DNA of 64,000 bases from Sphingomonadaceae bacterium (GTDB lineage: Bacteria > Pseudomonadota > Alphaproteobacteria > Sphingomonadales > Sphingomonadaceae): positions 1 through 64,000 of the forward strand of contig CANJUF010000010.1 in assembly GCA_947477745.1 (NCBI GenBank), read 5' to 3'. Positions within the stretch are counted from its first letter, which is position 1; the number at the start of each line of letters is the position of its first letter. A model generated the notes under the pieces. It saw nothing but the letters and a program-made list of their open reading frames with translations, was not told the DNA's origin and made no database searches. The translations under genes were made by a program, and so were the position numbers. Positions 1 through 64,000 of this stretch are shown in pieces.

Positions 1-1
1 C

Positions 2-1435
2 CTGCCCGAATGGTTCGTCGCCTGTTATGGCGCGGCGCTGGCGGGCGCGGTCGTCACCCCGCTCACGGGCTGGGGGACCGGGCCGGAGCTGGAATTCGGC
101 CTCGCCGATTCGGGCGCAAGGCTTGCGATTGTCGATGACAAGCAACTGGCGAGCATTCTGCCACATGTCGATGCCTGTCCGGCGCTGGAGCGGGTGTTCG
201 TCACCCGCCACGAGGCGCCGCTGCCGGCAGACGCGCGTCTTGCCCGGCTCGAAGACGTGATCGGAACGCCGCACCAATGGGCAGCACTGCCGATGGGCAG
301 CCTTCCCGCCGCGGCCTTCGCTCCCGATGACGACGTGGCGATCCTCTATACCTCGGGCACCACTGGCAGACCCAAGGGCGCGGTCGCCACGCACCGTAAC
401 ATTCTCAACAACATCGGCGCGGTCGCGCTCCCGATCATGCGCGCGATGATGCGTTGGGGCGATCCGCTGCCACCGCCCGTCGATCCGCTCGATGCGCCGC
501 AGCGGGTGAACCTTTCCGCGGTACCGCTGTTCCATGCGACCGGCCTCGTCACCCAGTTGATCCTCGCGGCAAGCGGCGGCTTCAAGGTGGTGATGATGCC
601 GCGCTGGAACGCCAGCGAGGCCGTGCGCCTGATCGAGCGCGAGAAGGTCAACGTCACCGGCGGCGTGCCGACAATCGCCTGGCAACTGCTGGAGGAGGCG
701 GAAAATACCTCGGCTGATCTCTCCAGCCTAACTTCGATCGCTTATGGCGGCGCACCTGCCGCTGCCGAATTGACGCGGCGGCTCAAGGCGCGCTTTCCCG
801 CGATCCGCATGGGCACCGGCTGGGGCATGACCGAGACCCTCGCCACCTTCACCACCGCGAGCGGGATGGAATACGAGACCCGGCCCGAGACCGCCGGAAC
901 GCCGGTTCCCGGCAACATGCTGCAGATCCGCGATCCCGAAGACGGCGTCACCCTGTTGCCCTGCGGCGAAGTGGGCGAAGTCTGGGCGCGCGGACCGCAG
1001 GTCGTCACCCGATACTGGAACCGGCCCGAAGCCAGCGCCGAGACCTTCGTCGATGGCTGGCTGCGCACCGGCGATCTCGGCAAGCTGGATGAGGAGGGAT
1101 ACCTCACGCTGGTCGACCGCGCCAAGGACATGGTGATCCGCGGCGGCGAGAACATCTACTGCCTCGAGGTCGAGAACGCGATCTACGAGCATCCCGACGT
1201 CGTGGATGCTGCCGTGGTCGGCGTGCCGCATCAGGTGCTCGGCGAGGAGCCGGCGGCGGTGGTGCGGCTGGCTGCGGGCAGCAGCACCAGCGAAGACGAT
1301 CTCAGGCAGCACGTCGCCGCGCGCATCGCCAGGTTCAAGGTTCCGGTACGCGTGCTGTTCCTTGACGAGAACCTGCCGCGCAACGCCAATGGCAAGATCA
1401 TGAAGGGCGAATTGCGCGCGATGTTCGCGAAGTAA
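2..1435 (+). CDS. Class I adenylate-forming acyl-CoA ligase, 5' truncated by window edge
   Basis: The reading frame is open at the first base, so the N-terminus lies outside the window. About 477 residues are visible. The protein should activate a carboxylic acid to its acyl-CoA through an acyl-adenylate. The P-loop-like motif TSGTTGRPKGA, the GWGMTE segment, the hinge region GWLRTGDLGKLDEEGYL and the C-terminal catalytic lysine context PRNANGKIMK are all present, so the enzyme looks intact. The ORF track starts it at an internal methionine (194), but the upstream frame encodes normal family sequence (LPEWFVACYGAAL). The substrate is unknown. Two more ligases of this superfamily lie at 12342 and 52135. 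Confidence 0.93.
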   Translation: MPEWFVACYGAALAGAVVTPLTGWGTGPELEFGLADSGARLAIVDDKQLASILPHVDACPALERVFVTRHEAPLPADARLARLEDVIGTPHQWAALPMGSLPAAAFAPDDDVAILYTSGTTGRPKGAVATHRNILNNIGAVALPIMRAMMRWGDPLPPPVDPLDAPQRVNLSAVPLFHATGLVTQLILAASGGFKVVMMPRWNASEAVRLIEREKVNVTGGVPTIAWQLLEEAENTSADLSSLTSIAYGGAPAAAELTRRLKARFPAIRMGTGWGMTETLATFTTASGMEYETRPETAGTPVPGNMLQIRDPEDGVTLLPCGEVGEVWARGPQVVTRYWNRPEASAETFVDGWLRTGDLGKLDEEGYLTLVDRAKDMVIRGGENIYCLEVENAIYEHPDVVDAAVVGVPHQVLGEEPAAVVRLAAGSSTSEDDLRQHVAARIARFKVPVRVLFLDENLPRNANGKIMKGELRAMFAK

Positions 1436-1452
1436 GGCCGCCACAAGAAATC

Positions 1453-1466
1453 TTGCGCTGGATCAA
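1453..1466. promoter_or_regulatory. FNR/FixK-type box TTGCGCTGGATCAA
   Basis: The 14-mer matches the TTGAT-N4-ATCAA anaerobox, with a perfect right half and TTG conserved on the left. It is centred about 62 bp upstream of the GTG chosen for the Crp/Fnr gene, suggesting autoregulation. An exact copy occurs at 50712-50725 and a one-base variant at 2226-2239. The box lies inside the longer ORF-track version of the regulator gene, which argues against that version's TTG start. Confidence 0.65.
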
Positions 1467-1521
1467 GGACCGGCCAACCGATCCTCTCCCATCACCCGCA
1501 TATGGTGTGCGGACAGGTATC

Positions 1522-2214
1522 GTGAATTTGGCTCAAGGCCTTGACCGTTTCGGTCTTGCCGTCGGTGGAGCGATCGCGCCGATCCGCGAGCGGCTACGCC
1601 CTTTCGCCCGTCACCAGAGGACCGCACAGGGCGCCGCCGCCGCGCTTGGGCCGGAACGCGATCATCTGGTCTACATGCTCGACGGCCATGCCAAGCTCGT
1701 CGCGCGCACGCCCGGCGGCCAAGACCGGATCGTCGCCTTTCATTGCGCTGGCGATCTCGTCACCGTGCCGGCGGCGGGGCTTCACGCCTATGCGCTCGCG
1801 GCGATCCGCGATTGCAACCTTCTCGCCTTCGGGCGCACCGAACTCCTCGCGGCGGTACGCGACGATCCGGCAATGCTTGAAGCCGTGTTCAATCAGGTCA
1901 TCGACGGTCTGGAGCGCTGCCGCGAGAATGCCGTCAATCTTGGCCGCAAGAGCGCCAGCAAACGCGTCGCGAGTTTTCTTCTGACCATGGCGAAACGGGG
2001 CGGACAGGGGGCGGGCGACGCACCGGTCGTCGAGCTGCCGATGTCGCGCCGCGATGTGAGCGATTACCTTGGCCTGACTATCGAGACGATCAGCCGCCAG
2101 ATCAGCGAGATGCGCAAGCTGGGGCTGATCGCCACGCCCAGCCGCAGCCGCGTCCAGCTGCTCGATTGCGAAGCGCTCAAAGCGCGCGCCAATCATTTCG
2201 CAGGTGCGGAATAA
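1522..2214 (+). CDS. Crp/Fnr family transcriptional regulator, FixK-like
   Basis: This is a 230-residue regulator with an N-terminal cyclic-nucleotide-binding-like beta barrel (about 35-120), a dimerisation helix and a C-terminal winged HTH. The HTH holds LPMSRRDVSDYLGLT and the recognition helix ETISRQISEM. The E-x-x-S-R pattern is the one FNR proteins use to read TTGAT half sites. I see no N-terminal cysteine cluster for a 4Fe-4S centre, so it looks more like FixK or Dnr than oxygen-sensing FNR. I prefer the GTG at 1522, preceded by GGACAGG, over the upstream TTG at 1453, which falls within an FNR-type box. It sits beside relic cbb3 oxidase genes, the usual partners of such regulators. Confidence 0.88.
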   Translation: MNLAQGLDRFGLAVGGAIAPIRERLRPFARHQRTAQGAAAALGPERDHLVYMLDGHAKLVARTPGGQDRIVAFHCAGDLVTVPAAGLHAYALAAIRDCNLLAFGRTELLAAVRDDPAMLEAVFNQVIDGLERCRENAVNLGRKSASKRVASFLLTMAKRGGQGAGDAPVVELPMSRRDVSDYLGLTIETISRQISEMRKLGLIATPSRSRVQLLDCEALKARANHFAGAE

Positions 2215-2225
2215 TTTCCTCGAAA

Positions 2226-2239
2226 TTGCGCTCGATCAA
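2226..2239. promoter_or_regulatory. FNR/FixK-type box TTGCGCTCGATCAA
   Basis: This second anaerobox is one base different from the box at 1453 and starts 12 bp after the regulator's stop codon. In related genomes this position would be the promoter of the ccoNO(Q)P oxidase operon. Here the box is followed within about 50 bp by broken ccoI sequence, so it appears to be the surviving promoter element of a deleted operon. It may still drive the downstream ccoS. Confidence 0.6.
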
Positions 2240-2288
2240 TACGTGCCGGGTGCCTGGGGCGTAATCCGGACGCGACGTTTCCAGCAGG

Positions 2289-2634
2289 GGTACCCAGAAC
2301 CGCAGCCGCTATGTCCGGATCGCCGACCGTGCCTCGAAGATCTATGCCCCGGCGGTGCATACGCTTGCGGCGGTCAAGCGAAGTGGGGCTTCAGGCGGCC
2401 GACATGGTCTTCGTGCAGGCCTCGCTCATGGCGCTGCCGCGCGCGGTCGCGGCTTCGCGCCGGACCATGGCGGTCGTGCGCCAGAACTTCGTGCTCGCCA
2501 TCGGCTATAACGTGCTCGCGGTTCCGCTGGCGATGGCAGGCATGGTCACGCCCTTGATCGCGGCGGCGGCCATGTCGATCAGCTCACTGATCGTCATCGC
2601 CAATTCGCTGCGGCTGGTGAGGGCAGCGCGATGA
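2289..2634 (+). pseudogene. ccoI: Relic of CcoI/FixI copper-transporting P-type ATPase
   Basis: Two fragments of a CcoI-type heavy-metal ATPase remain in different frames. The first (from about 2298) reads NRSRYVRIADRASKIYAPAV, which matches the membrane segment that follows the A-domain. The second, in the next frame (from about 2374 to the stop at 2634), reads EVGLQAADMVFV and then RTMAVVRQNFVLAIGYNVLA, the C-terminal hinge and last two membrane helices. The transmembrane CPC motif, the DKTGT phosphorylation loop and the ATP-binding domain are missing, so the gene cannot work. The junction lies near 2365-2385. The stop overlaps the ccoS start as ATGA, the normal ccoIS arrangement. Confidence 0.8.
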
Positions 2635-2774
2635 CCGGGCTGCTGCTGCTCGTCCCGATCGCACTGCTGCTTGGCCTCAGCGGCCTCGCCGCGTTCTTCT
2701 GGGCGCTGCGCGACGGCCAGTTCGAGGACCCCGACGGCGCTGCGGCGCGCATCCTGATCGAAGATGAGGATTAG
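2631..2774 (+). CDS. ccoS: cbb3-type cytochrome oxidase assembly protein CcoS
   Basis: This 47-residue ORF is absent from the track because of its size. It has one N-terminal membrane helix (about 3-25, LLLLVPIALLLGLSGLAA), then the CcoS hallmark FFWALRDGQFEDPDG and a short acidic tail ending RILIEDED. CcoS is needed for cofactor insertion into cbb3 oxidase, a high-affinity terminal oxidase of the inner membrane. Its ATG overlaps the stop of the relic ccoI. The reading frame is intact although its partners (ccoN, O, P, G, H and most of I) are absent here, so it is probably functionless unless a second cbb3 locus exists elsewhere. Confidence 0.85.
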   Translation: MTGLLLLVPIALLLGLSGLAAFFWALRDGQFEDPDGAAARILIEDED

Positions 2775-2899
2775 AACGACCGGCTCAATTCGCCGGGGCG
2801 ATTGGCAAATTTGTCGACGCGCAATATCGCGGTCTGGTGAATTCTGTTACAAGCAGGCACACAGCGCCTCAAGGCGATTCCGGTGCGGGAGAAAAACCA

Positions 2900-4210
2900 A
2901 TGCAAGTCAATGATATGGTCCTCGTCAGCGTTGACGATCACAACATCGAACCGCCCGAGGCTTTCCTGCGCCACTGGCCCAAGGACCGGCTCGAGGAAGC
3001 GCCCAAGGTCATCAACCGCAACGGCAAGGACGCCTGGTTCTTCAAGGGCAAGATTCATCCCACCTGCGGGTCGAACGCGGTGGTCGGCCGTCCGCTCGAG
3101 GAATATGGGCTCGAACCCACCCGCTTCGACCAGATGCGCAAGGGCTGCTATGATCCCGCCGCGCGGATCGACGACATGAACGTCAACGGCGTGTTCGGCT
3201 CGGTCAATTTCCCGACCTTCCCGCAGTTCGCGGGGGCGACCTTCATCAACGATCCGGGCGAACTGTCGCTGATCGCGACGCGCGCCTACAACGACTGGCA
3301 CATCCTCGAATGGTGCGCCCATGCGCCCGGCCGCCTGCTGCCTTGCGCGATCCTGCCGCTGTGGGACATGGACGAGACCATCAAGGAAGTGAAACGCGTC
3401 TCCGCTCTCGGCGTCCACGGCATTACTTTCCCCGACAACCCGGTGCGGCTCAACCTTCCTTCGATTCACAACGAGTACTGGGAACCGCTTTGGCAGGCGC
3501 TGGTCGATCACGACATCCTGATCAACTGCCACATCGGCAGCGGCGAATCCGCGCCGCATGCCTCGCCCGATTCGCCGATCTCGGCGTGGATCACGACCAT
3601 GCCGATCTCGATCGTCAACGCCACGGCGGACTGGCTCTATTCGCCGATGTGGAAGAAATATCCGGATCTTCGCATGGCGCTTTCCGAAGGCGGCATCGGC
3701 TGGATCCCCTATTTCCTCGAACGCGCCAACTTCACCAACGAGCGGCACGGCCTTTGGACCAATGTCGACTTCGCCGGCGAAAAGCCAAGCGACGTGTTCA
3801 ACCGCCATTTCTACACTTGCTTCCTCGACGATGTGGCCGGGCTCGAAATGCTGCATCACATGAACGAGGATCATGTGACGTGGGAGTGTGACTATCCGCA
3901 TTCGGACACGCTGTGGCCCAATTGCCCCGAGCGCCTGCTGCAAACGATGCAGCACCTCACCGATGAGCAGATCGACAAGATCACGCACAGGAACGCGCTG
4001 ACCGCATTCCGTTCCGACGCGATTGCGCAGAATGGCGGGCGCGAGAATTGCACCGTCGGCGCGCTGCGCGCTCAGGCGGGCCATGTCGACACTACCCCGC
4101 GCGAAGGTCTGGGCGGCGCCACGATCGAGGCGACCGGCACGGCGGCAGGCGGCAAGCCGATCGTCACCTCGGGCGACATGGCGCGGATCATGATCGGCGC
4201 TTACGACTGA
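2900..4210 (+). CDS. Amidohydrolase family 2 (ACMSD-like TIM barrel) protein
   Basis: The 436-residue protein belongs to the Amidohydro_2 group, metal-dependent TIM-barrel hydrolases or decarboxylases related to ACMSD. The N-terminal metal motif reads SVDDHNIEPP (about residue 10-19), a mid-barrel histidine lies in NCHIGSGE (about 209), and the late aspartate lies in CDYPHSD (about 330). I choose the ATG at 2900, preceded by GCGGGAGAAAAACC, rather than the track start at 2837. It is monocistronic, between the ccoS relic and a REP-like element. Two further family members lie at 11006 and 14056. The substrate is unknown; decarboxylation or hydrolysis of an aromatic or CoA-derived intermediate is possible. 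Confidence 0.88.
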   Translation: MQVNDMVLVSVDDHNIEPPEAFLRHWPKDRLEEAPKVINRNGKDAWFFKGKIHPTCGSNAVVGRPLEEYGLEPTRFDQMRKGCYDPAARIDDMNVNGVFGSVNFPTFPQFAGATFINDPGELSLIATRAYNDWHILEWCAHAPGRLLPCAILPLWDMDETIKEVKRVSALGVHGITFPDNPVRLNLPSIHNEYWEPLWQALVDHDILINCHIGSGESAPHASPDSPISAWITTMPISIVNATADWLYSPMWKKYPDLRMALSEGGIGWIPYFLERANFTNERHGLWTNVDFAGEKPSDVFNRHFYTCFLDDVAGLEMLHHMNEDHVTWECDYPHSDTLWPNCPERLLQTMQHLTDEQIDKITHRNALTAFRSDAIAQNGGRENCTVGALRAQAGHVDTTPREGLGGATIEATGTAAGGKPIVTSGDMARIMIGAYD

Positions 4211-4218
4211 GGGATTTT

Positions 4219-4303
4219 CGTCATTGCGAGGGGGCTTCGGCCTCCGAAGCAATCCAGGGCGGTTTGCACTGCTCTGGATTGCTTCGCTTCGCTCGCAATG
4301 ACG
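4219..4303. repeat. REP-like intergenic palindromic repeat, copy 1
   Basis: The element begins CGTCATTGCGAG and ends CTCGCAATGACG, with internal GAAGCAATCCAG and CTGGATTGCTTCG, forming a long imperfect hairpin. A second copy lies at 41223-41305. It fills the space after the amidohydrolase and before the convergent DUF1499 gene, and could act as a transcript-end hairpin. This family of repeats is common and dispersed in proteobacterial genomes. Confidence 0.85.
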
Positions 4304-4328
4304 AAGTTTGTGTCTCCTGAGGTTGGGC

Positions 4329-5069
4329 TCAAGCCCCCTTCAAATCCGCCAGAAACGCCCTCACGCGGTTGGCATTGTAGCCCAGATCGCCCACCCCGAC
4401 GCGGCTGACCGAGCGCATGTCGACCACGCTGTCCTTGCCGTCAGCGCTGGGCCGCACGCGCAGCACGACATCGTCGTTGAAGCGGATCCAGGCGGCATAG
4501 GCGGTCGCCTCCAGCCTTCCTGACGCCGGATCGGCCTTGGCAATCTTCCAGCCGCGCGCTTTCGCCAGCCTTTCCGCATCGGCGATCACCGCCGCTACCG
4601 GCTTGCCCAGCGTGATCGGCTTGAGGTCGGGGAAAGCCTTGGCGTGGATCGCGCGCCAATTTTCGACCGTTTCGACGCCGACCAGGTTGTCCTTGCGCAC
4701 TTCGAGCACTTGAAATGCCGGAGGATCGGTAAGATCGGTCGATGCGTCGTGAAGCGGCGGATATTTGGACGCAGGCACGACAATGGTCAGTACAACGCCG
4801 AGCAGCGCGGCCGCGGGAATCACGCCGGTCAGCGCCTTGCGCGCCGCGCCGGGGGCGGGCCGCCGCCAGGCGATCAGCAGCGTGATCAGGCCGATGACCA
4901 GCGCGAGCAGCGCGGCGAGAATGCCGAAGGTCAGGCCCATGAAGCCGGTCATCTTGGGAATCAGGTCGTTACGGGCGAGGGTGGTGCCAACGATCGCCAG
5001 AAGGACCGCGCCAATACCGAGCACGCGCGCCAGTCCTCCAAGCCGCTGCGACCAGGTTTTTCCTTGCAT
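4329..5069 (-). CDS. DUF1499 membrane protein
   Basis: The 246-residue protein has three predicted N-terminal membrane helices (roughly 13-30, 36-62 and 73-92), followed by a soluble DUF1499 domain from about residue 115 to the end. The function of DUF1499 is not established. I start it at the ATG at 5069, preceded by GGCGAGGGAGATTAGCC; the longer track ORF reads antisense-frame sequence of the next gene. It lies 35 bases after the radical SAM gene on the same strand, so it is probably the last gene of that operon. The downstream side is a REP-like repeat. Confidence 0.82.
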   Translation of the reverse strand: MQGKTWSQRLGGLARVLGIGAVLLAIVGTTLARNDLIPKMTGFMGLTFGILAALLALVIGLITLLIAWRRPAPGAARKALTGVIPAAALLGVVLTIVVPASKYPPLHDASTDLTDPPAFQVLEVRKDNLVGVETVENWRAIHAKAFPDLKPITLGKPVAAVIADAERLAKARGWKIAKADPASGRLEATAYAAWIRFNDDVVLRVRPSADGKDSVVDMRSVSRVGVGDLGYNANRVRAFLADLKGA

Positions 5070-5104
5070 GGCTAATCTCCCTCGCCAGATACTCGCACGA
5101 AGCG

Positions 5105-6082
5105 CTACGCCGAGCAACTCGCTCCACCAAGCACGCAGAACCGGGCGCAATGCGGGTGGTTGAGCCGGACCGGACTGGACGCTTCGGCCAGACTGTCGCC
5201 CAGGTCGAACCCGGGCGCGTAAGGCAGCAGCGTGCAGGCCGCGACGCGCGGGGCGCTCTCGCCCTTGCGGTGCACGACCATGCGGCTGGTTGCGCACATC
5301 ACATCTCCGGGCGACTTGCCGAGGATGCTCCAGCAATCGGTGGTGATTTCGGCGATGTCGGCGCGGGCATCCATTTCGGGAAACAGCACCAGTCGGGCCG
5401 GGTCGTACGCATCGATGGGGAGGCCGCGCTCGGCAAACAGCGCCGCATAGCCCGCGCGTGCCTGTGTCTCGCTTTCGTGCGGGAGGAGCCGCCCGGCGAC
5501 AGCAATGGAAAACCGGTTTGCGGCGAGCCAGCCGAGGCCGTCAAGCGCCGCAACCCATGATCGCGCGCCGCGTTCGGCTTCGTGGATTTGCTTAGTGTAA
5601 TGATCGAGGCTGACCCGCAAGGTGAGGCGCGCGCCATGCCGTTCGCGCAGGGCCAGCAGCGCAGCTTCGCGGTGCCGCATCGGCTTCATCGCATTGGTCA
5701 GCACCAGAACCTCGAATCCACGCGAAAGTGATCCATTAAGCATCTGCATAATATCGGGATTCATGAAAGGCTCCCCGCCGGTAAAGCCGATTTCACGGGT
5801 CGGCAGCTTGTCGGCCGCGACTTCGTCAAGGAACCGCGCAACATCGGCTGAGGCGAGGTAAACCAGCGCGTCGTTGCTGGGGCTGCTCTCGATATAGCAG
5901 GCCTTGCAGGCAAGGTTGCACAAGGTTCCGGTGTTGAACCACAGCGTTTCGAGCGCGGCCAGAGGCACCCACGCCCGCTCGCTGCCGTCGAGAGTGCGCA
6001 GCGGATCGCTGAACTTGCCCGGCGCAAGGCTCGGCGCATCGGGCACAAAGGGTGACAGGTTCACCGACCGATCCTGCGGCAT
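5105..6082 (-). CDS. Radical SAM protein
   Basis: The 325-residue protein carries the 4Fe-4S cluster motif CNLACKAC (CxxxCxxC), followed by YIESSPSND. It also has the FTGGEPFMNP glycine-rich motif for S-adenosylmethionine binding. A C-terminal cysteine-containing segment (CARFCVLGG) could hold an auxiliary cluster. It should generate a 5'-deoxyadenosyl radical, but the substrate is unknown. The ATG at 6082 overlaps the flavoprotein gene by 22 bases; a GTG at 6064 would give a 4-base GTGA overlap and is an equally good start. The long track ORF to 6724 is a shadow of the upstream gene. Linked glycosyltransferases suggest a modified-sugar pathway. Confidence 0.87.
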   Translation of the reverse strand: MPQDRSVNLSPFVPDAPSLAPGKFSDPLRTLDGSERAWVPLAALETLWFNTGTLCNLACKACYIESSPSNDALVYLASADVARFLDEVAADKLPTREIGFTGGEPFMNPDIMQMLNGSLSRGFEVLVLTNAMKPMRHREAALLALRERHGARLTLRVSLDHYTKQIHEAERGARSWVAALDGLGWLAANRFSIAVAGRLLPHESETQARAGYAALFAERGLPIDAYDPARLVLFPEMDARADIAEITTDCWSILGKSPGDVMCATSRMVVHRKGESAPRVAACTLLPYAPGFDLGDSLAEASSPVRLNHPHCARFCVLGGASCSA

Positions 6083-7473
6083 TTCGCGACCAGTCGCGCC
6101 ATGCGTTTGGGCCACTTGCCGAATACGGTGGGCTCCCAGGCAGCGAAGGCGGCCTGCTTCGAAATGTCGGCGCGCGTCGGGTAGGCGACGATTGCCGAAC
6201 CCATCGCAAAGGTCGAAGCCTTGCCCGCGATCACCTGCGACCACGGCAGCAGCAGCTCGCCCGCATGCTCGCCCACCGCTGTCGCGCCGAGCACCTTGCG
6301 GCCCTTCATCACCAGCTTGAGGAAGCCCTGTGACGCGCCTTCGCAAACCGCACGGTCGTTGTCCGCGAATTGCTGGCGCACGGCATGCACCTTGTCGCCA
6401 TGCTGCGCGCGCGCTTCGGTCTCGGTCATTCCGATCTGCGCCAGTTCGGGCGAAGTGTAGGTGCAGTGAGGCAGCGCCGAGAAATCGGCCTTTGCCGGAA
6501 TGCCCAGCGCAATCTCCAGCGCGGCGTTCGAGCCTTCGTAGCCCGAGACATGCGTGAAGCGCGGACCTGCCCGGCAATCGCCGATGGCGTAGATCCGCTT
6601 GTTGGACGTGCGGCGGCGCGCGTTGACCAGGATGCCGTCCTTGCCGGTCTCGACCCCAGCCTTGGCAAGATCTAGCCTTTCGATATTCGCCTTGCGCCCC
6701 GCAGCGACAAGCACATGGCTGCACGGGATCGTCTCGCCCCCGTTGCAGGTCAAATGCAGGTCTGTCCCGGTGCCGTCGCAGCGCGTTACTTCGCCCGAAA
6801 CGAAGCGCACGCCTTCGGCCTCCAGCCGCGCCTTGACCAGTTCGGCGGCCTCCTCGTCGTCGCGTTCGAGCGGCCGGGCAAGAGCGATCACCGTCACCTC
6901 GCTGCCGAGACGGCGAAACGCCTGCGCCATCTCCATGCCGATGCCGCCTGCGCCGATGATCGCGAGGTGGCGCGGCAACTCGTTGATCGCAAAAAGGTTT
7001 TCGTTGGTCAGGACCGGAACCTTGCCGATCCCGTCTATCGGGGGAATCATCGGCTGAGAGCCGGTGGCGATCACGATCCGCGGGGCGCGCAGCAAACGCT
7101 CGCAGACTTGCAGGCTATCTCGCGATACGAAGCTCGCCCGTGCGCAGATCACCTCGATGCCCATGGCCTCGAACCGCTCCTGCGAATCGTGATGTTCGAT
7201 CGCCGCGATGGAATTTTCAATGTGTTTTCTGACGCTTGCCCAGTCAATCGAGGCCTTGCTGAGGCCAACGCCGAGCCGCTCGCCCTGCTGCGCCGCACGC
7301 TCTGCTGCGGCAAGCAGCGCCTTCGATGGCACGCATCCGGTGTTGAGGCATTCGCCGCCCATCGCGCCTTGTTCGATCAGCGCGACCGAGAGGCCAAACA
7401 GCGCGCAGCCGCCCGCCGCCGTCAGGCCGGCCGCGCCTGCGCCGATAACAATGGCGTCATGGGTGTATTTCAT
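6061..7473 (-). CDS. MerA-like FAD/NAD(P) disulfide oxidoreductase
   Basis: The 470-residue flavoprotein opens with the FAD Rossmann motif GAGAAGL and has the redox-active disulfide GGECLNTGCVPSK. It has a second dinucleotide motif (GAGGIGMEMA) and the FAD-contact segment YAIGDC. It lacks an N-terminal HMA domain and the C-terminal CC pair of true mercuric reductases. Where lipoamide dehydrogenases carry the catalytic histidine, it reads AYPTRADI. It is therefore an uncharacterised two-dinucleotide-binding oxidoreductase, not a proven MerA or Lpd. It is translationally coupled to the radical SAM gene and sits 17 bases after the glycosyltransferase gene. Confidence 0.88.
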   Translation of the reverse strand: MKYTHDAIVIGAGAAGLTAAGGCALFGLSVALIEQGAMGGECLNTGCVPSKALLAAAERAAQQGERLGVGLSKASIDWASVRKHIENSIAAIEHHDSQERFEAMGIEVICARASFVSRDSLQVCERLLRAPRIVIATGSQPMIPPIDGIGKVPVLTNENLFAINELPRHLAIIGAGGIGMEMAQAFRRLGSEVTVIALARPLERDDEEAAELVKARLEAEGVRFVSGEVTRCDGTGTDLHLTCNGGETIPCSHVLVAAGRKANIERLDLAKAGVETGKDGILVNARRRTSNKRIYAIGDCRAGPRFTHVSGYEGSNAALEIALGIPAKADFSALPHCTYTSPELAQIGMTETEARAQHGDKVHAVRQQFADNDRAVCEGASQGFLKLVMKGRKVLGATAVGEHAGELLLPWSQVIAGKASTFAMGSAIVAYPTRADISKQAAFAAWEPTVFGKWPKRMARLVAKCRRIGR

Positions 7474-7490
7474 GGCCTCGCTCTAAGCCC

Positions 7491-8216
7491 TTAGCGCACA
7501 TCGGGATAGTGGCGGGCGAGGCGCTTGCGCGCGCCGAAGGCCCACATCACGCCGACCTTGAAGTAGATCCAGTTGGCGCGCAGCGGCCCCCAGGCGGCGA
7601 CGCGGCGGTCGGAGGTGCGCACGATGCGGGGCACCAGTTTCACCCTGCCGAGCTTCGCCATGCGGATGCACAGGTCCGCCTCCTCCATCACCGGGGTGCC
7701 CGGATCGCAGCCGCCTACGGCGAGGAAATCGGCGCGGCGAAAGAACATGGCGTGATCGCCGAACAGCAGGCGCACGCCGCGAAAAAACAGGTGCGGGCGC
7801 AGCAGCAGCGGCGCGTACCAGGTCTTGATCCAGTTGTGGAACGAGGTGCCCCAGCGGGTCTTGTCCGGCCCGCAGATCAGCGGGGTGAACCCGGCAAGTG
7901 CCACGCGCCGGTCCGTCAGCGTCTCGCGGATTACTCCGATCATATCGGCGGGCGGTAGCGTGTCCGCGTGCAGCACGCAGACGAGCGGGCCTTGCGCTGC
8001 CGCAACGCCCGCGTTGATCTGGACCGCGCGCCCGCGCTCGCTGGCCATCACGCGCCAGCCTGCCGCGCGGACCAATGCGCAGGTTGCATCCTCGCTGCCG
8101 CCATCGACGACGAGCACCTCGACCGGCGCGGGATCGAGCGCGGACAGCGCTTCGATCAGGGTGGGCAGGGCCTTCGCCTCGTTGAGCACCGGCACGACCA
8201 GCGAAACCGCGTTCAC
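7491..8216 (-). CDS. Family 2 glycosyltransferase, TIGR04283 type
   Basis: The 241-residue GT-A protein has an N-terminal nucleotide-sugar fold (VSLVVPVLNEAKALPTLI), the VVDGGSEDAT loop and the metal-binding LHADT motif. This short form, paired with a DUF2064 protein, matches the TIGR04283 group described as rSAM/selenodomain-associated transferase 2 and named for arsenosugar synthesis in databases. A hydrophobic segment near the C-terminus could touch the membrane. Its ATG overlaps the stop of the TIGR04282 gene by four bases (ATGA), so the two are translationally coupled. The sugar donor and acceptor cannot be read from sequence. Confidence 0.87.
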   Translation of the reverse strand: MNAVSLVVPVLNEAKALPTLIEALSALDPAPVEVLVVDGGSEDATCALVRAAGWRVMASERGRAVQINAGVAAAQGPLVCVLHADTLPPADMIGVIRETLTDRRVALAGFTPLICGPDKTRWGTSFHNWIKTWYAPLLLRPHLFFRGVRLLFGDHAMFFRRADFLAVGGCDPGTPVMEEADLCIRMAKLGRVKLVPRIVRTSDRRVAAWGPLRANWIYFKVGVMWAFGARKRLARHYPDVR

Positions 8217-8803
8217 GGCGCAAACTCCGGCCAGCCTGCAAGGTCGCCGGGCTCGTCGATGTCGGCCAGTTCGGGCAGCAGGCCAGGCGTAACGCCGCGC
8301 GCTTCCATTCTCGCAAGCGTTTCAGAGTGCACCGCTGGCGTAGACCACGGCATGCCGGTGAACAGCCATGGCGAGGGTTTGCGCAAGCCAATCAGCCAAT
8401 AGCCGCCGTCGCGCGCCGGGCCGATCACCGCTTCGTGCGATGCGAGCAGTGCCGCCGCCTCGCGCAGCAGCGAAGCCGAAAGCGCGGGCAGGTCGCTGCC
8501 GATCACCAGCGCGGGAGGCTCAACCCGCGCCAGCCGCTCGCCGAGATCGCCGGGCCCCTGGTCGTGCACTGAAATGCCGGGGCCGAATTCCTCCTCGAAG
8601 CGTTCGCAGCTCGCGCCCGTCACCCGCAGTTCGACCGGCAGACCGCTGTCACGCACGGCGGCAAGCGTGTGGTCCAGCAGGCGGCGATAGATGCGCGCCG
8701 CGCCTTGCTCTCCATAGGCCCGCGCCAGCCGCGTCTTGACCATGCCCGGCTGCGGCCAGCGGGCGAAAATCACGATCCTCGGCGAATTGGCGGCTTGCGG
8801 CAT
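8213..8803 (-). CDS. DUF2064 nucleotidyl/glycosyltransferase-like protein, TIGR04282 type
   Basis: This 196-residue protein has the DUF2064 signature FARWPQPGMVKTRL near the N-terminus and the core IGSDLPALS, a nucleotide-diphosphate-sugar transferase-like fold. It also has the conserved GPARDGGYWLIGL. The family is called rSAM/selenodomain-associated transferase 1 because it co-occurs with TIGR04283 glycosyltransferases and radical SAM proteins, as here. It is the first gene of the five-gene minus-strand operon ending at 4329. The start at 8803 lies 120 bases from the divergent luciferase-like gene, so the promoter must be in that gap. Confidence 0.87.
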   Translation of the reverse strand: MPQAANSPRIVIFARWPQPGMVKTRLARAYGEQGAARIYRRLLDHTLAAVRDSGLPVELRVTGASCERFEEEFGPGISVHDQGPGDLGERLARVEPPALVIGSDLPALSASLLREAAALLASHEAVIGPARDGGYWLIGLRKPSPWLFTGMPWSTPAVHSETLARMEARGVTPGLLPELADIDEPGDLAGWPEFAP

Positions 8804-8922
8804 CGCGCCACGCTAACGGTTCAGCGATCCGCTGCCCACCCCGGCAAGTCTGTTCTTTTCAAGACCGCGCCAATCGCGCATGGAACGGCAACCGGACAAA
8901 GCCGAGAGAGGAAAGCCAGACC

Positions 8923-9897
8923 ATGTTCTCCATGCGCTTCGACATGCGCGCGCCAGAGGCCGGCGCGCCCGCCAAAGAGCTTTATGCCGCCGCGCTCGAT
9001 ATGGCCGCATGGGGTGAGAAGAACGGATGTGTTGCCGCCACCCTGTGCGAGCATCACTCCAGCGATGACGGCTATCTGCCTTCGCCATTGATCCTGGCAT
9101 CGGCGATGGCGGCGCGCACGACCACGCTGCCGATCGCGATCGCGATTTTCATGTTGCCGATGTACGATCCGGTGAAACTGGCCGAGGACATGGCGGTGCT
9201 CGACGTCATATCGGGCGGGCGGGTCAGCTATGTCGGCGGCATCGGCTATGTGCCTTACGAATACGAGATGTTCGGCACCGATTTCACCAAGCGCGGCAAG
9301 ATGGCCGAGGAAAAGCTAGACCTGCTGCTCAAGATCAAGGGCGGTGACGCCATTGTCCACGAAGGTCGGCGCATCCGCGTTACCCCGCCGCCGGTGACGC
9401 CGGGCGGACCGGTGGTCGGCTGGGGCGGCGGCAGTCCGCCCGCCGCGCGGCGCGCGGGCAAGCATGGCCTGATGTTCATGGCGCAGACCGACGATCCCAA
9501 GCTTGGCGAGATCTATGCGGAAACCTGCAAGGCGAACGGCCACGAGGTCGGCTTCTGCATGCTGCCATCGCAGACCGCGCCGACCACCACCTTCGTTGCC
9601 GAGGATGTCGATGCAGCATGGGAGGAGCTTGGCTCCTACATCATGCACGACGTGCTGACCTATGCGAAGTGGAACGAGGGCCGCACCGATGTCGCCAGCA
9701 TCTCCTTCGCCAAGACGGTGGACGAACTGCGCGCGCAGAACACCAGCCACCGGATCATGACGGTCGATCAGGCGGTCGAGTACATCAAGGGCGGTTCGCC
9801 GCTCGGGCTGCTGCCGCTGGCGGGAGGACTTCCGCCCGAGATTGCGTGGAAATACCTGCGCGTGGTTGGCGACAAGGTGATGCCGCAGCTTGGCTGA
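8923..9897 (+). CDS. LLM class flavin-dependent oxidoreductase
   Basis: The 324-residue protein has the bacterial-luciferase-like TIM-barrel fold: LCEHHSSDDGYLPSPL early on, then VLDVISGGRVSYVGGIGY, and the phosphate-binding GWGGGSPPAARRAG. Such enzymes use FMN or F420; the sequence alone does not tell which. It probably oxidises or reduces a pathway intermediate. The ATG is preceded by GAGAGGAAAG. It is the first gene of a plus-strand run to 17235, and its last bases overlap the start of the formylglycine-generating-enzyme homologue. Other luciferase-like genes lie at 26889 and 48097. Confidence 0.88.
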   Translation: MFSMRFDMRAPEAGAPAKELYAAALDMAAWGEKNGCVAATLCEHHSSDDGYLPSPLILASAMAARTTTLPIAIAIFMLPMYDPVKLAEDMAVLDVISGGRVSYVGGIGYVPYEYEMFGTDFTKRGKMAEEKLDLLLKIKGGDAIVHEGRRIRVTPPPVTPGGPVVGWGGGSPPAARRAGKHGLMFMAQTDDPKLGEIYAETCKANGHEVGFCMLPSQTAPTTTFVAEDVDAAWEELGSYIMHDVLTYAKWNEGRTDVASISFAKTVDELRAQNTSHRIMTVDQAVEYIKGGSPLGLLPLAGGLPPEIAWKYLRVVGDKVMPQLG

Positions 9898-10876
9898 ACG
9901 GTCTTTGCCGATTGAAGGTTCGCCGTCGCCGGGCATGGTTGCAATCCCAGGCGGCACTTTCGCGATGGGGTCCGAGGCCTTCTATCCCGAAGAAGCGCCG
10001 GTGCGAAAGGTGCGCGTCGACCCGTTCTGGATCGACGAGACCCCGGTGACCAATCGCCAGTTCGCCGCGTTCGTCGAGGCGACGGACCATCGGACATTTG
10101 CCGAGATTGCGCCCGATCCACGCGTTTATCCGGGCATGGACCCGGCCTTGGCCTCGGCGGGATCGCTGGTTTTCCAAAAAACTGGGGGTCCGGTCGATCT
10201 CACCGATTTCAGCCAATGGTGGCACTTTTGCCCCGGCGCAGACTGGCGGCATCCGACCGGGCCGGATAGCAGCCTCGACGGACTGGAGGAACATCCCGTC
10301 GTCCATGTCACTCACGGCGATGCGCTTGCCTATGCCCAGTGGGCGGGCAAGGCGCTGCCGAGCGAGGCCGAATGGGAATTTGCCGCGCGCGGCGGGCTTG
10401 AGGGCCGCGAATATGGCTGGGCGGCGCAGTTCGCGGACGAGCTTGCGCCGGGGGGCGTCATGCTCGCCAACTACTGGCAGGGCCTGTTCCCCTTCGCGAA
10501 CACCAAAGACGACGGCTGGGAGCGCACCTCACCGGTGCGCAGTTTTCCCGTCAATGGCTTCGGGCTTTACGACATGATCGGCAATGTCTGGGAGCATACC
10601 GCTGACTGGTACGCCGAGCCGAAACTGGCCGCGAAGAAATCGCCCTCCGCTTGCTGCACGATCGACAACCCGCGCGGGGCAAGAAAGGGCGAGAGCTTCG
10701 ATCCGGCCGCGCCGGGGCTGAAGATAGGGCGCAGGGTCATCAAGGGCGGTTCGCACCTGTGCGCGCTCAATCATTGCCGCCGCTACCGGCCCGCCGCGCG
10801 CTTCGCCCAGGCGATTGATTCCTCGACCAGCCATGTGGGCTTTCGCTGCGTGGTGCGTCCCGGCGCATCCGCGTGA
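9890..10876 (+). CDS. Formylglycine-generating enzyme family (SUMF1) protein
   Basis: The 328-residue protein has the FGE-sulfatase fold: PGMVAIPGGTFAMGS at the start, WIDETPVTNRQF, LPSEAEWEFAARGG, GNVWEHTADWY and the terminal GFRCVVRPG. Both copper/active-site cysteines of aerobic FGEs appear conserved as GGSHLCALNHCRRYRPAAR (about Cys291 and Cys296), so it is likely a real oxidase converting a sulfatase cysteine to formylglycine. I accept the TTG start at 9890, which overlaps the upstream stop, because family sequence begins before the first ATG at 9935. No sulfatase gene is visible in this window. Confidence 0.88.
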   Translation: MAERSLPIEGSPSPGMVAIPGGTFAMGSEAFYPEEAPVRKVRVDPFWIDETPVTNRQFAAFVEATDHRTFAEIAPDPRVYPGMDPALASAGSLVFQKTGGPVDLTDFSQWWHFCPGADWRHPTGPDSSLDGLEEHPVVHVTHGDALAYAQWAGKALPSEAEWEFAARGGLEGREYGWAAQFADELAPGGVMLANYWQGLFPFANTKDDGWERTSPVRSFPVNGFGLYDMIGNVWEHTADWYAEPKLAAKKSPSACCTIDNPRGARKGESFDPAAPGLKIGRRVIKGGSHLCALNHCRRYRPAARFAQAIDSSTSHVGFRCVVRPGASA

Positions 10877-11005
10877 TTACGGAACCTTGCTGCGGGGCTG
10901 CGGACACGTTGACTGCACCCGAAGCGGCAGGCACCATTGAAGTAACAGAATAACGGAAAGGCGCGCGATTCGCTGCGCCTGACCGCGCCTGCAGGAGAGA
11001 TACCC

Positions 11006-12247
11006 GTGTCCGACGATCCCTATATCCTGATCACTGCCGATACTCACGCCGGGGGCGGCCACGCCGCTTACCGCGAGTATCTCGATCCCAAATATGTCGC
11101 ACAGTTCGACGAGTGGCGCGGCGGCTACCGCAACCCGGAAACCGAGCACTACCATAACGTCAAGAAGCTGCGGAACTGGGACTTCGACCTGCGCACGCAG
11201 GAGCAGGACAGCCAGGGCGTGGTCGGCGAAGTGATCTTCCCCAACACCGTGCCGCCGTTTTGGCACAAGCCGCTGGTGATGCCGCCTTCTGCCGTGCCGC
11301 CCGAGAAGTACGAGCTGTATCAAGCCGGGATCGACGCGCACAACCGCTGGCTTGGAGATTTCTGCGCCGAGGATCCGCATCGCCGCGCCGGGATCGGCGT
11401 GATCCTGCCCAACGACCTCGAAAAGGCCGAGAAGGACATCGCGACCTTTGCCAAGATGGGCCTGCGCGGCGGCGTGCTGCTGCCGCTGATCGCGCCCGAC
11501 GCGACCTGGCTCAAGCCGCTTTACGATCCGGCATGGGACCGCGTCTATGCCGCGATCCAGGATCACGACCTGGTGATGAATCAGCACACCGGCGCGGGCA
11601 TCGCCGATCATGGCGACGACCTGATCGGCCAGGCGATCTGGATGTCGGACGTGCGCTGGGCAGCGCAAACCGGCCTGCGCCACCTGATGCTGAGCGGCGT
11701 GTTCGAGAAGTTCCCCAAGCTCAAGTACATCATCACCGAAAGCGGCTGCCGCTGGGCGGGCGAGCTGCTTGCCGACCTCGACCGTATCGACGGCAGCATC
11801 AAGCGGGGCGTCACCGGCGAAATCAAGTACAGCGGCGACTGGGTGCTCAAGCGCAAGCCGAGCGAATATGCGCGCGATTGCGTCTTTTACGGCGCGAGCT
11901 TCCCCAACAAGGCCGACCTCGAAGGCATCGAAGCAGTGGGCGAGGACAACGTGCTGTGGGGTAACGATTACCCGCATTACGAGGGCACGTTCCCCTATAA
12001 CCTCGAATCGCTGCGCATGACCTTCGATGACATGTCGGAAGAGCGCCGCCGCAAGGTGCTCGGCCTCAATGCGATGAAGCTCTACAAGTTCGACGAGGCG
12101 GAGATGAAAAAGCGCGCGGCCAGGGTCGGCCCGCGTCCTTCACAGGTCAACCAGCCTTTGCACGACGAGGAAATCCCGACCGATTCGTATTGCTACCTGT
12201 TCACCGACACGCTGCGGGCGCGCCAGGAAGCAGCGGCAGCGGCCTGA
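11006..12247 (+). CDS. Amidohydrolase family 2 (ACMSD-like) protein
   Basis: The 413-residue TIM-barrel protein opens with the metal-site region ITADTHAGGG. It has a mid-barrel histidine in NQHTGAGIADHGD (about residue 193) and a late aspartate in GNDYPHYEGTFPYN (about 319). These fit the Amidohydro_2 family of metal-dependent hydrolases and decarboxylases. The GTG start is supported by AGGAGAGA six bases upstream. The roughly 130 bases before it hold no recognisable gene. The CoA ligase and a second amidohydrolase follow on the same strand, which suggests a common pathway. The substrate is unknown. Confidence 0.88.
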   Translation: MSDDPYILITADTHAGGGHAAYREYLDPKYVAQFDEWRGGYRNPETEHYHNVKKLRNWDFDLRTQEQDSQGVVGEVIFPNTVPPFWHKPLVMPPSAVPPEKYELYQAGIDAHNRWLGDFCAEDPHRRAGIGVILPNDLEKAEKDIATFAKMGLRGGVLLPLIAPDATWLKPLYDPAWDRVYAAIQDHDLVMNQHTGAGIADHGDDLIGQAIWMSDVRWAAQTGLRHLMLSGVFEKFPKLKYIITESGCRWAGELLADLDRIDGSIKRGVTGEIKYSGDWVLKRKPSEYARDCVFYGASFPNKADLEGIEAVGEDNVLWGNDYPHYEGTFPYNLESLRMTFDDMSEERRRKVLGLNAMKLYKFDEAEMKKRAARVGPRPSQVNQPLHDEEIPTDSYCYLFTDTLRARQEAAAAA

Positions 12248-12341
12248 GGGCGGAACCGATTGCGCGGGGCCGGGCGGGGCCTCGCGTGCGGTTCGAGAAC
12301 AGCCTTGGCAAAGGCATGCAAGGGATCGGGAGAGAGTATCG

Positions 12342-14039
12342 GTGGGAGAGGGGCTGCTTGAGGCATTTCGCCGCGTCGGAGACGCGCTGACCGCGCCCGG
12401 CGCGCCGTTCGAATTGCTCGATTACGATGAGCCTCCGCGTCGGCACTTCGCGGGAACCCTACCCAATGTCTGCGCGATCGGTGCGCGCGCCCGCGCCCGG
12501 TTCGGCCCGAATCCGTTCGTCGAGCTGGAAGGCCGCGTGCTCACTTTCGAGCAAATCTTTGCCGGGGCAGATCGGCTGGCCGCATGGCTTGCGTCCGAAC
12601 ATGGTGTTCGCAAGGGTGACCGTCTCGGTCTCGCGATGCGCAACCTGCCCGAATGGTTCATCGCCTATTTCGCCGCCGCCCGGCTTGGCGCGATCGCGAC
12701 CTTGCTCAACAGCCGCGGTGCGCCCGAGGAGCTGTGCCTCACCGCGCGTCAGGTGGGGTGCAGCCTGGTGTTCGCCGACGAGCAGCGCGCGCGGGCGATG
12801 CGCGGCCAGCTTGATTGCCCGGTCCTCGCCGTGGAGGAGATCGACCGGATCGCATCGGATGAGAGCATCGCGCCTCTGTCTGCGGACCATCCCGAGCCCG
12901 AGGCGGACGATCCGCTGATCATCATCTTCACATCGGGCACGACGGGCAGGCCGAAGGGCGCGACGCTGACTCACCGCAACATCTGTTCGGTTGCGCGTGA
13001 CATGGAACTGCGCGCCGAAATGGGCCTGATTCAGGCGGCCGAGCAAATGGGCATGGATGTGGAGGCCCTTCGCGTCGTCGCGCCGCCGCCGGCGCCGACG
13101 CTGCTGATTTCGCCGATGTTCCATATTTCCGGGATCGTAGGCATGCTGCTGTCGCTCCATGTCGGCTCGGTCAATATCCTGATGCGGCGCTGGGACCCGG
13201 TAAAGGCGCTCGACCTGATCGACGAACGCGGCGTCGTCGGGCTTTCGGGGCCGAGCCTCGTTTTCTCCGACCTGCTGGCGCTGCCGGACGCGCCGCGGCG
13301 GATGCGCTCGCTGCGCTCGTGCGCGGTTGCAGGGCAGGCAACGCCCAGCCGTCTCGCAGAGGAACTGCGCGAAAGCGAGGCGGCAATCGGCGTAACCTCG
13401 TGCTGGGGGCAGACCGAGTGCACCGGGGCTGCAACAACCGGCTCCGGGGCGATCTTCGGCGCTTATCCCGGCACCGTCGGTCCGGTCGCGCAGCTCGTCG
13501 ACATCAAGGTTATCGATCCCCAGGGCAACGAAATGCTGCCGGGCGAGGTAGGCGAGCTGCTGGTGCGCGGCCCAACCGTGATGCGCGGCTACTGGGACGA
13601 TGAAAAGGCGACCGCCGAGGCGCTGCGCGAAAGCTGGCTGCACACCGGCGATCTCGGTTACGTGGATGTGCAGGGGCTCGTCTATATAGCTGATCGTGCC
13701 AAGGACATGGTCATCACCGGCGGCCAGAACATCTACTGCGCCGAGGTGGAACGCGTCCTCTCGATGCTGCACGAGCAGCAGGAAGTGGCGCTGTTCGGGG
13801 TTCCCGACGACCGGCTGGGCGAACGCGCGATTGCCGCCGTCACGCTAAGGCCCGATGCCGGGGTCGCTTTCGACGAGGCCATGGTGAAATCGCACGTCCG
13901 CGCGCATTTGGCCGACTACAAAGTTCCAGTCGAGGTGCGCTTTGATCTCGGGCCGTTCCCCCGCAACGATCTGGGCAAGATCAACAAGGCGCAGCTTGCG
14001 CAGAGATATTCGCAGCTTGCTCCCGCAAACGCTTCATAA
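12342..14039 (+). CDS. Class I adenylate-forming acyl-CoA ligase
   Basis: The 565-residue enzyme has the complete AMP-binding fold: TSGTTGRPKGATLTHRN near residue 197, the SCWGQTECTG adenine-binding segment, the hinge SWLHTGDLGY, and a C-terminal FPRNDLGKINK with the catalytic lysine. It should convert a carboxylate to its acyl-CoA for the acyl-CoA dehydrogenases encoded just downstream. The GTG start is preceded by GGGAGAGAG. The gene is 17 bases from the following amidohydrolase and probably in the same transcript. The substrate cannot be predicted beyond an aliphatic or aromatic acid. Confidence 0.92.
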   Translation: MGEGLLEAFRRVGDALTAPGAPFELLDYDEPPRRHFAGTLPNVCAIGARARARFGPNPFVELEGRVLTFEQIFAGADRLAAWLASEHGVRKGDRLGLAMRNLPEWFIAYFAAARLGAIATLLNSRGAPEELCLTARQVGCSLVFADEQRARAMRGQLDCPVLAVEEIDRIASDESIAPLSADHPEPEADDPLIIIFTSGTTGRPKGATLTHRNICSVARDMELRAEMGLIQAAEQMGMDVEALRVVAPPPAPTLLISPMFHISGIVGMLLSLHVGSVNILMRRWDPVKALDLIDERGVVGLSGPSLVFSDLLALPDAPRRMRSLRSCAVAGQATPSRLAEELRESEAAIGVTSCWGQTECTGAATTGSGAIFGAYPGTVGPVAQLVDIKVIDPQGNEMLPGEVGELLVRGPTVMRGYWDDEKATAEALRESWLHTGDLGYVDVQGLVYIADRAKDMVITGGQNIYCAEVERVLSMLHEQQEVALFGVPDDRLGERAIAAVTLRPDAGVAFDEAMVKSHVRAHLADYKVPVEVRFDLGPFPRNDLGKINKAQLAQRYSQLAPANAS

Positions 14040-14055
14040 CGAAAGGTAAATTTCC

Positions 14056-14934
14056 ATGCCCATGCCCAAGGATATCGGAATCATCGACCTGATGCTCGGC
14101 ATTCCCGTCTCCTCCGACAACAAGGAGATGTACGAGTTTATCAAGCCGAACCTGATGGACGCGCAGAGCAAGGAAATGTTCAAGATGCCCGTCCAGTACA
14201 TGTTCAAGGACATTCCCGTCACCGACGCGGACGAGGACAAGGTCGCCTGGACCGTCGCGCAGATGGACAAGCACGGCATCGAGAAGGCGATGATCGGAAT
14301 CAGCGCGAGCCAGGGCCAGCGTATCGACGCGGTGGCGCGCTATCCCGATCGGTTCCTGCTCAGCTATGAGGTCAATCCCAACCTCGGCATGGAAGAGGTG
14401 CGCAAGATCCGCCAGATGAAGCGCGATCATAACATCGTCGCGATCACCGCGTTTCCCGCGGGCATGCACCCGCAGGTTCCGATCAACGATAAGAAGCTTT
14501 ACCCGATCTATTCGGTCTGCGTGGAAGAGAACCTGCCGTTCTTCTGCACCACCGGCATCGCCGGCCCGCGCATCCCCTCGATGTGTCAGCGCACCGACCT
14601 GATCGAGGAAGTGGTCTGGTTCTTCCCCGAGCTCAACTTCGTGATGCGCCACGGCGCCGAGCCGTGGGATGCGCTTGCGGTCAAGCTGATGCTGAAGTTC
14701 CCGAACCTCTATTATTCGACCAGCGCCTTCGCGCCCAAGCATTACCCCAAGTCTATCATCAACTATGCCAACACGCGCGGTGCCGACAAGATTCTCTACG
14801 CCGGCTATTTCCCGATGGGCATGAGCCTTGAGCGGATCATGTCCGACATGCAAAACGTGCCGTTCAACGACGACGTGTGGCCCAAGTTCCTGCGCGGCAA
14901 TGCGCTCAAGCTGTTCGGCATGGAGGACAAGTAA
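14056..14934 (+). CDS. Amidohydrolase-2-like protein lacking the canonical metal ligands
   Basis: The 292-residue protein aligns with Amidohydro_2 proteins over its length, but the strand-1 metal motif (normally DxHxH) reads IIDLMLGIPV. The late aspartate region (normally GSDYP) reads YAGYFPMG. Only a mid-protein histidine (VMRHGAEPWD) is clear. It may be a pseudo-enzyme, or use a metal-free mechanism. It is sandwiched between the CoA ligase (17 bases) and an acyl-CoA dehydrogenase that starts one base after its stop, so co-expression is nearly certain. Confidence 0.78.
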   Translation: MPMPKDIGIIDLMLGIPVSSDNKEMYEFIKPNLMDAQSKEMFKMPVQYMFKDIPVTDADEDKVAWTVAQMDKHGIEKAMIGISASQGQRIDAVARYPDRFLLSYEVNPNLGMEEVRKIRQMKRDHNIVAITAFPAGMHPQVPINDKKLYPIYSVCVEENLPFFCTTGIAGPRIPSMCQRTDLIEEVVWFFPELNFVMRHGAEPWDALAVKLMLKFPNLYYSTSAFAPKHYPKSIINYANTRGADKILYAGYFPMGMSLERIMSDMQNVPFNDDVWPKFLRGNALKLFGMEDK

Positions 14935-14935
14935 C

Positions 14936-16126
14936 ATGGCAACCCAGGCTGAGGAGCGCACCGCGAGCGATCTCGACACGTTCCGGCTGGAGGTGCGCGA
15001 GTGGCTTGCCGCGAACTGCCCGGTTTCGATCCGCAACCAGCCGCGCGGCATGGACACCTCGTTCTGGGGCGGTCGTAACCCGGTCTATCCCAGCGATGAC
15101 CACAAGCTTTGGTTCGAACGCATGGCGCAGCGCGCCTGGACAGTGCCGACCTGGCCCGCGCAATACGGCGGCGGCGGTCTCGATCCCGCGCAGGGGCGCG
15201 TGCTGAAGCAGGAAATGGAGCGCATCGGCGCGCCCGATCCGCTGTCTAGCCTTGGCATCATGATGCTTGGCCCGGCGCTGCTCAAATTTGGCACCGAGGA
15301 GCAAAAGCTCGAGCATATCCCGCTGATCGCGCAAGGCAAGATCCGCTGGGCGCAGGGTTACTCGGAGCCGGGCGCGGGTTCCGACCTCGCTAGCCTGACC
15401 ACGCGCGGCGAGGACAAGGGCGATCACTTCCTCGTCAACGGGCAGAAGATCTGGACCACTTACGGTCACAAGGCCGACATGATCTTCACCTTGGTGCGCA
15501 CCGAGCCCGATGCGCCCAAGCACCTTGGCATCAGCTTCCTCTTGATCGACATGGACCAGCCCGGCGTCAACGCCAGCCCGATCCGCATGATCAGCGGCAA
15601 CGAGCATTTCGCCCAGACCTTCTTCGATGACGCCGTGGTGCCGAAGAAGAACCTTGTCGGCGAGCAAGGCAGGGGCTGGGACGTTGCCAAGTACCTGCTG
15701 ACATTTGAGCGCTCGTCGATGGGGCAGAGCCTCGGCGGCGGCATGGGCAAGTCGGTTGCGGATTTGGCGCTTGAGGCGCTTGGCCATTACGGTCTTGCCC
15801 GCGAGCCCGGCCTTCGGCACGAGGTTGCCGAGACGATGATGGAAACCTGGGCGATGCAGATCGCTGGCGAACGCATGTACGATGCGGGCAAGGCGGGAAC
15901 CCTTTCGCCGTTCTCCCCTAACGTGATGAAGCTGCTCGGCACCGAGCTGGCGGCCCGGCGTTCGCGGCTGGCGATGTCGCTTGGCGGCTTCGACGCGCTG
16001 GATCGCGACGGTCGTGATGCCTACCAGTGGCTGCAGGACCCTCCCAACTGCGTTGCGGGCGGATCGAACGAGGTCCAGCTTAACGTGCTCTCGAAGCGCG
16101 CCCTCGAACTTCCGGAGCACAAGTGA
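14936..16126 (+). CDS. Acyl-CoA dehydrogenase (probable large partner of a heteromeric pair)
   Basis: The 396-residue protein has the ACAD fold with the FAD/substrate segment RWAQGYSEPGAGSDLASL, the middle beta domain, and a C-terminus ending in CVAGGSNEVQLNVLSKRA. I use the ATG at 14936, one base after the previous stop; the longer track ORF is an artefact. The stop overlaps the next acyl-CoA dehydrogenase start as TGATG. Adjacent, dissimilar ACAD genes of this kind encode alpha2-beta2 enzymes acting on bulky CoA esters such as steroid side chains in Actinobacteria. That function is an inference here. Confidence 0.92.
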   Translation: MATQAEERTASDLDTFRLEVREWLAANCPVSIRNQPRGMDTSFWGGRNPVYPSDDHKLWFERMAQRAWTVPTWPAQYGGGGLDPAQGRVLKQEMERIGAPDPLSSLGIMMLGPALLKFGTEEQKLEHIPLIAQGKIRWAQGYSEPGAGSDLASLTTRGEDKGDHFLVNGQKIWTTYGHKADMIFTLVRTEPDAPKHLGISFLLIDMDQPGVNASPIRMISGNEHFAQTFFDDAVVPKKNLVGEQGRGWDVAKYLLTFERSSMGQSLGGGMGKSVADLALEALGHYGLAREPGLRHEVAETMMETWAMQIAGERMYDAGKAGTLSPFSPNVMKLLGTELAARRSRLAMSLGGFDALDRDGRDAYQWLQDPPNCVAGGSNEVQLNVLSKRALELPEHK

Positions 16127-17235
16127 TGGCGCTGGTTCTTTCGCAAGACGAGACGATGCTCGTCGATTCCGCGCGCGGCTTGCTGGAGCGCGATGCGCCG
16201 CTGACCGCATTCCGCGCCCTGCGCAACAGCGGCGAACCGCTGGCGTGGGATCGCTCGCTTTACGGCAAGCTGGCCGAGAACGGCCTGGTTGCACCCAATG
16301 TCGCCGAGTCTGACGGCGGAATGGGCCTGGGTGCGTCTGCGGCGGGCCTTATCCTCGAACAGGCGGGGCATGTGCTTGCCGCCGCACCGCTGCTCAGCGC
16401 GGCGCTTTCCGCGCGGCTGATTGCTGGCGCGGCCAGTGAAAGCGAGCGCGCCGATCTGCTTGGTCCGATCGTATCGGGCGAGCGGGTGATCGCGCCCGCG
16501 CTCGACGAAGCCGCGCGCCACGATCCGGCGCAGCTGGAAACCAAAGGGGAGAAAGTCGGCGATGGTTGGGCGCTGACCGGCGCAAAGACCGCCGTGATCG
16601 ACGGCTTCGGGGCCGATGGCTTTGTCGTTTCGGCAATGGCGGACGGCGCGCCTGCGCTGTTCCTCGTCGAGAAAGGCGCAAGCGGGCTTAGCGCGGAGCG
16701 GTTCGCTGCAGTCGATTCGCGCAATTACGCCAAGCTCACGCTGTCCGGAACTCCCGCGACCCGGCTGGGCCAGGGCGATGCCGGCGCGGCAATTGCATCG
16801 GGGCTGGACCTTGGCCGCGCGCTGCTCGCCGCCGAGCTTCTCGGCATGGCTGACGAGGCGTTCGCGCGCACCGTGTCCTACCTCAAGGAACGCAGGCAGT
16901 TCGATCGGGTGATCGGCTCGTTCCAGGCGCTGCAGCACCGCGCGGCGCGGATGTACGCCCAGCTCGACATTGCGCGCGGCGTGGTGCTCAAGGCGCTCCG
17001 TGCCATCGACGAGGGCAGCGAGGATGCGACTTGGCTCGCCAGCCTCGCCAAGGGCACCATGACCCGCCTTGCGCGCGACGTGATGATGGAGGCGATGCAG
17101 ATGCACGGCGGCATCGGCATGACCGACGATTTCGACGTCGGCCTGTTCGTCAAGCGCGCGCAGTCGGCCGGCGAGCTGCTCGGCGACGATCATTTCCACA
17201 CCGAGCGGCTGGCCGCGGGGAAGTGGGGGCTGTGA
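16126..17235 (+). CDS. Acyl-CoA dehydrogenase (probable second subunit)
   Basis: This 369-residue ACAD is coupled to the previous one by a TGATG overlap; the track's GTG three bases earlier is less likely. It has the FAD-binding RRQFDRVIGSFQALQHR and the C-terminal MQMHGGIGMTDDFDV. Where many partners read GGIGFTWE, it has MTDD, so the position often occupied by a catalytic glutamate is changed; whether this subunit holds the base is unclear. It is the last gene of the 8923-17235 run and is followed by a CT-rich repeat and hairpins. Confidence 0.9.
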   Translation: MALVLSQDETMLVDSARGLLERDAPLTAFRALRNSGEPLAWDRSLYGKLAENGLVAPNVAESDGGMGLGASAAGLILEQAGHVLAAAPLLSAALSARLIAGAASESERADLLGPIVSGERVIAPALDEAARHDPAQLETKGEKVGDGWALTGAKTAVIDGFGADGFVVSAMADGAPALFLVEKGASGLSAERFAAVDSRNYAKLTLSGTPATRLGQGDAGAAIASGLDLGRALLAAELLGMADEAFARTVSYLKERRQFDRVIGSFQALQHRAARMYAQLDIARGVVLKALRAIDEGSEDATWLASLAKGTMTRLARDVMMEAMQMHGGIGMTDDFDVGLFVKRAQSAGELLGDDHFHTERLAAGKWGL

Positions 17236-17241
17236 TTTTCA

Positions 17242-17380
17242 CCTCCCCTCCCCTTGAGGGGAGGGGATCGAGGGGTGGGGTTTTGCAGTCATGCGACTGC
17301 GTCGAGCCAGGACCCACCCCGCTGCGACCAAGCCTTGCTTCGCAAGTCAGGTCTCGCTGCCCCTCCCGTAAACGGGAGGG
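17242..17380. repeat. CT/GA-rich intergenic repeat, copy 1, with terminator-like hairpins
   Basis: The element starts CCTCCCCTCCCCTTGAGGGG and continues GGATCGAGGGGTGGGG. It ends with CCACCCC and a second hairpin, CCCTCCCGTAAACGGGAGGG, followed by AAATTTCTT. The first 39 bases closely match the element at 61291. It separates the convergent acyl-CoA dehydrogenase and DapB-like genes and can form terminator-like stems on both strands. No coding content is evident. Confidence 0.75.
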
Positions 17381-17392
17381 AAATTTCTTATT

Positions 17393-18427
17393 TCACCCCG
17401 CCAGCCCGTAAGCCCCGACCGTCGGAATATCGTTCGTCGTCACCACTCCCGGCCGGGCCGCGACCACGCCGGGAATGGCGTTCAGCGCGGGCATGCCGGT
17501 TGCGATCATGCCCAGGCCCATGAAGTCCGGCTCGTTCCAGTCAGGATCGGGCAGCATCATGAAATGGTTGCGGATCGTTGGCCTGCCGTCGACTTCCATG
17601 ATGTAGCCGTGCCGCAGTTCGAAAGCCTGATCCCAGTGCTTGCCCTTGAGCCACTGGGTGCGCAGCACGATGAGGTCCTTGCCGGCCTTCCAGCCGCGCC
17701 AGCGCGCATCGACCGCCGTCACCGTCCCCTTGGGGATAAAGGCATAGCCCAGATCGTTGTCCTCGGTCGCCGGGAACACGTCGATGTCGAAGGTGATCTC
17801 GTCGAGCGTGACGCCGAGCCCCTCGGCGATGACTTCGACCGCGTCTGAAAAAACCGCGGTCGCTTCCTTGGCTTCCGGAGTGATCGTCGGATCGTCGAGC
17901 GCCTTGCCGTAACCGACCTTAATCTCGGTGGTCCAGCTGTCGTAGTCGGTGCAATCGACCGATTCGAGCATGCGCACCTGATCGACCCGGTCGCAGATCT
18001 GGGTGAGCGAGAGCGCCAAGTAATCGGCGTAACCGGGGTTGATACCCGACCCATAGAGCGAGGCACCGCCTTTGACGCCTGCCGCGTGCAGCCGCTCGCG
18101 CTGGCCATAATGCATGCCGGTGATGATGGCTGCGGTGGTAACGACGTTTATGCCGCCTTCGAGCAGGCGCACCAGTTCGTCGAAATCGGGCCACTGCGAG
18201 GTGTAGCAACAGGCGTCAGGCTTCAATGCGATGAGCGCGTCTATGTCGTTCGTGGCCTTGATGCCGGTAGGCGTATCGAGCCCGGCAAGCTCGGCGGCGT
18301 CGGTGCCTGCCTTGGCGGGACTCCACGCATAGACGCCGACCAGCTCGTACTTGGGGTTGGCGATGATCGCGCGCAGCGTGCGCACCCCGACATTGCCGGT
18401 GGTCCATTGAATTACGCGGTAGGTCAA
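17393..18427 (-). CDS. DapB-like NAD(P)-dependent reductase
   Basis: The 344-residue protein has an N-terminal Rossmann fold (RVIQWTTGNVGVRTLRAI) and the domain layout of dihydrodipicolinate reductase N-terminal homologues. These are often annotated as NAD(P)H-dependent amine dehydrogenase or 2,4-diaminopentanoate dehydrogenase-like. LYGSGINPGYADYLAL is a conserved mid-protein motif of this group. Real lysine-pathway DapB is shorter, so it is not housekeeping dapB. It lies 24 bases downstream of the TauD-like gene and shares its direction. The substrate is unknown; such proteins recur in actinobacterial and sphingomonad catabolic clusters. Confidence 0.8.
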   Translation of the reverse strand: MTYRVIQWTTGNVGVRTLRAIIANPKYELVGVYAWSPAKAGTDAAELAGLDTPTGIKATNDIDALIALKPDACCYTSQWPDFDELVRLLEGGINVVTTAAIITGMHYGQRERLHAAGVKGGASLYGSGINPGYADYLALSLTQICDRVDQVRMLESVDCTDYDSWTTEIKVGYGKALDDPTITPEAKEATAVFSDAVEVIAEGLGVTLDEITFDIDVFPATEDNDLGYAFIPKGTVTAVDARWRGWKAGKDLIVLRTQWLKGKHWDQAFELRHGYIMEVDGRPTIRNHFMMLPDPDWNEPDFMGLGMIATGMPALNAIPGVVAARPGVVTTNDIPTVGAYGLAG

Positions 18428-18451
18428 AATGTCTCTCCCAGATAAAACAGG

Positions 18452-19363
18452 TCAGGCCGCAGCTTCGATCTTCCACGCCGGGACGCTGATATCAGACCCG
18501 GTGCGCGCGGCGAATTCGGGCGCAGTGGTGCTCGCGCGGCGAAAGTGGCGCGTTTCGCGGTCGGCGCGGTAGCGGCACGAGCGGTGCATCGAGCAGCGAT
18601 TATCCCAGATCACGAGATCGCCTTGGTGCCATGTGTGGGTGTAGACGTTGCCGGGGCCGGTCGCGTGTTCAGTCAATTCGGCCAGCAACATACGCCCGGC
18701 AGGCTTGGGCATGCCGACGATGTGGTCCGCATGAGCCGATAAATACAGCGTCTTGCGGCCGGTTTCGGGCAGCACGCGCACCAGATCGTGCGTGACGCGC
18801 CCGGTGATGGCGGGATTGGTGGCATCGAAATCGTCAAAGCCAAGCGCGCGGCGCGCGGTGGTCGACGAATGTTCTGCGACCAGCCCTTCGACCAGTTCGC
18901 GGCGATCGGGGTCGAGGCTATCCCATGCGGCGCGCATATCAGCGAACTGTGTTTCGCCGCCCTCACTGGTGACGGTGATGCCGTACAGCATCGAAAGATG
19001 AGCTGGCACCGCCTTGAACGAGGCGTCGGTATGCCAGAAACGGTTGCCCATATCGAGCAGTCGCCGCCGGTCACCGGCAGCAACGGGCTTGCCGTCTTCT
19101 CCAAGGTTGGAAACCTGCAGCAGGTCCTTGCGCATGCCGCGCGCATAGTCGCCCGACATCTGGCTGTAAGAATCAAGCTGACCGAACTTGGCGGCGAAAT
19201 CGGCCTGCTGGTCGCCGTCAAGCGCCTGGCCCGGCAGCACAATGACGCAGTGCGCGATCAGCGCCTCGCGGATGAAGGCCACGTCCGCCTTGCTGGCGCG
19301 CGCGGCGTCGATGCCCTCGATGCGGGCGGCGAAAGCTGGCGTGAGCGGGGTCGTTGTGGCCAT
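18452..19363 (-). CDS. TauD/TfdA family Fe(II)/2-oxoglutarate dioxygenase
   Basis: The 303-residue enzyme keeps the iron-binding H-x-D in WHTDASF and the distal histidine in DNRCSMHRSC. The arginine-rich RETRHFRRA binds 2-oxoglutarate. It should hydroxylate a small substrate, possibly releasing a leaving group as TfdA or TauD do; the substrate is unknown. I start it at the ATG at 19363, preceded by GGAGAGGATTTGCA, not the track start 55 codons upstream. The divergent sulfotransferase gene begins about 107 bases away, so the promoters for both lie in that gap. Confidence 0.9.
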   Translation of the reverse strand: MATTTPLTPAFAARIEGIDAARASKADVAFIREALIAHCVIVLPGQALDGDQQADFAAKFGQLDSYSQMSGDYARGMRKDLLQVSNLGEDGKPVAAGDRRRLLDMGNRFWHTDASFKAVPAHLSMLYGITVTSEGGETQFADMRAAWDSLDPDRRELVEGLVAEHSSTTARRALGFDDFDATNPAITGRVTHDLVRVLPETGRKTLYLSAHADHIVGMPKPAGRMLLAELTEHATGPGNVYTHTWHQGDLVIWDNRCSMHRSCRYRADRETRHFRRASTTAPEFAARTGSDISVPAWKIEAAA

Positions 19364-19470
19364 TGCAAATCCTCTCCGCGCCAACTGTATGGCATTTTGC
19401 ATTGCACGCAACGCTTGCGGAATCACGCGGCGACCGCCAGCATTGCCTGAAACGACACAGGGAGAGAGTA

Positions 19471-20607
19471 GTGAGTCAAGCAAGCGTGCCGACTGCCCAA
19501 GATATGATCGCCGAGGCGACGGCAACAACCGGATGGACCGGGGGAGTGGATGCCGAGCTCCTCGTCGGGCTCGAACGCACGGTGCTCGGCTTTGCCGAAG
19601 CGCCGCTGACCGAAGCCGCCCGCGCCGACGCCTACAATGCGATGCGCGGCGATCTCGCCATGCGGTTTCGCCTAGAGCAGTATCTGGCCGATCATCCCGA
19701 GATCGAACAGCAGCAGATCGAAGGCCCGCTGATCGTCACCTCTGTGCCGCGTTCGGGCACCACGGCAACCCTTGCCATGCTCGCGCTCGATCCCCGGTTT
19801 CGCTATACCCGCGACTGGGAAATCAAGCAGCCGCTGCCGCCTCCGGTCCTGGGCGAGGAGGACAGCGATCCGCGCGCTATCGCCGCTCGCGAGCGCGCCG
19901 CGCTGATGGATCAGTCGATCCACCTCCACGACCCCGACGGCCCGGAAGAGGACATGATCGCCATCGCCGCCTACGACATGCGCAGCTATCACGGCCGCTA
20001 TCCCATGCCCGACCGCTACCTCGACGAATATATCGAGGACAGCTTCCACTCGACTTACAAGTTTCACGAGAGGGTTCTGAAACTGCTGCAGTGGAAGCGG
20101 GGCCCCAACCACTGGGTGCTGAAATCGCCGCCGCATCTGTTCCGCTTCGAGGCCATCGTCGAGCGCTATCCCAGTTCGCGGATCGTCATGACTCACCGCG
20201 ATCCGGTGCGGATGATCGGTTCGGTCTCCAGCATGTATGAGCAGCTCTATGCCTCGATTTGTCCGCCGGGTGCAGTCGACAACGCCTGGATTGGTCGGCG
20301 CTGCCTCGATTTCTGGGCGCGCGGCATGGAAATCGCGCTGCGCGCGCGCGACAAGCTGGGCGAGGACCGCTTTGCCGATGTCCACAACCGCGAACTGGTT
20401 GCCGATCCGGTGGCGACGCTGGAAAAGCTTTACGACCGGCTGGGCTTCACGATGGACGACGGGACACGTGCGCGCATTTTGGATTACAACAGCCGCAATG
20501 CGCAGGGCGCGCACGGCGAGCACAAATATACGGTCGAGAAATACGGCCTGACCGAAGCAGAGATTAACGCCGCCTTCGCGGAGTACCTGGACCGGTTCGG
20601 ACTTTAG
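19471..20607 (+). CDS. Sulfotransferase family protein (PAPS-dependent type)
   Basis: The 378-residue protein has the 5'-phosphosulfate-binding loop in VTSVPRSGTTATLAML and a 3'-phosphate-binding region in SSRIVMTHRDPVRMIGS. These suggest it transfers sulfuryl groups from PAPS to a hydroxyl or amine. Similar sulfotransferase-like proteins are common in mycobacterial and sphingomonad lipid or steroid clusters, where activity is mostly unproven. The GTG at 19471 is chosen because of GGGAGAGAG just before it; the track start lies upstream in noncoding sequence. Its stop overlaps that of the convergent ABC exporter by four bases. Confidence 0.85.
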   Translation: MSQASVPTAQDMIAEATATTGWTGGVDAELLVGLERTVLGFAEAPLTEAARADAYNAMRGDLAMRFRLEQYLADHPEIEQQQIEGPLIVTSVPRSGTTATLAMLALDPRFRYTRDWEIKQPLPPPVLGEEDSDPRAIAARERAALMDQSIHLHDPDGPEEDMIAIAAYDMRSYHGRYPMPDRYLDEYIEDSFHSTYKFHERVLKLLQWKRGPNHWVLKSPPHLFRFEAIVERYPSSRIVMTHRDPVRMIGSVSSMYEQLYASICPPGAVDNAWIGRRCLDFWARGMEIALRARDKLGEDRFADVHNRELVADPVATLEKLYDRLGFTMDDGTRARILDYNSRNAQGAHGEHKYTVEKYGLTEAEINAAFAEYLDRFGL

Positions 20608-22244
20608 GCTTCGACCTCGCTCACCTTTCCGCCCTCGATGCGGATCAGCCGCCCGGCGAGCGCAAGGCTTGCCGGGCGGTGCGTGATGAGGATCACTGTA
20701 CGGCCCTTCAGCGCCTGTTCGCACGAGGCGATAAATGCACTCTCGCCGTCGAGGTCGAACATCGAGGTCGCCTCGTCGAACACCAGCACCGGAGGATCGG
20801 CGAGCAGCGCGCGGGCGAGCGCGATGCGCTGGCGCTGTCCGCCCGACAGGCGCACGCCGTGATCGCCGATCTCGGTATCGTAGCCGCTGGCGAGCCCGCT
20901 GATGAACTCGTGCGCCTGCGCCAGCCGCGCGGCCTGCTCGATCGCCGCCTGGTCCGCGCCATCCCGCCCGAACGCGATGTTCGCGCGGATCGTGCCGTTG
21001 AACAATAGCGGGCGCTGGGGAACGAGGCCGAACTGGCGGCGCAGCGCCTGAAGCTGGATATCGCGGATCTCCCGCCCGTCGAGCCTCACTTCGCCTGCCG
21101 ACGGCTCATGGAAGCGCAGCAGCAGGTTGACGAGCGTGGTCTTGCCCGCGCCGTTCTCGCCCACAAGAGCGACGATCTGCCCGGCCGGAATGTCGAGATC
21201 GACATGATCGAGCACCACTTCGCGCCCCGGATAGGCGAAAGTCACGCCGCGCAGGCAAAGCGCGCCTTTGGCCCGCCCCAGCGTGCCTGGCGCGGCATAG
21301 CCGGCTTCCGGCTCGCGCTGCACCACGCTGTTCAGCCTTTCCAGCGTGCCGAGCGCGGTCTGAACCTCGCCGTATATGTTGGAAAGCGCGCCGACCGGTC
21401 GCGTCAGCAGCGCCGCGTAGAAGAGGAAGCCGAACAGCTCGGTCGGGCTCATCGCCCCGCCGTGCATCGAACGCCCGGCGACGATCAGCAGCGTGATCGC
21501 GGCGCTGGCAGCGATCAGTTCGATTGCGGGACCGATCGCGGCCTTGATGCGGCTCTCGCGCTGCGCCAGCACCATCGCCTGTTCGACCGCTGCGCCGTAG
21601 CGCGCCGCCTCGATATCCTCGCGCGCGAAGGACTTGATCGCGGGAAGCATTTCGAGGTTTTCCTCGGCGACCGCGACCACTTCGGCCTCGGCTTCGCGGA
21701 TCCGGATGGCGAGGCCGCGCAGCCTGCGGCCGATCAGCTTGATGATCAGATAGAACAGCGGAACCGCCACCGGCACGATCGAGGCGAGCAGCGGATCGAT
21801 GGTGAACATGATGGCCACCGCGCCGGCCGCCGTCATCAGCCGCGCGGGAATGCCGGTCAGCGTCGAGGTGAGAAAGGTGCCGAGGCTGCTCACCTCCCAG
21901 GTCATCAGCGCCAGCGTGTCGCCCTGCCGGTGATTCTCGTGGTAGCCGATCGGCAGCGACTGCAAATGCCGGTAGATGCGCTGGCGTTGGTCAGCGAGAA
22001 TGCGTGCCGACGCCATGCCCGACCACAGCGCGGTGAGGAAGCCGACCAGCGCGGTCAGCACGACCGCGCCGACCAGCAGCGCCGCGATCACGCCCGTGGG
22101 GGCCTCGCCCTTGCCGAACATGCCGCCGAGCAGCCGCGCGCCCAGCGCCGGGATGGCGAGCGACACCAGCGAGCCGGCCACCGACATCAGCGCGAGCTGC
22201 GTCCGATAGGGTCTGGCGAGGAGAAGGAGGTCGCGCAGCTGCAT
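20604..22244 (-). CDS. ABC transporter, fused permease and ATP-binding protein
   Basis: The 546-residue half-transporter has an N-terminal six-helix exporter domain (about 1-300) and a C-terminal nucleotide-binding domain. The latter has Walker A GENGAGKTT, the signature LSGGQRQRIALARALLADPP and Walker B VLVFDEATSMFD. It should work as a homodimeric inner-membrane exporter of the MsbA/LmrA type. No substrate-specific partner is adjacent, and it may be unrelated to the catabolic genes. The start at 22244 is the first ATG of a family-length protein. Confidence 0.93.
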   Translation of the reverse strand: MQLRDLLLLARPYRTQLALMSVAGSLVSLAIPALGARLLGGMFGKGEAPTGVIAALLVGAVVLTALVGFLTALWSGMASARILADQRQRIYRHLQSLPIGYHENHRQGDTLALMTWEVSSLGTFLTSTLTGIPARLMTAAGAVAIMFTIDPLLASIVPVAVPLFYLIIKLIGRRLRGLAIRIREAEAEVVAVAEENLEMLPAIKSFAREDIEAARYGAAVEQAMVLAQRESRIKAAIGPAIELIAASAAITLLIVAGRSMHGGAMSPTELFGFLFYAALLTRPVGALSNIYGEVQTALGTLERLNSVVQREPEAGYAAPGTLGRAKGALCLRGVTFAYPGREVVLDHVDLDIPAGQIVALVGENGAGKTTLVNLLLRFHEPSAGEVRLDGREIRDIQLQALRRQFGLVPQRPLLFNGTIRANIAFGRDGADQAAIEQAARLAQAHEFISGLASGYDTEIGDHGVRLSGGQRQRIALARALLADPPVLVFDEATSMFDLDGESAFIASCEQALKGRTVILITHRPASLALAGRLIRIEGGKVSEVEA

Positions 22245-22293
22245 TGCAGCTGGCTAGGCGATGGCCGCGCCCGGGGCAATTGCCCCAAGTGTT

Positions 22294-22893
22294 TTACTGT
22301 CCCAGCGCGGCGATCACGTCCTCGCTTTGCACCACGCGCGCGATCATCCGCATCTGGTTGTCGACGATGGCGCGGTGTGTGGCCATATCGGAGGCGGCGA
22401 TGCAGTCATCAGGCACAAGCACGTGATAGCCCAGTTCGGAGGCGACCATCACGTTGCCCGCCACGCCGACATTGACCGAAACCCCGGTGACGACGACGGT
22501 CTCGATCCCCATGCGCCGCATCAGGGTATCGAGCTGGGTGCCGACCATCGCGGTCATGCCTGAGGAGCGCGGGATTTCGAAATCGCCTTCCTGGAATTCG
22601 CAACCTTCGACATAGGCCTGCGCGGGGTGATCCTTGGGCAGCGGCGTGCCCTTCATCGACATGGCCGCGATCAGCGTGTTCACCTTGACGTCGGCGCGGT
22701 CCGCCCTGCCGCGCGCAGGAGTGTGGAACACCGGCGCGCCAGCCTTGCGGAAGGCGGCGGCGAGCGCCGCAATTTTCTTGGCGATTCCGCGCTCGGTCAC
22801 TTGGTTGGCCAGTGCGGGAAAGCCCGCATATTGCGGATCGACCACGAACTTCTGCATTTCGTGGATGATGAGCGCGGGCTTGCCAGTAATCAT
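22294..22893 (-). CDS. Isochorismatase-like hydrolase with altered catalytic triad
   Basis: The 199-residue protein has the isochorismatase/cysteine hydrolase fold, but each of the usual Asp-Lys-Cys residues is changed. The Asp position reads Glu12 (IIHEMQ), the Lys region reads Arg109-Ser110 (EIPRSSGM), and the nucleophile Cys is Gly143 (VSVNVGVAGN). True isochorismatases such as PhzD also have Gly for Cys, but keep Asp and Lys. The cis-peptide neighbourhood VVVTGVSVNVG is preserved, so the fold is probably intact. It lies 49 bases upstream of the ABC gene, in the same direction, and is divergent from the exported SnoaL gene. Confidence 0.83.
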   Translation of the reverse strand: MITGKPALIIHEMQKFVVDPQYAGFPALANQVTERGIAKKIAALAAAFRKAGAPVFHTPARGRADRADVKVNTLIAAMSMKGTPLPKDHPAQAYVEGCEFQEGDFEIPRSSGMTAMVGTQLDTLMRRMGIETVVVTGVSVNVGVAGNVMVASELGYHVLVPDDCIAASDMATHRAIVDNQMRMIARVVQSEDVIAALGQ

Positions 22894-22943
22894 GTTATGT
22901 CCTCTCCTGTCCCTTGTGGACCTTTGGAGGGGAGACTAGCCGA

Positions 22944-23540
22944 ATGATACAGGCGCGCAATGGGCGATGGCTGGTGTGGTCAATGGCGATTGGCCTTTCG
23001 CTGGCGCAGGGGAGCACGGCAATGGCAAAGGAAGATCTCGCGCAGCGGATCGAGCGGCTCGAGGCGCGTCTCGCCGATGCCGAGGCGCGGCTTGGCGTGC
23101 AGCAGGTGATCACCACTTACGGCCTTGCCGCCGACACGAACGACATTCCTGCGATGATGTCGCTGTGGACCGATGACTGCGTGATCGAGATCGACGGCAA
23201 CGTCATCGCGCAGGGGCGCGAGCAGTCGCGCGGGATCATCGAATCGGAAGTTCACCAGTCGATCCAGCCCTATTCCGCGCATGTCATGGGGCCGTTCAGG
23301 ATCGACGTGATCGATGCCGATCACGCAGTCGCGACCGGTTACCAGACGGTCTATGTCCGCGAGGGCAAGCGGGCGGAAGGGCAGTCGCAGGTCTGGCGGC
23401 AATCGTTCGGGCGGTGGGAACTGCGGCGCAGCGGCGGGCGCTGGGAAATCGCGCGGCGCCAGTCGCGCGCGGTATCGCATCCCGGCGTCAAGGCGATTGT
23501 CGAGCCGACCCTGCGCAAGCGCGAAGATGGCGCCAATTGA
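22944..23540 (+). CDS. Exported SnoaL-like (NTF2-fold) protein
   Basis: The 198-residue protein carries a signal peptide (about 1-28, WLVWSMAIGLSLAQGSTAMA, cleaved after AMA). A short coiled-coil follows (LAQRIERLEARLADAEARL) and then a SnoaL-like cone domain from about residue 50. SnoaL proteins include dehydratases, cyclases and isomerases, including steroid dehydratases in sphingomonads, but periplasmic forms are unusual. I use the ATG at 22944 with GGAGGGGAG upstream; the track start adds ten residues with no ribosome site. It is followed after 110 bases by the thiolase-like gene. Confidence 0.8.
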   Translation: MIQARNGRWLVWSMAIGLSLAQGSTAMAKEDLAQRIERLEARLADAEARLGVQQVITTYGLAADTNDIPAMMSLWTDDCVIEIDGNVIAQGREQSRGIIESEVHQSIQPYSAHVMGPFRIDVIDADHAVATGYQTVYVREGKRAEGQSQVWRQSFGRWELRRSGGRWEIARRQSRAVSHPGVKAIVEPTLRKREDGAN

Positions 23541-23650
23541 CATATTGTGCCTTGCCCGCCTGTTCTGCTAGCGGAGCTGCAACAAGTCTATTGAGTTAAG
23601 TGAAATGCCTTTGCCCGCTTCCGGGCCGGGCCATAAGGGAGTGACCCCGC

Positions 23651-24835
23651 ATGGGATTTCCGCAACGCAAGGCGGCTATCGTCGGCGTCTACAATACGAA
23701 ACAGGCCCGGATGATAGAGGGCAGCTCGTGGACGCTCGCGCTGGAAGCGATTCAAGGCGCGCTCGACGATGCGGGTCTCAAGCACAGCGATATCGATGGC
23801 CTGTCCTCGATGATGTACGATGCCAGCCTCACCGCGCAGCAGATGTGGGTGGAGCAGCTTGGCGGCAGGCCGATGACCTATACCTCGCACGGTATCGCCG
23901 GTGCGCTGGTGACCAAGGCGGCGGCGGCGATCGCGGCGGGCCTGACCAACGTGGTGTGCATCTATTTCGGCAATGCCGGGATGCGCGCGGGCCCCTCGAA
24001 GCAGCGCGCCGCGGCCGAAGCCGCGCCGGTGGTGCGCAAGGCGCCGCGCGTGCCCGACTGGGATTTCAACATTCACGGCGCTTATATGTCGGCCTGGTAT
24101 GCGCTGTGGACGCGCCGCTACATGGACCAGTTCAACGCGCCCTATGAGAACCTTGCCGAATATCCGGTGATCGCGCGCTATCACGCTACGCTCAACCCGG
24201 CCTCGATCATGGGCGAGCGCGGCGAGATTACCGTGCAGGACGTGATCGATTCGCCGATGATCAGTTCGCCCTTGCACCGGCTCGATTGCTCGCTCGACAA
24301 CGATGGCGGCTATGCGATCCTCGTCGCCTCGGCCGAAGTGGCGAAGAATTGCCGCAAGGAGCCGATCTGGGTGCTGGGCGGCGGCGAAGGCATCTATACC
24401 GATTTCTACATGTCCTTCACCAATGACTGGATCAACGACAACGGCCAGTCGGTGCGCAAGGCGAGCGAGATGGCCTTCGCCGGTGCCGGCGTGACCCGCG
24501 ACGACATCGACGTCGCCGCGATGTACGATTGCTTCCCGGTGACGATGGCCCGCAACATCGAGGAAATGGGCTTCTGCAGTGTGGGCGAAGGCCACGAATA
24601 CATCAAGGAAGGCCACCTCAAGCTGGGCGGCAAGCTGCCGACCAACACCGATGGCGGCCTGCTGTCGCACAGCCACTGCGGCAATCCGAGCGGGATGCAT
24701 GTGGTCGAAGTGGTCAAGCAGCTGCGCGGCGAATGCGACGCGCGGCAGGTCAAGGATGCGAAGATCGGCGCGGTCCTGTCGCAGGGCTATGCAGTCCACG
24801 GCGTCGCGGGTGTCGCCATTCTCGGCAAGGATTGA
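23651..24835 (+). CDS. Thiolase-like protein lacking the nucleophilic cysteine (possible Ltp2-type aldolase)
   Basis: The 394-residue protein has the thiolase fold (AAIVGVYNTKQAR at the start, LDCSLDNDGGYAILVAS in the middle), but the N-terminal cysteine motif normally CASG reads HGIAGA around residue 80. The usual GHPxGxTG reads SHCGNPSG. It therefore cannot run standard thiolysis. SCP-x-like homologues such as Ltp2 are retro-aldolases in steroid side-chain degradation and need a DUF35 partner; such a gene follows 12 bases later. I infer a comparable aldol-cleavage complex. The catalytic residues would need structural confirmation. Confidence 0.85.
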   Translation: MGFPQRKAAIVGVYNTKQARMIEGSSWTLALEAIQGALDDAGLKHSDIDGLSSMMYDASLTAQQMWVEQLGGRPMTYTSHGIAGALVTKAAAAIAAGLTNVVCIYFGNAGMRAGPSKQRAAAEAAPVVRKAPRVPDWDFNIHGAYMSAWYALWTRRYMDQFNAPYENLAEYPVIARYHATLNPASIMGERGEITVQDVIDSPMISSPLHRLDCSLDNDGGYAILVASAEVAKNCRKEPIWVLGGGEGIYTDFYMSFTNDWINDNGQSVRKASEMAFAGAGVTRDDIDVAAMYDCFPVTMARNIEEMGFCSVGEGHEYIKEGHLKLGGKLPTNTDGGLLSHSHCGNPSGMHVVEVVKQLRGECDARQVKDAKIGAVLSQGYAVHGVAGVAILGKD

Positions 24836-24847
24836 GGATCAGCAACG

Positions 24848-25273
24848 ATGACAGAGCAACCCTACAACAAGCCCTTGCCGCAGCGCCTGCCCGAGAACGA
24901 GGAGTTCTGGGAGGGCCTCGAGGCCGGCGAGTTCCGCGTGCCCAAGTGCAACAATTGCGGGTACTGGCACTGGATTCCCTATCCTGCCTGCCGCAACTGC
25001 CTCTCGACCGACCAGACCTGGACCGCGACCAGCGGCAAGGGCACGGTGTTTTCCTACACCGTGGTTCACCGCGGGCCAGGCGGCTTCCGTGACGACGTGC
25101 CCTATGTGCTCGCCATGGTCGAATTTCCCGAAGGCCCGCGCAACCCGATCGTGCTCGGCACCATGGTCGATGTCGATCCTGACGCGGTCCACACCGGCAT
25201 GCCGGTCAAGGTCGTCTATGAGGAAATTCCGGGCGAAGACGTGACCATCTGGCACTTCGCGCCGGACAATTGA
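24848..25273 (+). CDS. DUF35 OB-fold Zn-ribbon protein, partner of the thiolase-like protein
   Basis: The 141-residue protein has an N-terminal rubredoxin-like zinc ribbon with Cys34, Cys37 (KCNNCGYW), Cys48 and Cys51 (ACRNCLS). An OB-fold follows (GKGTVFSYTVVHRG). DUF35 proteins bind acyl-CoA and form complexes with thiolase-like enzymes, as in ChsH2-Ltp2. Being 12 bases downstream of the Cys-less thiolase makes a complex likely. A hairpin (25280-25299) just after it separates it from the convergent VOC genes. A second DUF35 at 34363 pairs with a canonical thiolase. Confidence 0.9.
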   Translation: MTEQPYNKPLPQRLPENEEFWEGLEAGEFRVPKCNNCGYWHWIPYPACRNCLSTDQTWTATSGKGTVFSYTVVHRGPGGFRDDVPYVLAMVEFPEGPRNPIVLGTMVDVDPDAVHTGMPVKVVYEEIPGEDVTIWHFAPDN

Positions 25274-25279
25274 ATAAGC

Positions 25280-25299
25280 GGGAAGGGGCGACCCTTCCC
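25280..25299. terminator. Hairpin between convergent genes
   Basis: The perfect inverted repeat GGGAAGGG-GCGA-CCCTTCCC lies seven bases after the DUF35 stop and just before the stop of the convergent VOC gene. It could end transcripts from both sides. There is no strong U-tract on either strand, so efficiency is uncertain. Confidence 0.55.
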
Positions 25300-25303
25300 C
25301 GAT

Positions 25304-25684
25304 TCAGTCCATGCCTTCGATGAGCTCGATGATGTGGCCATCGGGACTCTCGAGGAAGACGTAGCATACCGTGCCGAAGCGCTGCGGCTCGCCCTGGCGC
25401 TTGGCACCGGCGGCCTCGGCGCGGGCGAGCGCGGCTTCCATCTCGGGTACGTAAAATCCGATCGGGCCGTAGGAATTGCCGCGCGTGATCTCCAGTCCGT
25501 CCTTCTCGAACAGGATCAGTCCGCAGGCTTCGTCAGGCGTCTTGAGAATATGTTCGCGAAAGCCGGGCGCAACGACCGGCTCGCTCGCCACCATGCCGAA
25601 CGCCTCTTCGTAAAAGCGCTGGGTGGCGGCGGCATCTGCGACCGTGATCTTGAAAAAGCCGAGACGCGATGCGGCACTTGTCAT
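25304..25684 (-). CDS. VOC (glyoxalase/bleomycin resistance) family protein
   Basis: The 126-residue protein has paired beta-alpha-beta-beta-beta modules typical of the vicinal-oxygen-chelate fold (GFFKITVADAAATQRFYEEAFG, then ESPDGHIIELIEGM). The C-terminal HIIELIE carries the usual metal-ligand glutamate. It might be a dioxygenase, isomerase or lyase subunit. Its start lies three bases from the stop of a second VOC protein, so the two could form a heteromer. Confidence 0.85.
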   Translation of the reverse strand: MTSAASRLGFFKITVADAAATQRFYEEAFGMVASEPVVAPGFREHILKTPDEACGLILFEKDGLEITRGNSYGPIGFYVPEMEAALARAEAAGAKRQGEPQRFGTVCYVFLESPDGHIIELIEGMD

Positions 25685-25687
25685 GTT

Positions 25688-26083
25688 TCAATTCCCCTGT
25701 TGAATCAGTTCGATCTCGTGGCCGTGCGGCGTACGCAGGATAGCAAAGCGCACCGCGCCTGCGGCAGTCGGCTCCCTGACCATGCTTGAGCCGCAGTCGA
25801 TCGCGCGGGCGAGCACGCCGTCAAGATTGTCAGTGCGCACGCCCAGCGGTCCCCAGCCGTTGCCGATGTCGCGCGGCTTGCCGTCTTTCCAGCAGCGCAG
25901 GATCACGTCGAACGGATTGTCCGGCGCTGACATGGCGACCTGCCGGAACTCGGCAAGATCGAGCACTTGTCCCGCGTTCCAGCCGAAAACCTCGCGAAAG
26001 AAGGCAATGGCTGCTTCGAGATCGGGGACGTGCAGCTTGACGAAACCGGGATCGCAGCGCGGCGCGGCAGCAGGAGCGGTCAT
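25688..26083 (-). CDS. VOC (glyoxalase-like) family protein
   Basis: The 131-residue VOC protein contains VKLHVPDLEAAIAFFREVFG and the C-terminal RTPHGHEIELIQQG with the metal-ligand glutamate. I start it at the ATG at 26083, which overlaps the stop of the class II aldolase as ATGA; the longer track ORF is unnecessary. Two adjacent VOC genes after an aldolase suggest processing of a vicinal or oxo intermediate, but the substrate is unknown. Confidence 0.85.
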   Translation of the reverse strand: MTAPAAAPRCDPGFVKLHVPDLEAAIAFFREVFGWNAGQVLDLAEFRQVAMSAPDNPFDVILRCWKDGKPRDIGNGWGPLGVRTDNLDGVLARAIDCGSSMVREPTAAGAVRFAILRTPHGHEIELIQQGN

Positions 26084-26871
26084 GCGCCGCGCCCGTGGAA
26101 ATTCACGCCTTTGCGCGCCAGCAATCGCAACGCCGCCTGCCATTCGAGGCATCCGGCAGGATCACGCGGGCCGCCGGGCCGGTCGAGCCACTGACCGAAG
26201 CCCTTGGCCTGGCCTTCGAGGATCGCTTGGGGCGGATAGTGCAGGTCGCTGCCTGCCGCCATCAGCATGACCTGCGCCTCGCAGGCCATCTGGAAATTGT
26301 GAAGCTGGACATAGGCTTCGGCGATTGTGCGTCCGGCAATCATTACCCCGTGGTTGCGCAGGATGACCGTGTCCTTGCCTTCGAAATCGCGCACCAGCCG
26401 CTCGCAGGCATCGCCGCCGAAGCCATAATCGTGATAGCCTACGCGGCCCGCAAACCCCATTGCGGTCTGCGTCAGCAGCAGCAGACCCGAAGCCATCGCC
26501 GATACTGCCATGATCGCGGGCGTGTGGACATGAGCGAGGCATTGCAGGTCACCGCGCGCGGCGAGCACCGGCGCGTGCAGGTCGTGCGCGGCGACATTGG
26601 TCTGTGCATCGGCCTGGCGGTCGATGATTGCCCCGTCCGAGAGCCGCACCTTGACCAGGTTGTCAGGCGTCACCTCGTCGTAAAGCAGGCCATAGGGATT
26701 GACGAGATAGGCGTCCGGCTCGCCCGGAATCTTGGCCGAGATGTGGTTGTAAATGAGGTCGGTCCAGCCATGATGATCGACCAGCCGGTAAAACGCGGCA
26801 AGGTCGCGGCGGGTGGCCCGCTCGGCTTGCGACATTTCGCTCACCGCTGGTTTTGCTGCTACGCTCGCCAT
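26080..26871 (-). CDS. Class II aldolase/adducin family protein
   Basis: The 263-residue protein has the zinc-dependent class II aldolase fold: the metal-ligand pair in LAHVHTPAIMA, the third histidine in LRNHGVMIAGRT, and NHISAKIP near the N-terminus. It could cleave an aldol or decarboxylate a hydroxy-acid. The start at 26871 is preceded by AAGGGAGAGCGAC; the track's longer version begins 18 codons upstream without support. Its stop is coupled to the VOC gene (ATGA), and a luciferase-like gene lies 17 bases upstream on the same strand. Confidence 0.88.
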   Translation of the reverse strand: MASVAAKPAVSEMSQAERATRRDLAAFYRLVDHHGWTDLIYNHISAKIPGEPDAYLVNPYGLLYDEVTPDNLVKVRLSDGAIIDRQADAQTNVAAHDLHAPVLAARGDLQCLAHVHTPAIMAVSAMASGLLLLTQTAMGFAGRVGYHDYGFGGDACERLVRDFEGKDTVILRNHGVMIAGRTIAEAYVQLHNFQMACEAQVMLMAAGSDLHYPPQAILEGQAKGFGQWLDRPGGPRDPAGCLEWQAALRLLARKGVNFHGRGA

Positions 26872-26888
26872 GTCGCTCTCCCTTGTCG

Positions 26889-27806
26889 TTATCGCAGCTT
26901 TGCGATCACTTCGCTGCCATACCACTCCACCGCTTCGATGTATTGCGCGCGGCTGCCGTGCGGAGCCATGGCGGAGATCCAGTTCACACCCGCTTCAGCC
27001 ATCTCGCCAACCGCATCGACATAAGCCGATACGTCCCCGTCGCCCAGCCAGCCGACCTTGACCGGCGGCCCGGCGGAGAGATCGAACTGTCCGCTGCGCC
27101 CCTCGCGCGCGCGAATGTCCTCGATCTTGGCAACGCGCTCCTTGAAGTCGGGAATATCGCCCACGGCAATGTCGCGGTTGGCCGCGCTCATCCCCCTGGC
27201 GGCGAAGAACGGGCACCAGCCGTCGCCGTACTTGCCCGCGCGCTCGAGCGCGGCGGGGCTGCTGCCGCCGATCCACAGTGGGGGAGGGGAGGAAAGCGCG
27301 GGGCGCGGTTCGACCTCGACCGCGTCGAAATTCATCCCCTTGTAGCTTATCGGGCCGCCGCTCCAGGCAAGGCGCAGCACTTCCAGAGCCTCGTCGAACA
27401 GCTTGCCGCGCCGCTTGAAATCGGAGCCGAGCGCGTCGAATTCGACCTTCTGGTAGCCCGCACCCATGCCCAGGATCAGCCGCCCGCCGGTCAGCGTCTG
27501 GACCGTGGCTGCACACTTGGCGAGCAGGAACGGATTGCGATAGCCCGCGACCACGATGTTGGTGTGCAGCTTGAGCTTGCGGCTGGCCGAGCCGAGCGCC
27601 ATCAATGCCGCGAAGGGATCGAGCGCGTCGTGGCCCATGCCCTGGTGCAGCCAGTGCGTATCGGGTGAGGGGTGATCGGTGATGAAGGCGGCGTCGAACC
27701 CCGCCCTTTCGAGGGCGGACGCCATCTCGGCAATCGCGTCGAGCGTCTGGAATTCGCCCGGCGTGGGGACGCCGAGCGGGATCTCGATGGTGAAATTCGG
27801 GGTCAT
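26889..27806 (-). CDS. LLM class oxidoreductase, TIGR03619-like (F420-type family)
   Basis: The 305-residue luciferase-like protein has ITDHPSPDTHWLHQGMGHDALDPF near the N-terminus, split here to fit the family's conserved region (ITDHPSPDTHWL and HDALDPF). It also has LTGGRLILGMGAGYQKVEF and the phosphate loop LWIGGSSPAALERAG. This pattern resembles the TIGR03619 group, usually called F420-dependent, though cofactor use in this organism is unproven. The downstream class II aldolase starts 17 bases away and the upstream MFS gene ends 16 bases away, giving one minus-strand operon from 29102 to 25304. Confidence 0.88.
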   Translation of the reverse strand: MTPNFTIEIPLGVPTPGEFQTLDAIAEMASALERAGFDAAFITDHPSPDTHWLHQGMGHDALDPFAALMALGSASRKLKLHTNIVVAGYRNPFLLAKCAATVQTLTGGRLILGMGAGYQKVEFDALGSDFKRRGKLFDEALEVLRLAWSGGPISYKGMNFDAVEVEPRPALSSPPPLWIGGSSPAALERAGKYGDGWCPFFAARGMSAANRDIAVGDIPDFKERVAKIEDIRAREGRSGQFDLSAGPPVKVGWLGDGDVSAYVDAVGEMAEAGVNWISAMAPHGSRAQYIEAVEWYGSEVIAKLR

Positions 27807-27821
27807 TTCTATCCTCTCAGA

Positions 27822-29102
27822 TTAAATGGCTGCGCGAGGAGCTTCCTCTGGCGCAAATTGCGGATAGGGGCCTAGCCCGAACACCAGCAGTCCGGCGAGA
27901 ATGAAGCCGGGAATGCCAAGCATCAGGTAAAGTTCGTAGTTGCCGGTCTTGTCGAATATCAGGCCTGCGGAAACCGGCCCGATCCCGGCGGACAGCCCGG
28001 TCATCATCGAGACCGTACCATATATCTTTCCGAAGTGCCTGAGCCCGCCGTACTGTGTCGTTAGGTAAATGATGAGATATAGGCTGGTGCCGCCCCCGAA
28101 CCCGATCAGCGCCGCAACGGTAATGATGATGGGAAGCGAACCGCCGCTTACCAGCAGCAGGCCGTAGGCGAGGGCGGGCGTGGACAGGAAAATGAACGGC
28201 AGCACAGCCGAATTGAACCGGTCCATGATTGTCCCGGCGATCAGGCGCGCGGCAATTGCGGAGCCTCCCGCAACCACGGCAAGGCTGGCGGCGGTGACCG
28301 GTTTCACACCGAACGACTGGTAGACCGGAACCATGTGGACGCTCCATGCCGAAGCGAGCAGGGTTGCCAGGAAGCAAGCGAGGGCGATCCGGATCATCGT
28401 GACGCTTCGCAGGGCTTCGCGGAAACTGAGTCCCCCAGGCACCATCACCGGCTCGGCAGCGCCCGGCGATCCGTCCGGCAGATCTGCGCCGCGCGAAGGC
28501 AGCGGCGCGGGCCTGACCCTGAAGAACGGCACTACGAGCAGCAGCGCCAGTCCAGTCCAGCCAAGCCCGATGGCGACATAGGCCATGCGCCATCCCAGTT
28601 CGGCGATCAGCAATTGGGTGAGTAGCGGAGTGATCGCGCTGGCCACCGACATGCCGCTCAGCATGATCGCCATGGCGACGCCGCGATTGGCGACGAATGC
28701 CGTCGCCACCGGCGGGTTCCACACCATCGTGCGGATCAACAGCGACGCAAGCGCATAGACCACCCACATGCCGATCCACAGCGCGACCATGCCGTTCATC
28801 AGGCTGAACGCCGCGAACGAGAGGCCGCACAGCGCCAGGCCGGGGATCGCGATGGCCCGGGCGCCGAACCTGTCCACCAATGCACCCGCAAACGGGGTGA
28901 GGGGGGTAACGATGAAGGCGAACACGGTCATGCTCAGCGAGATTGTGGTGCGGTCCCAGCCGAATGCGTCCTGAAGCGGCTGCATGAACAGGCCGAGCGT
29001 CGTGGTCGGGATACCGCCGAAGGAGATTCCGAATGTGGCGGCGAGCAGCAGCGGCCAGTGCAGCTTCCATTCCGACGGCGCCTTGGCCTTTGCTTGCGTC
29101 AT
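27822..29102 (-). CDS. MFS transporter
   Basis: The 426-residue protein has twelve predicted membrane helices in two six-helix halves with a cytoplasmic loop near the middle. The loop-2 signature is GALVDRFGARAIAIPG. The opening (WKLHWPLLLAATFGISFGGIP) resembles the second MFS gene at 50722 (WRAHWPVVMAACSGMGLS), so the two are paralogues of the monocarboxylate-transporter-like branch. It may import an organic acid. The ATG at 29102 is supported by GGTCGGGAGAGAAGC; the track start adds a non-membrane leader. It is the first gene of its operon. Confidence 0.9.
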   Translation of the reverse strand: MTQAKAKAPSEWKLHWPLLLAATFGISFGGIPTTTLGLFMQPLQDAFGWDRTTISLSMTVFAFIVTPLTPFAGALVDRFGARAIAIPGLALCGLSFAAFSLMNGMVALWIGMWVVYALASLLIRTMVWNPPVATAFVANRGVAMAIMLSGMSVASAITPLLTQLLIAELGWRMAYVAIGLGWTGLALLLVVPFFRVRPAPLPSRGADLPDGSPGAAEPVMVPGGLSFREALRSVTMIRIALACFLATLLASAWSVHMVPVYQSFGVKPVTAASLAVVAGGSAIAARLIAGTIMDRFNSAVLPFIFLSTPALAYGLLLVSGGSLPIIITVAALIGFGGGTSLYLIIYLTTQYGGLRHFGKIYGTVSMMTGLSAGIGPVSAGLIFDKTGNYELYLMLGIPGFILAGLLVFGLGPYPQFAPEEAPRAAI

Positions 29103-29205
29103 GCTTCTCTCCCGACCGGCTATCCTGCCTCGATATCGGGCCGGTATCACCATTTGCTCTCCGCCATCGGAAGCATGACTTGCATCAAAAGGCAACGTCG
29201 GTCAG

Positions 29206-29229
29206 AATAATTGCCAACCCTGTATTATT
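29206..29229. promoter_or_regulatory. AT-rich inverted repeat AATAAT-N12-ATTATT in divergent promoter region
   Basis: The repeat lies about 47 bases upstream of the D-aminoacylase-like gene and about 105 bases upstream of the divergent MFS gene. It is the most AT-rich stretch of the local sequence. It may be an operator for either gene; no cognate regulator is apparent. Confidence 0.35.
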
Positions 29230-29275
29230 AATGAGATTCGGCGGCTCGTATCGCCGGGAGCTTTGGAGAGAGCAG

Positions 29276-31024
29276 ATGCAGATCGATATGCTGATCAAGG
29301 GCGGAACCGTTGTCGATGGCAGCGGCGCGGATGCCTATGCGGCGGACGTGCGGGTTACGGCCGGGCGAATCGCCGAAATCGGCAAAAACCTTGCCGCCCG
29401 CGAGGGTGAGCGCGTGTTCGATGCCTCCGGTTGCTACGTCACGCCCGGCATGATCGAGACGCACAATCACTGGGATGGCGGCGTCTGGTGGGCGCCCAAC
29501 ATGGAACCGCTGCCCGCTTACGGCGCAACCACATCGATCAACGGCAACTGCGGCTTCTCGATCGCGCCCGCTCCGAAGAGCGCCGAAGGCAAGCAGACCG
29601 TCGTCGACATCTTCAACTACTTCGAGGACATCCCCGAAGAGCCGATGAACGAGGTGGTTCCCTGGGATTGGGACAAGTGGAGCGAATACAAGGCCTCGAT
29701 GCAGTCGAAGGTGCGCCTGCCGCTCAACTTCTGCTCGTTCTGCGGTCACGTTCCGCTGCGCATTGCGGTGATGGGAATGGACGCCTGGACCCGCGCCGCG
29801 ACCCCTGAGGAAATCGCGCAGATGTGCGCCTATCTCGACGATGCGCTGGCGGCAGGCGCGATGGGCCTTTCATCCAACATGATGGACCGCGACAAGTACG
29901 AGCGCCGCCTGCCGCCGCAGATGGCGGACGATGCCGAGATCGAGGCGCTGATGCGCGTGGTAGCCAAGTATCCTGGCTCCACCGTGCAATTCATCGTCGA
30001 CTACTTCCTGGCCGGCGAAGGCAACGAGCAGGTCGAACATTGGGCCAAGCTCGCCAAGAAAACCGGCGTGAAGCTGCAATGGGCGGGCATGCCCGCGCTC
30101 GTTTTCATGAAGAAATACCAGGAGCGCGCGCTGGAACTGCACGAGCAGTTCAAGGCCGAAGGATTGCCGATCTTTACCGCCTTCAACGTGATCTCGCCGA
30201 CCTCGATCCTCAATTTCTATTCAACGCTGATCTTCGGCCAGAACGGAAACCCGGTCTGGCAGGAGCTGATCAACGAGAAGAGCTGGGAAGGCAAGAAGGC
30301 CATGCTGACCGACGAGGCATGGCTCGATCGCGCCCGCGAATCGTGGGACAACCAGTTTCCGCATTCCACGCTCAACGACACCGAGGGTATGCTGCTGCGC
30401 GAAAGCGAATCGGGTTTTGGCCCGGTTGGCTGCACGCTCGCCGATTACCAGCGCGACGCGGGTTTCAACCACACTTCCGACGCGCTCGCCAAATGGGTGC
30501 TCAACAACGGGCACGAATCGATCATCCTCAAGCGCAGCTACCCGCGCGACAACGACATGCTCAACCGGTTGCTGATGGATGACAACACGCTGTGCAACGT
30601 TTCAGATTCGGGCGCGCACGGCAAGATGTTCTGCGGCGCGGGATATAACGTCGCGCTGCTCACCGAATATGTCCGCGAGCGCAAGTTCCTCACCATTGAG
30701 CGCGCGATCTACATGCTGACCTGGCGCACCGCCGAGTTCTTCGGCTTGCACGATCGCGGCCTGATCAAGGAGGGCATGGTCGCCGACATCGCCGTGTTCA
30801 ACCTCGACGAGATCGAAATGCGCCCCGAGAAGAAGATCTGGGACGTCTACGACGGCAAGGGCAGCCGCACATTCCGCTATACCCGCGATGCCGCGCCGAT
30901 GCGCCTGACGCTTTGCAACGGCGAGCCGACTTTCGACCGCGGCGAGTTCACCGGCCGCTATCCGGGCGAATTTATCGGCCCCGAGGTTGAGGGCGGGGCT
31001 GAGCTCGCAATCGCGGCGGAGTAA
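29276..31024 (+). CDS. Amidohydrolase family 3, N-acyl-D-amino-acid deacylase-like
   Basis: The 582-residue protein begins with the composite-domain strand MLIKGGTVVDGSGADAYAAD. It has the metal-binding H-x-H in ETHNHWDGG and the late aspartate region VSDSGAHGKMF. It ends with the usual beta-sandwich segment (GMVADIAVFNLDEIEM). Family members hydrolyse N-acyl amides or related rings; the substrate here is unknown. I use the ATG at 29276 with GGAGAGAG upstream; the long track start runs through the divergent MFS gene. It stands alone, convergent with the CrtC/AttH-like gene. Confidence 0.88.
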   Translation: MQIDMLIKGGTVVDGSGADAYAADVRVTAGRIAEIGKNLAAREGERVFDASGCYVTPGMIETHNHWDGGVWWAPNMEPLPAYGATTSINGNCGFSIAPAPKSAEGKQTVVDIFNYFEDIPEEPMNEVVPWDWDKWSEYKASMQSKVRLPLNFCSFCGHVPLRIAVMGMDAWTRAATPEEIAQMCAYLDDALAAGAMGLSSNMMDRDKYERRLPPQMADDAEIEALMRVVAKYPGSTVQFIVDYFLAGEGNEQVEHWAKLAKKTGVKLQWAGMPALVFMKKYQERALELHEQFKAEGLPIFTAFNVISPTSILNFYSTLIFGQNGNPVWQELINEKSWEGKKAMLTDEAWLDRARESWDNQFPHSTLNDTEGMLLRESESGFGPVGCTLADYQRDAGFNHTSDALAKWVLNNGHESIILKRSYPRDNDMLNRLLMDDNTLCNVSDSGAHGKMFCGAGYNVALLTEYVRERKFLTIERAIYMLTWRTAEFFGLHDRGLIKEGMVADIAVFNLDEIEMRPEKKIWDVYDGKGSRTFRYTRDAAPMRLTLCNGEPTFDRGEFTGRYPGEFIGPEVEGGAELAIAAE

Positions 31025-31044
31025 CCGGCACTCCCCTTGTCGGT

Positions 31045-31075
31045 CCGGGCGTGATCACACCAGCGTCACGCCCGG
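31045..31075. terminator. Hairpin between convergent genes
   Basis: The perfect 10-bp inverted repeat CCGGGCGTGA / TCACGCCCGG with an 11-base loop begins 20 bases after the amidohydrolase stop and covers the stop codon of the convergent gene. A bidirectional termination or RNA-protection role is plausible, but there is no U-tract. Confidence 0.5.
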
Positions 31076-32221
31076 GTATTGCCCGATGATAATGCTTTCC
31101 ATGTCGCCGTATCCGCTGTTTTCGCCCTCGCGGATGCGGATCGGGCGGTCGCGGATCTGCCAGCGGTAGTTCTCTTCGGTCTTGCGCGGCTCGTTGACAT
31201 CGTCGACGCATTCGCCGTCGACAAAGGACTGACCCTTGTAGCTGCCGTGAAGCTGGCCCTTCCATGCGCCGTACATTGCCGGATTGAGCCGGAAGCCCAG
31301 TTCGGGGTCTATCGCCTCGAACTCGAAAATGCGCTCCACCATCGACTTGCCGGGACCAGCCAGCACTGCGGTGATCGTGCCGTGCATCGCTGCCTTGTCG
31401 GCAGCGCGATAGGTGATCTCGGGATAGAGATGCAGGATCGGGGTCTGGGTGCCGTCGCTCTCGTTGATATAGCCGGAAAAGAATTCCAGCGGGCCGTCGC
31501 CGCCGAAATCGCGGAAATAATAGGCAAGATCGTAGCTGGAGCCGTCGGGCCGCTCGATCCGCGAAACCAGCCAGTTGAAGTGGTAGGCGCTGTCCTTCAT
31601 GCCCCCGGTGCCCCCGGCGTGGCCGGGCACGAGATCGTCGGGATCCTTGCCGACATGCTCGCGAACGCCCCACGAGTGATCGCGGAATCCGAACCAATCG
31701 TCGCGGCTGACCTCGATCCGCTCGCCCTTGACCTTGATCCAGCCCGAAACCTCGCCCGGCTGGTGGTAGCGGATAACATCCGAGGCGGCGCGGCCGCTAG
31801 CGATCACCACGTCGCGCTTCTCGAAGAACGCGGGCATGGTCGCGTGAAAGGTCAGCTCGAAGGACAGCGGCTGCGCCTCGTTCGCCGCCAGCGTGATGCG
31901 CAGCTCCTCGAAAGGCCGCACCACTTCGTAGCGCAGCGGGCCGACGCTCATGTCCTCGCTCGCAATGTCGAGCACCCGGCTGGCGCGCACGGTGCGCTGG
32001 GAAGTGCCGATCTGCACACCCGCGAAGCCGTCGATGACGTTGCGGTTGGGATATTTGCCGAGCCCGAAGCTCGCCTGGATGCCGCCGCGCTTGCTCATCA
32101 GCGTGAACCACACCTTCTCGGTCCAGCCCCGGTCGGCGGTGCCGACGGCAGCGTGAGTGTTGACGATCTGGTGCGTGAAAAATTCGTCCGCATTGGTCAG
32201 CGCGGCAATGGTCGGGATCAT
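31055..32221 (-). CDS. CrtC/AttH-like (lipocalin-type fold) protein
   Basis: The 388-residue protein shows the beta-rich pattern and the motif DDWFGFRDHSWGVRE typical of the hydroxyneurosporene-synthase (CrtC)/AttH-like group, which includes DUF7064-type proteins. CrtC is a hydratase of carotenoid double bonds, and relatives act on terpenoid substrates, but no function is established here. It has no obvious signal peptide. It is the last gene of the minus-strand operon from 38738 to 31055 and lies 13 bases after the phosphotransferase gene. A hydratase or lipid-binding role is a guess from the fold. Confidence 0.65.
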   Translation of the reverse strand: MIPTIAALTNADEFFTHQIVNTHAAVGTADRGWTEKVWFTLMSKRGGIQASFGLGKYPNRNVIDGFAGVQIGTSQRTVRASRVLDIASEDMSVGPLRYEVVRPFEELRITLAANEAQPLSFELTFHATMPAFFEKRDVVIASGRAASDVIRYHQPGEVSGWIKVKGERIEVSRDDWFGFRDHSWGVREHVGKDPDDLVPGHAGGTGGMKDSAYHFNWLVSRIERPDGSSYDLAYYFRDFGGDGPLEFFSGYINESDGTQTPILHLYPEITYRAADKAAMHGTITAVLAGPGKSMVERIFEFEAIDPELGFRLNPAMYGAWKGQLHGSYKGQSFVDGECVDDVNEPRKTEENYRWQIRDRPIRIREGENSGYGDMESIIIGQYPGVTLV

Positions 32222-32234
32222 GGGTCTGTACCTG

Positions 32235-33218
32235 TCACATGCCCTCGGCGTCGAGCATGGAGACCAGCACGCCGAGGTAATAATCGAGATTCTGCTGGAA
32301 ATAGGCGAGCTTGGGATCGGTGTTCTTGCCGGTCACCCACAGGTTGGTACCTTCGGCCATGGTGCACAGGATCTTGGCAATTTGCGCCATCTCGTGCCAG
32401 ATCAGGCCCCGGCTCGATCGGCCCGTGACCCGCTCCCACAAGGCGATGGCTTCCTCGCGCGTGAACATGCCCGGCGCCTTGAGCTGAGTCGCGGCGCGGT
32501 GGAACGGTCCCTCGAAAAAGATCATCAGGTAGCCCAGATCGCACAGCGGCTCGCCATTGAGCGCCATCTCCCAATCGAGCACCGCGCTAAGCTCGCTCTC
32601 GTGCCACATGAAGTTCGAAAGCTTCACATCGCCGTGAACCACGCTGGGCGGCCCGCTGACCGGGGCAGGGCGTGACAGCAGCCGGTCATAGGCGGCGACA
32701 AGCGACGGGCAATTGGCCCTGTCGGCAAAGCTGCGCCACATGCGCACATCGTCATCGGGGCTGACGGGATCGCCGAGCAGGGCAAGCGGCTCAAGCCGGG
32801 CGAAGCCAGCAAGCGTTTCGATCCACGTCTCGCACAGCCGCCGGCGGAACGGGTCGCTTGGCGCGGTGAACCACTCGGGCAACTGGGTGTCGTGGACTTC
32901 GGCGCCCGCGACGCATTCCATCACGAAGAACGGCGCGCCGATGACGCTATCGTCCTCGCAGATCGCGACGATGGCGGGCACCGGCGGTCCGCCGGGTACC
33001 TCGCCGAGCGCAGCGTAGAGCCGCGCCTGCGCCAGCACGTCATGGCCTTCGAGGATCGCACCGCCAGCGGGCGGCATCCGCAGGATCCAGTTGACGCCTT
33101 CGATCCGGTACGTCTCGTTCGAGAACCCGGTGGTCAGCGGCACGACTGCGCCGATTGCCTCGCCGCCGGGCATATAGCCCCGCAGCGCCTCGGCAATCGC
33201 CGTAGGATCGCGGCTCAC
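32235..33218 (-). CDS. APH/ChoK-like phosphotransferase
   Basis: The 327-residue protein has the aminoglycoside-phosphotransferase fold: the catalytic loop VVHGDVKLSNF and the metal-ligand motif VLDWEMALNGEPLCDLGY. Related domains in ACAD10/ACAD11 phosphorylate 4-hydroxyacyl-CoA before elimination. I start it at the GTG at 33218, which overlaps the thiolase stop as GTGA; the track's longer N-terminus is antisense-frame sequence. It has a partner of the same family at 41729. In this operon it accompanies thiolase, DUF35 and SDR genes. Confidence 0.85.
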   Translation of the reverse strand: MSRDPTAIAEALRGYMPGGEAIGAVVPLTTGFSNETYRIEGVNWILRMPPAGGAILEGHDVLAQARLYAALGEVPGGPPVPAIVAICEDDSVIGAPFFVMECVAGAEVHDTQLPEWFTAPSDPFRRRLCETWIETLAGFARLEPLALLGDPVSPDDDVRMWRSFADRANCPSLVAAYDRLLSRPAPVSGPPSVVHGDVKLSNFMWHESELSAVLDWEMALNGEPLCDLGYLMIFFEGPFHRAATQLKAPGMFTREEAIALWERVTGRSSRGLIWHEMAQIAKILCTMAEGTNLWVTGKNTDPKLAYFQQNLDYYLGVLVSMLDAEGM

Positions 33219-34351
33219 GCCTTCTGCAGGATATGAACCGCCGAGGAAGTGCCGAACCCCAGAACATGGGCAAGACCGATGCGCGCGCCTTCGACCTGCC
33301 GCTTGCCGGCCTCGCCGCGCAGGTGCTCGACGATCTCGACGATATTGGCGACACCGGTCGCGCCGATCGGGTGGCCCTTGGCGATCAGCCCGCCCGAAAC
33401 GTTGACCGGCAGCCTGCCGCCGAGCATCACTTCGCCGCCCTCGATCAGCCGCGCCGCCTCGCCTTCGGCGCACAGGCCCAGGTTCTCGTAATGAAGCATC
33501 TCGGCAGTGGCGAAACAGTCGTGCAGCTCGACGATGTCGAGGTCTTCAGGCCCCATGCCCGCCATCTCGTAGGCCTTGGCGACGGCCATGCGCGTCACCG
33601 AGTTGGGATCGAACAGTTCGGGGTTGTTGGCTTCCCACGGGTCGGAGGCGAGCCCCGATCCGGCGATGCGCACCGCGCGGCCCAGGCCCAGTTCCTTCGC
33701 CTTCTTCTCGGAGACGATCACCACGGCGGCTGCGCCATCGACATTGGCCGAACACATCAGCTTGGTCAGCGGATAGGCGATCAGGTCGCTGGCGAGGATT
33801 TCCTCGAGCGAAGCCTCGGTCTGGTACTTTGCCTTGGGATTGAGCGCGCCGTGCTTGCGATTCTTGACTGCGATCTTGGCGAACTGCTCCATCGTCGTGC
33901 CGTATTTCCCGGCATGGACCATGCCGCACTCGGCGAAGACTGCGGGCATCGAGCCGGAGCCGAAAATGCCCTCAGGCGTAAGTCCGCTGGAGGGTCCGCC
34001 GCCGAGCATGCCGCGCGGGTTCATCTCGGTGCCCACGGCGAGCGCGATGTCGTACATCCCGCTCTTGATCGCGATGAAGGCTTCGCGCACCGCCGTCGCG
34101 CCCGAGGCGCAGGCGTTCGACACATTGACGCAGGGGATCCCGGTCTGGCCGATCTCGCGCATGATCTGCTGGCTCATCGAAGCGCCGGCAGTAAAGCTCG
34201 ATCCGGTGTAGAACACCTCGACATCGTCGATGGTAAGGCCCGCATCGTCGAGCGCCATCAGCGCAGCCTCGCCGCCGAGCTGGGCAGGGGTCTTGTCGGG
34301 ATAGCGGCCGAAGGCGATCATGTCGGCGCCGATGATATAGGCTTCGCTCAT
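33215..34351 (-). CDS. Thiolase (SCP-x/lipid-transfer-protein type)
   Basis: The 378-residue enzyme keeps the nucleophile Cys81 in VSNACASGATAV and the active-site histidine in GHPIGATG, so it should carry out thiolytic cleavage or condensation of acyl-CoA. The C-terminal second cysteine motif of classical thiolases is replaced by HVLGFGTSSAV. It lies 11 bases after a DUF35 gene and overlaps the phosphotransferase start (GTGA). This thiolase/DUF35 pair contrasts with the Cys-less pair at 23651, so this region may have both a thiolase and an aldolase version of the same architecture. Confidence 0.91.
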   Translation of the reverse strand: MSEAYIIGADMIAFGRYPDKTPAQLGGEAALMALDDAGLTIDDVEVFYTGSSFTAGASMSQQIMREIGQTGIPCVNVSNACASGATAVREAFIAIKSGMYDIALAVGTEMNPRGMLGGGPSSGLTPEGIFGSGSMPAVFAECGMVHAGKYGTTMEQFAKIAVKNRKHGALNPKAKYQTEASLEEILASDLIAYPLTKLMCSANVDGAAAVVIVSEKKAKELGLGRAVRIAGSGLASDPWEANNPELFDPNSVTRMAVAKAYEMAGMGPEDLDIVELHDCFATAEMLHYENLGLCAEGEAARLIEGGEVMLGGRLPVNVSGGLIAKGHPIGATGVANIVEIVEHLRGEAGKRQVEGARIGLAHVLGFGTSSAVHILQKA

Positions 34352-34362
34352 TGGTTCAGCTC

Positions 34363-34773
34363 CTATGCGTCGACCGTTGCGGCCGTGAAGTGATAGGCGA
34401 CAAAATCGTTGCCTTCCTTGTCTTTAGCCCCGCCAGCATCGTTCATGACGAGGCGCACCGGCATTCCCGCGCGCAAGTCCTCGTGGGATACGCCATTCAG
34501 GTTGCCCTTGATCGAGATGCCGTCGTCAAGCCGCACGACCGCGGAGACGAAGGGTACCGGCACGCCCGGATAGCTCCTGTGGACGATCGACCAGGTGACG
34601 AGCTTGCCGCTGTCACCGGCGCGGAACTCCTCCATGGTGCCGCGCGCATGGCATTTGCGGCAAGCGATGGTGGGCACTTCGGCGGCGGTGCCGCAGGCCG
34701 TGCAGCGGAATGCGCGCACCCAGGCGTCGCCGTTTTCGGCAACCGCGATGTTCGTGCGTCCGGGTATCTGCAT
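34363..34773 (-). CDS. DUF35 OB-fold Zn-ribbon protein, thiolase partner
   Basis: The 136-residue protein has a zinc ribbon with Cys24, Cys27 (FRCTACG), Cys38 and Cys41 (ACRKCHA), then an OB-fold (KLVTWSIVHRSYPG). It should form a complex with the thiolase encoded 11 bases downstream. I use the ATG at 34773, preceded by GGAGAGGAACCCC, rather than the track's start five codons upstream. An SDR gene precedes it on the same strand. Confidence 0.88.
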   Translation of the reverse strand: MQIPGRTNIAVAENGDAWVRAFRCTACGTAAEVPTIACRKCHARGTMEEFRAGDSGKLVTWSIVHRSYPGVPVPFVSAVVRLDDGISIKGNLNGVSHEDLRAGMPVRLVMNDAGGAKDKEGNDFVAYHFTAATVDA

Positions 34774-34844
34774 GGGGTTCCTCTCCAACTGCGCGAGTCT
34801 GTTTCGATTGGCCTAGGCCCGGCGGCCGTGCCGGGCAAGACCCG

Positions 34845-35732
34845 TCAAGCCTCGTATTTCACCGATTCGACCGCGATCTTCGCGTCGAACGGTCCGCCAT
34901 CGCGGCCGCGAACCTCGCGTCCGATCTTCTGCAGGTACTGCCCCGAATAAGTCGTCTGTCCAGTGGTGACGAGCGGATCGACGAGGCACAGCGCGAGGAT
35001 CGCCTCGGCCATGACTTCGGGGTCTTCGGGCGCGGTCAGCCGGTCACGCGAGAGGATGCCCTTGTCGATCATCTTCTGCACGTTTTCGGTGATGACCGAG
35101 TTTACCGGCGCGACCGTGTTGGCGCTGATCCCGGTGCCGTGCAGTTCGGCGGCAAGCGCACGCGTGAACAGGTTGAGCGCCGATTTCGAGGACGTGTAGG
35201 ACGAGCAGCCCTGCGTCTTGTGAAACTCGAGATAGGGAGGCCCGTCGGCGTTCGGCGCGGCGCGGTCGGCGATGGTCGACGAGACGTTGACGATCCGCCC
35301 CCAGTCCTGCGCCATCATGCCGGGCAGCGCGCGCACGATCATGTCGCGGGTGCCGAACACGTTTATCTCGAAGGCCGAGCGGAAGGTCTCGTCCGACATC
35401 TCCCAGACGCGCTGGCCCTTCATCGCGCCGCCCGCGACATTGTTGACGAGCACGTCGACCTTGCCGAAGCGGGCGAGCACTTCGTCCATGAAGGCGGCAC
35501 GCGATTCGGGCTGTGTCGCATCGAGCGGCAGCGCGTGGGCCTGCCCGCCGCGCCCGCGAATCTGCGCCACCGTCCAGGCCAGTGTCAGCGGCTGGGGGTC
35601 GTTCTCATCCCCCACCTTGCGCGCGCCGACGATGACCGTCGCCCCCTCGGAGGCGATGCGCTCGGCTGCCGCCGCGCCGATGCCCTGGCTTGCGCCGGTG
35701 ACGACCGCGATGCGGCCTTCCAATTCTCCCAT
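34845..35732 (-). CDS. Short-chain dehydrogenase/reductase
   Basis: The 295-residue SDR has the cofactor motif TGASQGIGAAAAE, the NNVAGG motif, and a catalytic Ser (VNVSST) and YxxxK (YTSSK). The arginine after the second strand (VGARK) suggests NADP preference, but this is weak. It likely oxidises or reduces a hydroxyl or keto group of a pathway intermediate before thiolysis. RBS GAGAGGATAGAAAC precedes the ATG. The P450 gene ends 12 bases upstream. The large plus-strand ORF of 749 codons across this gene and the P450 is a GC-rich shadow. Confidence 0.9.
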   Translation of the reverse strand: MGELEGRIAVVTGASQGIGAAAAERIASEGATVIVGARKVGDENDPQPLTLAWTVAQIRGRGGQAHALPLDATQPESRAAFMDEVLARFGKVDVLVNNVAGGAMKGQRVWEMSDETFRSAFEINVFGTRDMIVRALPGMMAQDWGRIVNVSSTIADRAAPNADGPPYLEFHKTQGCSSYTSSKSALNLFTRALAAELHGTGISANTVAPVNSVITENVQKMIDKGILSRDRLTAPEDPEVMAEAILALCLVDPLVTTGQTTYSGQYLQKIGREVRGRDGGPFDAKIAVESVKYEA

Positions 35733-35744
35733 GTTTCTATCCTC

Positions 35745-36977
35745 TCAAGCAAGTTCGTCGATGGTGACCGGCAGGCTGGTCCAGCCGATCTGGAATTGCG
35801 AAACCGGCCAGTGGCCGCGTTCGGGATGGACGGTATAGCGTTTTACCGCGCTCAGGAACTCGCGCAGCATGACCTGCCCTTCGAGCCGGGCGAGGTGAAT
35901 GCCGATGCAGAAATGCGGGCCGACGCCGAAGCTCAGCAGGCGGCGCGCCTTGCGGTTCCATTGAAACTCGTCCGGCTGCGCGAATTCGCGGTGGTCGCGG
36001 TTGGCCGAAGCGATGATCAGGATCGCGCGCTGGCCGGGCTGAAGATCAACTCCGCCGAGCATGACCGGCTTCTTCGCCGTGCGCCCAAACCACTGCGCCG
36101 GCGCGCAGAAGCGCAGCGATTCCTCGAAGGCTGGTGCGACGCTGGCGGGCATTCCGGCGCGCACCTCGGCAAGCTGATCGGGGCGGCGCGCCAGTTCGAG
36201 CAGGCACCCCGCGACGATCTTGGGCAGGGTCTCGGTGCCGCCGACGAGAATGCCGTTGAGATCGGTGGCGATCTCCTCGTCCCTGAGCGGACGGCCAATG
36301 GTGTCACGGTGGAGCAGGGCATCGATCACCGGGCTTTCCGGCCCCTTGCCAGCGCGTCGGCGCGAGACGGTTTCGAGCAGCAGCGAGTAGATCAGCGCTC
36401 TCGCTTCGGCGACGCCCGGTGCGTCCGAAGGCACGCCGACCGTAAGGTTGACAGCACGCGCCAGTGCCTCGGGATCATCCGGCTCCAGACCGAGCACCCG
36501 GCACACCATCGTGACCGCGACATGGCTGGCGAAATCGGCGTTGAGGTCGAACTCGCCGCGCGGCAGCAGCAGGGCGAGCCGCTCGCGCACCAGCGCGGTG
36601 ATTTCCGCCTCGCGCTTGGCGATGCTGCCCTTAAGGAACGGCGCGGCGGTCGCCTGCCTGTGCGCTGTGTGAACCGGGGGATCGAGGAACAGGAACATGT
36701 TCTTCACCGGCTCGAGCACCGGTTCGGGCGGCGAACCACGATGATGGACCAGAAGCTGCTCGCGGGTGAACAGCATGCCTTCGGCTTCGGAGAAATGGTC
36801 GCGGTCCATGTAGCCGTTCCACACATCTTCGAAGCGGCTGAACACCCAGGTGTCGTATTCAGCGATGTAGTAGGGCGAATGGCTCTCGCGCAGTTCACGG
36901 TAAAGCGGCTGCGGATTGTGCATCGCCTCGTCCGAAAACGGATCGTAGCGGAACGCTGACAGCGTCAGCGCGCTCAC
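35745..36977 (-). CDS. Cytochrome P450
   Basis: The 410-residue soluble bacterial P450 has the heme-ligand loop FGVGPHFCIGIHLARLE (Cys357), the ExxR pair in ESLR, and the I-helix oxygen-activation segment GILVGGTETL. It should hydroxylate a hydrophobic substrate using a ferredoxin and reductase encoded elsewhere. The start is a GTG that overlaps the dimeric-barrel gene stop as GTGA; the longer track ORF reads into that gene. The gene is the only P450 in the window and lies in the operon with SDR, DUF35 and thiolase. Confidence 0.92.
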   Translation of the reverse strand: MSALTLSAFRYDPFSDEAMHNPQPLYRELRESHSPYYIAEYDTWVFSRFEDVWNGYMDRDHFSEAEGMLFTREQLLVHHRGSPPEPVLEPVKNMFLFLDPPVHTAHRQATAAPFLKGSIAKREAEITALVRERLALLLPRGEFDLNADFASHVAVTMVCRVLGLEPDDPEALARAVNLTVGVPSDAPGVAEARALIYSLLLETVSRRRAGKGPESPVIDALLHRDTIGRPLRDEEIATDLNGILVGGTETLPKIVAGCLLELARRPDQLAEVRAGMPASVAPAFEESLRFCAPAQWFGRTAKKPVMLGGVDLQPGQRAILIIASANRDHREFAQPDEFQWNRKARRLLSFGVGPHFCIGIHLARLEGQVMLREFLSAVKRYTVHPERGHWPVSQFQIGWTSLPVTIDELA

Positions 36978-37624
36978 CGGATCACCGGCTCGGCAATGGC
37001 GGCGACCACTTGCACCAGATGCGGATCGACGATGAATTCGGGGCAATCGGCATCGAAATAGGCATCGACAATGCCCCAGTGGACCGGCGTGTCCATGTAG
37101 GGGCCGGTCAGGCCGGAGACGTCGTCGTATTCCTGCTCCCAGATGAAATGGGTCGGCTTGCGCCCCTCGCTCCATGCCGCGCGGTTGAGGCCCCAAGCGC
37201 GGATTTCGGGCACATATTTCGCCAGCAGCAGGGTGCGCTCCTCAAGCTCCCGCACCAGAGCCGGATCGGCATGGGGAAAGCATGAGAACAGCAGTGCGCG
37301 CCACACACCGGTGCCGCCGGTAGACGCAGACTTGCGCGTCATGCGGTATCCGGCCCCGGTAACTTCCAGCCCCTCGATGGCGGGAAGCACCGCGCCGCGC
37401 CAGGCAGGGGAGAGCATGGCGGCATTGGCCGCGGCCTCGCTCTCATGGACCATGCGCCAGACGATGTGCCCGGCATTGATCGTCGCCTGATGATAGACAG
37501 GCGTGACGAGGTTCTCGATCACGCCGGGAAGGCTGGCGACCGCAGCACGCAGGCCGACGATGACGGTGTGGAGCGCGCCGATTCGCTCGGCGGGCAGGGT
37601 GAGCATTCGCAGCGAAACGAACAT
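36974..37624 (-). CDS. Dimeric alpha/beta-barrel (Dabb-like) protein, duplicated domain
   Basis: The 216-residue protein appears to hold two ferredoxin-like barrel halves. The second contains PTHFIWEQEYDDVSGLTGPY, a pattern resembling Dabb/EthD-type proteins. No catalytic motif is obvious. Dabb proteins include polyketide-cyclase-like and monooxygenase enzymes. It is coupled to the P450 (GTGA overlap) and three bases from the following short gene, so all are one operon. Related barrel proteins lie at 37628, 40232 and 47675. Confidence 0.6.
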   Translation of the reverse strand: MFVSLRMLTLPAERIGALHTVIVGLRAAVASLPGVIENLVTPVYHQATINAGHIVWRMVHESEAAANAAMLSPAWRGAVLPAIEGLEVTGAGYRMTRKSASTGGTGVWRALLFSCFPHADPALVRELEERTLLLAKYVPEIRAWGLNRAAWSEGRKPTHFIWEQEYDDVSGLTGPYMDTPVHWGIVDAYFDADCPEFIVDPHLVQVVAAIAEPVIR

Positions 37625-37627
37625 GAC

Positions 37628-37981
37628 TCAGGCGTCTCCCGGCTGGTCGGTGAGCATGCGGCGCTTGCGCGAAAGGGTGAGCGGGGCGAGGGCTTGCCAG
37701 AAAGCGAGCTTGTCCTCGCGCTCGTCGCTGCCGTCCGCCTTGCGGCTGAGCCGCTGCTTCCACCAGCCTGCCTCGCCCTCGACCGACCATAGCCAGAACA
37801 GCGTTGCAGGCAGTTCGGAAATCTCGATCGCGGGCGGGTTCTGCCAGGCATGTTCAAGCACCATGCCGCGAGCCTTTGCCCCGGGGATGTAGTCCCGTCG
37901 GTAAGCCTCGCGCACGGCAGAGGCCATGCCCGGCTTCGCTTCGACCTCGTCGAGGATCAGCACGCGGCGGGGGTCAGCCAT
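37628..37981 (-). CDS. Small protein, possible dimeric alpha/beta-barrel
   Basis: The 117-residue protein starts RRVLILDEVEAKPGMASAVREAY and has predicted beta-alpha-beta character with a central aromatic strand (TLFWLWSVEGEAGWW). The length and pattern fit a single dimeric alpha/beta barrel. I cannot assign a function. It overlaps the upstream aldolase gene by eight bases and is three bases from the next gene, so it is part of the operon from 38738. Confidence 0.6.
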   Translation of the reverse strand: MADPRRVLILDEVEAKPGMASAVREAYRRDYIPGAKARGMVLEHAWQNPPAIEISELPATLFWLWSVEGEAGWWKQRLSRKADGSDEREDKLAFWQALAPLTLSRKRRMLTDQPGDA

Positions 37982-38738
37982 CGCCGCGCAGTTCCTTGGC
38001 GAAGGCCACCGTTGCCGCTGCTCCGGCGCGCACGAAGCCCGAATCGGCGCCGAATGCGATGAAGGTCATGCCGATCGACGCCAGCTCGCGCGCATTGTCC
38101 TCGCCCAAGGCGGCGCAGCCGGGGATCTTTCCGTGGCGGTCGGCGGCATCGACCACCTTGCGGCAGGCATCGAGGATCTTTTCCGACATCTGCAGCGACA
38201 GCCCGTGGCCGAGCGACAGCGCGAGATCGACCGGACCGACGAACATCCCGTCCACACCGGGAGTCGCGGCGATAGCGTCGAGGTTGTCCATCGCCTCTGC
38301 CGTTTCGATCATCACCATGCACAGCGGCTCGATGGTCTCGCCGCCCGGCGAATAGTAGCTGCGCACCTTGCCGAAAGAGCGGTTGCCGTGCGGCGGATAA
38401 CGGCAGGCCTGCGCGGCAATCGCGGCTTGCTGCGCTGTCGAGACCATCGGCACGATCACGCCGCCCGCGCCAAGATCGAGCGTGCGCATGATATGATCGG
38501 CGGTGCACCACGGCACCCGCACCAACGTCTGCGTGCCGCCCAGTTCGACCGCGCGCAGCGTGTCGATCATGTTGTGCCAGTCGATCCCGCCGTGCTGCCC
38601 ATCCAGTGCGACGAAATCGAGGCCCGCGCGGCCCATCAGTTCGGCCGATACGCCGTTGCCGATCGTCACCCAGCTTCCGACTGCGGGTTTCCCCGCCGCG
38701 TGCGATGCCCTTACCTTGTCCAATTCAGCCTCTCCCAT
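37974..38738 (-). CDS. HpcH/HpaI family aldolase
   Basis: The 254-residue class II pyruvate aldolase has FVALDGQHGGIDW near the N-terminus, the metal-ligand glutamate in VMIETAEAMDNLDAI, and the aspartate in GMFVGPVDLALSLG. It should cleave 4-hydroxy-2-oxo acids to pyruvate and an aldehyde. It is the first gene of the minus-strand operon. The ATG at 38738 has a poor ribosome site. The codons after it read GGGAGAGG followed by a TTG (38723), so translation may actually start at that TTG, giving LDKVRASHAAGKPAVG as the N-terminus. The divergent FAD oxidase begins 64 bases away. Confidence 0.85.
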   Translation of the reverse strand: MGEAELDKVRASHAAGKPAVGSWVTIGNGVSAELMGRAGLDFVALDGQHGGIDWHNMIDTLRAVELGGTQTLVRVPWCTADHIMRTLDLGAGGVIVPMVSTAQQAAIAAQACRYPPHGNRSFGKVRSYYSPGGETIEPLCMVMIETAEAMDNLDAIAATPGVDGMFVGPVDLALSLGHGLSLQMSEKILDACRKVVDAADRHGKIPGCAALGEDNARELASIGMTFIAFGADSGFVRAGAAATVAFAKELRGDG

Positions 38739-38802
38739 TGGAAGCGAGTTTGCATTTCGCCGTGAGCAAGTCAAAGGTTAGTCCCGGAGCACGGGAGAGA
38801 GA

Positions 38803-40209
38803 ATGATGGCGGACCGGTTCGGGGACGAGCTTGCGGCGATAGTCGGCGAAAAGCACGTCCAGCGCGGCGACACCGTGGACGAGCGCTATCGAACCGACAT
38901 TTCCCGCAAATATGCGACCGCGCCGGGCTGGGCGGTGCGGCCCGGCTCGACCGCCGAAGTCTCCGCGATCATGCGTGCGGCGCACGCGGCGGGGATTTCG
39001 GTCACCGCAATCGGCGGGCAAAGCGGCACCAGCGGCGCTGCGGTGCCGAGCGATGGCGGGCTGGCCATCTCGCTCGAACGGATGAACCGGGTTCACGCGA
39101 TCGACACGCTTTCGATGACCATGGACGTGGAGGCCGGCTGCATCCTGCAGATCGCGCAGGAGGCGGCCGAGGTGCAGGGCGCGTTCCTGCCGCTCGATTT
39201 GGGCGCGCGCGGCTCGGCGATGATCGGCGGCACCATCGGCACCAACGCGGGCGGCAACCGCGTCGTGCGCTGGGGCATGATGCGCGACATGGTGATCGGG
39301 CTCGAAGCCGTGCTGGCTGATGGTACCGTGGTCTCCTCGCTGACGAAAATGCTTAAGGACAACGCAGGTTACCACTGGAAGCACCTGCTGATCGGTAGCG
39401 AAGGCACGCTGGGCATCGTGACTCGGGCGGTGCTTCGCCTGCGTCCGCTGCCGACGACGCGCCAGACAGCGCTGGTCGCCGCGCCCGGCTTTGAGCAGAT
39501 GATCCGGGTGATGCGACGGCTGGAAGTATCGCTTTCGGGCCAGCTTTCCTCGTTCGAGCTGATGTGGGCGGATTTCTATGAGACCCTGACCACCGCGCAG
39601 TTGCCGCAGCGGCCACGGCCCATGCCGAGCGGTTACGGCATCTATGCGCTGGTCGAGGCGATGGGCGGCAACGAGGCGCTCGACGGGCAGATGTTCGAGC
39701 AGGCGTTGGCCGTGCTGATGGAGGAGGGGCTACTCAGCGATGCGGTGATCGCCCAGTCCGACCAGCAGCGCGAGGCGCTGTGGGCGGTGCGCGAGGACCT
39801 GTCGCCCGGCTTCACGCCGCGCCGTCCGTTCGTCGCCTATGATGTCTCGATGGCGATCGCGGACATGCCCGCTTTCGTCGACCTCGCGCTCGCCAATCTG
39901 AAACAGGCCGTGCCCGATGCGACGTCGCTGTTCTATGGCCACGCGGGTGACGGCAACCTTCACGCCAATGTCAGCAACGGGACGATGGACGCGGCGACCA
40001 AGGCGGCATTCGATACCGCGATCTTCCGCGCGGTGAGTTCGTTTGGCGGCTCGATCTCCGCCGAGCACGGCATCGGCATGGACCGTTTGCCATACATCGG
40101 CATGACCCGCACCGCCGAGGAGCTCGACCTGATGCGGACGATCAAGCGCGCCATCGACCCCAAGGGAATTCTCAATCCGGGCAAGGTGTTCACAATGGAC
40201 GCCCAGTGA
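38803..40209 (+). CDS. FAD-linked oxidase (GlcD/D-lactate dehydrogenase-like)
   Basis: The 468-residue flavoprotein has the PCMH-type FAD domain (GGQSGTSGAAVPSDGG; MIGGTIGTNAGGNRVVRWGMM). Its FAD-oxidase C-terminal domain includes FYGHAGDGNLHANV and the closing RAIDPKGILNPGKV. It should oxidise a 2-hydroxy acid to a 2-oxo acid, passing electrons to the quinone pool or another acceptor. This would suit the divergent HpcH/HpaI aldolase, which uses 2-oxo acids. GGGAGAGAG precedes the ATG. The Dabb gene follows 22 bases later. Confidence 0.9.
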   Translation: MMADRFGDELAAIVGEKHVQRGDTVDERYRTDISRKYATAPGWAVRPGSTAEVSAIMRAAHAAGISVTAIGGQSGTSGAAVPSDGGLAISLERMNRVHAIDTLSMTMDVEAGCILQIAQEAAEVQGAFLPLDLGARGSAMIGGTIGTNAGGNRVVRWGMMRDMVIGLEAVLADGTVVSSLTKMLKDNAGYHWKHLLIGSEGTLGIVTRAVLRLRPLPTTRQTALVAAPGFEQMIRVMRRLEVSLSGQLSSFELMWADFYETLTTAQLPQRPRPMPSGYGIYALVEAMGGNEALDGQMFEQALAVLMEEGLLSDAVIAQSDQQREALWAVREDLSPGFTPRRPFVAYDVSMAIADMPAFVDLALANLKQAVPDATSLFYGHAGDGNLHANVSNGTMDAATKAAFDTAIFRAVSSFGGSISAEHGIGMDRLPYIGMTRTAEELDLMRTIKRAIDPKGILNPGKVFTMDAQ

Positions 40210-40231
40210 ATTTGCAAGAGAGGACGAAGCC

Positions 40232-41197
40232 ATGATCCGCCGTTTCTACATCATGCCGCTCAACCACCGCGCCACGCCCGAAAGGGTTGCGGAATTCATC
40301 GAGGTCTACGACGCCTGCGACCAGTTCATCCCGGGGCTCTCGGCATCGGCGGCGGGGCTGGATTTCGGCGGCGAGACCGTGGTGTGGGAGAACATATTCG
40401 ACAGCGAAGAGACCTATTCGGGCCTCTACATGGTTCATCCCTATCACGGCTGCTCGCTCGACAGCTACCTGATGGCGGACAGTCCCGAACTGCTCACCCA
40501 CGACATCTTCACCGTGCGCTACGAGATCCCGGGAGACGTGCCGCGCATCGAAAGCGGCATACGCAGACTGGTTCTGATGAATATCTCGGATGAAACTGAA
40601 TCAATTGCGGAAAAGCATCTGTCCGAATGCGCAGAGCACGCCGCGACCACGGTGTTCCACCGCGACAACGTCAATTGGGTATCGCCCAAGGGTAAGGCCT
40701 GGACGCACATCCTTGAGCAGGGTTTCGCAGACGAAGAGTCGCTCGACGCCTATCTCGAAACCGCGCACGGCATCGCCACGTCGAGTAAGGACGGGCTGCG
40801 GCGGCTTGGCATCGATATTTCCAGTCTCAAGATCCTGGCCTATCCTTTTGAACTGAAGGAACCACAGATCCCTGCGCCGCTTCCCGAGGATGGTCCGGCC
40901 TTCTACGCCATCACCGCCCAACTGGCGCCCGAGGATGTCGCCGCCTATGTCGCGCTGCTGGAGAGTTCCTACGATCTGCACATGGCGGCAAACGGCTGCA
41001 AGCTGGTGCAGCGGCTGCGCACGGTCGATCAGGGCTACCTCGGCGCGGAAGTGCAGTCGATCTGGGAGATGCCGTCGATCGCGCACTACAACCCGATGCG
41101 TTTCAGTACCGGCGGCGACGCGAACTGGAACCGCTACGCGCTGGAGGCGATGGCCTTGGTCAAGGGGGGAACGCGGCGGTTTTACCGGGGCGTATGA
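40232..41197 (+). CDS. Large dimeric alpha/beta-barrel (Dabb-like) protein
   Basis: The 321-residue protein seems to contain three related barrel segments (beginning MIRRFYIMPLNHRATPE, then FHRDNVNWVSPKGKAWTHIL, and FYAITAQLAPEDVAAYVALL). No metal, flavin or nucleotide motif is visible. The GAGAGGACGAAGCC ribosome site is strong. It lies 22 bases after the FAD oxidase and is probably co-transcribed. The function is unknown. A REP-like repeat follows it. Confidence 0.6.
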   Translation: MIRRFYIMPLNHRATPERVAEFIEVYDACDQFIPGLSASAAGLDFGGETVVWENIFDSEETYSGLYMVHPYHGCSLDSYLMADSPELLTHDIFTVRYEIPGDVPRIESGIRRLVLMNISDETESIAEKHLSECAEHAATTVFHRDNVNWVSPKGKAWTHILEQGFADEESLDAYLETAHGIATSSKDGLRRLGIDISSLKILAYPFELKEPQIPAPLPEDGPAFYAITAQLAPEDVAAYVALLESSYDLHMAANGCKLVQRLRTVDQGYLGAEVQSIWEMPSIAHYNPMRFSTGGDANWNRYALEAMALVKGGTRRFYRGV

Positions 41198-41222
41198 GAC
41201 CAAGGATGTAGGCCGATCACTT

Positions 41223-41305
41223 CGTCATTGCGAGCGTAGCGAAGCAATCCAGAGCCAGTTGCAATACCCCTGGATTGCTTCGGGGCCTTGCCCCTCGCAA
41301 TGACG
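41223..41305. repeat. REP-like intergenic palindromic repeat, copy 2
   Basis: The same family as 4219-4303: it begins CGTCATTGCGAGCGTAGCG and ends CTCGCAATGACG, with AAGCAATCCAG and CTGGATTGCTTCG internally, forming a long imperfect hairpin. It lies between convergent genes and may help end both transcripts. Confidence 0.85.
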
Positions 41306-41313
41306 GCCGACAT

Positions 41314-41709
41314 CTACTTCTTCTCGGGCTTGTTGAACTGCACCTTGCACTGCGAAATGCGCCACCCGTCGGCAGTGCGCACCACGGTGCGGTGGTACCA
41401 GCCGGTGTTCGAGAACTTGGGATCGTTGCCGATGAACGAATAGGACTGAATCGTCTCGGCGCTGTCGCCATTGAGCTCGATTCGGGTCGCGCCGGGCATA
41501 TGCAGCCCGTGCGGTGCCTGGCTGAGCATGTCGTTGATCGCCTGATGCCCCTCAAGGTCGCGGCCGTAGACGGTGTAGACCGCATCGGGAGTGAACACGT
41601 CGAGCCATTCCTCGAATGTGTTGACCTCGAGGCGCAGGCAATATTCGTCGAGGATCGCCCGGATGCCTTCGATGTCCGCCAGTTGCTGCGGTGTGTAAGC
41701 CGTCATCAT
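41314..41709 (-). CDS. SnoaL-like (NTF2-fold) protein
   Basis: The 131-residue protein has the SnoaL/NTF2-like cone pattern (IRAILDEYCLRLEVNTFEEW, DVFTPDAVYTVYG, then VRTADGWRISQCKV). Such proteins can be dehydratases, isomerases or small-subunit-like. It has no signal peptide, unlike the one at 22944. A start three bases later (MTAY) is equally possible. It is the last gene of the minus-strand run that begins at 49131, or at 51978 if MFS and monooxygenase are included. Confidence 0.82.
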   Translation of the reverse strand: MMTAYTPQQLADIEGIRAILDEYCLRLEVNTFEEWLDVFTPDAVYTVYGRDLEGHQAINDMLSQAPHGLHMPGATRIELNGDSAETIQSYSFIGNDPKFSNTGWYHRTVVRTADGWRISQCKVQFNKPEKK

Positions 41710-41728
41710 TCTCTCCCGTCAAAACCGG

Positions 41729-42796
41729 TCAGGTGCAATTTTCCATGCTTTCGCGCGCCATCCGGGCGAGCAGCGGGAATGCCTTGGCCCGGTCTGCCGC
41801 CTGCGCGCTCGCCGCAGTGCCGCGCAGCACGCGGCCCTTGATGCCATGAAAGATCGCCGCCAGCCGGAACAGGTTGAAGGCGATGTAGAATTCGTAATTC
41901 GCGATGCTTTCGCGCCCGGTGCGCGCGCAGTAGGCAGCGACATAGTCTGCCTCGCTCGGGATATTGAGCGCGGCAAGGTCTGCGCCGGCCAGCCCCGGTA
42001 CAATGCTCGGCGGCATCCGGTACATCATCGTATGATAGGCGAAATCGGCGAGCGGATGACCCAAGGTCGACAGTTCCCAGTCGAGCACGGCAAGCACACG
42101 CGGTTCGCTGGGGTGGAAGATCATGTTGTCGCAGCGCATGTCGCCGTGGACGACGCTGCTCTCGTCGCCCGCCGGAATGTTGCCCGGAAGCCATGCGACC
42201 AGCGCGTCCATGTCTGAGTTGCGGCCCGCCAGCTCGTCGGCGAGATACTGCTTCGACCAGCGCCCGATCTGCCGCGCAAAATAATTGCCCGGCTTGCCGT
42301 AGTCGCCAAGCCCGATCGCTTCCGGATCGAAGCTGTGAAGCTGCGCCATGACCGCGTTCATCGCGTCGAAATAGTCGGGACGCGCCTCGCGGCTGACATC
42401 GGGGAAGGTGTTGTCCCAGAAGATGCGGCCTTCGACCATGTCCATCACGTAGAACATGGTGCCGATCACGCTCTCGTCGGTGCACAGCCCGTGGATGTGG
42501 GCGACCGGGAAGCCCGCCTTGCCGAGCGCGGCCTGCACCTTGGCCTCGCGATCGACCGCGTGCGCGCCGGGCAGCAGCTCGCCCGGTGGCTTGCGGCGCA
42601 GCACATAGTTGCGCGCGGGCGTGACCAGCTTGTACGTCGGGTTCGACTGGCCGCCCTTGAACTGCTCGACGCTGAGCGGCCCGTCAAAATCCGCAACATT
42701 GCCCTGCATCCACGCCAACAGCGCCGCCTGATCGAAGCCATAGCCTTCGCGCACCGCGGTGGTGCCGGTGTTCGCCTCGGTCAGCGCGGCAGTCAT
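41729..42796 (-). CDS. APH-like phosphotransferase (ACAD10/11 kinase-domain type)
   Basis: The 355-residue protein has the kinase-like catalytic loop VVHGDMRCDNMIF and metal motif VLDWELSTLGHPLADFAYH. These are characteristic of the N-terminal domain of ACAD10/ACAD11 and their bacterial free-standing homologues. In mammals that domain phosphorylates 4-hydroxyacyl-CoA. Here a crotonase and an acyl-CoA dehydrogenase lie next on the same strand, so a three-enzyme 4-hydroxyacyl-CoA route is plausible. The gap to the crotonase stop is seven bases. Confidence 0.88.
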   Translation of the reverse strand: MTAALTEANTGTTAVREGYGFDQAALLAWMQGNVADFDGPLSVEQFKGGQSNPTYKLVTPARNYVLRRKPPGELLPGAHAVDREAKVQAALGKAGFPVAHIHGLCTDESVIGTMFYVMDMVEGRIFWDNTFPDVSREARPDYFDAMNAVMAQLHSFDPEAIGLGDYGKPGNYFARQIGRWSKQYLADELAGRNSDMDALVAWLPGNIPAGDESSVVHGDMRCDNMIFHPSEPRVLAVLDWELSTLGHPLADFAYHTMMYRMPPSIVPGLAGADLAALNIPSEADYVAAYCARTGRESIANYEFYIAFNLFRLAAIFHGIKGRVLRGTAASAQAADRAKAFPLLARMARESMENCT

Positions 42797-42803
42797 CGGC
42801 AGT

Positions 42804-43685
42804 CTATTTCCTGTCCCAGGGATAGAACGCGGGCATCTGGCTCGCCTTGCCGGGGAAATTCGGCGTGCGCTTTTCGAGAAAGGCGGCGACGCCCTCCTTG
42901 CCGTCGATCTGCGAGGTGTAGAACACGCCCAGCGATTCCACTTCGTGCGCGTCGCGCGGGTGAGGCAGGCCGCAATTGCGCAGGGTAAGCTGCCGCATCA
43001 GCGCAATGCCGACTGGAGAGCGGTCCTTGACCAGCGAGCGAGCAAGCGTGCAGGCGTCCTCGACCAGCGTCTCAGGCTCGTGAATCGAGCGTATCAGCCC
43101 CAGTTCGAGCGCTTCCTCGGCGGAAAGGATGTCCGCACGGTAAAACAGCTCCAGAGCCTTTTCGAGGCCGACGATACGCGGCAGGAACCAGGTCGAGCAG
43201 GCCTCGGGCGTGATGCCGATGCGCCCGAACACGAAACCGAACCGCGCCTTGGTCGAGGCGAGGCGCATGTCCATCGCCAGCTGCATGGTTGCGCCGATTC
43301 CTACCGCTGCGCCGTTGATCGCGCCGATGATCGGCTTGAGGCAATCGAACATGGCCAGCGTCACCTGTCCGCCGGTATCGCGCACGCCGCTTTCGATCTC
43401 GGGCTTGAGCGGCCAGTTCGACATGTCTTCCAGCGTCGGCGACAGGCTCTCGTCGAGGCCGAACACGTTGCCGCCAACCGAAAGGTCCATGCCCGCGCAG
43501 AACGCCTTGCCCTCGCCGGTGACGACGATCGCGCGCACGGCATCGTCGCCGCTGGCGCGCTTGTAGGCGTCCTCGAGCTCGTTCGCCATATCGACAGTGA
43601 AGGCGTTCATCACCTCGGGGCGGTTGAGCGTCAGGCGCAGCAGCCCGTCGTCCACTTCGTAGCGTATCGTCGAATATCCGCTCAT
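42804..43685 (-). CDS. Enoyl-CoA hydratase/isomerase family protein
   Basis: The 293-residue crotonase has the oxyanion-hole segment GKAFCAGMDLSVGG, AINGAAVGIGATMQ, and the glutamate context GITPEACSTWFLPRIVG. The first of the two classic hydratase glutamates (normally GGGCE) is replaced in GIGATM, so it may be an isomerase or a variant hydratase. The start at 43685 overlaps the acyl-CoA dehydrogenase stop (TGATG); the longer track ORF is not needed. Confidence 0.9.
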   Translation of the reverse strand: MSGYSTIRYEVDDGLLRLTLNRPEVMNAFTVDMANELEDAYKRASGDDAVRAIVVTGEGKAFCAGMDLSVGGNVFGLDESLSPTLEDMSNWPLKPEIESGVRDTGGQVTLAMFDCLKPIIGAINGAAVGIGATMQLAMDMRLASTKARFGFVFGRIGITPEACSTWFLPRIVGLEKALELFYRADILSAEEALELGLIRSIHEPETLVEDACTLARSLVKDRSPVGIALMRQLTLRNCGLPHPRDAHEVESLGVFYTSQIDGKEGVAAFLEKRTPNFPGKASQMPAFYPWDRK

Positions 43686-44872
43686 CACCACGGTCCCTTT
43701 GCTGTTTGCCCGGCTTCTTTCCACTCGCGCTTGATCTTCTTGGCGAGGCTCCACTTGTGGACCTCGGTCGGCCCGTCATAGATGCGGAAAGCGCGGATTT
43801 CGCGGAAAACCTGCTCGACCACCGTTTTGTCGGTGACGCCGAGGCCGCCCATCACCTGCACGCAATTGTCGGCGATCTTCATCAGCGCCTCGGATACGCT
43901 GACCTTGGCCATCGAGCTTTCGACCGTGCCTAGCGAGCCGCTGTCGAGCACGCCCGCGCACCAGTCGATCATCAGCTCGCACTGCTTGATGAGGATCTTG
44001 TTGTCGGCGAGCATAAAGCCGACGCCTTCGTGCTCGATCAGCACCTTGCCGAAAGCCTCGCGGCGGCAGGCGTAGTCTGTGGCGATCTCGTTCGCGCGGA
44101 TGCAGGCGCCAAGCCAGCGCATGCAGTGCGAGAGGCGGGCAGGGGAGAGGCGCACCTGCGCATATTTGAAGCCTTCGCCTGCCTGGCCGAGCATCTGGTC
44201 GGCCGGAATACGCACGTTGTCGATGCTGAGCGTGGCGTGGCTGCCGGGCATCGAATTATCGATGGTGTTGGGAATCTCGTCGATGCTGATCGCGGGATCG
44301 GGCAGGTCGACGAGGAACATGCACGCGCCTTCATCGGCCTTGGCCATGACGATGCCGACCTTCGCGCCCTCGTAGCCGGTGATGAAGGTCTTGCGGCCGT
44401 TGACCACCCAGTGGTTGCCGTCCAGCGCGCAGGTGGTCTTCATCATCGACGGGTCAGAACCCGCGCCGCCCCAGCCGGCAGGCTCGGTCATCAGGAAGGC
44501 CGAGCGGGCCTGACCCGATACCAGCGGATCGAGGAAGCGCGCCTTCTGCTGCGCGCTGGCGACATGGCTGATGAGGTACATGTTGCCTTCGTCGGGCGCA
44601 TTGGTGTTGCAGGCGAGCGGGCCGAGCGGCGACAAGCCCGAGCGGATCAGCACCACTGCCGTCTCGCGCTGGGTGAGGTGCGAACCGTCCGCGCGGACAT
44701 GCGGAGTGAGCACGCCCGCCGCGCGCGCCAGCTCCTTGAGTTCGCTGACCAGTTCGTCGGTGGGCGCGCCGTGGTGGTCGCGGCGCGGATCTGCCTCATA
44801 GGGGAACACGGCGGTGCGCACGAAGGCCTCGACCTTGTCGGCGAGGGCCAGGGCTTCTGGGGAAATGGTCAT
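43685..44872 (-). CDS. Acyl-CoA dehydrogenase (ACAD10/11-like)
   Basis: The 395-residue protein has the ACAD signatures TEPAGWGGAGSDPSM and CVQVMGGLGVTDKTVVEQVFREIRAF (two contiguous parts, VQVMGGLGVTDKT and FREIRAF). It ends with IYDGPTEVHKWSLAKKI, which closely resembles the dehydrogenase domain of ACAD10/11. Unlike the pairs at 14936 and 55762, it stands alone and should be a homomer. It is coupled to the downstream crotonase (TGATG). The SDR gene ends 12 bases upstream. Confidence 0.92.
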   Translation of the reverse strand: MTISPEALALADKVEAFVRTAVFPYEADPRRDHHGAPTDELVSELKELARAAGVLTPHVRADGSHLTQRETAVVLIRSGLSPLGPLACNTNAPDEGNMYLISHVASAQQKARFLDPLVSGQARSAFLMTEPAGWGGAGSDPSMMKTTCALDGNHWVVNGRKTFITGYEGAKVGIVMAKADEGACMFLVDLPDPAISIDEIPNTIDNSMPGSHATLSIDNVRIPADQMLGQAGEGFKYAQVRLSPARLSHCMRWLGACIRANEIATDYACRREAFGKVLIEHEGVGFMLADNKILIKQCELMIDWCAGVLDSGSLGTVESSMAKVSVSEALMKIADNCVQVMGGLGVTDKTVVEQVFREIRAFRIYDGPTEVHKWSLAKKIKREWKEAGQTAKGPW

Positions 44873-44883
44873 AGCGGCGTTTC

Positions 44884-45648
44884 CTAGAGCGACTGGCCGT
44901 CGTCGATGGTGAAAGCGGTGCCGGTGGCGGCGGCCGAGGCGTCGGAGCAGAAATAGAGCACCGGCGCATCGAGCGATTCGATCGATTGCAATCGCCGTCG
45001 CCCGAAACCCGCCATCTGCTTCTTCCCGCCCTCGCTTTCAAACCAGCTTCCGGCCATTTCGGTCTGGATGTAGCCGGGTTGCAGGACGTTTACATTGATC
45101 CCCTGGCGCACCCATTCGCCTGCCAGATTGCGGCCGAGGTGGGCGACGCCCGCCTTGGTGGCGCAATAGACCGCTTCGCCGGGCAGCACCAATTCCGCGC
45201 CCATCGATCCGATGATCAGCACACGGCCGCGTCCGCTTTCACGGAAGTTCGCCGCGATCATCCGCTTGGCGCCTTCACGCGCGGTGAGGAGCACGCCAAG
45301 CAGGTTGGTGTCGATCACCTGGCGAAGCGAGTTGGCGGAAAGGCTGGTCGCCCGGCCCGATGCGGCGACGCCGGCATTGGCGATCACCGTATCGACCACC
45401 GCGCTGAAATGCGCCTCCGCAGCATCGTAAGCGACGATGGTCGATGCCTCATCGGTCACGTCCATGTCGACCGCGAGCGCGTCGCCGCCGCTGGCCGCGA
45501 TTTCTGCCACCAGCGCGTCGAGCCGGTCCTTGCGCCGCGCGCCAAGCACAAGGCGCGCTCCCGCACCCGAAAGCAGCCGGGCGAAATGCGCTCCGAAGCC
45601 GGCGGATGCGCCGGTTATGAGGCAGACGCGGCCGGTAAGGTCGAACAT
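44884..45648 (-). CDS. Short-chain dehydrogenase/reductase
   Basis: The 254-residue SDR has TGASAGFGAHFARLL, IANAGVA, the catalytic serine region IIGSMGAE and the motif YCATK, giving YxxxK. An arginine pair after the second strand (GARRKDRLD) suggests NADP. The ATG at 45648 is preferred to the TTG three bases earlier used by the track. It sits between the cupin and acyl-CoA dehydrogenase genes and probably oxidises a hydroxyacyl intermediate, but this is inference. Confidence 0.9.
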   Translation of the reverse strand: MFDLTGRVCLITGASAGFGAHFARLLSGAGARLVLGARRKDRLDALVAEIAASGGDALAVDMDVTDEASTIVAYDAAEAHFSAVVDTVIANAGVAASGRATSLSANSLRQVIDTNLLGVLLTAREGAKRMIAANFRESGRGRVLIIGSMGAELVLPGEAVYCATKAGVAHLGRNLAGEWVRQGINVNVLQPGYIQTEMAGSWFESEGGKKQMAGFGRRRLQSIESLDAPVLYFCSDASAAATGTAFTIDDGQSL

Positions 45649-45683
45649 CAAATCAGGCTTTCCTTACAGACAAAGAAATGCGC

Positions 45684-45701
45684 GTGCGGCTCTCACCGCA
45701 C
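45684..45701. other. Inverted repeat between SDR and cupin genes
   Basis: The short perfect inverted repeat GTGCGG-CTCTCA-CCGCAC sits in the only sizeable gap (78 bases) of this operon, just after the cupin stop on the minus strand. It could attenuate transcription or stabilise the message; there is no strong U-tract. Confidence 0.35.
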
Positions 45702-45726
45702 CCGCATTGCAATTGTTTCCGCGCGA

Positions 45727-46239
45727 TCAGGCGTCGATCTTGGGGCGCTCGGCGGTTTTCCAGTTCTCGCGGTTCTTCTCGACGCTTTCGACCGCCTTGT
45801 TCCAGAAAGCCGCGCCCTTCGAAAAGTTGACGAAATCGAAGGTATTTTGCGTGCGGATTTCGAGCAGCTCGACGCCGTCCGGACCGGGCTTGTAGGTGTA
45901 GGGCACGTCGCACGGCACGAAGAAGCTGTCGCGCGGGCCGAGCTCCTCGGTGCCCAGCTTAAGCGATCCGGCCACGATGTAGTAAAGGCAGTCGGCACTG
46001 TGGCTGTGCAGCGGCAGCGGATAACCGTGCTTGAACCACACGTTCACGACCGAAAATCCCGGGATGTTGACGAGTACAGTGACCTCTTCCCCGCCGGATG
46101 ATCCGGCTTCGATGGTCCGGGTCATGCCTTCGCGGGCCGTCGGATCCCAGGGGGCGACGGTCATGCAGTTGGCTTCCATCAGGCCCTTGCCGTCTCCGGC
46201 GCGGAAGATCTGGAACTTGGTGTTGTCTTGTTCGTCCAT
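45727..46239 (-). CDS. Cupin domain protein
   Basis: The 170-residue single-domain cupin has the motif YPLPLHSHSADCLYYIVAGSL, giving the metal-binding His pair, and a second motif (FFVPCDVPYTYKPG) in which the late histidine is not evident. It might be a dioxygenase, isomerase or a stabilising accessory. It follows the Rieske gene by 11 bases on the same strand, so a role next to the ring-hydroxylating step is likely but unknown. Confidence 0.85.
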   Translation of the reverse strand: MDEQDNTKFQIFRAGDGKGLMEANCMTVAPWDPTAREGMTRTIEAGSSGGEEVTVLVNIPGFSVVNVWFKHGYPLPLHSHSADCLYYIVAGSLKLGTEELGPRDSFFVPCDVPYTYKPGPDGVELLEIRTQNTFDFVNFSKGAAFWNKAVESVEKNRENWKTAERPKIDA

Positions 46240-46250
46240 GGCGAAATTCC

Positions 46251-47654
46251 TTATCGATCGAGATTGGGGCCGAAGGGCAGGTCGTTGATCGGCGAGTCGA
46301 GGCCTGTGTTGACGGCGTGTTGTGCCTCGGTCAGCAATTGCTTGTCCAGTCCGGCGAGGTATCCGTCGATCAGGCGGTGATTGTTGCTGATCGTGCCTTC
46401 GTGCTCGCGCGATAGCCGCATGTGCGTGAACTTGCCCGCGTGGAGGCCAAGCTGCTGGATCGGCAGGTTCGAATAGTCCTGCCGCGGCACCTCCGGGAAA
46501 TCCTGCGAATTGTAAGGCAGGACCGTGGGATGGCTGGGCGTGTCGAACTCTTCGCCGTCGGGCCGAAAGCCGAGCGACCAGATCTCATAGAAGCAGGTTT
46601 CCGCCGTCAGCGGCCGGATCCTGTAGCTCGACATTGCGCCGAAGGTGGGCAGCAGGAAGAAGTGCGGGAAGATGAATTCGACCTGCGTGGTCGGCACTTC
46701 GGCATTGATCTTGTTGATGTCGAACATCGCCGAGACGCCGCGCTCGCGCGCGTCCTCGACGATCTCGTCCGCCGCCTTGGTGAAGAACGTGGTGATCGCG
46801 CCCATCAGGTCGTCGGGGGCGTCCATGTCGCGCAGCTTCTCGAGCACTTCGGCCTCGGTGGGATGGACCATGCCCGCCATGCCGGTGCTCAGCCGCTGCA
46901 TGAAGTCGATGAAGCGGTTGACGACTTCGGTGCCGGACCGGGTCTCGTCAGGTATCCGGCCATCGCCATCAGGGCCGAGATTGCTGCGCGGGCTCAGCCA
47001 GTGCAACTGCGGATGAGTCTGCATCGTGTGGTAGCCTTCCATGAAGGCTTCCATCGCGAGCTTCCAGTTGGTCGGCAGGACGGTGCCGTACCACCAGTCC
47101 ATCCTCAGCTTGTCGGCGTTGCGCGCATCCATCTTGGCCCTGACCGGACCGAGCCCGTCGACGAGCGGCAGCGCGTCATCGTCGAAGTTGATGAAGGCGC
47201 AGCCCGCCCAGGTTTCGCAGCGCACCGAGGGAAGGTTGATCTCGTCCTCGGCGAGCACGTTTTCGTCGAAGATCGGCTTGCCGAAAACGAAGGTGCATTC
47301 GCCCTGCGCATTGAAGCGCCAGCCGTGGAACGGGCAGATGAAGCCGCCTTCGCCGAGATGGCCCGGACCGTTGATCAGCCGCACGCCGCGGTGGCGGCAG
47401 GCGTTGTGATAGGCCCTGATCCCGGTGGGCGTGTTGATGACGATCACCGATTTGTCGAGGATCGTGTATTCGGTAAAATCACCGACTTCGGGAATTTCCT
47501 CAAGGCGGCAGGCCATCTGCCAGACCTTGGGCCAGAAATGCTCCTTCTCCATCTCGAAGAAGTGCTCGTCGTAATAACGCTCGGCGGGGATGCGTTCGGG
47601 ATCGGTGATCTGGAACGGCACCTTGGCCAGGGCTTCGTCGATCTGGGTTGTCAT
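46251..47654 (-). CDS. Rieske aromatic-ring-hydroxylating oxygenase, alpha subunit
   Basis: The 467-residue protein has a Rieske centre with Cys86-His88 (CRHRG) and Cys107-His110 (CPFHGW), and a mononuclear iron motif in EAFMEGYHTMQTHPQ. The length fits class IA/IIA-type alpha subunits and related phenylpropionate dioxygenase-like proteins. No beta subunit, ferredoxin or reductase is adjacent, so partners are encoded elsewhere. The ATG at 47654 has GGAGAACCTGAA upstream; the track's long N-terminus is spurious. Overall it is distinct from the two KshA-like oxygenases at 58239 and 59396. Confidence 0.92.
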   Translation of the reverse strand: MTTQIDEALAKVPFQITDPERIPAERYYDEHFFEMEKEHFWPKVWQMACRLEEIPEVGDFTEYTILDKSVIVINTPTGIRAYHNACRHRGVRLINGPGHLGEGGFICPFHGWRFNAQGECTFVFGKPIFDENVLAEDEINLPSVRCETWAGCAFINFDDDALPLVDGLGPVRAKMDARNADKLRMDWWYGTVLPTNWKLAMEAFMEGYHTMQTHPQLHWLSPRSNLGPDGDGRIPDETRSGTEVVNRFIDFMQRLSTGMAGMVHPTEAEVLEKLRDMDAPDDLMGAITTFFTKAADEIVEDARERGVSAMFDINKINAEVPTTQVEFIFPHFFLLPTFGAMSSYRIRPLTAETCFYEIWSLGFRPDGEEFDTPSHPTVLPYNSQDFPEVPRQDYSNLPIQQLGLHAGKFTHMRLSREHEGTISNNHRLIDGYLAGLDKQLLTEAQHAVNTGLDSPINDLPFGPNLDR

Positions 47655-47674
47655 TTCAGGTTCTCCGGTCGGTC

Positions 47675-48010
47675 TCAGGGATATGTGGCGATGGTCTCGC
47701 CGATCGCCTGGATCATCTTGTCCTTGTTCAATGCGGGACTGAGCGGCATCGCGTCGCTGCCCGATACGGCAAGGATCCGCGCCATGATGTCGTTCGGATC
47801 GTCGCCGTCCATTTCGTAGATAGTCAGGTAGCCATAGGGCGGCGCGTCGAGGTCGTAATCCTTCTGGTAGCGCACCTTGGTCAGCCGCGCACTGACCACT
47901 CCGTCGATCCGGCACACGTCGGGCAGGTGCTGGTTGGCGTACCAGTCCTCGTATGCCGCTTCTTCGCCCGGCGTGCACCGCGAGAGGACAACCAGATCGA
48001 ATCGCGCCAT
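47675..48010 (-). CDS. EthD/DUF4286-like dimeric alpha/beta-barrel protein
   Basis: The 111-residue protein has the pattern EEAAYEDWYANQHLPDVCRI, where the WY-x(3)-HLPD core is typical of EthD-like or DUF4286-type ferredoxin barrels. It may protect or isomerise a reactive intermediate. The start at 48010 is preceded by GGTGGAGCAAAGC. It is the first gene after a gap containing two palindromes and is followed 20 bases later by the Rieske gene. Confidence 0.7.
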   Translation of the reverse strand: MARFDLVVLSRCTPGEEAAYEDWYANQHLPDVCRIDGVVSARLTKVRYQKDYDLDAPPYGYLTIYEMDGDDPNDIMARILAVSGSDAMPLSPALNKDKMIQAIGETIATYP

Positions 48011-48030
48011 GCTTTGCTCCACCATCCTAT

Positions 48031-48057
48031 TGCATAAGCCTGCGTGCATTATGCACA
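48031..48057. promoter_or_regulatory. Overlapping palindromes upstream of the EthD/Rieske genes
   Basis: Two nested inverted repeats occur: TGCATAA-N11-TTATGCA (48031-48055) and GTGCAT-T-ATGCAC (48045-48057). They lie 21 to 47 bases upstream of the EthD-like start on the minus strand. Position and symmetry suggest a repressor operator for the Rieske-containing operon. No matching regulator is encoded in the window. Confidence 0.45.
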
Positions 48058-48096
48058 GATGCAGGCGGCGCTCAATCGCGCTCGATCAGCAGACGA

Positions 48097-49131
48097 TTAG
48101 CCGTTCACCTTGGCGATGTATTCCATCGATTCGTCGTCAACGTTGACGACGCGCAGGTGCGTGAAGCGCGAATCGCGCCACGCCTTGAAGCGTTCGGCGA
48201 TGCGTTCGCGCGGGCCGACCAGCGACATGTCGTCGAGAAACTCGTCGGGCACGGCGGCCTCGGCCTCGGCCTTGCGACCCGCGAGGAACAGCTCCTGGAT
48301 GCGCTCGGCCGCTTCGGGATAGCCGCGCTCGATCATCTTCTCCTTGTGGAAGTTCTTCGATTTGGCGCCCATCCCGCCGACATAGAGCGCGATCGTCGGG
48401 CGCGCCGTATCAAGTGCCGCCTTGACGTCGTCAGTGATGTAGACGCGCAGGTTGGCGACGATCTCGAGATCGTCGATGGTCTTGCCGTCGGTGCGTTTGG
48501 CGAGGCCCTGTTCGAGCTGGGCGATATATTTGGGCAGGCTGGCGGGCGTCAGGTGCATCGAAAGCAGCCCGTCGGAAATCTCGCCGCACAGCCGCAGGCC
48601 TGCGGGCGTGGCCGAGCCGAGCATCACCGGAATGTCCGGGTTGCCGTGAAGGATCGATTTCAGCGGCTTGCCAAGCCCGCTTGATCCCGGACCCGTATAG
48701 GGAAGCTGGATTTCGGGGCCATCGTGGCTGACCGGGCCTTCGCGCTTCCAGATCTTTTTCATGATCGTCACGTAATCGCGGATGCGGTCCATCGGCTTGC
48801 CCCAGGGCTGGCCGTACCATCCCTCGACGATCTGCGGCCCCGACACGCCAAGCCCGACGATGACGCGGCCCTTGCCGGCGAGATCGTCAAGCGTCTGGGC
48901 GATCATCGCGCAGTTCGCTGGAGTGCGCGCGGCAAGCTGGGCAATGCCGGTGCCGAGCCGGATGCGCTGCGTCTGTCCGGCGATATAGGCAAGCGGGGTG
49001 AAGGCGTCCGAGCCATAGGCCTCTGCCGACCAGACCGTATCGAAGCCGAGCCTTTCGGCCTTTTTGATCTTGTCCATGTCGAGCACCATGTGTGCGCCGC
49101 TGTAAGCGATTTCCAACCCGAGCTTGGGCAT
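48097..49131 (-). CDS. LLM class oxidoreductase, Rv3520c/TIGR03559-like
   Basis: The 344-residue luciferase-like protein begins MPKLGLEIAYSGAHM and has FDTVWSAEAYGSDAFTPLAY, the binding segment VIVGLGVSGPQIVEGWYG and the phosphate loop VMLGSATPAGLRLCGEI. The pattern resembles TIGR03559, the group usually called F420-dependent. Whether this organism makes F420 cannot be seen here. The monooxygenase gene ends 30 bases upstream on the same strand. An 86-base gap with palindromes follows it. Confidence 0.88.
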   Translation of the reverse strand: MPKLGLEIAYSGAHMVLDMDKIKKAERLGFDTVWSAEAYGSDAFTPLAYIAGQTQRIRLGTGIAQLAARTPANCAMIAQTLDDLAGKGRVIVGLGVSGPQIVEGWYGQPWGKPMDRIRDYVTIMKKIWKREGPVSHDGPEIQLPYTGPGSSGLGKPLKSILHGNPDIPVMLGSATPAGLRLCGEISDGLLSMHLTPASLPKYIAQLEQGLAKRTDGKTIDDLEIVANLRVYITDDVKAALDTARPTIALYVGGMGAKSKNFHKEKMIERGYPEAAERIQELFLAGRKAEAEAAVPDEFLDDMSLVGPRERIAERFKAWRDSRFTHLRVVNVDDESMEYIAKVNG

Positions 49132-49161
49132 CCTGTCGTCTCTCTCCTGTTTGCGCGCCGG

Positions 49162-50652
49162 TCAGGCGTCCTGAGTCTCGCCGATCTTCTCGTAGTCGCC
49201 GAAATCGGGCTTGGACATCACTTCCCAGAAATATTCCATCGGCCACGACCAGACCTGCGGCAAGCCGTCGCCGCCGATATACCAGCTCTTGCAGCCTGAC
49301 GCCCAGATCGTGCCGGCCGCCGCCTTGCGCCTGCGGGCGTCATAAGCGTCGAGCGCGGCCATCGACGGCGCGAGCCCGGCGCATTCGCCGCGCCGCACCG
49401 GCTCCATCAGCTTGTCGAAATAGTCCCACTGCGCCTCGGCGACGTCGATCAGCGAGAAGTTGCCAACCGGGCCGGCCGGCCCGTTGAGCAGCACCATGTT
49501 GGGGAAATCGGGCACTGTGACGGCGAAGTAGGCGCGCGGCACTTCTGCCCAAAGCTCTTCGAGATCGGCGCCGCCCACGCCCTTGATCTTCATCGGCCGC
49601 ACGAACTGGTCGGCGCGGAAGCCGGTGGCAAGCGCCAGCACGTCGAGCTCGATCAGCTCGCCGTCGTCGAGCCGCACGCCCTTGGGTTCGACCCGCGCGA
49701 TCCTGCGCGTCTCGACATCGACGTTGGGCTTCTGCACGGCGTCGTAATAGTCGTTGGCGAAGATCAGCCGCTTGCACGCCGCGCGGTAATTGGGGCGAAG
49801 CTTTTCGAGGAGAACCGGGTCCTTGACCCGTTCCTCCAACTGCGCGGTGAGCAGTGCCTCCAATTCCGCGTGAGCGGGCGAGCTTGGATCGATCACGGCT
49901 TTCAAGAACCGGTCGCGGTTCGCGGCGCCTTCGGGATTGTTGCGTACTGCCTCGATCAGCGACGGGTCTGCGGCGAAGGCGGCTTTGTCTTCATCCGAAT
50001 AGACCTGCCCGGGGCGGCCCATGATCCACTGTGCGGTGCGCTGGAAATGGGTGAGCCTCGAAGCGCGGTCGGCGAGCGCGCTGACAATCTGCACTCCGGT
50101 CGATCCGGTGCCGATCACGCCTATGCGCTTGCCGTCCAATGGCACCGAATGGTCCCAGCGCGCCGAGTGGAAACACGCCCCTTCGAACGAATCCAGCCCT
50201 TCGATGTCGGGATAACTGGGGTGATGGAGCACGCCGGTGGCCGCGACGAGCATATTGCCCGAATCCTCGCGTCCGGTGCTGGTGCGGATGTGCCATGCAT
50301 CACTGCGCCACTCGGCGCTTTCGACTTCCTCGCCAAAGCGGATGTGCTCCATCACGCCGTAGCGATTGGCCATGTCCTCGAAGTATTCGCGGATTTCGGG
50401 GCCGGGGGCCATGAACTGGCTCCAGCCCGGGTTGAAGGCGAACGAATAGGTATAGGCGTGCGCGGGCACGTCGCAGGTCAGGCCCGGATAGGTGTTCTCG
50501 CGCCAGGTTCCGCCGACGCAATCACCCTTCTCATAGATGGTGAAGTTGCTGTCGCCGCGCTCTTTGAGCCTGATGCCTGCCAGGAGGCCCGCCATGCCCG
50601 CGCCGATAATCACGGTGCGCAGCGATTTGCCGTTCGATTCGCTCATCCTCAT
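49162..50652 (-). CDS. Baeyer-Villiger-type flavin-containing monooxygenase
   Basis: The 496-residue enzyme has an FAD Rossmann motif (VIIGAGMAGLLAGIRL), the GGTWRENTYPGLTCD segment, the BVMO fingerprint FEGACFHSARWDHS and the NADPH motif GVIGTGSTGVQ. It should insert oxygen next to a ketone, or hydroxylate a soft nucleophile. I choose the ATG at 50652 with CCGGGAACCC upstream; the track's start at 50688 lies inside an 18-bp palindrome. An FNR-type box lies about 66 bases upstream of the start. It follows the MFS gene on the same strand. Confidence 0.9.
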   Translation of the reverse strand: MRMSESNGKSLRTVIIGAGMAGLLAGIRLKERGDSNFTIYEKGDCVGGTWRENTYPGLTCDVPAHAYTYSFAFNPGWSQFMAPGPEIREYFEDMANRYGVMEHIRFGEEVESAEWRSDAWHIRTSTGREDSGNMLVAATGVLHHPSYPDIEGLDSFEGACFHSARWDHSVPLDGKRIGVIGTGSTGVQIVSALADRASRLTHFQRTAQWIMGRPGQVYSDEDKAAFAADPSLIEAVRNNPEGAANRDRFLKAVIDPSSPAHAELEALLTAQLEERVKDPVLLEKLRPNYRAACKRLIFANDYYDAVQKPNVDVETRRIARVEPKGVRLDDGELIELDVLALATGFRADQFVRPMKIKGVGGADLEELWAEVPRAYFAVTVPDFPNMVLLNGPAGPVGNFSLIDVAEAQWDYFDKLMEPVRRGECAGLAPSMAALDAYDARRRKAAAGTIWASGCKSWYIGGDGLPQVWSWPMEYFWEVMSKPDFGDYEKIGETQDA

Positions 50653-50669
50653 GGGTTCCCGGTGCTTAT

Positions 50670-50687
50670 TGATACTGTCCCGTATCA
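50670..50687. promoter_or_regulatory. Palindrome TGATAC-N6-GTATCA at the monooxygenase promoter
   Basis: The 18-bp element has perfect 6-bp arms. It covers the predicted transcription start if the FNR-type box at 50712-50725 sits at -41.5. Overlap with the promoter suggests a repressor operator, for example for a TetR-type protein, but no such gene is in the window. Confidence 0.5.
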
Positions 50688-50711
50688 TGACCCGAGCAGG
50701 ACATGCCAGCC

Positions 50712-50725
50712 TTGCGCTGGATCAA
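50712..50725. promoter_or_regulatory. FNR/FixK-type box TTGCGCTGGATCAA upstream of the monooxygenase
   Basis: The 14-mer is identical to the box at 1453-1466. It is centred about 66 bases upstream of the monooxygenase start. Placing it at -41.5 puts a CATGAT hexamer (minus strand, 50689-50684) at the -10 position. It overlaps the last bases of the MFS gene, whose codons are therefore not free to vary. Confidence 0.55.
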
Positions 50726-51978
50726 TGGAGGGCGATGCCGGTATTGACGTCCTTAGGGTAGGGTCCGAGCAGCAGGAACAACAACGCCGCGGTCAGGCTC
50801 ACCGGGATCGCGCCAAGCAGGGCGGGGGTATAGGACCCGGTCGCGTCGTAGATCATGTTGAGCAGCACCGGACCCATGCCCCCCGCAAGGGTCACGAAAC
50901 CGCCGATCGTTCCGAACAGCGTGCCGAAGAATGCGAGGTCGAAATAGCGCGAGGTGATATAGGCCAGCAGGTCAAGCTCCGCGCCGAGCGCCAGGCCAAT
51001 GATCAGCACGGCGGCGATGGCGGCCGGAACCGAGTTCGGCATCTGGGTCAGCAGCAGGATCGCGATCATCGGCATGCACAGCATAATCGCGGCGAGGAAC
51101 CGGGCCTCGATGTGGTCGAGCAGCCAGCCCACCGTCAGCCGGCCAAAGATCGAGGCGAACCCCAGCATTCCGGCGATTGCCGCCGCTTCACCGCGCTCGA
51201 TGCCGTTGGCGGACATGATCGGCACGAGGCTGGTCACGATCGAAACGACGACGGTGGCGATCAGGAGTCCGGCCAGGGCGACCTGCAGGAACTTGCGCGA
51301 CAGGATGACGTGGCGTAGCACGAAGCCGAAATTGCGCCCCGGTCCGCGCTCGCTCTTCGTTCCGGCGGCGCGGTCACGGTCGGTCCGGCTCGTCAGGAAC
51401 AGCGTGACCAGCGGGAACACGAGCACCAGCCAGAACAGTGAAATGGCCGCGAAGCCCATCCGCCAGCCCCACTGCTCGATAGCGAAATAGGCGAGCGGCG
51501 GCATGACAATCGACGAGAATCCGCTTCCGCCAAGCACGCAGGCCAGCGCGAAGCCGCGCCCCTTCTCGAAAAAGCCGGTGACGGCCGCGGTCCAGATCGC
51601 CGGCTGCAGAAGGATCGTCGACAAGGCGAACAGGAACCAGAGCGCGCGCCACACCCAGATGTTGTCGCTGGTCGCGCCCAGCAGCGCATAGCACGCAGGC
51701 ACCGCGAGGCTGGCGGCTATGCCGAAGCGGCGCGGGCCGTAGCGGTCGATCGCCGCGCCGATCAGCGGAGCGCACAGCACGCCAATCGTCGCGGTGATGA
51801 TCATGCCCGACATGATCTGCGCGCGCGTCCAGCCGAATTCCGCCTCGATCGGCTCGATAAACAGGCTGACGGTATATTGGGCGATCGTCGACAGCCCCAT
51901 GCCCGAACAGGCGGCCATCACGACCGGCCAGTGCGCGCGCCATTCCGCACCTGCGCCTTGCGGCATCGCCTTGAACAA
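50722..51978 (-). CDS. MFS transporter
   Basis: The 418-residue protein has about twelve predicted helices, the A-like motif GAAIDRYGPRRFGIAAS after helix 2, and a central cytoplasmic loop with TSRTDRDRAAGTKSE. It resembles the MFS protein at 27822 in its opening and organisation. Uptake of a carboxylate or other pathway substrate is likely. It is the first gene of the minus-strand block and is divergent from the CoA ligase at 52135 across 156 bases, which include the palindrome GGCTGCGCAGCC (52071-52082) but no ORF. Confidence 0.9.
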   Translation of the reverse strand: MFKAMPQGAGAEWRAHWPVVMAACSGMGLSTIAQYTVSLFIEPIEAEFGWTRAQIMSGMIITATIGVLCAPLIGAAIDRYGPRRFGIAASLAVPACYALLGATSDNIWVWRALWFLFALSTILLQPAIWTAAVTGFFEKGRGFALACVLGGSGFSSIVMPPLAYFAIEQWGWRMGFAAISLFWLVLVFPLVTLFLTSRTDRDRAAGTKSERGPGRNFGFVLRHVILSRKFLQVALAGLLIATVVVSIVTSLVPIMSANGIERGEAAAIAGMLGFASIFGRLTVGWLLDHIEARFLAAIMLCMPMIAILLLTQMPNSVPAAIAAVLIIGLALGAELDLLAYITSRYFDLAFFGTLFGTIGGFVTLAGGMGPVLLNMIYDATGSYTPALLGAIPVSLTAALLFLLLGPYPKDVNTGIALH

Positions 51979-52134
51979 GCTTCTCTCCTGTGTTTTGCTC
52001 GCCCGCCTTAACCGGCAGGATTCGAACTGTCGTGCCAGAAATGCACAAGGCCTGTGATATTATTTGGCTTGGCTGCGCAGCCTGCTTGACGGCGCGTGCC
52101 CCGGGTTTATGGCCTTGGGCACAAGAGGATCGGA

Positions 52135-53889
52135 ATGACCGAGGTAGACAGCAAACTCAGGCCCGAAAGCATGGGCGGATTTCGCGAGAATATTCGCGAT
52201 CCGCTGGCGCTGCGCATGCTGGCCGAAGGCACCGAGTTCGAGCTTGAGACGATTCTCGTCGGCGGGCGTCCACGCGAAGTGTTCAAGGGCCTGCCGCGCA
52301 ACTTGGCGCAGCTCTACCGCGCCGGAATGCAGTATCCCGAGCGCACCGGCGTCATCGACGGTGAGACGCGGATGACCTTCGGCGAGTTGTTCTCCCGCGC
52401 CGCCGCGCTCGCCGGTCATCTGTCCGCCGATTACCGGGTCGGCAAGGGCGATGTCGTCGCCGTGGTGACAGTCAATCGCTGGGAATGGATCGTCTCGACG
52501 CTGGCGATCACCTCGCTTGGCGCGGTTATCGCTTCAATCAATAGCCGCGGTGCCGCCGAGGAAATGCTGCGCGCGATGGACTTGGTCGAGTGCAAGCTGG
52601 CGATCCTTGAAGCGGACAAGGACGCGGCGATCTGCGCCGAGCGGCCCGATCCCGAATGGCCGCGCATCATCATCGACGCGCCGATTGCGCCGCTGCGCGA
52701 AGGGCGCGATGCGCTGTTTTCCGCGCTGAGCGAGCCGCAACCTGGACTGACATTCGATCCGGTCGATATGCCGCAGGAAGCGGGCGGGGTGATCCTGTTC
52801 ACCTCGGGGACCACCGGCTTTCCCAAGGGCGCGCTGCTCAGCCAGGGGGCGGTATGCCAGTCGGTTTCGCTCGCAACCTTCATGGGCCGCCTTCAGGACA
52901 TCCGCTACGAGGAGGAGAGCGGCCGCACCTTGCCGCCCGAAGAGCGCTGCATGGCGACGCCTGCCGTAATCCTTGGGCCGATGTTCCACCTCGGCGGGAT
53001 CATGCCGACGATGCGGGCGATCTATCTGGGCACCACCATCGTCATTCCCGGAAAATGGAACCCCGATGTCGCGCTCGACCTGATCGAGACCATCGGCATG
53101 ACGAGGCTGTCGTTCGTGCCCGCCATGGTGTTCGACATGTTCAAGTCACCGCGCGCCACTCCCGAATTGCTCAGCCGCATCAGCAACATGGCAAACGGCG
53201 CCGCGCCGCTAGATCTCGATATCGTGCGGCAGATCAAGCAGCGAATCCCCAACACGCTTATCTCGAACACATATGGCCAGACCGAAGGCGCGGCCTGGAC
53301 CTGCGCGATCAGCGGCAACATCTATCTCGATCACCCCACTTCCTGCGGCTGGCCGGTGCCTTGCGTCGATGTGCAATTGCGCCGCGACGACGGCACCGAG
53401 GCCGCTATCGGCGAGCCGGGTGAGCTGTGGATGCGCGGTGCAGGGGTGATGCAGGGTTACTACAACAACCCCGAAGCGACCGCGGAAACCATCGTCGATG
53501 GCTGGCTGGCGACTGGCGACATCGCCACGGTCGACGAGAACGGCATCTACACCATTGTCGACCGCAAGAAGTCGATGGTCATCTCGGGCGGCGAGAACAT
53601 CTACTGCGCCGAGGTCGAGCGCGTTGTCGCGGGCCATCCCGAGGTGCGCGAAGCGTTTGCCTATGGCCTGCCCGACAGCCGGCTGGGGGAAATTGTGGCG
53701 GTCGATTGCGTGGTGGACCAGGGCGCGGCGGTCGATGCCGACATAATCAAGGCGCACGCCAAGGCGCATCTTGCGATCTACAAGGTGCCGCGGGTGGTCA
53801 ATTTCCGCCATGAGGCCCTGCCGCGCACGGCTTCAGGCAAGGTCGATCGCGGCACGATCCTGCGCGATCTGAGAGGGGACAAGCGATGA
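52135..53889 (+). CDS. Class I adenylate-forming acyl-CoA ligase
   Basis: The 584-residue enzyme has FTSGTTGFPKGALLSQGA (about residue 223), the adenine-binding NTYGQTEGA, the hinge GWLATGDIATVDENGIY and PRTASGKVDRG with the catalytic lysine. An N-terminal extension of about 40 residues precedes the usual fold. The ATG at 52135 has AAGAGGATCGG upstream; the track start adds 13 residues. Its stop overlaps the Gfo/Idh gene (ATGA). It heads the plus-strand block with crotonase and two acyl-CoA dehydrogenases, so its product is likely degraded by them. Confidence 0.92.
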   Translation: MTEVDSKLRPESMGGFRENIRDPLALRMLAEGTEFELETILVGGRPREVFKGLPRNLAQLYRAGMQYPERTGVIDGETRMTFGELFSRAAALAGHLSADYRVGKGDVVAVVTVNRWEWIVSTLAITSLGAVIASINSRGAAEEMLRAMDLVECKLAILEADKDAAICAERPDPEWPRIIIDAPIAPLREGRDALFSALSEPQPGLTFDPVDMPQEAGGVILFTSGTTGFPKGALLSQGAVCQSVSLATFMGRLQDIRYEEESGRTLPPEERCMATPAVILGPMFHLGGIMPTMRAIYLGTTIVIPGKWNPDVALDLIETIGMTRLSFVPAMVFDMFKSPRATPELLSRISNMANGAAPLDLDIVRQIKQRIPNTLISNTYGQTEGAAWTCAISGNIYLDHPTSCGWPVPCVDVQLRRDDGTEAAIGEPGELWMRGAGVMQGYYNNPEATAETIVDGWLATGDIATVDENGIYTIVDRKKSMVISGGENIYCAEVERVVAGHPEVREAFAYGLPDSRLGEIVAVDCVVDQGAAVDADIIKAHAKAHLAIYKVPRVVNFRHEALPRTASGKVDRGTILRDLRGDKR

Positions 53890-54839
53890 AGGTAGCAATT
53901 ATCGGCAGGGGGTTCGGCGCGAGCGCGATGAAGCCAGCGTTCGAGGCGTGCGGCTGGGAGGTGGAGATCGTGCCCTCGCGCGACATGGGGCCAGTCCAGG
54001 CGGCCTGCGCCGGCGATGCCGATCTCATTGCGGTCCATTCGCCGCCGTTCCAGCACAAGGCGCATGTCATGGCCGCGCTTTCGAACGGCAAGCCGGTGCT
54101 GTGCGACAAGCCGTTCGGCCTCGATGCCAGCGAAGCGCGCGATATGCGCGATGCCGCCAATGCCGCAGGCGTGCTGCACTTCCTCAATTTCGAGATGCGC
54201 TGCTTTCCTTCGTGGGACAAGGCGCGCGCGCTGATCCGCGAAGGCGCCATCGGCGATCTCGTTCATGTTTCGTGGACCAAGTTCAACCGCGGCCTGCGCC
54301 GCCGCGATCACGGCTGGCTCAACGATGCGTCGCTCGGCGGCGGCTGGCTCGGCGCGTCGGGTTCGCACGATATCGATGCGCTGCGCTTCCTGTTCGGCGA
54401 CGAGGTGGTTGCGGGCAGCGCGCTGCTGCGCACCGAAGTCGGCATGCGGCCGGACGGGCAGGGCGGCGAGGCGAAGAGCACCGCCGAGGACGCCTTCTCG
54501 ATGTGGCTCGAATTTGCCAACGGCGGCACCGCCAGCGTCGACAGCGCCTTCGCCGCGAGCCTTGCCTTGCCCGGCAGCTTCAACCTGATCGGCTCGGCCG
54601 GCGCAATCGCCATCGCCGACGACACGCACCTTTCGATCCTGCGCCACAAGCAGGAGCCCGAACATATCGATCTGGGCACTGGCGGCGGCGGCTTCATGGG
54701 CGCGCTCGCCACCTGGGTGCAGCAGGTCACCGATGCAATGAACAGCGGCACGCAGATTGCGCCAAATTTCGACGACGGTGTCGCGGCGGCCGAAGTGATG
54801 GACATGCTGCGTGCAACCGCGAGGCGTACGGGCGTCTGA
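53886..54839 (+). CDS. Gfo/Idh/MocA family oxidoreductase
   Basis: The 317-residue protein has the N-terminal NAD(P) Rossmann motif VAIIGRGFGASAMKPAF, the DKPFGLDASEA motif that carries the conserved lysine, and a C-terminal Gfo/Idh domain (about 120-310). Members oxidise or reduce sugar-like or cyclic polyol substrates. Its place between a CoA ligase and a crotonase is unusual for a sugar enzyme, so a keto or hydroxy intermediate is possible. It is coupled to the ligase by ATGA, and the crotonase starts one base after its stop. Confidence 0.88.
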   Translation: MKVAIIGRGFGASAMKPAFEACGWEVEIVPSRDMGPVQAACAGDADLIAVHSPPFQHKAHVMAALSNGKPVLCDKPFGLDASEARDMRDAANAAGVLHFLNFEMRCFPSWDKARALIREGAIGDLVHVSWTKFNRGLRRRDHGWLNDASLGGGWLGASGSHDIDALRFLFGDEVVAGSALLRTEVGMRPDGQGGEAKSTAEDAFSMWLEFANGGTASVDSAFAASLALPGSFNLIGSAGAIAIADDTHLSILRHKQEPEHIDLGTGGGGFMGALATWVQQVTDAMNSGTQIAPNFDDGVAAAEVMDMLRATARRTGV

Positions 54840-54840
54840 A

Positions 54841-55734
54841 ATGACTTACGAGACGATCCGCTACGAGGTCGACGGGCCGGTCGCGACGATCACCATGAAC
54901 CGGCCCGAGGTACTCAACGCGATGGGCGGCGGCATGACCCGCGAACTGCTCGACGCGGTCAGCCGCGCCAATGACGATCCCGAGATTCGCGCGATGATCG
55001 TGACCGGCGAGGGCAGGGCGTTCTGCTCGGGCGCGGACATCTCGCGCGGGCCGGGCAGCTTCACCGAATCGCGCACCGATGCCGCGATCCGGCCTGACGG
55101 CACTATCGACTACGACCACCCCGAGGTGATCGAGGGTTCGGGCATATTCGTCGATCGGTTCTATTCCCTGAACAAGCCGGTGATCGCCGCGATCAATGGG
55201 CCTTGCGCGGGGCTGGGCGCGTCGCTGCCGCTGACCATGGACATCCGGCTCGCCAGCGAGACGGCGCATTTCAATTTCCTGTTCGCCCGGCGCGGTATGC
55301 TGCCCGAATGCGGATCGACGTGGTTCCTGCCGCGCCTGGTCGGCGTGTCGAAGGCGCTCGAATGGTGCTACACTGGCCGCAGGGTTGGCGTGGCGGAGGC
55401 GAAGGAGGCAGGGCTGGTCAATGCGGTCTATCCCGCTGATGAACTGATGCCTGCCGCAAAGGCACTCGCGCTGGAGATCGCGCAGAATTCCGCCCCGGTG
55501 TCGGTGACACTGCTGCGGCACATGATGTGGCGCGGTCTCGGGCTCGACCATCCGCTCAAGGCGCACAAGGTGGAAAGCTGGGGCGCATGGCACCGTTCGC
55601 GTGGCGCCGATTCCGCCGAGGGCGTCGCCTCGTTCTTCGAGAAGCGCGCGCCGCAGTTTCCTATGCGGGTGCCCGCCGATCTGCCCGACTATTTCCCGTG
55701 GTGGGATGATAGTGACATCTGGAACAAGCGCTGA
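54841..55734 (+). CDS. Enoyl-CoA hydratase/isomerase family protein
   Basis: The 297-residue crotonase has GEGRAFCSGADISRG, AINGPCAGLGASLPL and the glutamate context GMLPECGSTWFLPRLVG. As in the crotonase at 42804, the first hydratase glutamate is missing and the second is present. It should hydrate or isomerise the 2-enoyl-CoA formed by the acyl-CoA dehydrogenase pair that follows. The start lies one base after the Gfo/Idh stop; the track start is upstream within that gene. Confidence 0.9.
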   Translation: MTYETIRYEVDGPVATITMNRPEVLNAMGGGMTRELLDAVSRANDDPEIRAMIVTGEGRAFCSGADISRGPGSFTESRTDAAIRPDGTIDYDHPEVIEGSGIFVDRFYSLNKPVIAAINGPCAGLGASLPLTMDIRLASETAHFNFLFARRGMLPECGSTWFLPRLVGVSKALEWCYTGRRVGVAEAKEAGLVNAVYPADELMPAAKALALEIAQNSAPVSVTLLRHMMWRGLGLDHPLKAHKVESWGAWHRSRGADSAEGVASFFEKRAPQFPMRVPADLPDYFPWWDDSDIWNKR

Positions 55735-55761
55735 TCGCGAAAATGCCGAAAGGGACCGATC

Positions 55762-56901
55762 TTGGACTTTGACTATACCGATGAACAGAAGGCGCTGAAG
55801 GACGAGGCGCGCCGCTTCCTTGGCGATGCTTCGCCGATTTCGGTGGTGCGCGGCGTGCTCGAAAATCCCGAGCGCGGCCATGACGCGGCACTGTGGGCTC
55901 GCGTGGCCGAGCAGGGGTGGTGCGGTGCCGCCATCCCGGAAGCCTACGGCGGGTACGAGTTCGGCTATGTCGAGCTGTGCGGCCTCGCCGAGGAATTGGG
56001 CCGCAGCCTCGCCCCGGTGCCGTTCGCATCGAGCGTGTACCAATTTGCCGAAGCCGTGCTGGCCGAAGGCACCGAGGAGCAGAAGCTGGAGCTGCTGCCC
56101 ACAATCGCCAGCGGCGAGTCGATTGGCACCATCGCGGTGTCCGAAGGGCCGGGCACGGTGAGCGCCAAACGGCTTGCGACCCGCTATGCCAACGGCACGC
56201 TCACCGGCACAAAGCTTCCGGTTGCCGACGGCATGGCGGCAGGCAAAGCAGTGGTGCTGGCGATGGGCAGCGATGGCCCGGTGCTGGTGCTGACCGACCT
56301 TGCCGGGCCCGGCATCGACCGCCGCATGGTGCCCACGCTCGATCCGACGCGAGGCGCTGCGCAGATCGTGTTCGACAATGCGCCAGCCCAGGTGCTCGGC
56401 TCGGGCGGTGACGGTATCGCCGCGCTCGCCCGCGTGCACGATCGGTCTGCCGTGTTGATGAGCTTCGAGCAGCTTGGCGGGGCAGACCGGGCGCTCGAAA
56501 TGGCGCGCGATTATGCGCTCGAACGCTATGCCTTCGGCCGCCCGATCGGCAGCTATCAGGCGATCAAGCACAAGCTGGCCGACGTGTTCATCCGCATCGA
56601 GGTTGCGCGCGCCAGCGCCTACTACGGCGCATGGGCGCTATCCACCAATGCCGCCGAACTGCCCATCGCGGCTGCTGCCGCGCGGATCGCGGGCTGCAAT
56701 GCCTATTGGCAGGCGGCGAAAGAGAACATCCAGACCCACGGCGGCATCGGCTTCACCTGGGAAGCCGACCCGCACCTCCATTATCGGCGCGCGCGCCATC
56801 TCGGCCTTGTGCTCGGCTCGGCTAAGGCGTGGAAGCACAAGCTTACCGACCGGCTTGAGGCGCAACGGGCGGCCAGCAACGCGGAAAGGCATGCGGCATG
56901 A
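55762..56901 (+). CDS. Acyl-CoA dehydrogenase (probable subunit of a heteromeric pair)
   Basis: The 379-residue ACAD starts at a TTG with AAGGGACCG upstream and begins MDFDYTDEQKALKDEAR, typical of FadE-like proteins. The C-terminal segment has RYAFGRPIGSYQAIKHKLA and THGGIGFTWEADPHLHYRRA, including the TWE glutamate often used as a base. It is coupled to the next ACAD by ATGA. The pairing mirrors 14936/16126 and suggests an alpha2-beta2 enzyme for a bulky acyl-CoA. Confidence 0.92.
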   Translation: MDFDYTDEQKALKDEARRFLGDASPISVVRGVLENPERGHDAALWARVAEQGWCGAAIPEAYGGYEFGYVELCGLAEELGRSLAPVPFASSVYQFAEAVLAEGTEEQKLELLPTIASGESIGTIAVSEGPGTVSAKRLATRYANGTLTGTKLPVADGMAAGKAVVLAMGSDGPVLVLTDLAGPGIDRRMVPTLDPTRGAAQIVFDNAPAQVLGSGGDGIAALARVHDRSAVLMSFEQLGGADRALEMARDYALERYAFGRPIGSYQAIKHKLADVFIRIEVARASAYYGAWALSTNAAELPIAAAAARIAGCNAYWQAAKENIQTHGGIGFTWEADPHLHYRRARHLGLVLGSAKAWKHKLTDRLEAQRAASNAERHAA

Positions 56902-58124
56902 ACTTCGACGACAACCCCACCGAAGCGCAATATCGCACCAAGGTTCGCGATTGGATCGCTTCCAATAAGCCCGATCTTTCGGTGCTCCCACCCGAGGAGC
57001 GGCTCGTCTGGACCCAAGGCCACAAAAACGCGATGCGCCAGTGGCAGGCGACCAAGTCAGCCGGTGGCTATGCCTGCATCACCTGGCCGAAGGAACAGGG
57101 CGGCGCCGGCGGCACCCAGATCGAGGACGTGATCTTCTCGCAGGAGGAGACCGCGGCGGAAATCCACGATCCCTATTACATCACCGGGCTCAAGATGCTG
57201 ATCCCGGCAATCCTGAAGTTCAACTCCGACGCCAAGTTCGCCGAGCGGGTTCCGCTTGCGGTGCGCGGCGACGAAATCTGGTGCCAGCTTTTCTCCGAGC
57301 CTTCGAGCGGATCGGACAGCGCGGGCATCCGCACCGCCGCCGTGCGTCAGGGCGACGAATGGGTCATCAACGGGCAGAAAGTCTGGAACTCTGGCGCTGC
57401 ACATGCCGACTACGGCCTGCTCATAACCCGCACCGATCCCGACCAGCCCAAGCACAAGGGCCTGACCGCGTTCTGGCTGAAAATGGATGCGCCCGGCCTC
57501 GAAGTGCGGCCGATCAAGACCATGGGCGGCGATTCGGAGCTGAACGAAGTGTTCTTCGACGACGTGCGCATCACCGACGACCAGCGGGTCGGCGCGGTTA
57601 ATGACGGCTGGAGCGTCGTTCTCGCCACCCTGATGAACGAGCGCGCCGCTATCGGCCAGTCGAACGGGCTTACCTGGTCCGACATGATGGACCTTGCCGC
57701 CAGCGTGCCGACCGACGATGGCACGGTGATGGACGACGATGCGTTTCGCGATCTCATCGCCGATCTCTATGTCGACCTCGAAGCACGGCGATTGATCGGC
57801 TTTCGCACCCTGACCGCAATCTCGCGCGGCCAGTCGCCCGGCCCCGAAGGCTCGGCAGCCAAGCTGTTGTGGAGCGGCGGCACCCAGACGATGATGTCCG
57901 AGGCACTCGACATGCTCGGTGAGTTCGGGCTGGTGCAGGATTCGGTGCTATCCCCGCGCGCTGGCGCTTTCCAGCAGCGGTTCCTGTGGTCCTGCGGCCT
58001 CAGGATCGGCGGCGGCACCGACGAGATCCAGAAGAACATCATCGCCGAGCGCGTGCTGGGCCTGCCCGCAGATGTTCGCGTCGACAAGGGCGTGCCGTTC
58101 CGCGAAATCCCCTCGGGAAGGTGA
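56898..58124 (+). CDS. Acyl-CoA dehydrogenase (probable second subunit)
   Basis: The 408-residue ACAD has LFSEPSSGSDSAGIRTAAV, the beta-domain segment INGQKVWNSGAAHADYG and the C-terminal GGGTDEIQKNIIAERVLGLP. It is longer than its partner, with an N-terminal helical domain. It overlaps the upstream subunit by four bases. The 114-base gap after it holds a good sigma-70-like promoter (58138-58166) for the Rieske gene. Confidence 0.92.
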   Translation: MNFDDNPTEAQYRTKVRDWIASNKPDLSVLPPEERLVWTQGHKNAMRQWQATKSAGGYACITWPKEQGGAGGTQIEDVIFSQEETAAEIHDPYYITGLKMLIPAILKFNSDAKFAERVPLAVRGDEIWCQLFSEPSSGSDSAGIRTAAVRQGDEWVINGQKVWNSGAAHADYGLLITRTDPDQPKHKGLTAFWLKMDAPGLEVRPIKTMGGDSELNEVFFDDVRITDDQRVGAVNDGWSVVLATLMNERAAIGQSNGLTWSDMMDLAASVPTDDGTVMDDDAFRDLIADLYVDLEARRLIGFRTLTAISRGQSPGPEGSAAKLLWSGGTQTMMSEALDMLGEFGLVQDSVLSPRAGAFQQRFLWSCGLRIGGGTDEIQKNIIAERVLGLPADVRVDKGVPFREIPSGR

Positions 58125-58137
58125 GGCCGCTCGCGCT

Positions 58138-58166
58138 TTGACCGGGCCGACGCGGCGCTGTAGAAT
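58138..58166 (+). promoter_or_regulatory. Sigma-70-like promoter for the first KshA-like Rieske gene
   Basis: TTGACC and TAGAAT hexamers are separated by 17 bases, an ideal spacing. The -10 ends 73 bases before the ATG at 58239. This is the clearest housekeeping-type promoter in the window. It would allow the Rieske gene to be expressed separately from the acyl-CoA dehydrogenase operon. Confidence 0.6.
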
Positions 58167-58238
58167 ACATGTCATGAGATATGCGAGGGCCGGGCAGGGC
58201 GGCCCGTCCTCGCGGCAAAGGCAAGAGAGAGACAAACG

Positions 58239-59237
58239 ATGACCACGATGACCACTCTCCCGCGCGGATACGACGAGCTGCCGATTCCGTTCGGCTGGTT
58301 TGCCGTGGCGCTTTCGAACGAGATCCAGAACGGCGACATCCGCACAATGCGCTATTTCGGCACCGAATTCGTGCTGTGGCGCGGCGGTGACGGCGGCCTG
58401 CGTGCGGTCGATCCGTTCTGTCCGCACCTCGGCGCGCATCTTGGTGTCAACAGCAATGTGGTCGGCAACGACCTGCGCTGTCCCTATCACCACTGGCAGT
58501 TCAACGGCGATGGCGGCGTCACCAAGATCCCCTACACCGATGTGATCTCGCCGAGCATGAAGCGGAGCTGCCTGCCAACCTGGCCGGTCGAGGAAGTCGA
58601 AGGCGTCGTTTACGTCTGGTATCACCCCGCCAAGGCGGCTCCGAAGTGGGAAGTCGCACACATCCCCGATTGCCCCGAAGGCGATTGGGTGCTGGCGATG
58701 ACGCGCGAATGGATCGTCAACATCCACTGCCGCGAAATTCCCGAGAACGGCCAGGATCATGCCCACTTCGGTGCGGTCCACGGCGTGCCCTTCGCGCCCA
58801 AGGGTGAGATGAAGGTCGATGGCTGGATCCGCCACAACAAGGTCGAGGCCGAGATGAAGACCCCGCGCGGGCTGATGGTCGGCCGGATCGAGACCACCGC
58901 GACCGGGCCTTGCCAGTCGGTGGTCGAATACAAGGACGTGACCCACGTCGTGCAGTGCCAGCAGGTCAGCCCGATCGATGCCTCGACCACCCATGTGCGC
59001 TGGCAGATGTACTACGCTCCGGGTCTTTCCGATGGCCAGCTTCGCGTTACCCAGGCGCGCATCCGCGACCTTCTCAGCCAAGTCGACCAGGACATTCCGA
59101 TCTGGAACAACAAGCAGAACATGGAAAAGCCGATGCTGGTGCAGGGCGACGGGCCAATCCTCGCCTACCGCCGCAACTACGACCGCTACTTCGATTTCAC
59201 CCCCGATCCGGTGCCCGAAGCGGTCGCGGCGGAATAA
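58239..59237 (+). CDS. Rieske oxygenase, KshA/Neverland-like, copy 1
   Basis: The 332-residue protein has a Rieske site with Cys61-His63 (CPHLGAHLG) and Cys81-His84 (CPYHHWQF). Its mononuclear iron site lies in ENGQDHAHFGAVHG, with Asp173, His176 and His181. The pattern resembles the 3-ketosteroid 9-alpha-hydroxylase KshA and cholesterol-7-desaturase groups, so a polycyclic substrate is possible but unproven. It shares most of its sequence with the next gene. No reductase is encoded beside it. The strong GAGAGAGACAAACG ribosome site precedes the ATG. Confidence 0.9.
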   Translation: MTTMTTLPRGYDELPIPFGWFAVALSNEIQNGDIRTMRYFGTEFVLWRGGDGGLRAVDPFCPHLGAHLGVNSNVVGNDLRCPYHHWQFNGDGGVTKIPYTDVISPSMKRSCLPTWPVEEVEGVVYVWYHPAKAAPKWEVAHIPDCPEGDWVLAMTREWIVNIHCREIPENGQDHAHFGAVHGVPFAPKGEMKVDGWIRHNKVEAEMKTPRGLMVGRIETTATGPCQSVVEYKDVTHVVQCQQVSPIDASTTHVRWQMYYAPGLSDGQLRVTQARIRDLLSQVDQDIPIWNNKQNMEKPMLVQGDGPILAYRRNYDRYFDFTPDPVPEAVAAE

Positions 59238-59270
59238 ACTGCAACTCTTACAGTAGCCGATTTGCAACAG

Positions 59271-59299
59271 CGGCTCTCCTTCCCTTTCGGTTGGAGGGC
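59271..59299 (+). terminator. Hairpin after the first Rieske gene
   Basis: The stem CGGCTCTCC / GGAGGGCCG (one wobble pair) with a 13-base loop ends just before GTTTGCCTTT. It lies 34 bases after the stop of copy 1 and upstream of the FNR-type box of copy 2, so the two Rieske genes probably have separate transcripts. The U-tract is weak. Confidence 0.45.
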
Positions 59300-59324
59300 C
59301 GTTTGCCTTTGCCCTGATCGGGAA

Positions 59325-59338
59325 TTGATTTCGCTCAA
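59325..59338. promoter_or_regulatory. FNR/FixK-type box TTGATTTCGCTCAA upstream of the second Rieske gene
   Basis: The site has a perfect TTGAT half and CTCAA for ATCAA, with the correct four-base spacer. It is centred about 64 bases upstream of the ATG at 59396. At -41.5 spacing, a TCTTAT/TTATGG stretch lies at the -10 position. The geometry is the same as at the monooxygenase gene (50712). Confidence 0.5.
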
Positions 59339-59395
59339 TGCACCGCTCGGCGCGCTCGCCTCTTATGGTCCCAAGAAAGACCACGAGGTGAGCCG

Positions 59396-60406
59396 ATGAA
59401 CCCGATAGACGTTACCACCAACACGCTTGATCGCGGCTACAGCCAGATGCCGATCCCGTTCGGCTGGTTCGCCGTGGCGCTATCGCACGAAATTTCAAAC
59501 GGCCAGATCTTGACGATGAAATACTTCGGCACCGAGTTTATGGTCTGGCGCGGCGGCGATGGCCAGCTGCGCGCCGTCGATCCGTTCTGCCCGCATCTGG
59601 GCGCGCACCTGGGCGTCAACAGCGACGTGATCGGCAACGACCTGCGGTGTCCCTATCACTTCTGGCAATTCAACGGTGAGGGCGGCGTCACCAAGATTCC
59701 CTACACCGACGTGATCGCGCCGAGCATGAAACGCTGGTGTGTTCCGACCTGGCCGATCGAGGAAGTGAACGGTGTGGTCTATGCCTGGTACCACCCCGCC
59801 AAGGCTGCGCCCAAGTGGGAGGTCGCCCGCATCCCCGAATGTCCGGAATGCGAATGGGTGCTGGCCCGCGCCAAGGAATGGATCGTCAACATACATTGCC
59901 GCAAGATCCCGGAAAACGGGCAGGATTATGCCCACTTCGGCGCGGTCCACGGTGTGCCTGGCTCTCCCGCGGCAGAATTCAAGGTCGATTCCTGGACGCG
60001 CCGCAATACGGTCAATGCGGAAATGAATACGCCAAGGGGCTTGATGCAGGCTCAAATCGACGTGACCGCGACCGGACCCGGCCAGTCGATCGTCGAATAT
60101 AAGGATGTGACCCACGTCGTCCATGCGCAGCAGGTTACCCCGATCGATGCGCAGACGACGCATGTGCGCTGGCAGCTCTACCACATTCCAAACCTGACCG
60201 AAGGCAAGCTGCGCGTGACGCAGGCGCGCATGCGCGACCTGATCAAGCAGATTGAGCAGGACATGCCGATCTGGAACAACAAGTTGAACCTCGAGAAGCC
60301 GTTGCTGGTGCAGGGGGACGGGCCGTTCCTCGCCTACCGCAAGAATTACGAGAAGTATTTCGATTACGGCGACGAGCCTGAGCCCAAGGCGGCGGAAGCG
60401 GCCTGA
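59396..60406 (+). CDS. Rieske oxygenase, KshA/Neverland-like, copy 2
   Basis: This 336-residue paralogue of the preceding Rieske protein has the same Rieske motifs (CPHLGAHLG, CPYHFWQF) and iron site (ENGQDYAHFGAVHG). The two differ mostly at the ends and in scattered positions, so they are an old tandem duplication with likely shared substrate class. GAGGTGAGCCG precedes the ATG. A separate FNR-type box and promoter-like spacing suggest different regulation from copy 1. It ends nine bases before the convergent crotonase stop. Confidence 0.9.
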   Translation: MNPIDVTTNTLDRGYSQMPIPFGWFAVALSHEISNGQILTMKYFGTEFMVWRGGDGQLRAVDPFCPHLGAHLGVNSDVIGNDLRCPYHFWQFNGEGGVTKIPYTDVIAPSMKRWCVPTWPIEEVNGVVYAWYHPAKAAPKWEVARIPECPECEWVLARAKEWIVNIHCRKIPENGQDYAHFGAVHGVPGSPAAEFKVDSWTRRNTVNAEMNTPRGLMQAQIDVTATGPGQSIVEYKDVTHVVHAQQVTPIDAQTTHVRWQLYHIPNLTEGKLRVTQARMRDLIKQIEQDMPIWNNKLNLEKPLLVQGDGPFLAYRKNYEKYFDYGDEPEPKAAEAA

Positions 60407-60415
60407 CGCCGGAGA

Positions 60416-61252
60416 TCAGCCTGCGGCGGAAGGGTCCGGCATGTCGATGTAGGCGAGCGCCGGGTCCAGCGGTGGGAAGCTCGGCTCGCGCTTTTCGATC
60501 AGCGCTTTGAGCCCTTCCTTGAAGTCGTCTCGCACCACCGAAACGTCGGCAAGCGTGACCGCGCGCTCGTAAGCTGCGTACATGCTGGCATCCAGGTCGG
60601 CGTACAACTGTGCCTTCATGGTGCGCATCGACCACGGCGAACTGGTCGCAACCAGCTTGGCGGCATAAGCGCGCGCTTCTTCGAGCAGGCGATCGGCCGG
60701 GACGACCTGGTTGACCATGCCTATCGCCAGTGCTTCGTCGGCACCGACCATGCGGCCTGAGAATAGCAAGTCAGCTGCACGCGCCGCTCCCACGAGGCGC
60801 GGCAGCATCCAGCTCAGCCCCATTTCGGCAACTAGTCCGAGCCGGGCGAAGATCGTCGAGAAACGCGCGTGTTCAGATACGATCCGCACATCGGTGAACA
60901 GCGCGATCTGCAGGCCGATGCCAACCGCCGCACCGTTGATCGCGCCGATCAACGGTTTGCCGACCTGAAGCGGGAACCAGTAGGGCCGGTTGGAAGTCGG
61001 TCGCACGTCGCCGCTATCTGCGACTGCTTCAAGTTTTTCCGAATCGCCGCCCGCACAGAACGCTTTGCCCGCTCCCGTCAGGATGATCGCGCGCACTTCC
61101 GGCGAAGTCGCCGCCTGTTCCAGGGCTGCAAAGTAGTAACCGGCAACTTCGGAGTTCCAGGCATTGCGACGCTCAGGCCGGTTGAGCGTAATGGTCATGA
61201 TGTCGTCGGCGATCTCGGTAAGGACCGGAGGCTGGGCTGGGCTGATTGTCAT
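60416..61252 (-). CDS. Enoyl-CoA hydratase/isomerase family protein
   Basis: The 278-residue crotonase has TGAGKAFCAGGDSEKL, AINGAAVGIGLQIALF, and LGLVAEMGLSWMLPRLVG with one of the two catalytic glutamates. It is the most divergent of the three crotonases. It lies downstream of the TonB receptor on the same strand but is separated from it by about 200 bases with a repeat and a terminator, so it is probably transcribed from its own promoter. Confidence 0.88.
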   Translation of the reverse strand: MTISPAQPPVLTEIADDIMTITLNRPERRNAWNSEVAGYYFAALEQAATSPEVRAIILTGAGKAFCAGGDSEKLEAVADSGDVRPTSNRPYWFPLQVGKPLIGAINGAAVGIGLQIALFTDVRIVSEHARFSTIFARLGLVAEMGLSWMLPRLVGAARAADLLFSGRMVGADEALAIGMVNQVVPADRLLEEARAYAAKLVATSSPWSMRTMKAQLYADLDASMYAAYERAVTLADVSVVRDDFKEGLKALIEKREPSFPPLDPALAYIDMPDPSAAG

Positions 61253-61290
61253 CGTGGTCTCCTGGTGTTGTGTATTGGCCCATGCTTATC

Positions 61291-61376
61291 CTCCCCTCCC
61301 CCTTGGGGGAGGGAATCGAGGGGTGGGGGTCTGAGTCAGGAGATTCTCCCCCACCCCAGCCCCTCCCCAGAAGGCC
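61291..61376. repeat. CT/GA-rich intergenic repeat, copy 2
   Basis: CCTCCCCTCCCCCTTGGGGG and GAATCGAGGGGTGGGG closely match the first 39 bases of 17242. It continues with TCCCCCACCCC and CCCCTCCCC, so both ends can pair. It occupies the gap between the crotonase start and the TonB receptor terminator. Confidence 0.75.
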
Positions 61377-61390
61377 AGGCGAGATCCTTT

Positions 61391-61429
61391 GAACAAAAGA
61401 AAAGGCCCAGACCGTTTCCGGTCCGGGCC
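61391..61429 (-). terminator. Intrinsic terminator of the TonB-dependent receptor gene
   Basis: On the minus strand the sequence reads GGCCCGGACC-GGAAAC-GGTCTGGGCC followed by TTTTCTTTTG, a strong stem with one mismatch and a U-rich tail. It begins 28 bases after the receptor stop codon. It is the best terminator in the window. Confidence 0.85.
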
Positions 61430-61456
61430 TTCATCCTCTCCCGTTTTTACGGGTAA

Positions 61457-63970
61457 TCAGTACTCGACGGTCAAGTCGATGCCAAAGCGGCGCGGCTCGA
61501 TGAAGGTGGCCGAAGCGCCGCCCGACTGGTTGAACGGGAACGAGATCGACTTGTTGTCGAAGATATTCTTGCCCCACACAGCGACTGTGGCGTCGAATGC
61601 GCCGACGCTGATGTGCTCGAGAGCAGCGCGGCCGTTGACCAGCCAGTAACCGGGAACTGTCCGCGTATAGGCAGCCAACTGGCTCTTGATATTGGCGTTG
61701 GGGGAAGCGTTCATCGTCGACTGGTAGTTGCCCTGGATGCGCGCAGTGAAGATCGCCTCGTCCCAGATCGGCTGCGAGGTATACTGAGCATAGGCATTGC
61801 CAGTCCACTCCGGCCGCAGTGTCGGCAGATAGGCACTATCAGGAGCCGTGACAGAAAGTCCTGCTGCACCCTTGAGCAGACCCGGAATATTGCTGAACGT
61901 GGTCTTGGTGTAAGACAGGCTGCCGCCCAGGACTACGCCTTCTGTCGGCGCTGCGGTGACTTCAAGCTCGAAGCCCTTGGCCTTGATGTCGCCCTGCGGG
62001 TAGACAAACGTGCCCAGCGCATTCCTGACGCGGCTGTCGGGTACGAGGGCGATGAATTCCGCCACCGTGCCAAGCGTATTGCCACCCTGCGCGGTCTGGT
62101 AATCCTTGTATTGAGCCCAGAAAACCGAGAGGTTGGTGCGCAGACGGCGATCGAGCAGGTCGGCCTTGATACCAGCTTCGGCCGATTTGGCGGTTTCAGG
62201 CTTGTACGCGAACGGGCCGGACGTTCCGCCCGACACATAGGCGGTCGACCACTTGGCATAAACCAGCAAATCGTCGTTGGGACGGAAATTCGCACCGACG
62301 AGGTAGTTGAACTTGCTGTCCCTGTAGTTGGCCGTGCCAGTGATCAGCGGGCAGGCCTTGAGCGCCGCCGACGAGGTGATCGTTGTCGGACAGGTGGCCG
62401 CAGTCAGCGAGGTGATCTGCGCCAACTTCTTGTCCTTGGTGTAACGGCCGCCAACAACGATATCGAGCTGCGAGGTGACGTGGAATTCACCCTGCGCATA
62501 GCCAGCGATCGACTTGGCTTCGTTGTAGCCCATGCCGGGCAGGTAAGGGATAGCGTTGCCCACGGGCAGCGCGGTGAACGAGACAGTGTTCTGCTGGCCA
62601 TGCTCGTTGACGTGATCCTTGCCCTTGAACCACAAGCCACCGAGGGTCAGCGTCAGGAAATCGCTGTCGTAGTTGAGCTGAAGCTCGTCGCTCCACTGCT
62701 TGGAACGCGAAACCGGCCCCGAACCGAGGAACATGTATTGCTTGCCGATTTCCGCAGCGGCGGCGGCTGCCGCCGAGGTCGCCGGCAGTCCCCTCGACTC
62801 AAGGAAAGCAGCATACAGTGGCGCTGCCGAGGCGGGTATCGTCAACGAATCGATGCCGAGCAGCGATGCGGTCGATTCCACGGAAGACGAACGATAGGCG
62901 GCGATGTTCTTGAGCGAGACCTGATCGTTGACCTGATAGTTCATCGTCAGGCTGTGGCCTTCCTGGAACACGGCGAGTTCGTCGTTGTACGAGTTCCAGG
63001 CTTCCTTGGGACGCTTTCCGTTGCTCGCGAGCGGCATGCCCGCCGCGACGGCGCTTCTGACAATCTCGTTGGCGTAGGCACCGAGGGCCGCTCCAAGGCC
63101 AACTCTGAAGTCATAGCCGATTAGGGCGGTTGCGTCCGGCGTCTGCGACGATTCGGCGCGGTCGTACTTGTAGACCGCCTTGAAATCGCCGCTCTCGAAC
63201 TTCACCGCGGCGAAATACGAATTGGAATCCTTGCTACCCAGCCATGGGGCAGACTTGACGTATTTCTGATACTTGAGGCCGTTGGTGACACGGTCGAAGG
63301 TTGTGACCGGACCGCCATTCTTCACTGGGCCACGATACTTGTTCTTCACATAGCTGAAATAGGCGCTGAGCGGGCCAAGTTCAGGGGTATGCGCGGTCAA
63401 TTCGTAGCGGTAACCGTCGTAGTTTGTGATCGAGCCGGAAACCTTGATATGGCCTTCGCCCAGGGGATCCTGTGTGTAGATGCTGACTGCGCCGGCAGTG
63501 GCGTTGCGACCGAACAACGTGCCCTGCGGACCGCGCAGCATTTCGATGCGCTCCACGTTTGGCAGGTCGAAAATCCCGCCGCGCGGGGTCGAGAGGTAAA
63601 CGCCGTCGAGATAGATTGAAACCTGCTTGTCCGAACCGGGAACGACGCCGTAGCTGACCGCGCCGCGTACGGTGAAGGACGGGATCGACGAACCGCCCAG
63701 CGAGGGACGAACGGTCACGCCCGGCGCGATGGCGGAAAGGTCGGTGACGTTGGTGACGCGGTTGGCGGAAAGCGATGTGCCGGTAATGGCGGTGACGGCG
63801 ATCGGAACGTCCTGAAGGCTCTGTTCGCGCTTCTGGGCGGTAACGATGATTTCCTCTAGGCCGGTGGCCTCATCGGCTTTCTGCGCGAACGCCGGAGCAG
63901 CGAAAGCCGTCGTCGCAGCCATGGCAGTGCCGGCAAGCAGCCGAAGCCGCATGGTGGTCGTGGTAGTCAT
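61457..63970 (-). CDS. TonB-dependent receptor
   Basis: The 837-residue outer-membrane receptor has a signal peptide (LLAGTAMAATTAFAAPAFAQ), a TonB-box-like EEIIVTAQKREQSLQDVPIA, a plug domain with the family segment VERIEMLRGPQGTLFGRNA, and a C-terminal barrel ending in FGIDLTVEY. It should import a bulky or scarce substrate across the outer membrane using TonB energy. Its neighbourhood of CoA-dependent catabolic genes suggests it brings in an organic substrate rather than iron, but substrate cannot be deduced. Its promoter lies beyond the window edge. Confidence 0.94.
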   Translation of the reverse strand: MTTTTTMRLRLLAGTAMAATTAFAAPAFAQKADEATGLEEIIVTAQKREQSLQDVPIAVTAITGTSLSANRVTNVTDLSAIAPGVTVRPSLGGSSIPSFTVRGAVSYGVVPGSDKQVSIYLDGVYLSTPRGGIFDLPNVERIEMLRGPQGTLFGRNATAGAVSIYTQDPLGEGHIKVSGSITNYDGYRYELTAHTPELGPLSAYFSYVKNKYRGPVKNGGPVTTFDRVTNGLKYQKYVKSAPWLGSKDSNSYFAAVKFESGDFKAVYKYDRAESSQTPDATALIGYDFRVGLGAALGAYANEIVRSAVAAGMPLASNGKRPKEAWNSYNDELAVFQEGHSLTMNYQVNDQVSLKNIAAYRSSSVESTASLLGIDSLTIPASAAPLYAAFLESRGLPATSAAAAAAAEIGKQYMFLGSGPVSRSKQWSDELQLNYDSDFLTLTLGGLWFKGKDHVNEHGQQNTVSFTALPVGNAIPYLPGMGYNEAKSIAGYAQGEFHVTSQLDIVVGGRYTKDKKLAQITSLTAATCPTTITSSAALKACPLITGTANYRDSKFNYLVGANFRPNDDLLVYAKWSTAYVSGGTSGPFAYKPETAKSAEAGIKADLLDRRLRTNLSVFWAQYKDYQTAQGGNTLGTVAEFIALVPDSRVRNALGTFVYPQGDIKAKGFELEVTAAPTEGVVLGGSLSYTKTTFSNIPGLLKGAAGLSVTAPDSAYLPTLRPEWTGNAYAQYTSQPIWDEAIFTARIQGNYQSTMNASPNANIKSQLAAYTRTVPGYWLVNGRAALEHISVGAFDATVAVWGKNIFDNKSISFPFNQSGGASATFIEPRRFGIDLTVEY

Positions 63971-64000
63971 TTCACTCTCCCTAGTTCCGCGTCTGCGGAG

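Follow-up and report, generated by a model that had tools for sequence, protein, structure and literature searches.

The locus described here is most probably (at a probability of roughly 0.93) what remains of a ccoNOPGHIS operon under FixK regulation, which would have encoded a cbb3 oxidase along with its copper and cofactor assembly genes, and which was worn down by deletions in a Novosphingobium species. It lies in a window of 64,000 nucleotides, the whole stretch of DNA that was analyzed, which forms the start of contig C10 in a draft assembly of 3.03 Mb (63 contigs, 98.7% complete). Judged by the amidohydrolase encoded next to the locus, its closest named relatives are Novosphingobium MAGs. 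In the proposed course of events, the ancestral cluster was situated between an acyl-CoA synthetase gene and the amidohydrolase gene. Through a deletion of ~6.4 kb, the ccoN leader would have become fused to mid-ccoI sequence, while a second, out-of-frame deletion of 800 bp would have taken most of the remaining ccoI. These deletions may have occurred in either order, or as a single complex event.

The regulator gene and the former ccoN promoter are retained

The acyl-CoA synthetase gene (194-1435) lies upstream of an intact gene for a cysteine-free FixK-type Crp/Fnr regulator of 230 aa (1522-2214, plus strand). The start of this gene was set at the GTG at 1522 by alignment with a relative; the mechanically called open reading frame starts at 1453. 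Both the HTH_Crp_2 (E=2e-18) and the Crp profiles matched above their cut-offs, and the best NCBIfam match was FixK, at 108.6 bits, below the 300-bit cut-off of that model. The protein is 58% identical to its orthologue in the MAG HKST-UBA125, which is encoded upstream of an intact ccoN. As neither of the two contains the N-terminal cysteine cluster of the Fnr Fe-S center, the window regulator is FixK-like, rather than Fnr or FnrN.

FixK-type boxes (TTGCGCTSGATCAA) flank the regulator gene on both sides. The first, TTGCGCTGGATCAA, is an exact pattern match upstream of it (1453-1466), and the orthologous gene in HKST-UBA125 is likewise preceded by such a box. The second, TTGCGCTCGATCAA (2226-2239), belongs to the former ccoN promoter, and is the FNR-type box that a preliminary description of this DNA had noted behind the Crp/Fnr gene. 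An identical box precedes ccoN by ~70 bp in HKST-UBA125, and a second MAG, SFB_Oligo_Co_9, has a nearly identical one. With at most one mismatch allowed, the pattern TTGCGCNSGATCAA, which was written after the site had been seen, occurred at four sites in the window, where 0.5 would be expected; a count of four was not attained in any of 100 shuffles. Alignment with the same two MAGs identified 2215-2291 (plus strand) as the former ccoN leader, which has an AGGGG ribosome-binding site at its end. Following the box, the leader reads ACGTTTCCAGCAGGGGTA; its counterpart in HKST-UBA125 reads ACGTTTCCAAGGGGTA, with the ATG of ccoN 6 nt further on.

The regulator is now without its oxidase target, and may have been kept for its service to other promoters. 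A candidate TTG-N8-CAA box, TTGTCGACGCGCAA (~2811-2824), is located upstream of the amidohydrolase gene, which starts near 2900. Three relatives have the box at a comparable spacing from this gene, with the sequence TTGAT-N4-CGCAA, while the copy in the window is degenerate. This motif suggests that the amidohydrolase could belong to the FixK regulon. A third exact FixK-type box (50712-50725) lies 24 bp before a minus-strand flavin monooxygenase-like gene, and may be there by chance.

Two junctions separate the leader and two scraps of ccoI ahead of an intact ccoS

At the first junction (2291/2292, plus strand), homology to the leader stops and homology to ccoI begins, with 1 bp shared, so that the ccoN leader is fused to mid-ccoI. 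The missing segment starts 6 nt before the ccoN start and comprises ccoN, ccoO, ccoP, ccoG, ccoH, and the 5' half of ccoI; its size of ~6.4 kb was taken from the length of the cluster in genome G004. What follows is a first scrap of ccoI (2292-2376, plus strand), which corresponds to approximately residues 334-361 in the numbering of the G004 homologue, and shows 87% and 88% identity to ccoI of HKST-UBA125 and G004, respectively. It still reads as 27 residues close to those of its homologues (RYVRIADRASKIYAPAVHTLAAV, the translation at about 2295-2375). At the second junction (2375-2376, plus strand), which carries a 2-bp (CA) microhomology, exactly 800 bp of ccoI are absent compared with HKST-UBA125, and the alignment coordinates for G004 give an equal length. 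The second scrap (2377-2634, plus strand; tblastn 79% identity, 1.6e-32) encodes 85 residues at the C-terminus, with the final transmembrane helices, and the stop (residues 627-712 of intact ccoI), and matches positions 475-560 of TIGR01525 (E=4.5e-20). Since 800 is not a multiple of three, the two scraps are in different reading frames. Nothing else of CcoI is left at the locus, where a truncated product would be that of a 107-aa open reading frame at 2311-2634.

The preliminary description had recognized a fragment and the C-terminal helices of an ATPase in different frames. Both are indeed present, but they are parts of the same gene, 800 bp apart in intact relatives. It had also proposed that ccoN through most of ccoI was deleted, with a junction near 2365-2385. 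The reading as a deletion scar of a cbb3 locus with an intact ccoS is supported by the collinear cluster of HKST-UBA125, the differently broken locus of SFB_Oligo_Co_9, and the absence of ccoN, ccoO, ccoP, ccoG, and ccoH from the rest of the genome, but two deletions are needed rather than one: the junction in that interval is the smaller one, inside ccoI, and the main one is at 2291/2292.

Directly behind lies an intact ccoS of 47 codons (2631-2774, plus strand), whose ATG overlaps the ccoI stop, as had been described. Its product is a short membrane protein that belongs to the CcoS/FixS family by both profiles applied (FixS/PF03597, E=2e-19, 69.5 bits, cut-off 23.1; TIGR00847, E=5.6e-20, 70.8 bits, cut-off 28.35). 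CcoI is a copper exporter for the oxidase, and the cbb3 complex is inactive without CcoS (PMC8267372). CcoN being gone, no substrate of CcoS is known in this genome; the protein is most likely a relic that is yet to decay. Searches of the window against Rfam gave no match. A palindromic, REP-like short repeat occurs in the window at 4214-4332 and 41219-41305 (87% alike), and a similar copy lies just behind ccoS in another member of the genus (L049:6878-6963).

No cbb3 oxidase is encoded elsewhere in the assembly

The preliminary description had left it open whether the oxidase was lost or kept elsewhere; it is lost, as no ccoN (TIGR00780) was matched in the genome (63 contigs, 98.7% complete), and no other place in this assembly encodes the oxidase. 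A second cbb3 cluster in the missing 1-2% is improbable. Genes for ccoO, ccoP, ccoG, and ccoH are absent from the 63 contigs as well, with CcoO and CcoP searched over the genome using the G004 proteins. Of the components of a functional cbb3 locus (ccoN, ccoO together with ccoP, and a full-length CcoI), none was found. The genome further contains no cytochrome bd, a single, distant match to the HemN family (28%), and one COX1, which is CtaD of the aa3 type and the only heme-copper oxidase found. No cbb3 oxidase can be made, which leaves aa3 as the sole terminal oxidase found.

Across the genus, matches to the ccoN family were detected in 163 of 196 genomes, some of them weak and probably to other oxidases, and ccoS was detected in 157 of the 196. 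Several genomes that appeared to carry ccoS without ccoN were set aside: in G017, G019, G130, and G168, ccoI is cut by the end of a contig, and in G144 the contig begins inside ccoP, with ccoGHIS intact. G092 (99% complete) has a weak match to ccoS (3.6e-11) and a weak match to the ccoN family (1e-7), and is possibly another remnant.

Close relatives show the same site in different states

HKST-UBA125 (G139) has the regulator-ccoNOPGHIS cluster in full, flanked by the two genes that also border the locus in the window. This MAG is 63% complete and has the locus spread over two contigs, one with acyl-CoA synthetase-FixK-box-ccoN (L083) and one with ccoN-O-P-G-H-I-S-amidohydrolase (L069/L090), with a run of Ns across part of the ccoI tail. 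Comparison with complete loci of close relatives, which had been proposed as a check, showed the flanks of the window to be collinear on both sides and placed the ends of the deletions, with clean junctions against an intact relative.

The locus of SFB_Oligo_Co_9 (G176, contig L068/L088) is a second scar. It resembles the window in its flanking genes, in the retention of the ccoI tail and ccoS, and in that no ccoN was found. Unlike in the window, however, fixK is broken, and the leader is kept together with approximately the first 10 codons of ccoN, as are residues 207-378 of ccoG, in which one cluster cysteine has been changed to arginine. The ccoI tail is longer (572-712), and all junctions differ. 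As not a single junction is common to both, the visible deletions are independent, and the losses in the two species look independent as well, although an older lesion common to both may be hidden beneath them.

In HKST-UBA129 (G212), the same acyl-CoA synthetase and amidohydrolase genes are found (L089), but they are adjacent, without any remnant of the cluster in between. On another contig (L105), a partial ccoN is present behind its own FixK-type gene. This cysteine-poor regulator is 43% identical to that of the window and encoded directly before ccoN; beyond it lies the start of a gene resembling an outer-membrane-protein-like neighbor in G004. Within this clade, the cbb3 cluster has apparently changed position, and the vacant site may be explained either by loss or by never having been filled. 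Trees of the flanking genes gave no firm order of the four species, and the rpoB sequences of the MAGs were too fragmented to be informative.

Such movement, if it led to this site, would fit a history in which no full operon ever occupied the site of the window and the fragments stem from a partial insertion, given that in HKST-UBA129 the flanks adjoin and the cluster is elsewhere. We consider this the least probable account, as the cluster is complete at this very position in HKST-UBA125, and its regulator, leader, and 3' end are preserved, in order, in the window. Nearly as improbable is that the strain has an intact operon, which was collapsed or mis-joined by the assembler. Although the genome is indeed a draft, this would require two separate false junctions between flanks that agree with those of relatives, the five genes from ccoN to ccoH are missing from every contig, and a similar but different scar exists in the sister species.

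Conservation of the leftovers

Between the window and SFB_Oligo_Co_9, the ccoI tail had a dN/dS of 0.034 and ccoS one of 0.105, at a dS of 0.6-0.7. These values, the preserved reading frames of both in two loci that broke independently, and the intact fixK and box in the window could point to selection on the 107-aa tail or on CcoS, for a FixK-driven role independent of cbb3, such as membrane copper handling for aa3. The two would then form a mini-module under FixK control, selected for a role other than the assembly of cbb3, at which two sister species would have arrived separately. We regard both proposals as unlikely. Low dN/dS as a sign of selection was mostly removed as an argument by two controls: the ccoG scrap of SFB_Oligo_Co_9, compared with HKST-UBA125, gave a dN/dS of 0.12, below that of intact pairs (0.23-0.45), and the first ccoI scrap of the window gave 0.29 against HKST-UBA125, over 27 codons only. 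Leftovers that must be dead are thus about as conserved, so that low dN/dS is no proof of a kept function. Moreover, the promoter of the amidohydrolase gene alone would shield the 3' end of the cluster from deletion, and CcoS has been reported as an assembly factor of cbb3 (PMC8267372).

Under the preferred reading of an eroded operon, the constraint on the leftovers would mostly predate the losses. As the dead scraps have barely decayed, these losses look recent, and both operons probably worked until recently, which is the simplest reading of the sequences.

Comparison with known cbb3 operons

In the four close relatives, the same place holds the cluster intact, holds it broken in two different ways, or is vacant. 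They form a natural series for the loss of the high-affinity oxidase in an alphaproteobacterium with fallback on aa3. A literature search on cbb3 loss in Novosphingobium gave no pertinent work among the papers listed. They also call for caution, as a lone match to ccoS (or FixK) is no proof of a cbb3 oxidase.

The locus shares its gene order, the FixK-type box before the ccoN position, and the overlap of ccoI and ccoS with the alphaproteobacterial ccoNO(Q)P-ccoGHIS operons under FnrN/FixK control. In contrast to these operons, its oxidase genes are gone, and only the regulator, the leader, two scraps of ccoI, and ccoS remain. It is an ordinary case of gene loss from a known operon, paralleled in a sister species, rather than anything mechanistically new.

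Follow-up and report, generated by a model that had tools for sequence, protein, structure and literature searches.

The window analysed here, a 64,000-nucleotide stretch of contig C10 from the genome of a wastewater-type Novosphingobium (Sphingomonadaceae), carries two adjacent rightwards-transcribed genes that are the subject of this report. A thiolase-fold gene without the nucleophile cysteine (23651..24835, forward strand; 394 aa), coding for a candidate retro-aldolase, is followed by a DUF35 partner gene (24848..25273, forward strand; 141 aa), and 12 bases separate the stop codon of the first from the ATG of the second, the same distance as given in the initial annotation of this DNA. Genes in the loci compared here were called with a home-made codon-usage caller, and the predicted starts may be wrong. 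The sole Pfam domain of the 394-aa protein is thiolase C-terminal-like PF22691 (4.3e-43), and no NCBIfam model scores above its curated cut-off for the candidate aldolase or its paralogues. The DUF35 protein has both domains of the DUF35/ChsH2 C-terminal family, zf-ChsH2 (PF12172, 1.7e-9) and OB_ChsH2_C (PF01796, 3.6e-22), together with the four cysteines of a predicted zinc ribbon, C34-x2-C37 and C48-x2-C51 (24947..25000, forward strand). In one orthologous DUF35 protein (L002, 11197-11622) the fourth of these is replaced by phenylalanine (CRNF).

Searches against solved chains match the 394-aa protein to 4U4E (2e-45), TcLtp2 6OK1 (2.7e-44) and CtSal 9MYR (2.4e-37), and the DUF35 protein best to the CtShy DUF35 chain 9MYR_B (1e-22), with the ChsH2 DUF35 chain 6OK1_B at 4.3e-13. 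The reference sequences used for CtSal, Ltp2 and the other PDB chains are the segments aligned in the HMMER output rather than full chains. AlphaFold models of the candidate aldolase alone (pLDDT 31.8) and of the two proteins joined into one chain, with glycine in place of the TGA stop (pLDDT 34.6), are of low confidence because the alignments, at a depth of eight rows each, are too shallow.

Active-site motifs and loss of the nucleophile

Three motifs distinguish the 394-aa protein from a thiolase. At the site of the thiolase CxSG motif is HGIAGA (residues 80-85; 23888..23905, forward strand), and residues 60-100 are free of cysteine in any register, so that the loss of the nucleophile reported in the initial annotation is upheld; that annotation placed glycine 'or nearby' at the nucleophile position, and the exact residue varies with the alignment among His80, Gly81 and Ile82 because the loop preceding the helix falls short of its thiolase counterpart by two residues or more. 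The GHPxGxTG motif was also correctly described as changed, and reads SHCGNPSG (residues 341-348; 24671..24694, forward strand), though a catalytic-type histidine is kept, His342, which aligns with the GHP histidine of thiolases, with Ltp2 Tyr344 and with Sal Gln352. The third motif, Y292-D-C294-F (24524..24535, forward strand), was absent from the initial annotation and says more about function than any other feature; it aligns with Tyr302 and Cys304 of CtSal (YDCY) and with HDCF of SCP2 thiolases. Compared with an SCP2 thiolase the cysteine is thus gone, YDCF stands for HDxF and SHC for GHP, and only His342 and Cys294 are kept; in alignment, the protein combines the Tyr-Cys pair of Sal with the thiolase histidine. 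Within the clade of the window protein the motif residues do not vary, and Cys343 is asparagine in a paralogue subclade.

The tyrosine and the missing cysteine go together across the family. Among 76 homologues collected from the same genome, plasmids, other genomes and the PDB, the nucleophile cysteine is lost in all 53 with tyrosine in the [H/Y]D motif and kept in all 14 with histidine; since these rows are related rather than independent, the pattern is a family rule and not 76 separate events. Eight homologues have a glutamine version (QDT[D/E] with GEP), all with the cysteine, and one has neither. The eight form a third thiolase-like class, with the cysteine kept, QDT[D/E] for HDxF and GEP for GHP, which recurs in the Sphingomonadaceae (including L089-L092 and L094-L096) and is represented in the window's own genome by a gene on contig C17 (L014, 7439-8584) that adjoins a DUF35 gene.

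This 3-Mb genome contains 12 thiolase-like genes, each of which lies next to one of its 12 DUF35 genes (the window and loci L009-L018). The nucleophile cysteine is missing in 10 of the 12 pairs, and the cysteine-less pair in the window is accordingly not unusual; as candidate acyl-CoA aldolases, the ten are an unusually high number for one genome. A second thiolase-DUF35 pair in the window (33215..34773, reverse strand) has intact NACASG, HDCF and GHPIG motifs, by which it is a true SCP2-type thiolase, and serves as an internal control.

Clade, distribution and genomic context

A maximum-likelihood tree built from 43 proteins unites the window protein with its orthologues and paralogues of 58-60% identity in a single clade (support 100/100), whose stem is 1.07 changes per column long. 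This clade lies outside Sal, Ltp2, IpfD, 4U4E and the true thiolases, and its position among these groups is not fixed by the tree. Across about 1,300 genomes, searched at the levels of genus, family, class and phylum with E-value limits of 1e-70 to 1e-90, the clade was found in eight only, all of them Sphingomonadaceae. The window type is present in six of the eight, and the block is syntenic wherever contigs permit checking. Both genes of the pair are under strong purifying selection, with dN/dS relative to the window copy of 0.04-0.12 for the aldolase gene and 0.04-0.22 for the DUF35 gene. The pair and its motifs are not chance, because orthologues that are 84-97% identical keep all three at these low dN/dS values, and the DUF35 protein has its strong PF01796 match.

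The window copy lies in a catabolic region with genes for acyl-CoA ligases, acyl-CoA dehydrogenases, enoyl-CoA hydratases, a P450 and Rieske oxygenases, and with two KshA-like genes. Two adjacent acyl-CoA dehydrogenase-type genes (14936..17235, forward strand; the first was scanned for domains) are a possible source of enoyl-CoA. A MaoC gene was sought in the window and none was found. One of two adjacent Rieske oxygenase genes with similar N-terminal sequences (58239-59237 and 59396-60406), that at 58239-59237, matches KshA_C (3-ketosteroid 9alpha-hydroxylase), and the region could act on a steroid-like substrate. Immediately upstream of the pair is a SnoaL-like gene (22941..23540, forward strand), syntenic in relatives, whose product has a signal-peptide-like N-terminus; it is probably exported, and is therefore not thought to be part of the enzyme. 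A role as a cyclase partner was rejected on the same grounds, the signal-peptide-like start being present in both the window and L003.

Related pairs have more informative surroundings. In two related genomes (L045 and L046) a homologous pair (58% identity) directly follows a gene for a two-domain, 286-aa MaoC/MFE-2-type hydratase (8386-9246 in L045) and is followed by an RraA-like gene, with aldehyde dehydrogenase (4942-6381 in L045), glyoxalase-like and EthD-type genes in the same cluster; the hydratase and the nearby aldehyde dehydrogenase fit a sequence of hydration, retro-aldol cleavage and aldehyde oxidation. The window's own genome has this hydratase (51%) and aldehyde dehydrogenase (63%) together on contig C8, without the aldolase. 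The C8 locus (L047, 7485-13176), with hydratase, RraA-like, SnoaL-like, aldehyde dehydrogenase and glyoxalase-like genes, corresponds to the L045/L046 cluster minus the aldolase-DUF35 pair. The closer paralogue in the same genome is on contig C1, beside a flavin monooxygenase gene, and more distant plasmid-borne relatives often adjoin MaoC genes.

Predicted function and alternatives

The pair probably acts as an acyl-CoA retro-aldolase that has the SCP2-thiolase fold, is stabilised by DUF35 and uses Tyr292 and Cys294. Tyr292 would act as the base, deprotonating the beta-hydroxyl group of a 3-hydroxyacyl-CoA, the bond between C-alpha and C-beta would then break, and Cys294, assisted by the retained His342, would be the acid that protonates the enolate, yielding an aldehyde or ketone and acetyl- or propionyl-CoA, with DUF35 as a structural partner; we infer complex formation, the retro-aldol chemistry and the role of His342. 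This reading is favored because Tyr292 and Cys294 align with CtSal residues whose mutation abolishes or nearly abolishes activity, because the nucleophile is gone and its loss follows the tyrosine without exception among the homologues, because the DUF35 pairing is constant and its best solved match is CtShy, and because of the MaoC hydratase and aldehyde dehydrogenase genes near the L045/L046 pairs and the purifying selection on both genes. Counted against it are the position of the clade outside Sal and Ltp2 on a long stem, the replacement of Sal Gln347, Gln352 and Arg216, the lack of a MaoC gene in the window, and the occurrence of YDCF in TbSLP, whose reported activity is a weak decarboxylation. 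The initial annotation's proposal of a 3-hydroxyacyl-CoA retro-aldolase with DUF35 is thus the best-supported one and right as to the kind of enzyme, but imprecise in detail, as the active-site pair is that of Sal rather than Ltp2 and the protein belongs to the clade of neither.

We consider it unlikely that the pair resembles IpfD in acting on a beta-hydroxyl supplied by Rieske ring dihydroxylation and removing the acyl-CoA side chain of an aromatic ring diol. Sphingomonads do possess such a side-chain-cutting pair in IpfD/IpfE (PMC10004696), with IpfD likewise cysteine-less by sequence, and the window includes a ring-hydroxylating oxygenase alpha subunit gene (46251-47654), but the Rieske genes lie more than 20 kb from the pair and are not co-oriented with it, IpfD falls outside the clade and differs in the second catalytic residue, and the related clusters have a hydratase and an aldehyde dehydrogenase instead. 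It is improbable that the protein is a thiolase or Claisen condensing enzyme in which His342 acts together with a substitute cysteine, either Cys294 or Cys343: His342 and Cys294 are indeed kept from the SCP2-thiolase machinery, with Cys343 adjacent, but the nucleophile is gone, HD has become Tyr-D, Cys343 is not conserved in the paralogue subclade, and none of the 53 homologues with the motif tyrosine keeps the nucleophile. We give as little credence to another lyase, an acyl-CoA decarboxylase or a non-catalytic scaffold. The one activity reported for TbSLP, which has the same YDCF motif, is a weak decarboxylation of malonyl-CoA, but CtSal, with the same Tyr-Cys pair, lacks that activity (PMC12329534), and the invariance of the motif residues across the clade argues against a scaffold.

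A more specific form of the retro-aldolase reading can be put forward only tentatively, and is doubtful as it stands: that thiolase-fold retro-aldolases have in this clade a third type of active site, with a tyrosine base and a cysteine acid as in Sal, the thiolase histidine activating the cysteine, and the shortened nucleophile loop opening the pocket for a non-steroid acyl-CoA. If the pair is a retro-aldolase, the clade would widen the small number of acyl-CoA aldolases so far characterised, enzymes of value for carbon-carbon bond formation, to a substrate outside the present range, and it could reveal how very few changes convert an SCP2 thiolase to an aldolase. Proteins of this type are named acetyl-CoA acetyltransferases or lipid-transfer proteins in databases, and the strict link between the tyrosine and the lost cysteine offers an easy criterion by which many could be reassigned as candidate aldolases.

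Comparison with known systems

The Sal-Shy system is similar in having a thiolase fold (by homology for the window protein) without the nucleophile cysteine, a Tyr-x-Cys pair and a DUF35 partner. In CtSal, the bile-acid side-chain aldolase of Comamonas testosteroni (9MYR), Tyr302 and Cys304 of the YDCY motif are catalytic, with Y302F nearly abolishing aldolase activity and C304A/S/H abolishing it, and glycine occupies the old nucleophile position (PMC12329534); the catalytic pair corresponds in alignment to Tyr292 and Cys294, and the glycine to Gly81 in one of the three possible registers. There are differences, however, in that Gln347 and Gln352, proposed to tune the Sal cysteine, are Leu337 and His342 in the window protein, the CoA-binding Arg216 is Pro202, and the two proteins are in separate clades. 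In Shy the DUF35 domain is fused to MaoC and is dispensable for hydration (PMC11321319), whereas the window DUF35 is a free protein, and its zinc ribbon has four cysteines rather than Cys3His1.

Ltp2-ChsH2(DUF35), the steroid C3 side-chain aldolase of Thermomonospora curvata (6OK1), similarly combines a cysteine-less thiolase fold with a DUF35 partner; in the ChsH1-ChsH2-Ltp2 complex DUF35 appears unimportant for either activity and links the hydratase and the aldolase (PMC11321319). The Ltp2-like tyrosine placement put forward in the initial annotation is half right, as the base Tyr294 corresponds to Tyr292 but the acid Tyr344 corresponds to His342; the Ltp2 motif is YDHF, with histidine in place of Cys294, and the two are not grouped in the tree. 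Residue 344 and the tree together rule out the simple identification of the window protein as Ltp2.

IpfD-IpfE of the sphingomonad ibuprofen pathway (pIBU218) is also an adjacent pair of a cysteine-less thiolase-like protein, with tyrosine in the YD motif, and DUF35, but IpfD has YDAF, with no cysteine there, and a tyrosine at the Ltp2 Tyr344 position, and IpfE lacks the zinc cysteines. IpfD (L030, 13229-14827) has been described as an SCP-X thiolase, yet with its missing cysteine, YDAF motif and second tyrosine it looks like an aldolase. The SCP2-type thiolases and thiolase-DUF35 complexes 6HSJ, BbsAB (7PXP) and 6ESQ share the fold family and the GHP-type histidine with the window protein, as well as the HDxF cysteine (6HSJ and 6ESQ) and the DUF35 partner (BbsAB and 6ESQ), but keep the nucleophile cysteine and HD, both of which the window protein lacks. 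The best PDB match, the uncharacterised 'Thiolase' 4U4E, is cysteine-less and has the same tyrosine and histidine, but has YDSF rather than YDCF and belongs to a different clade.
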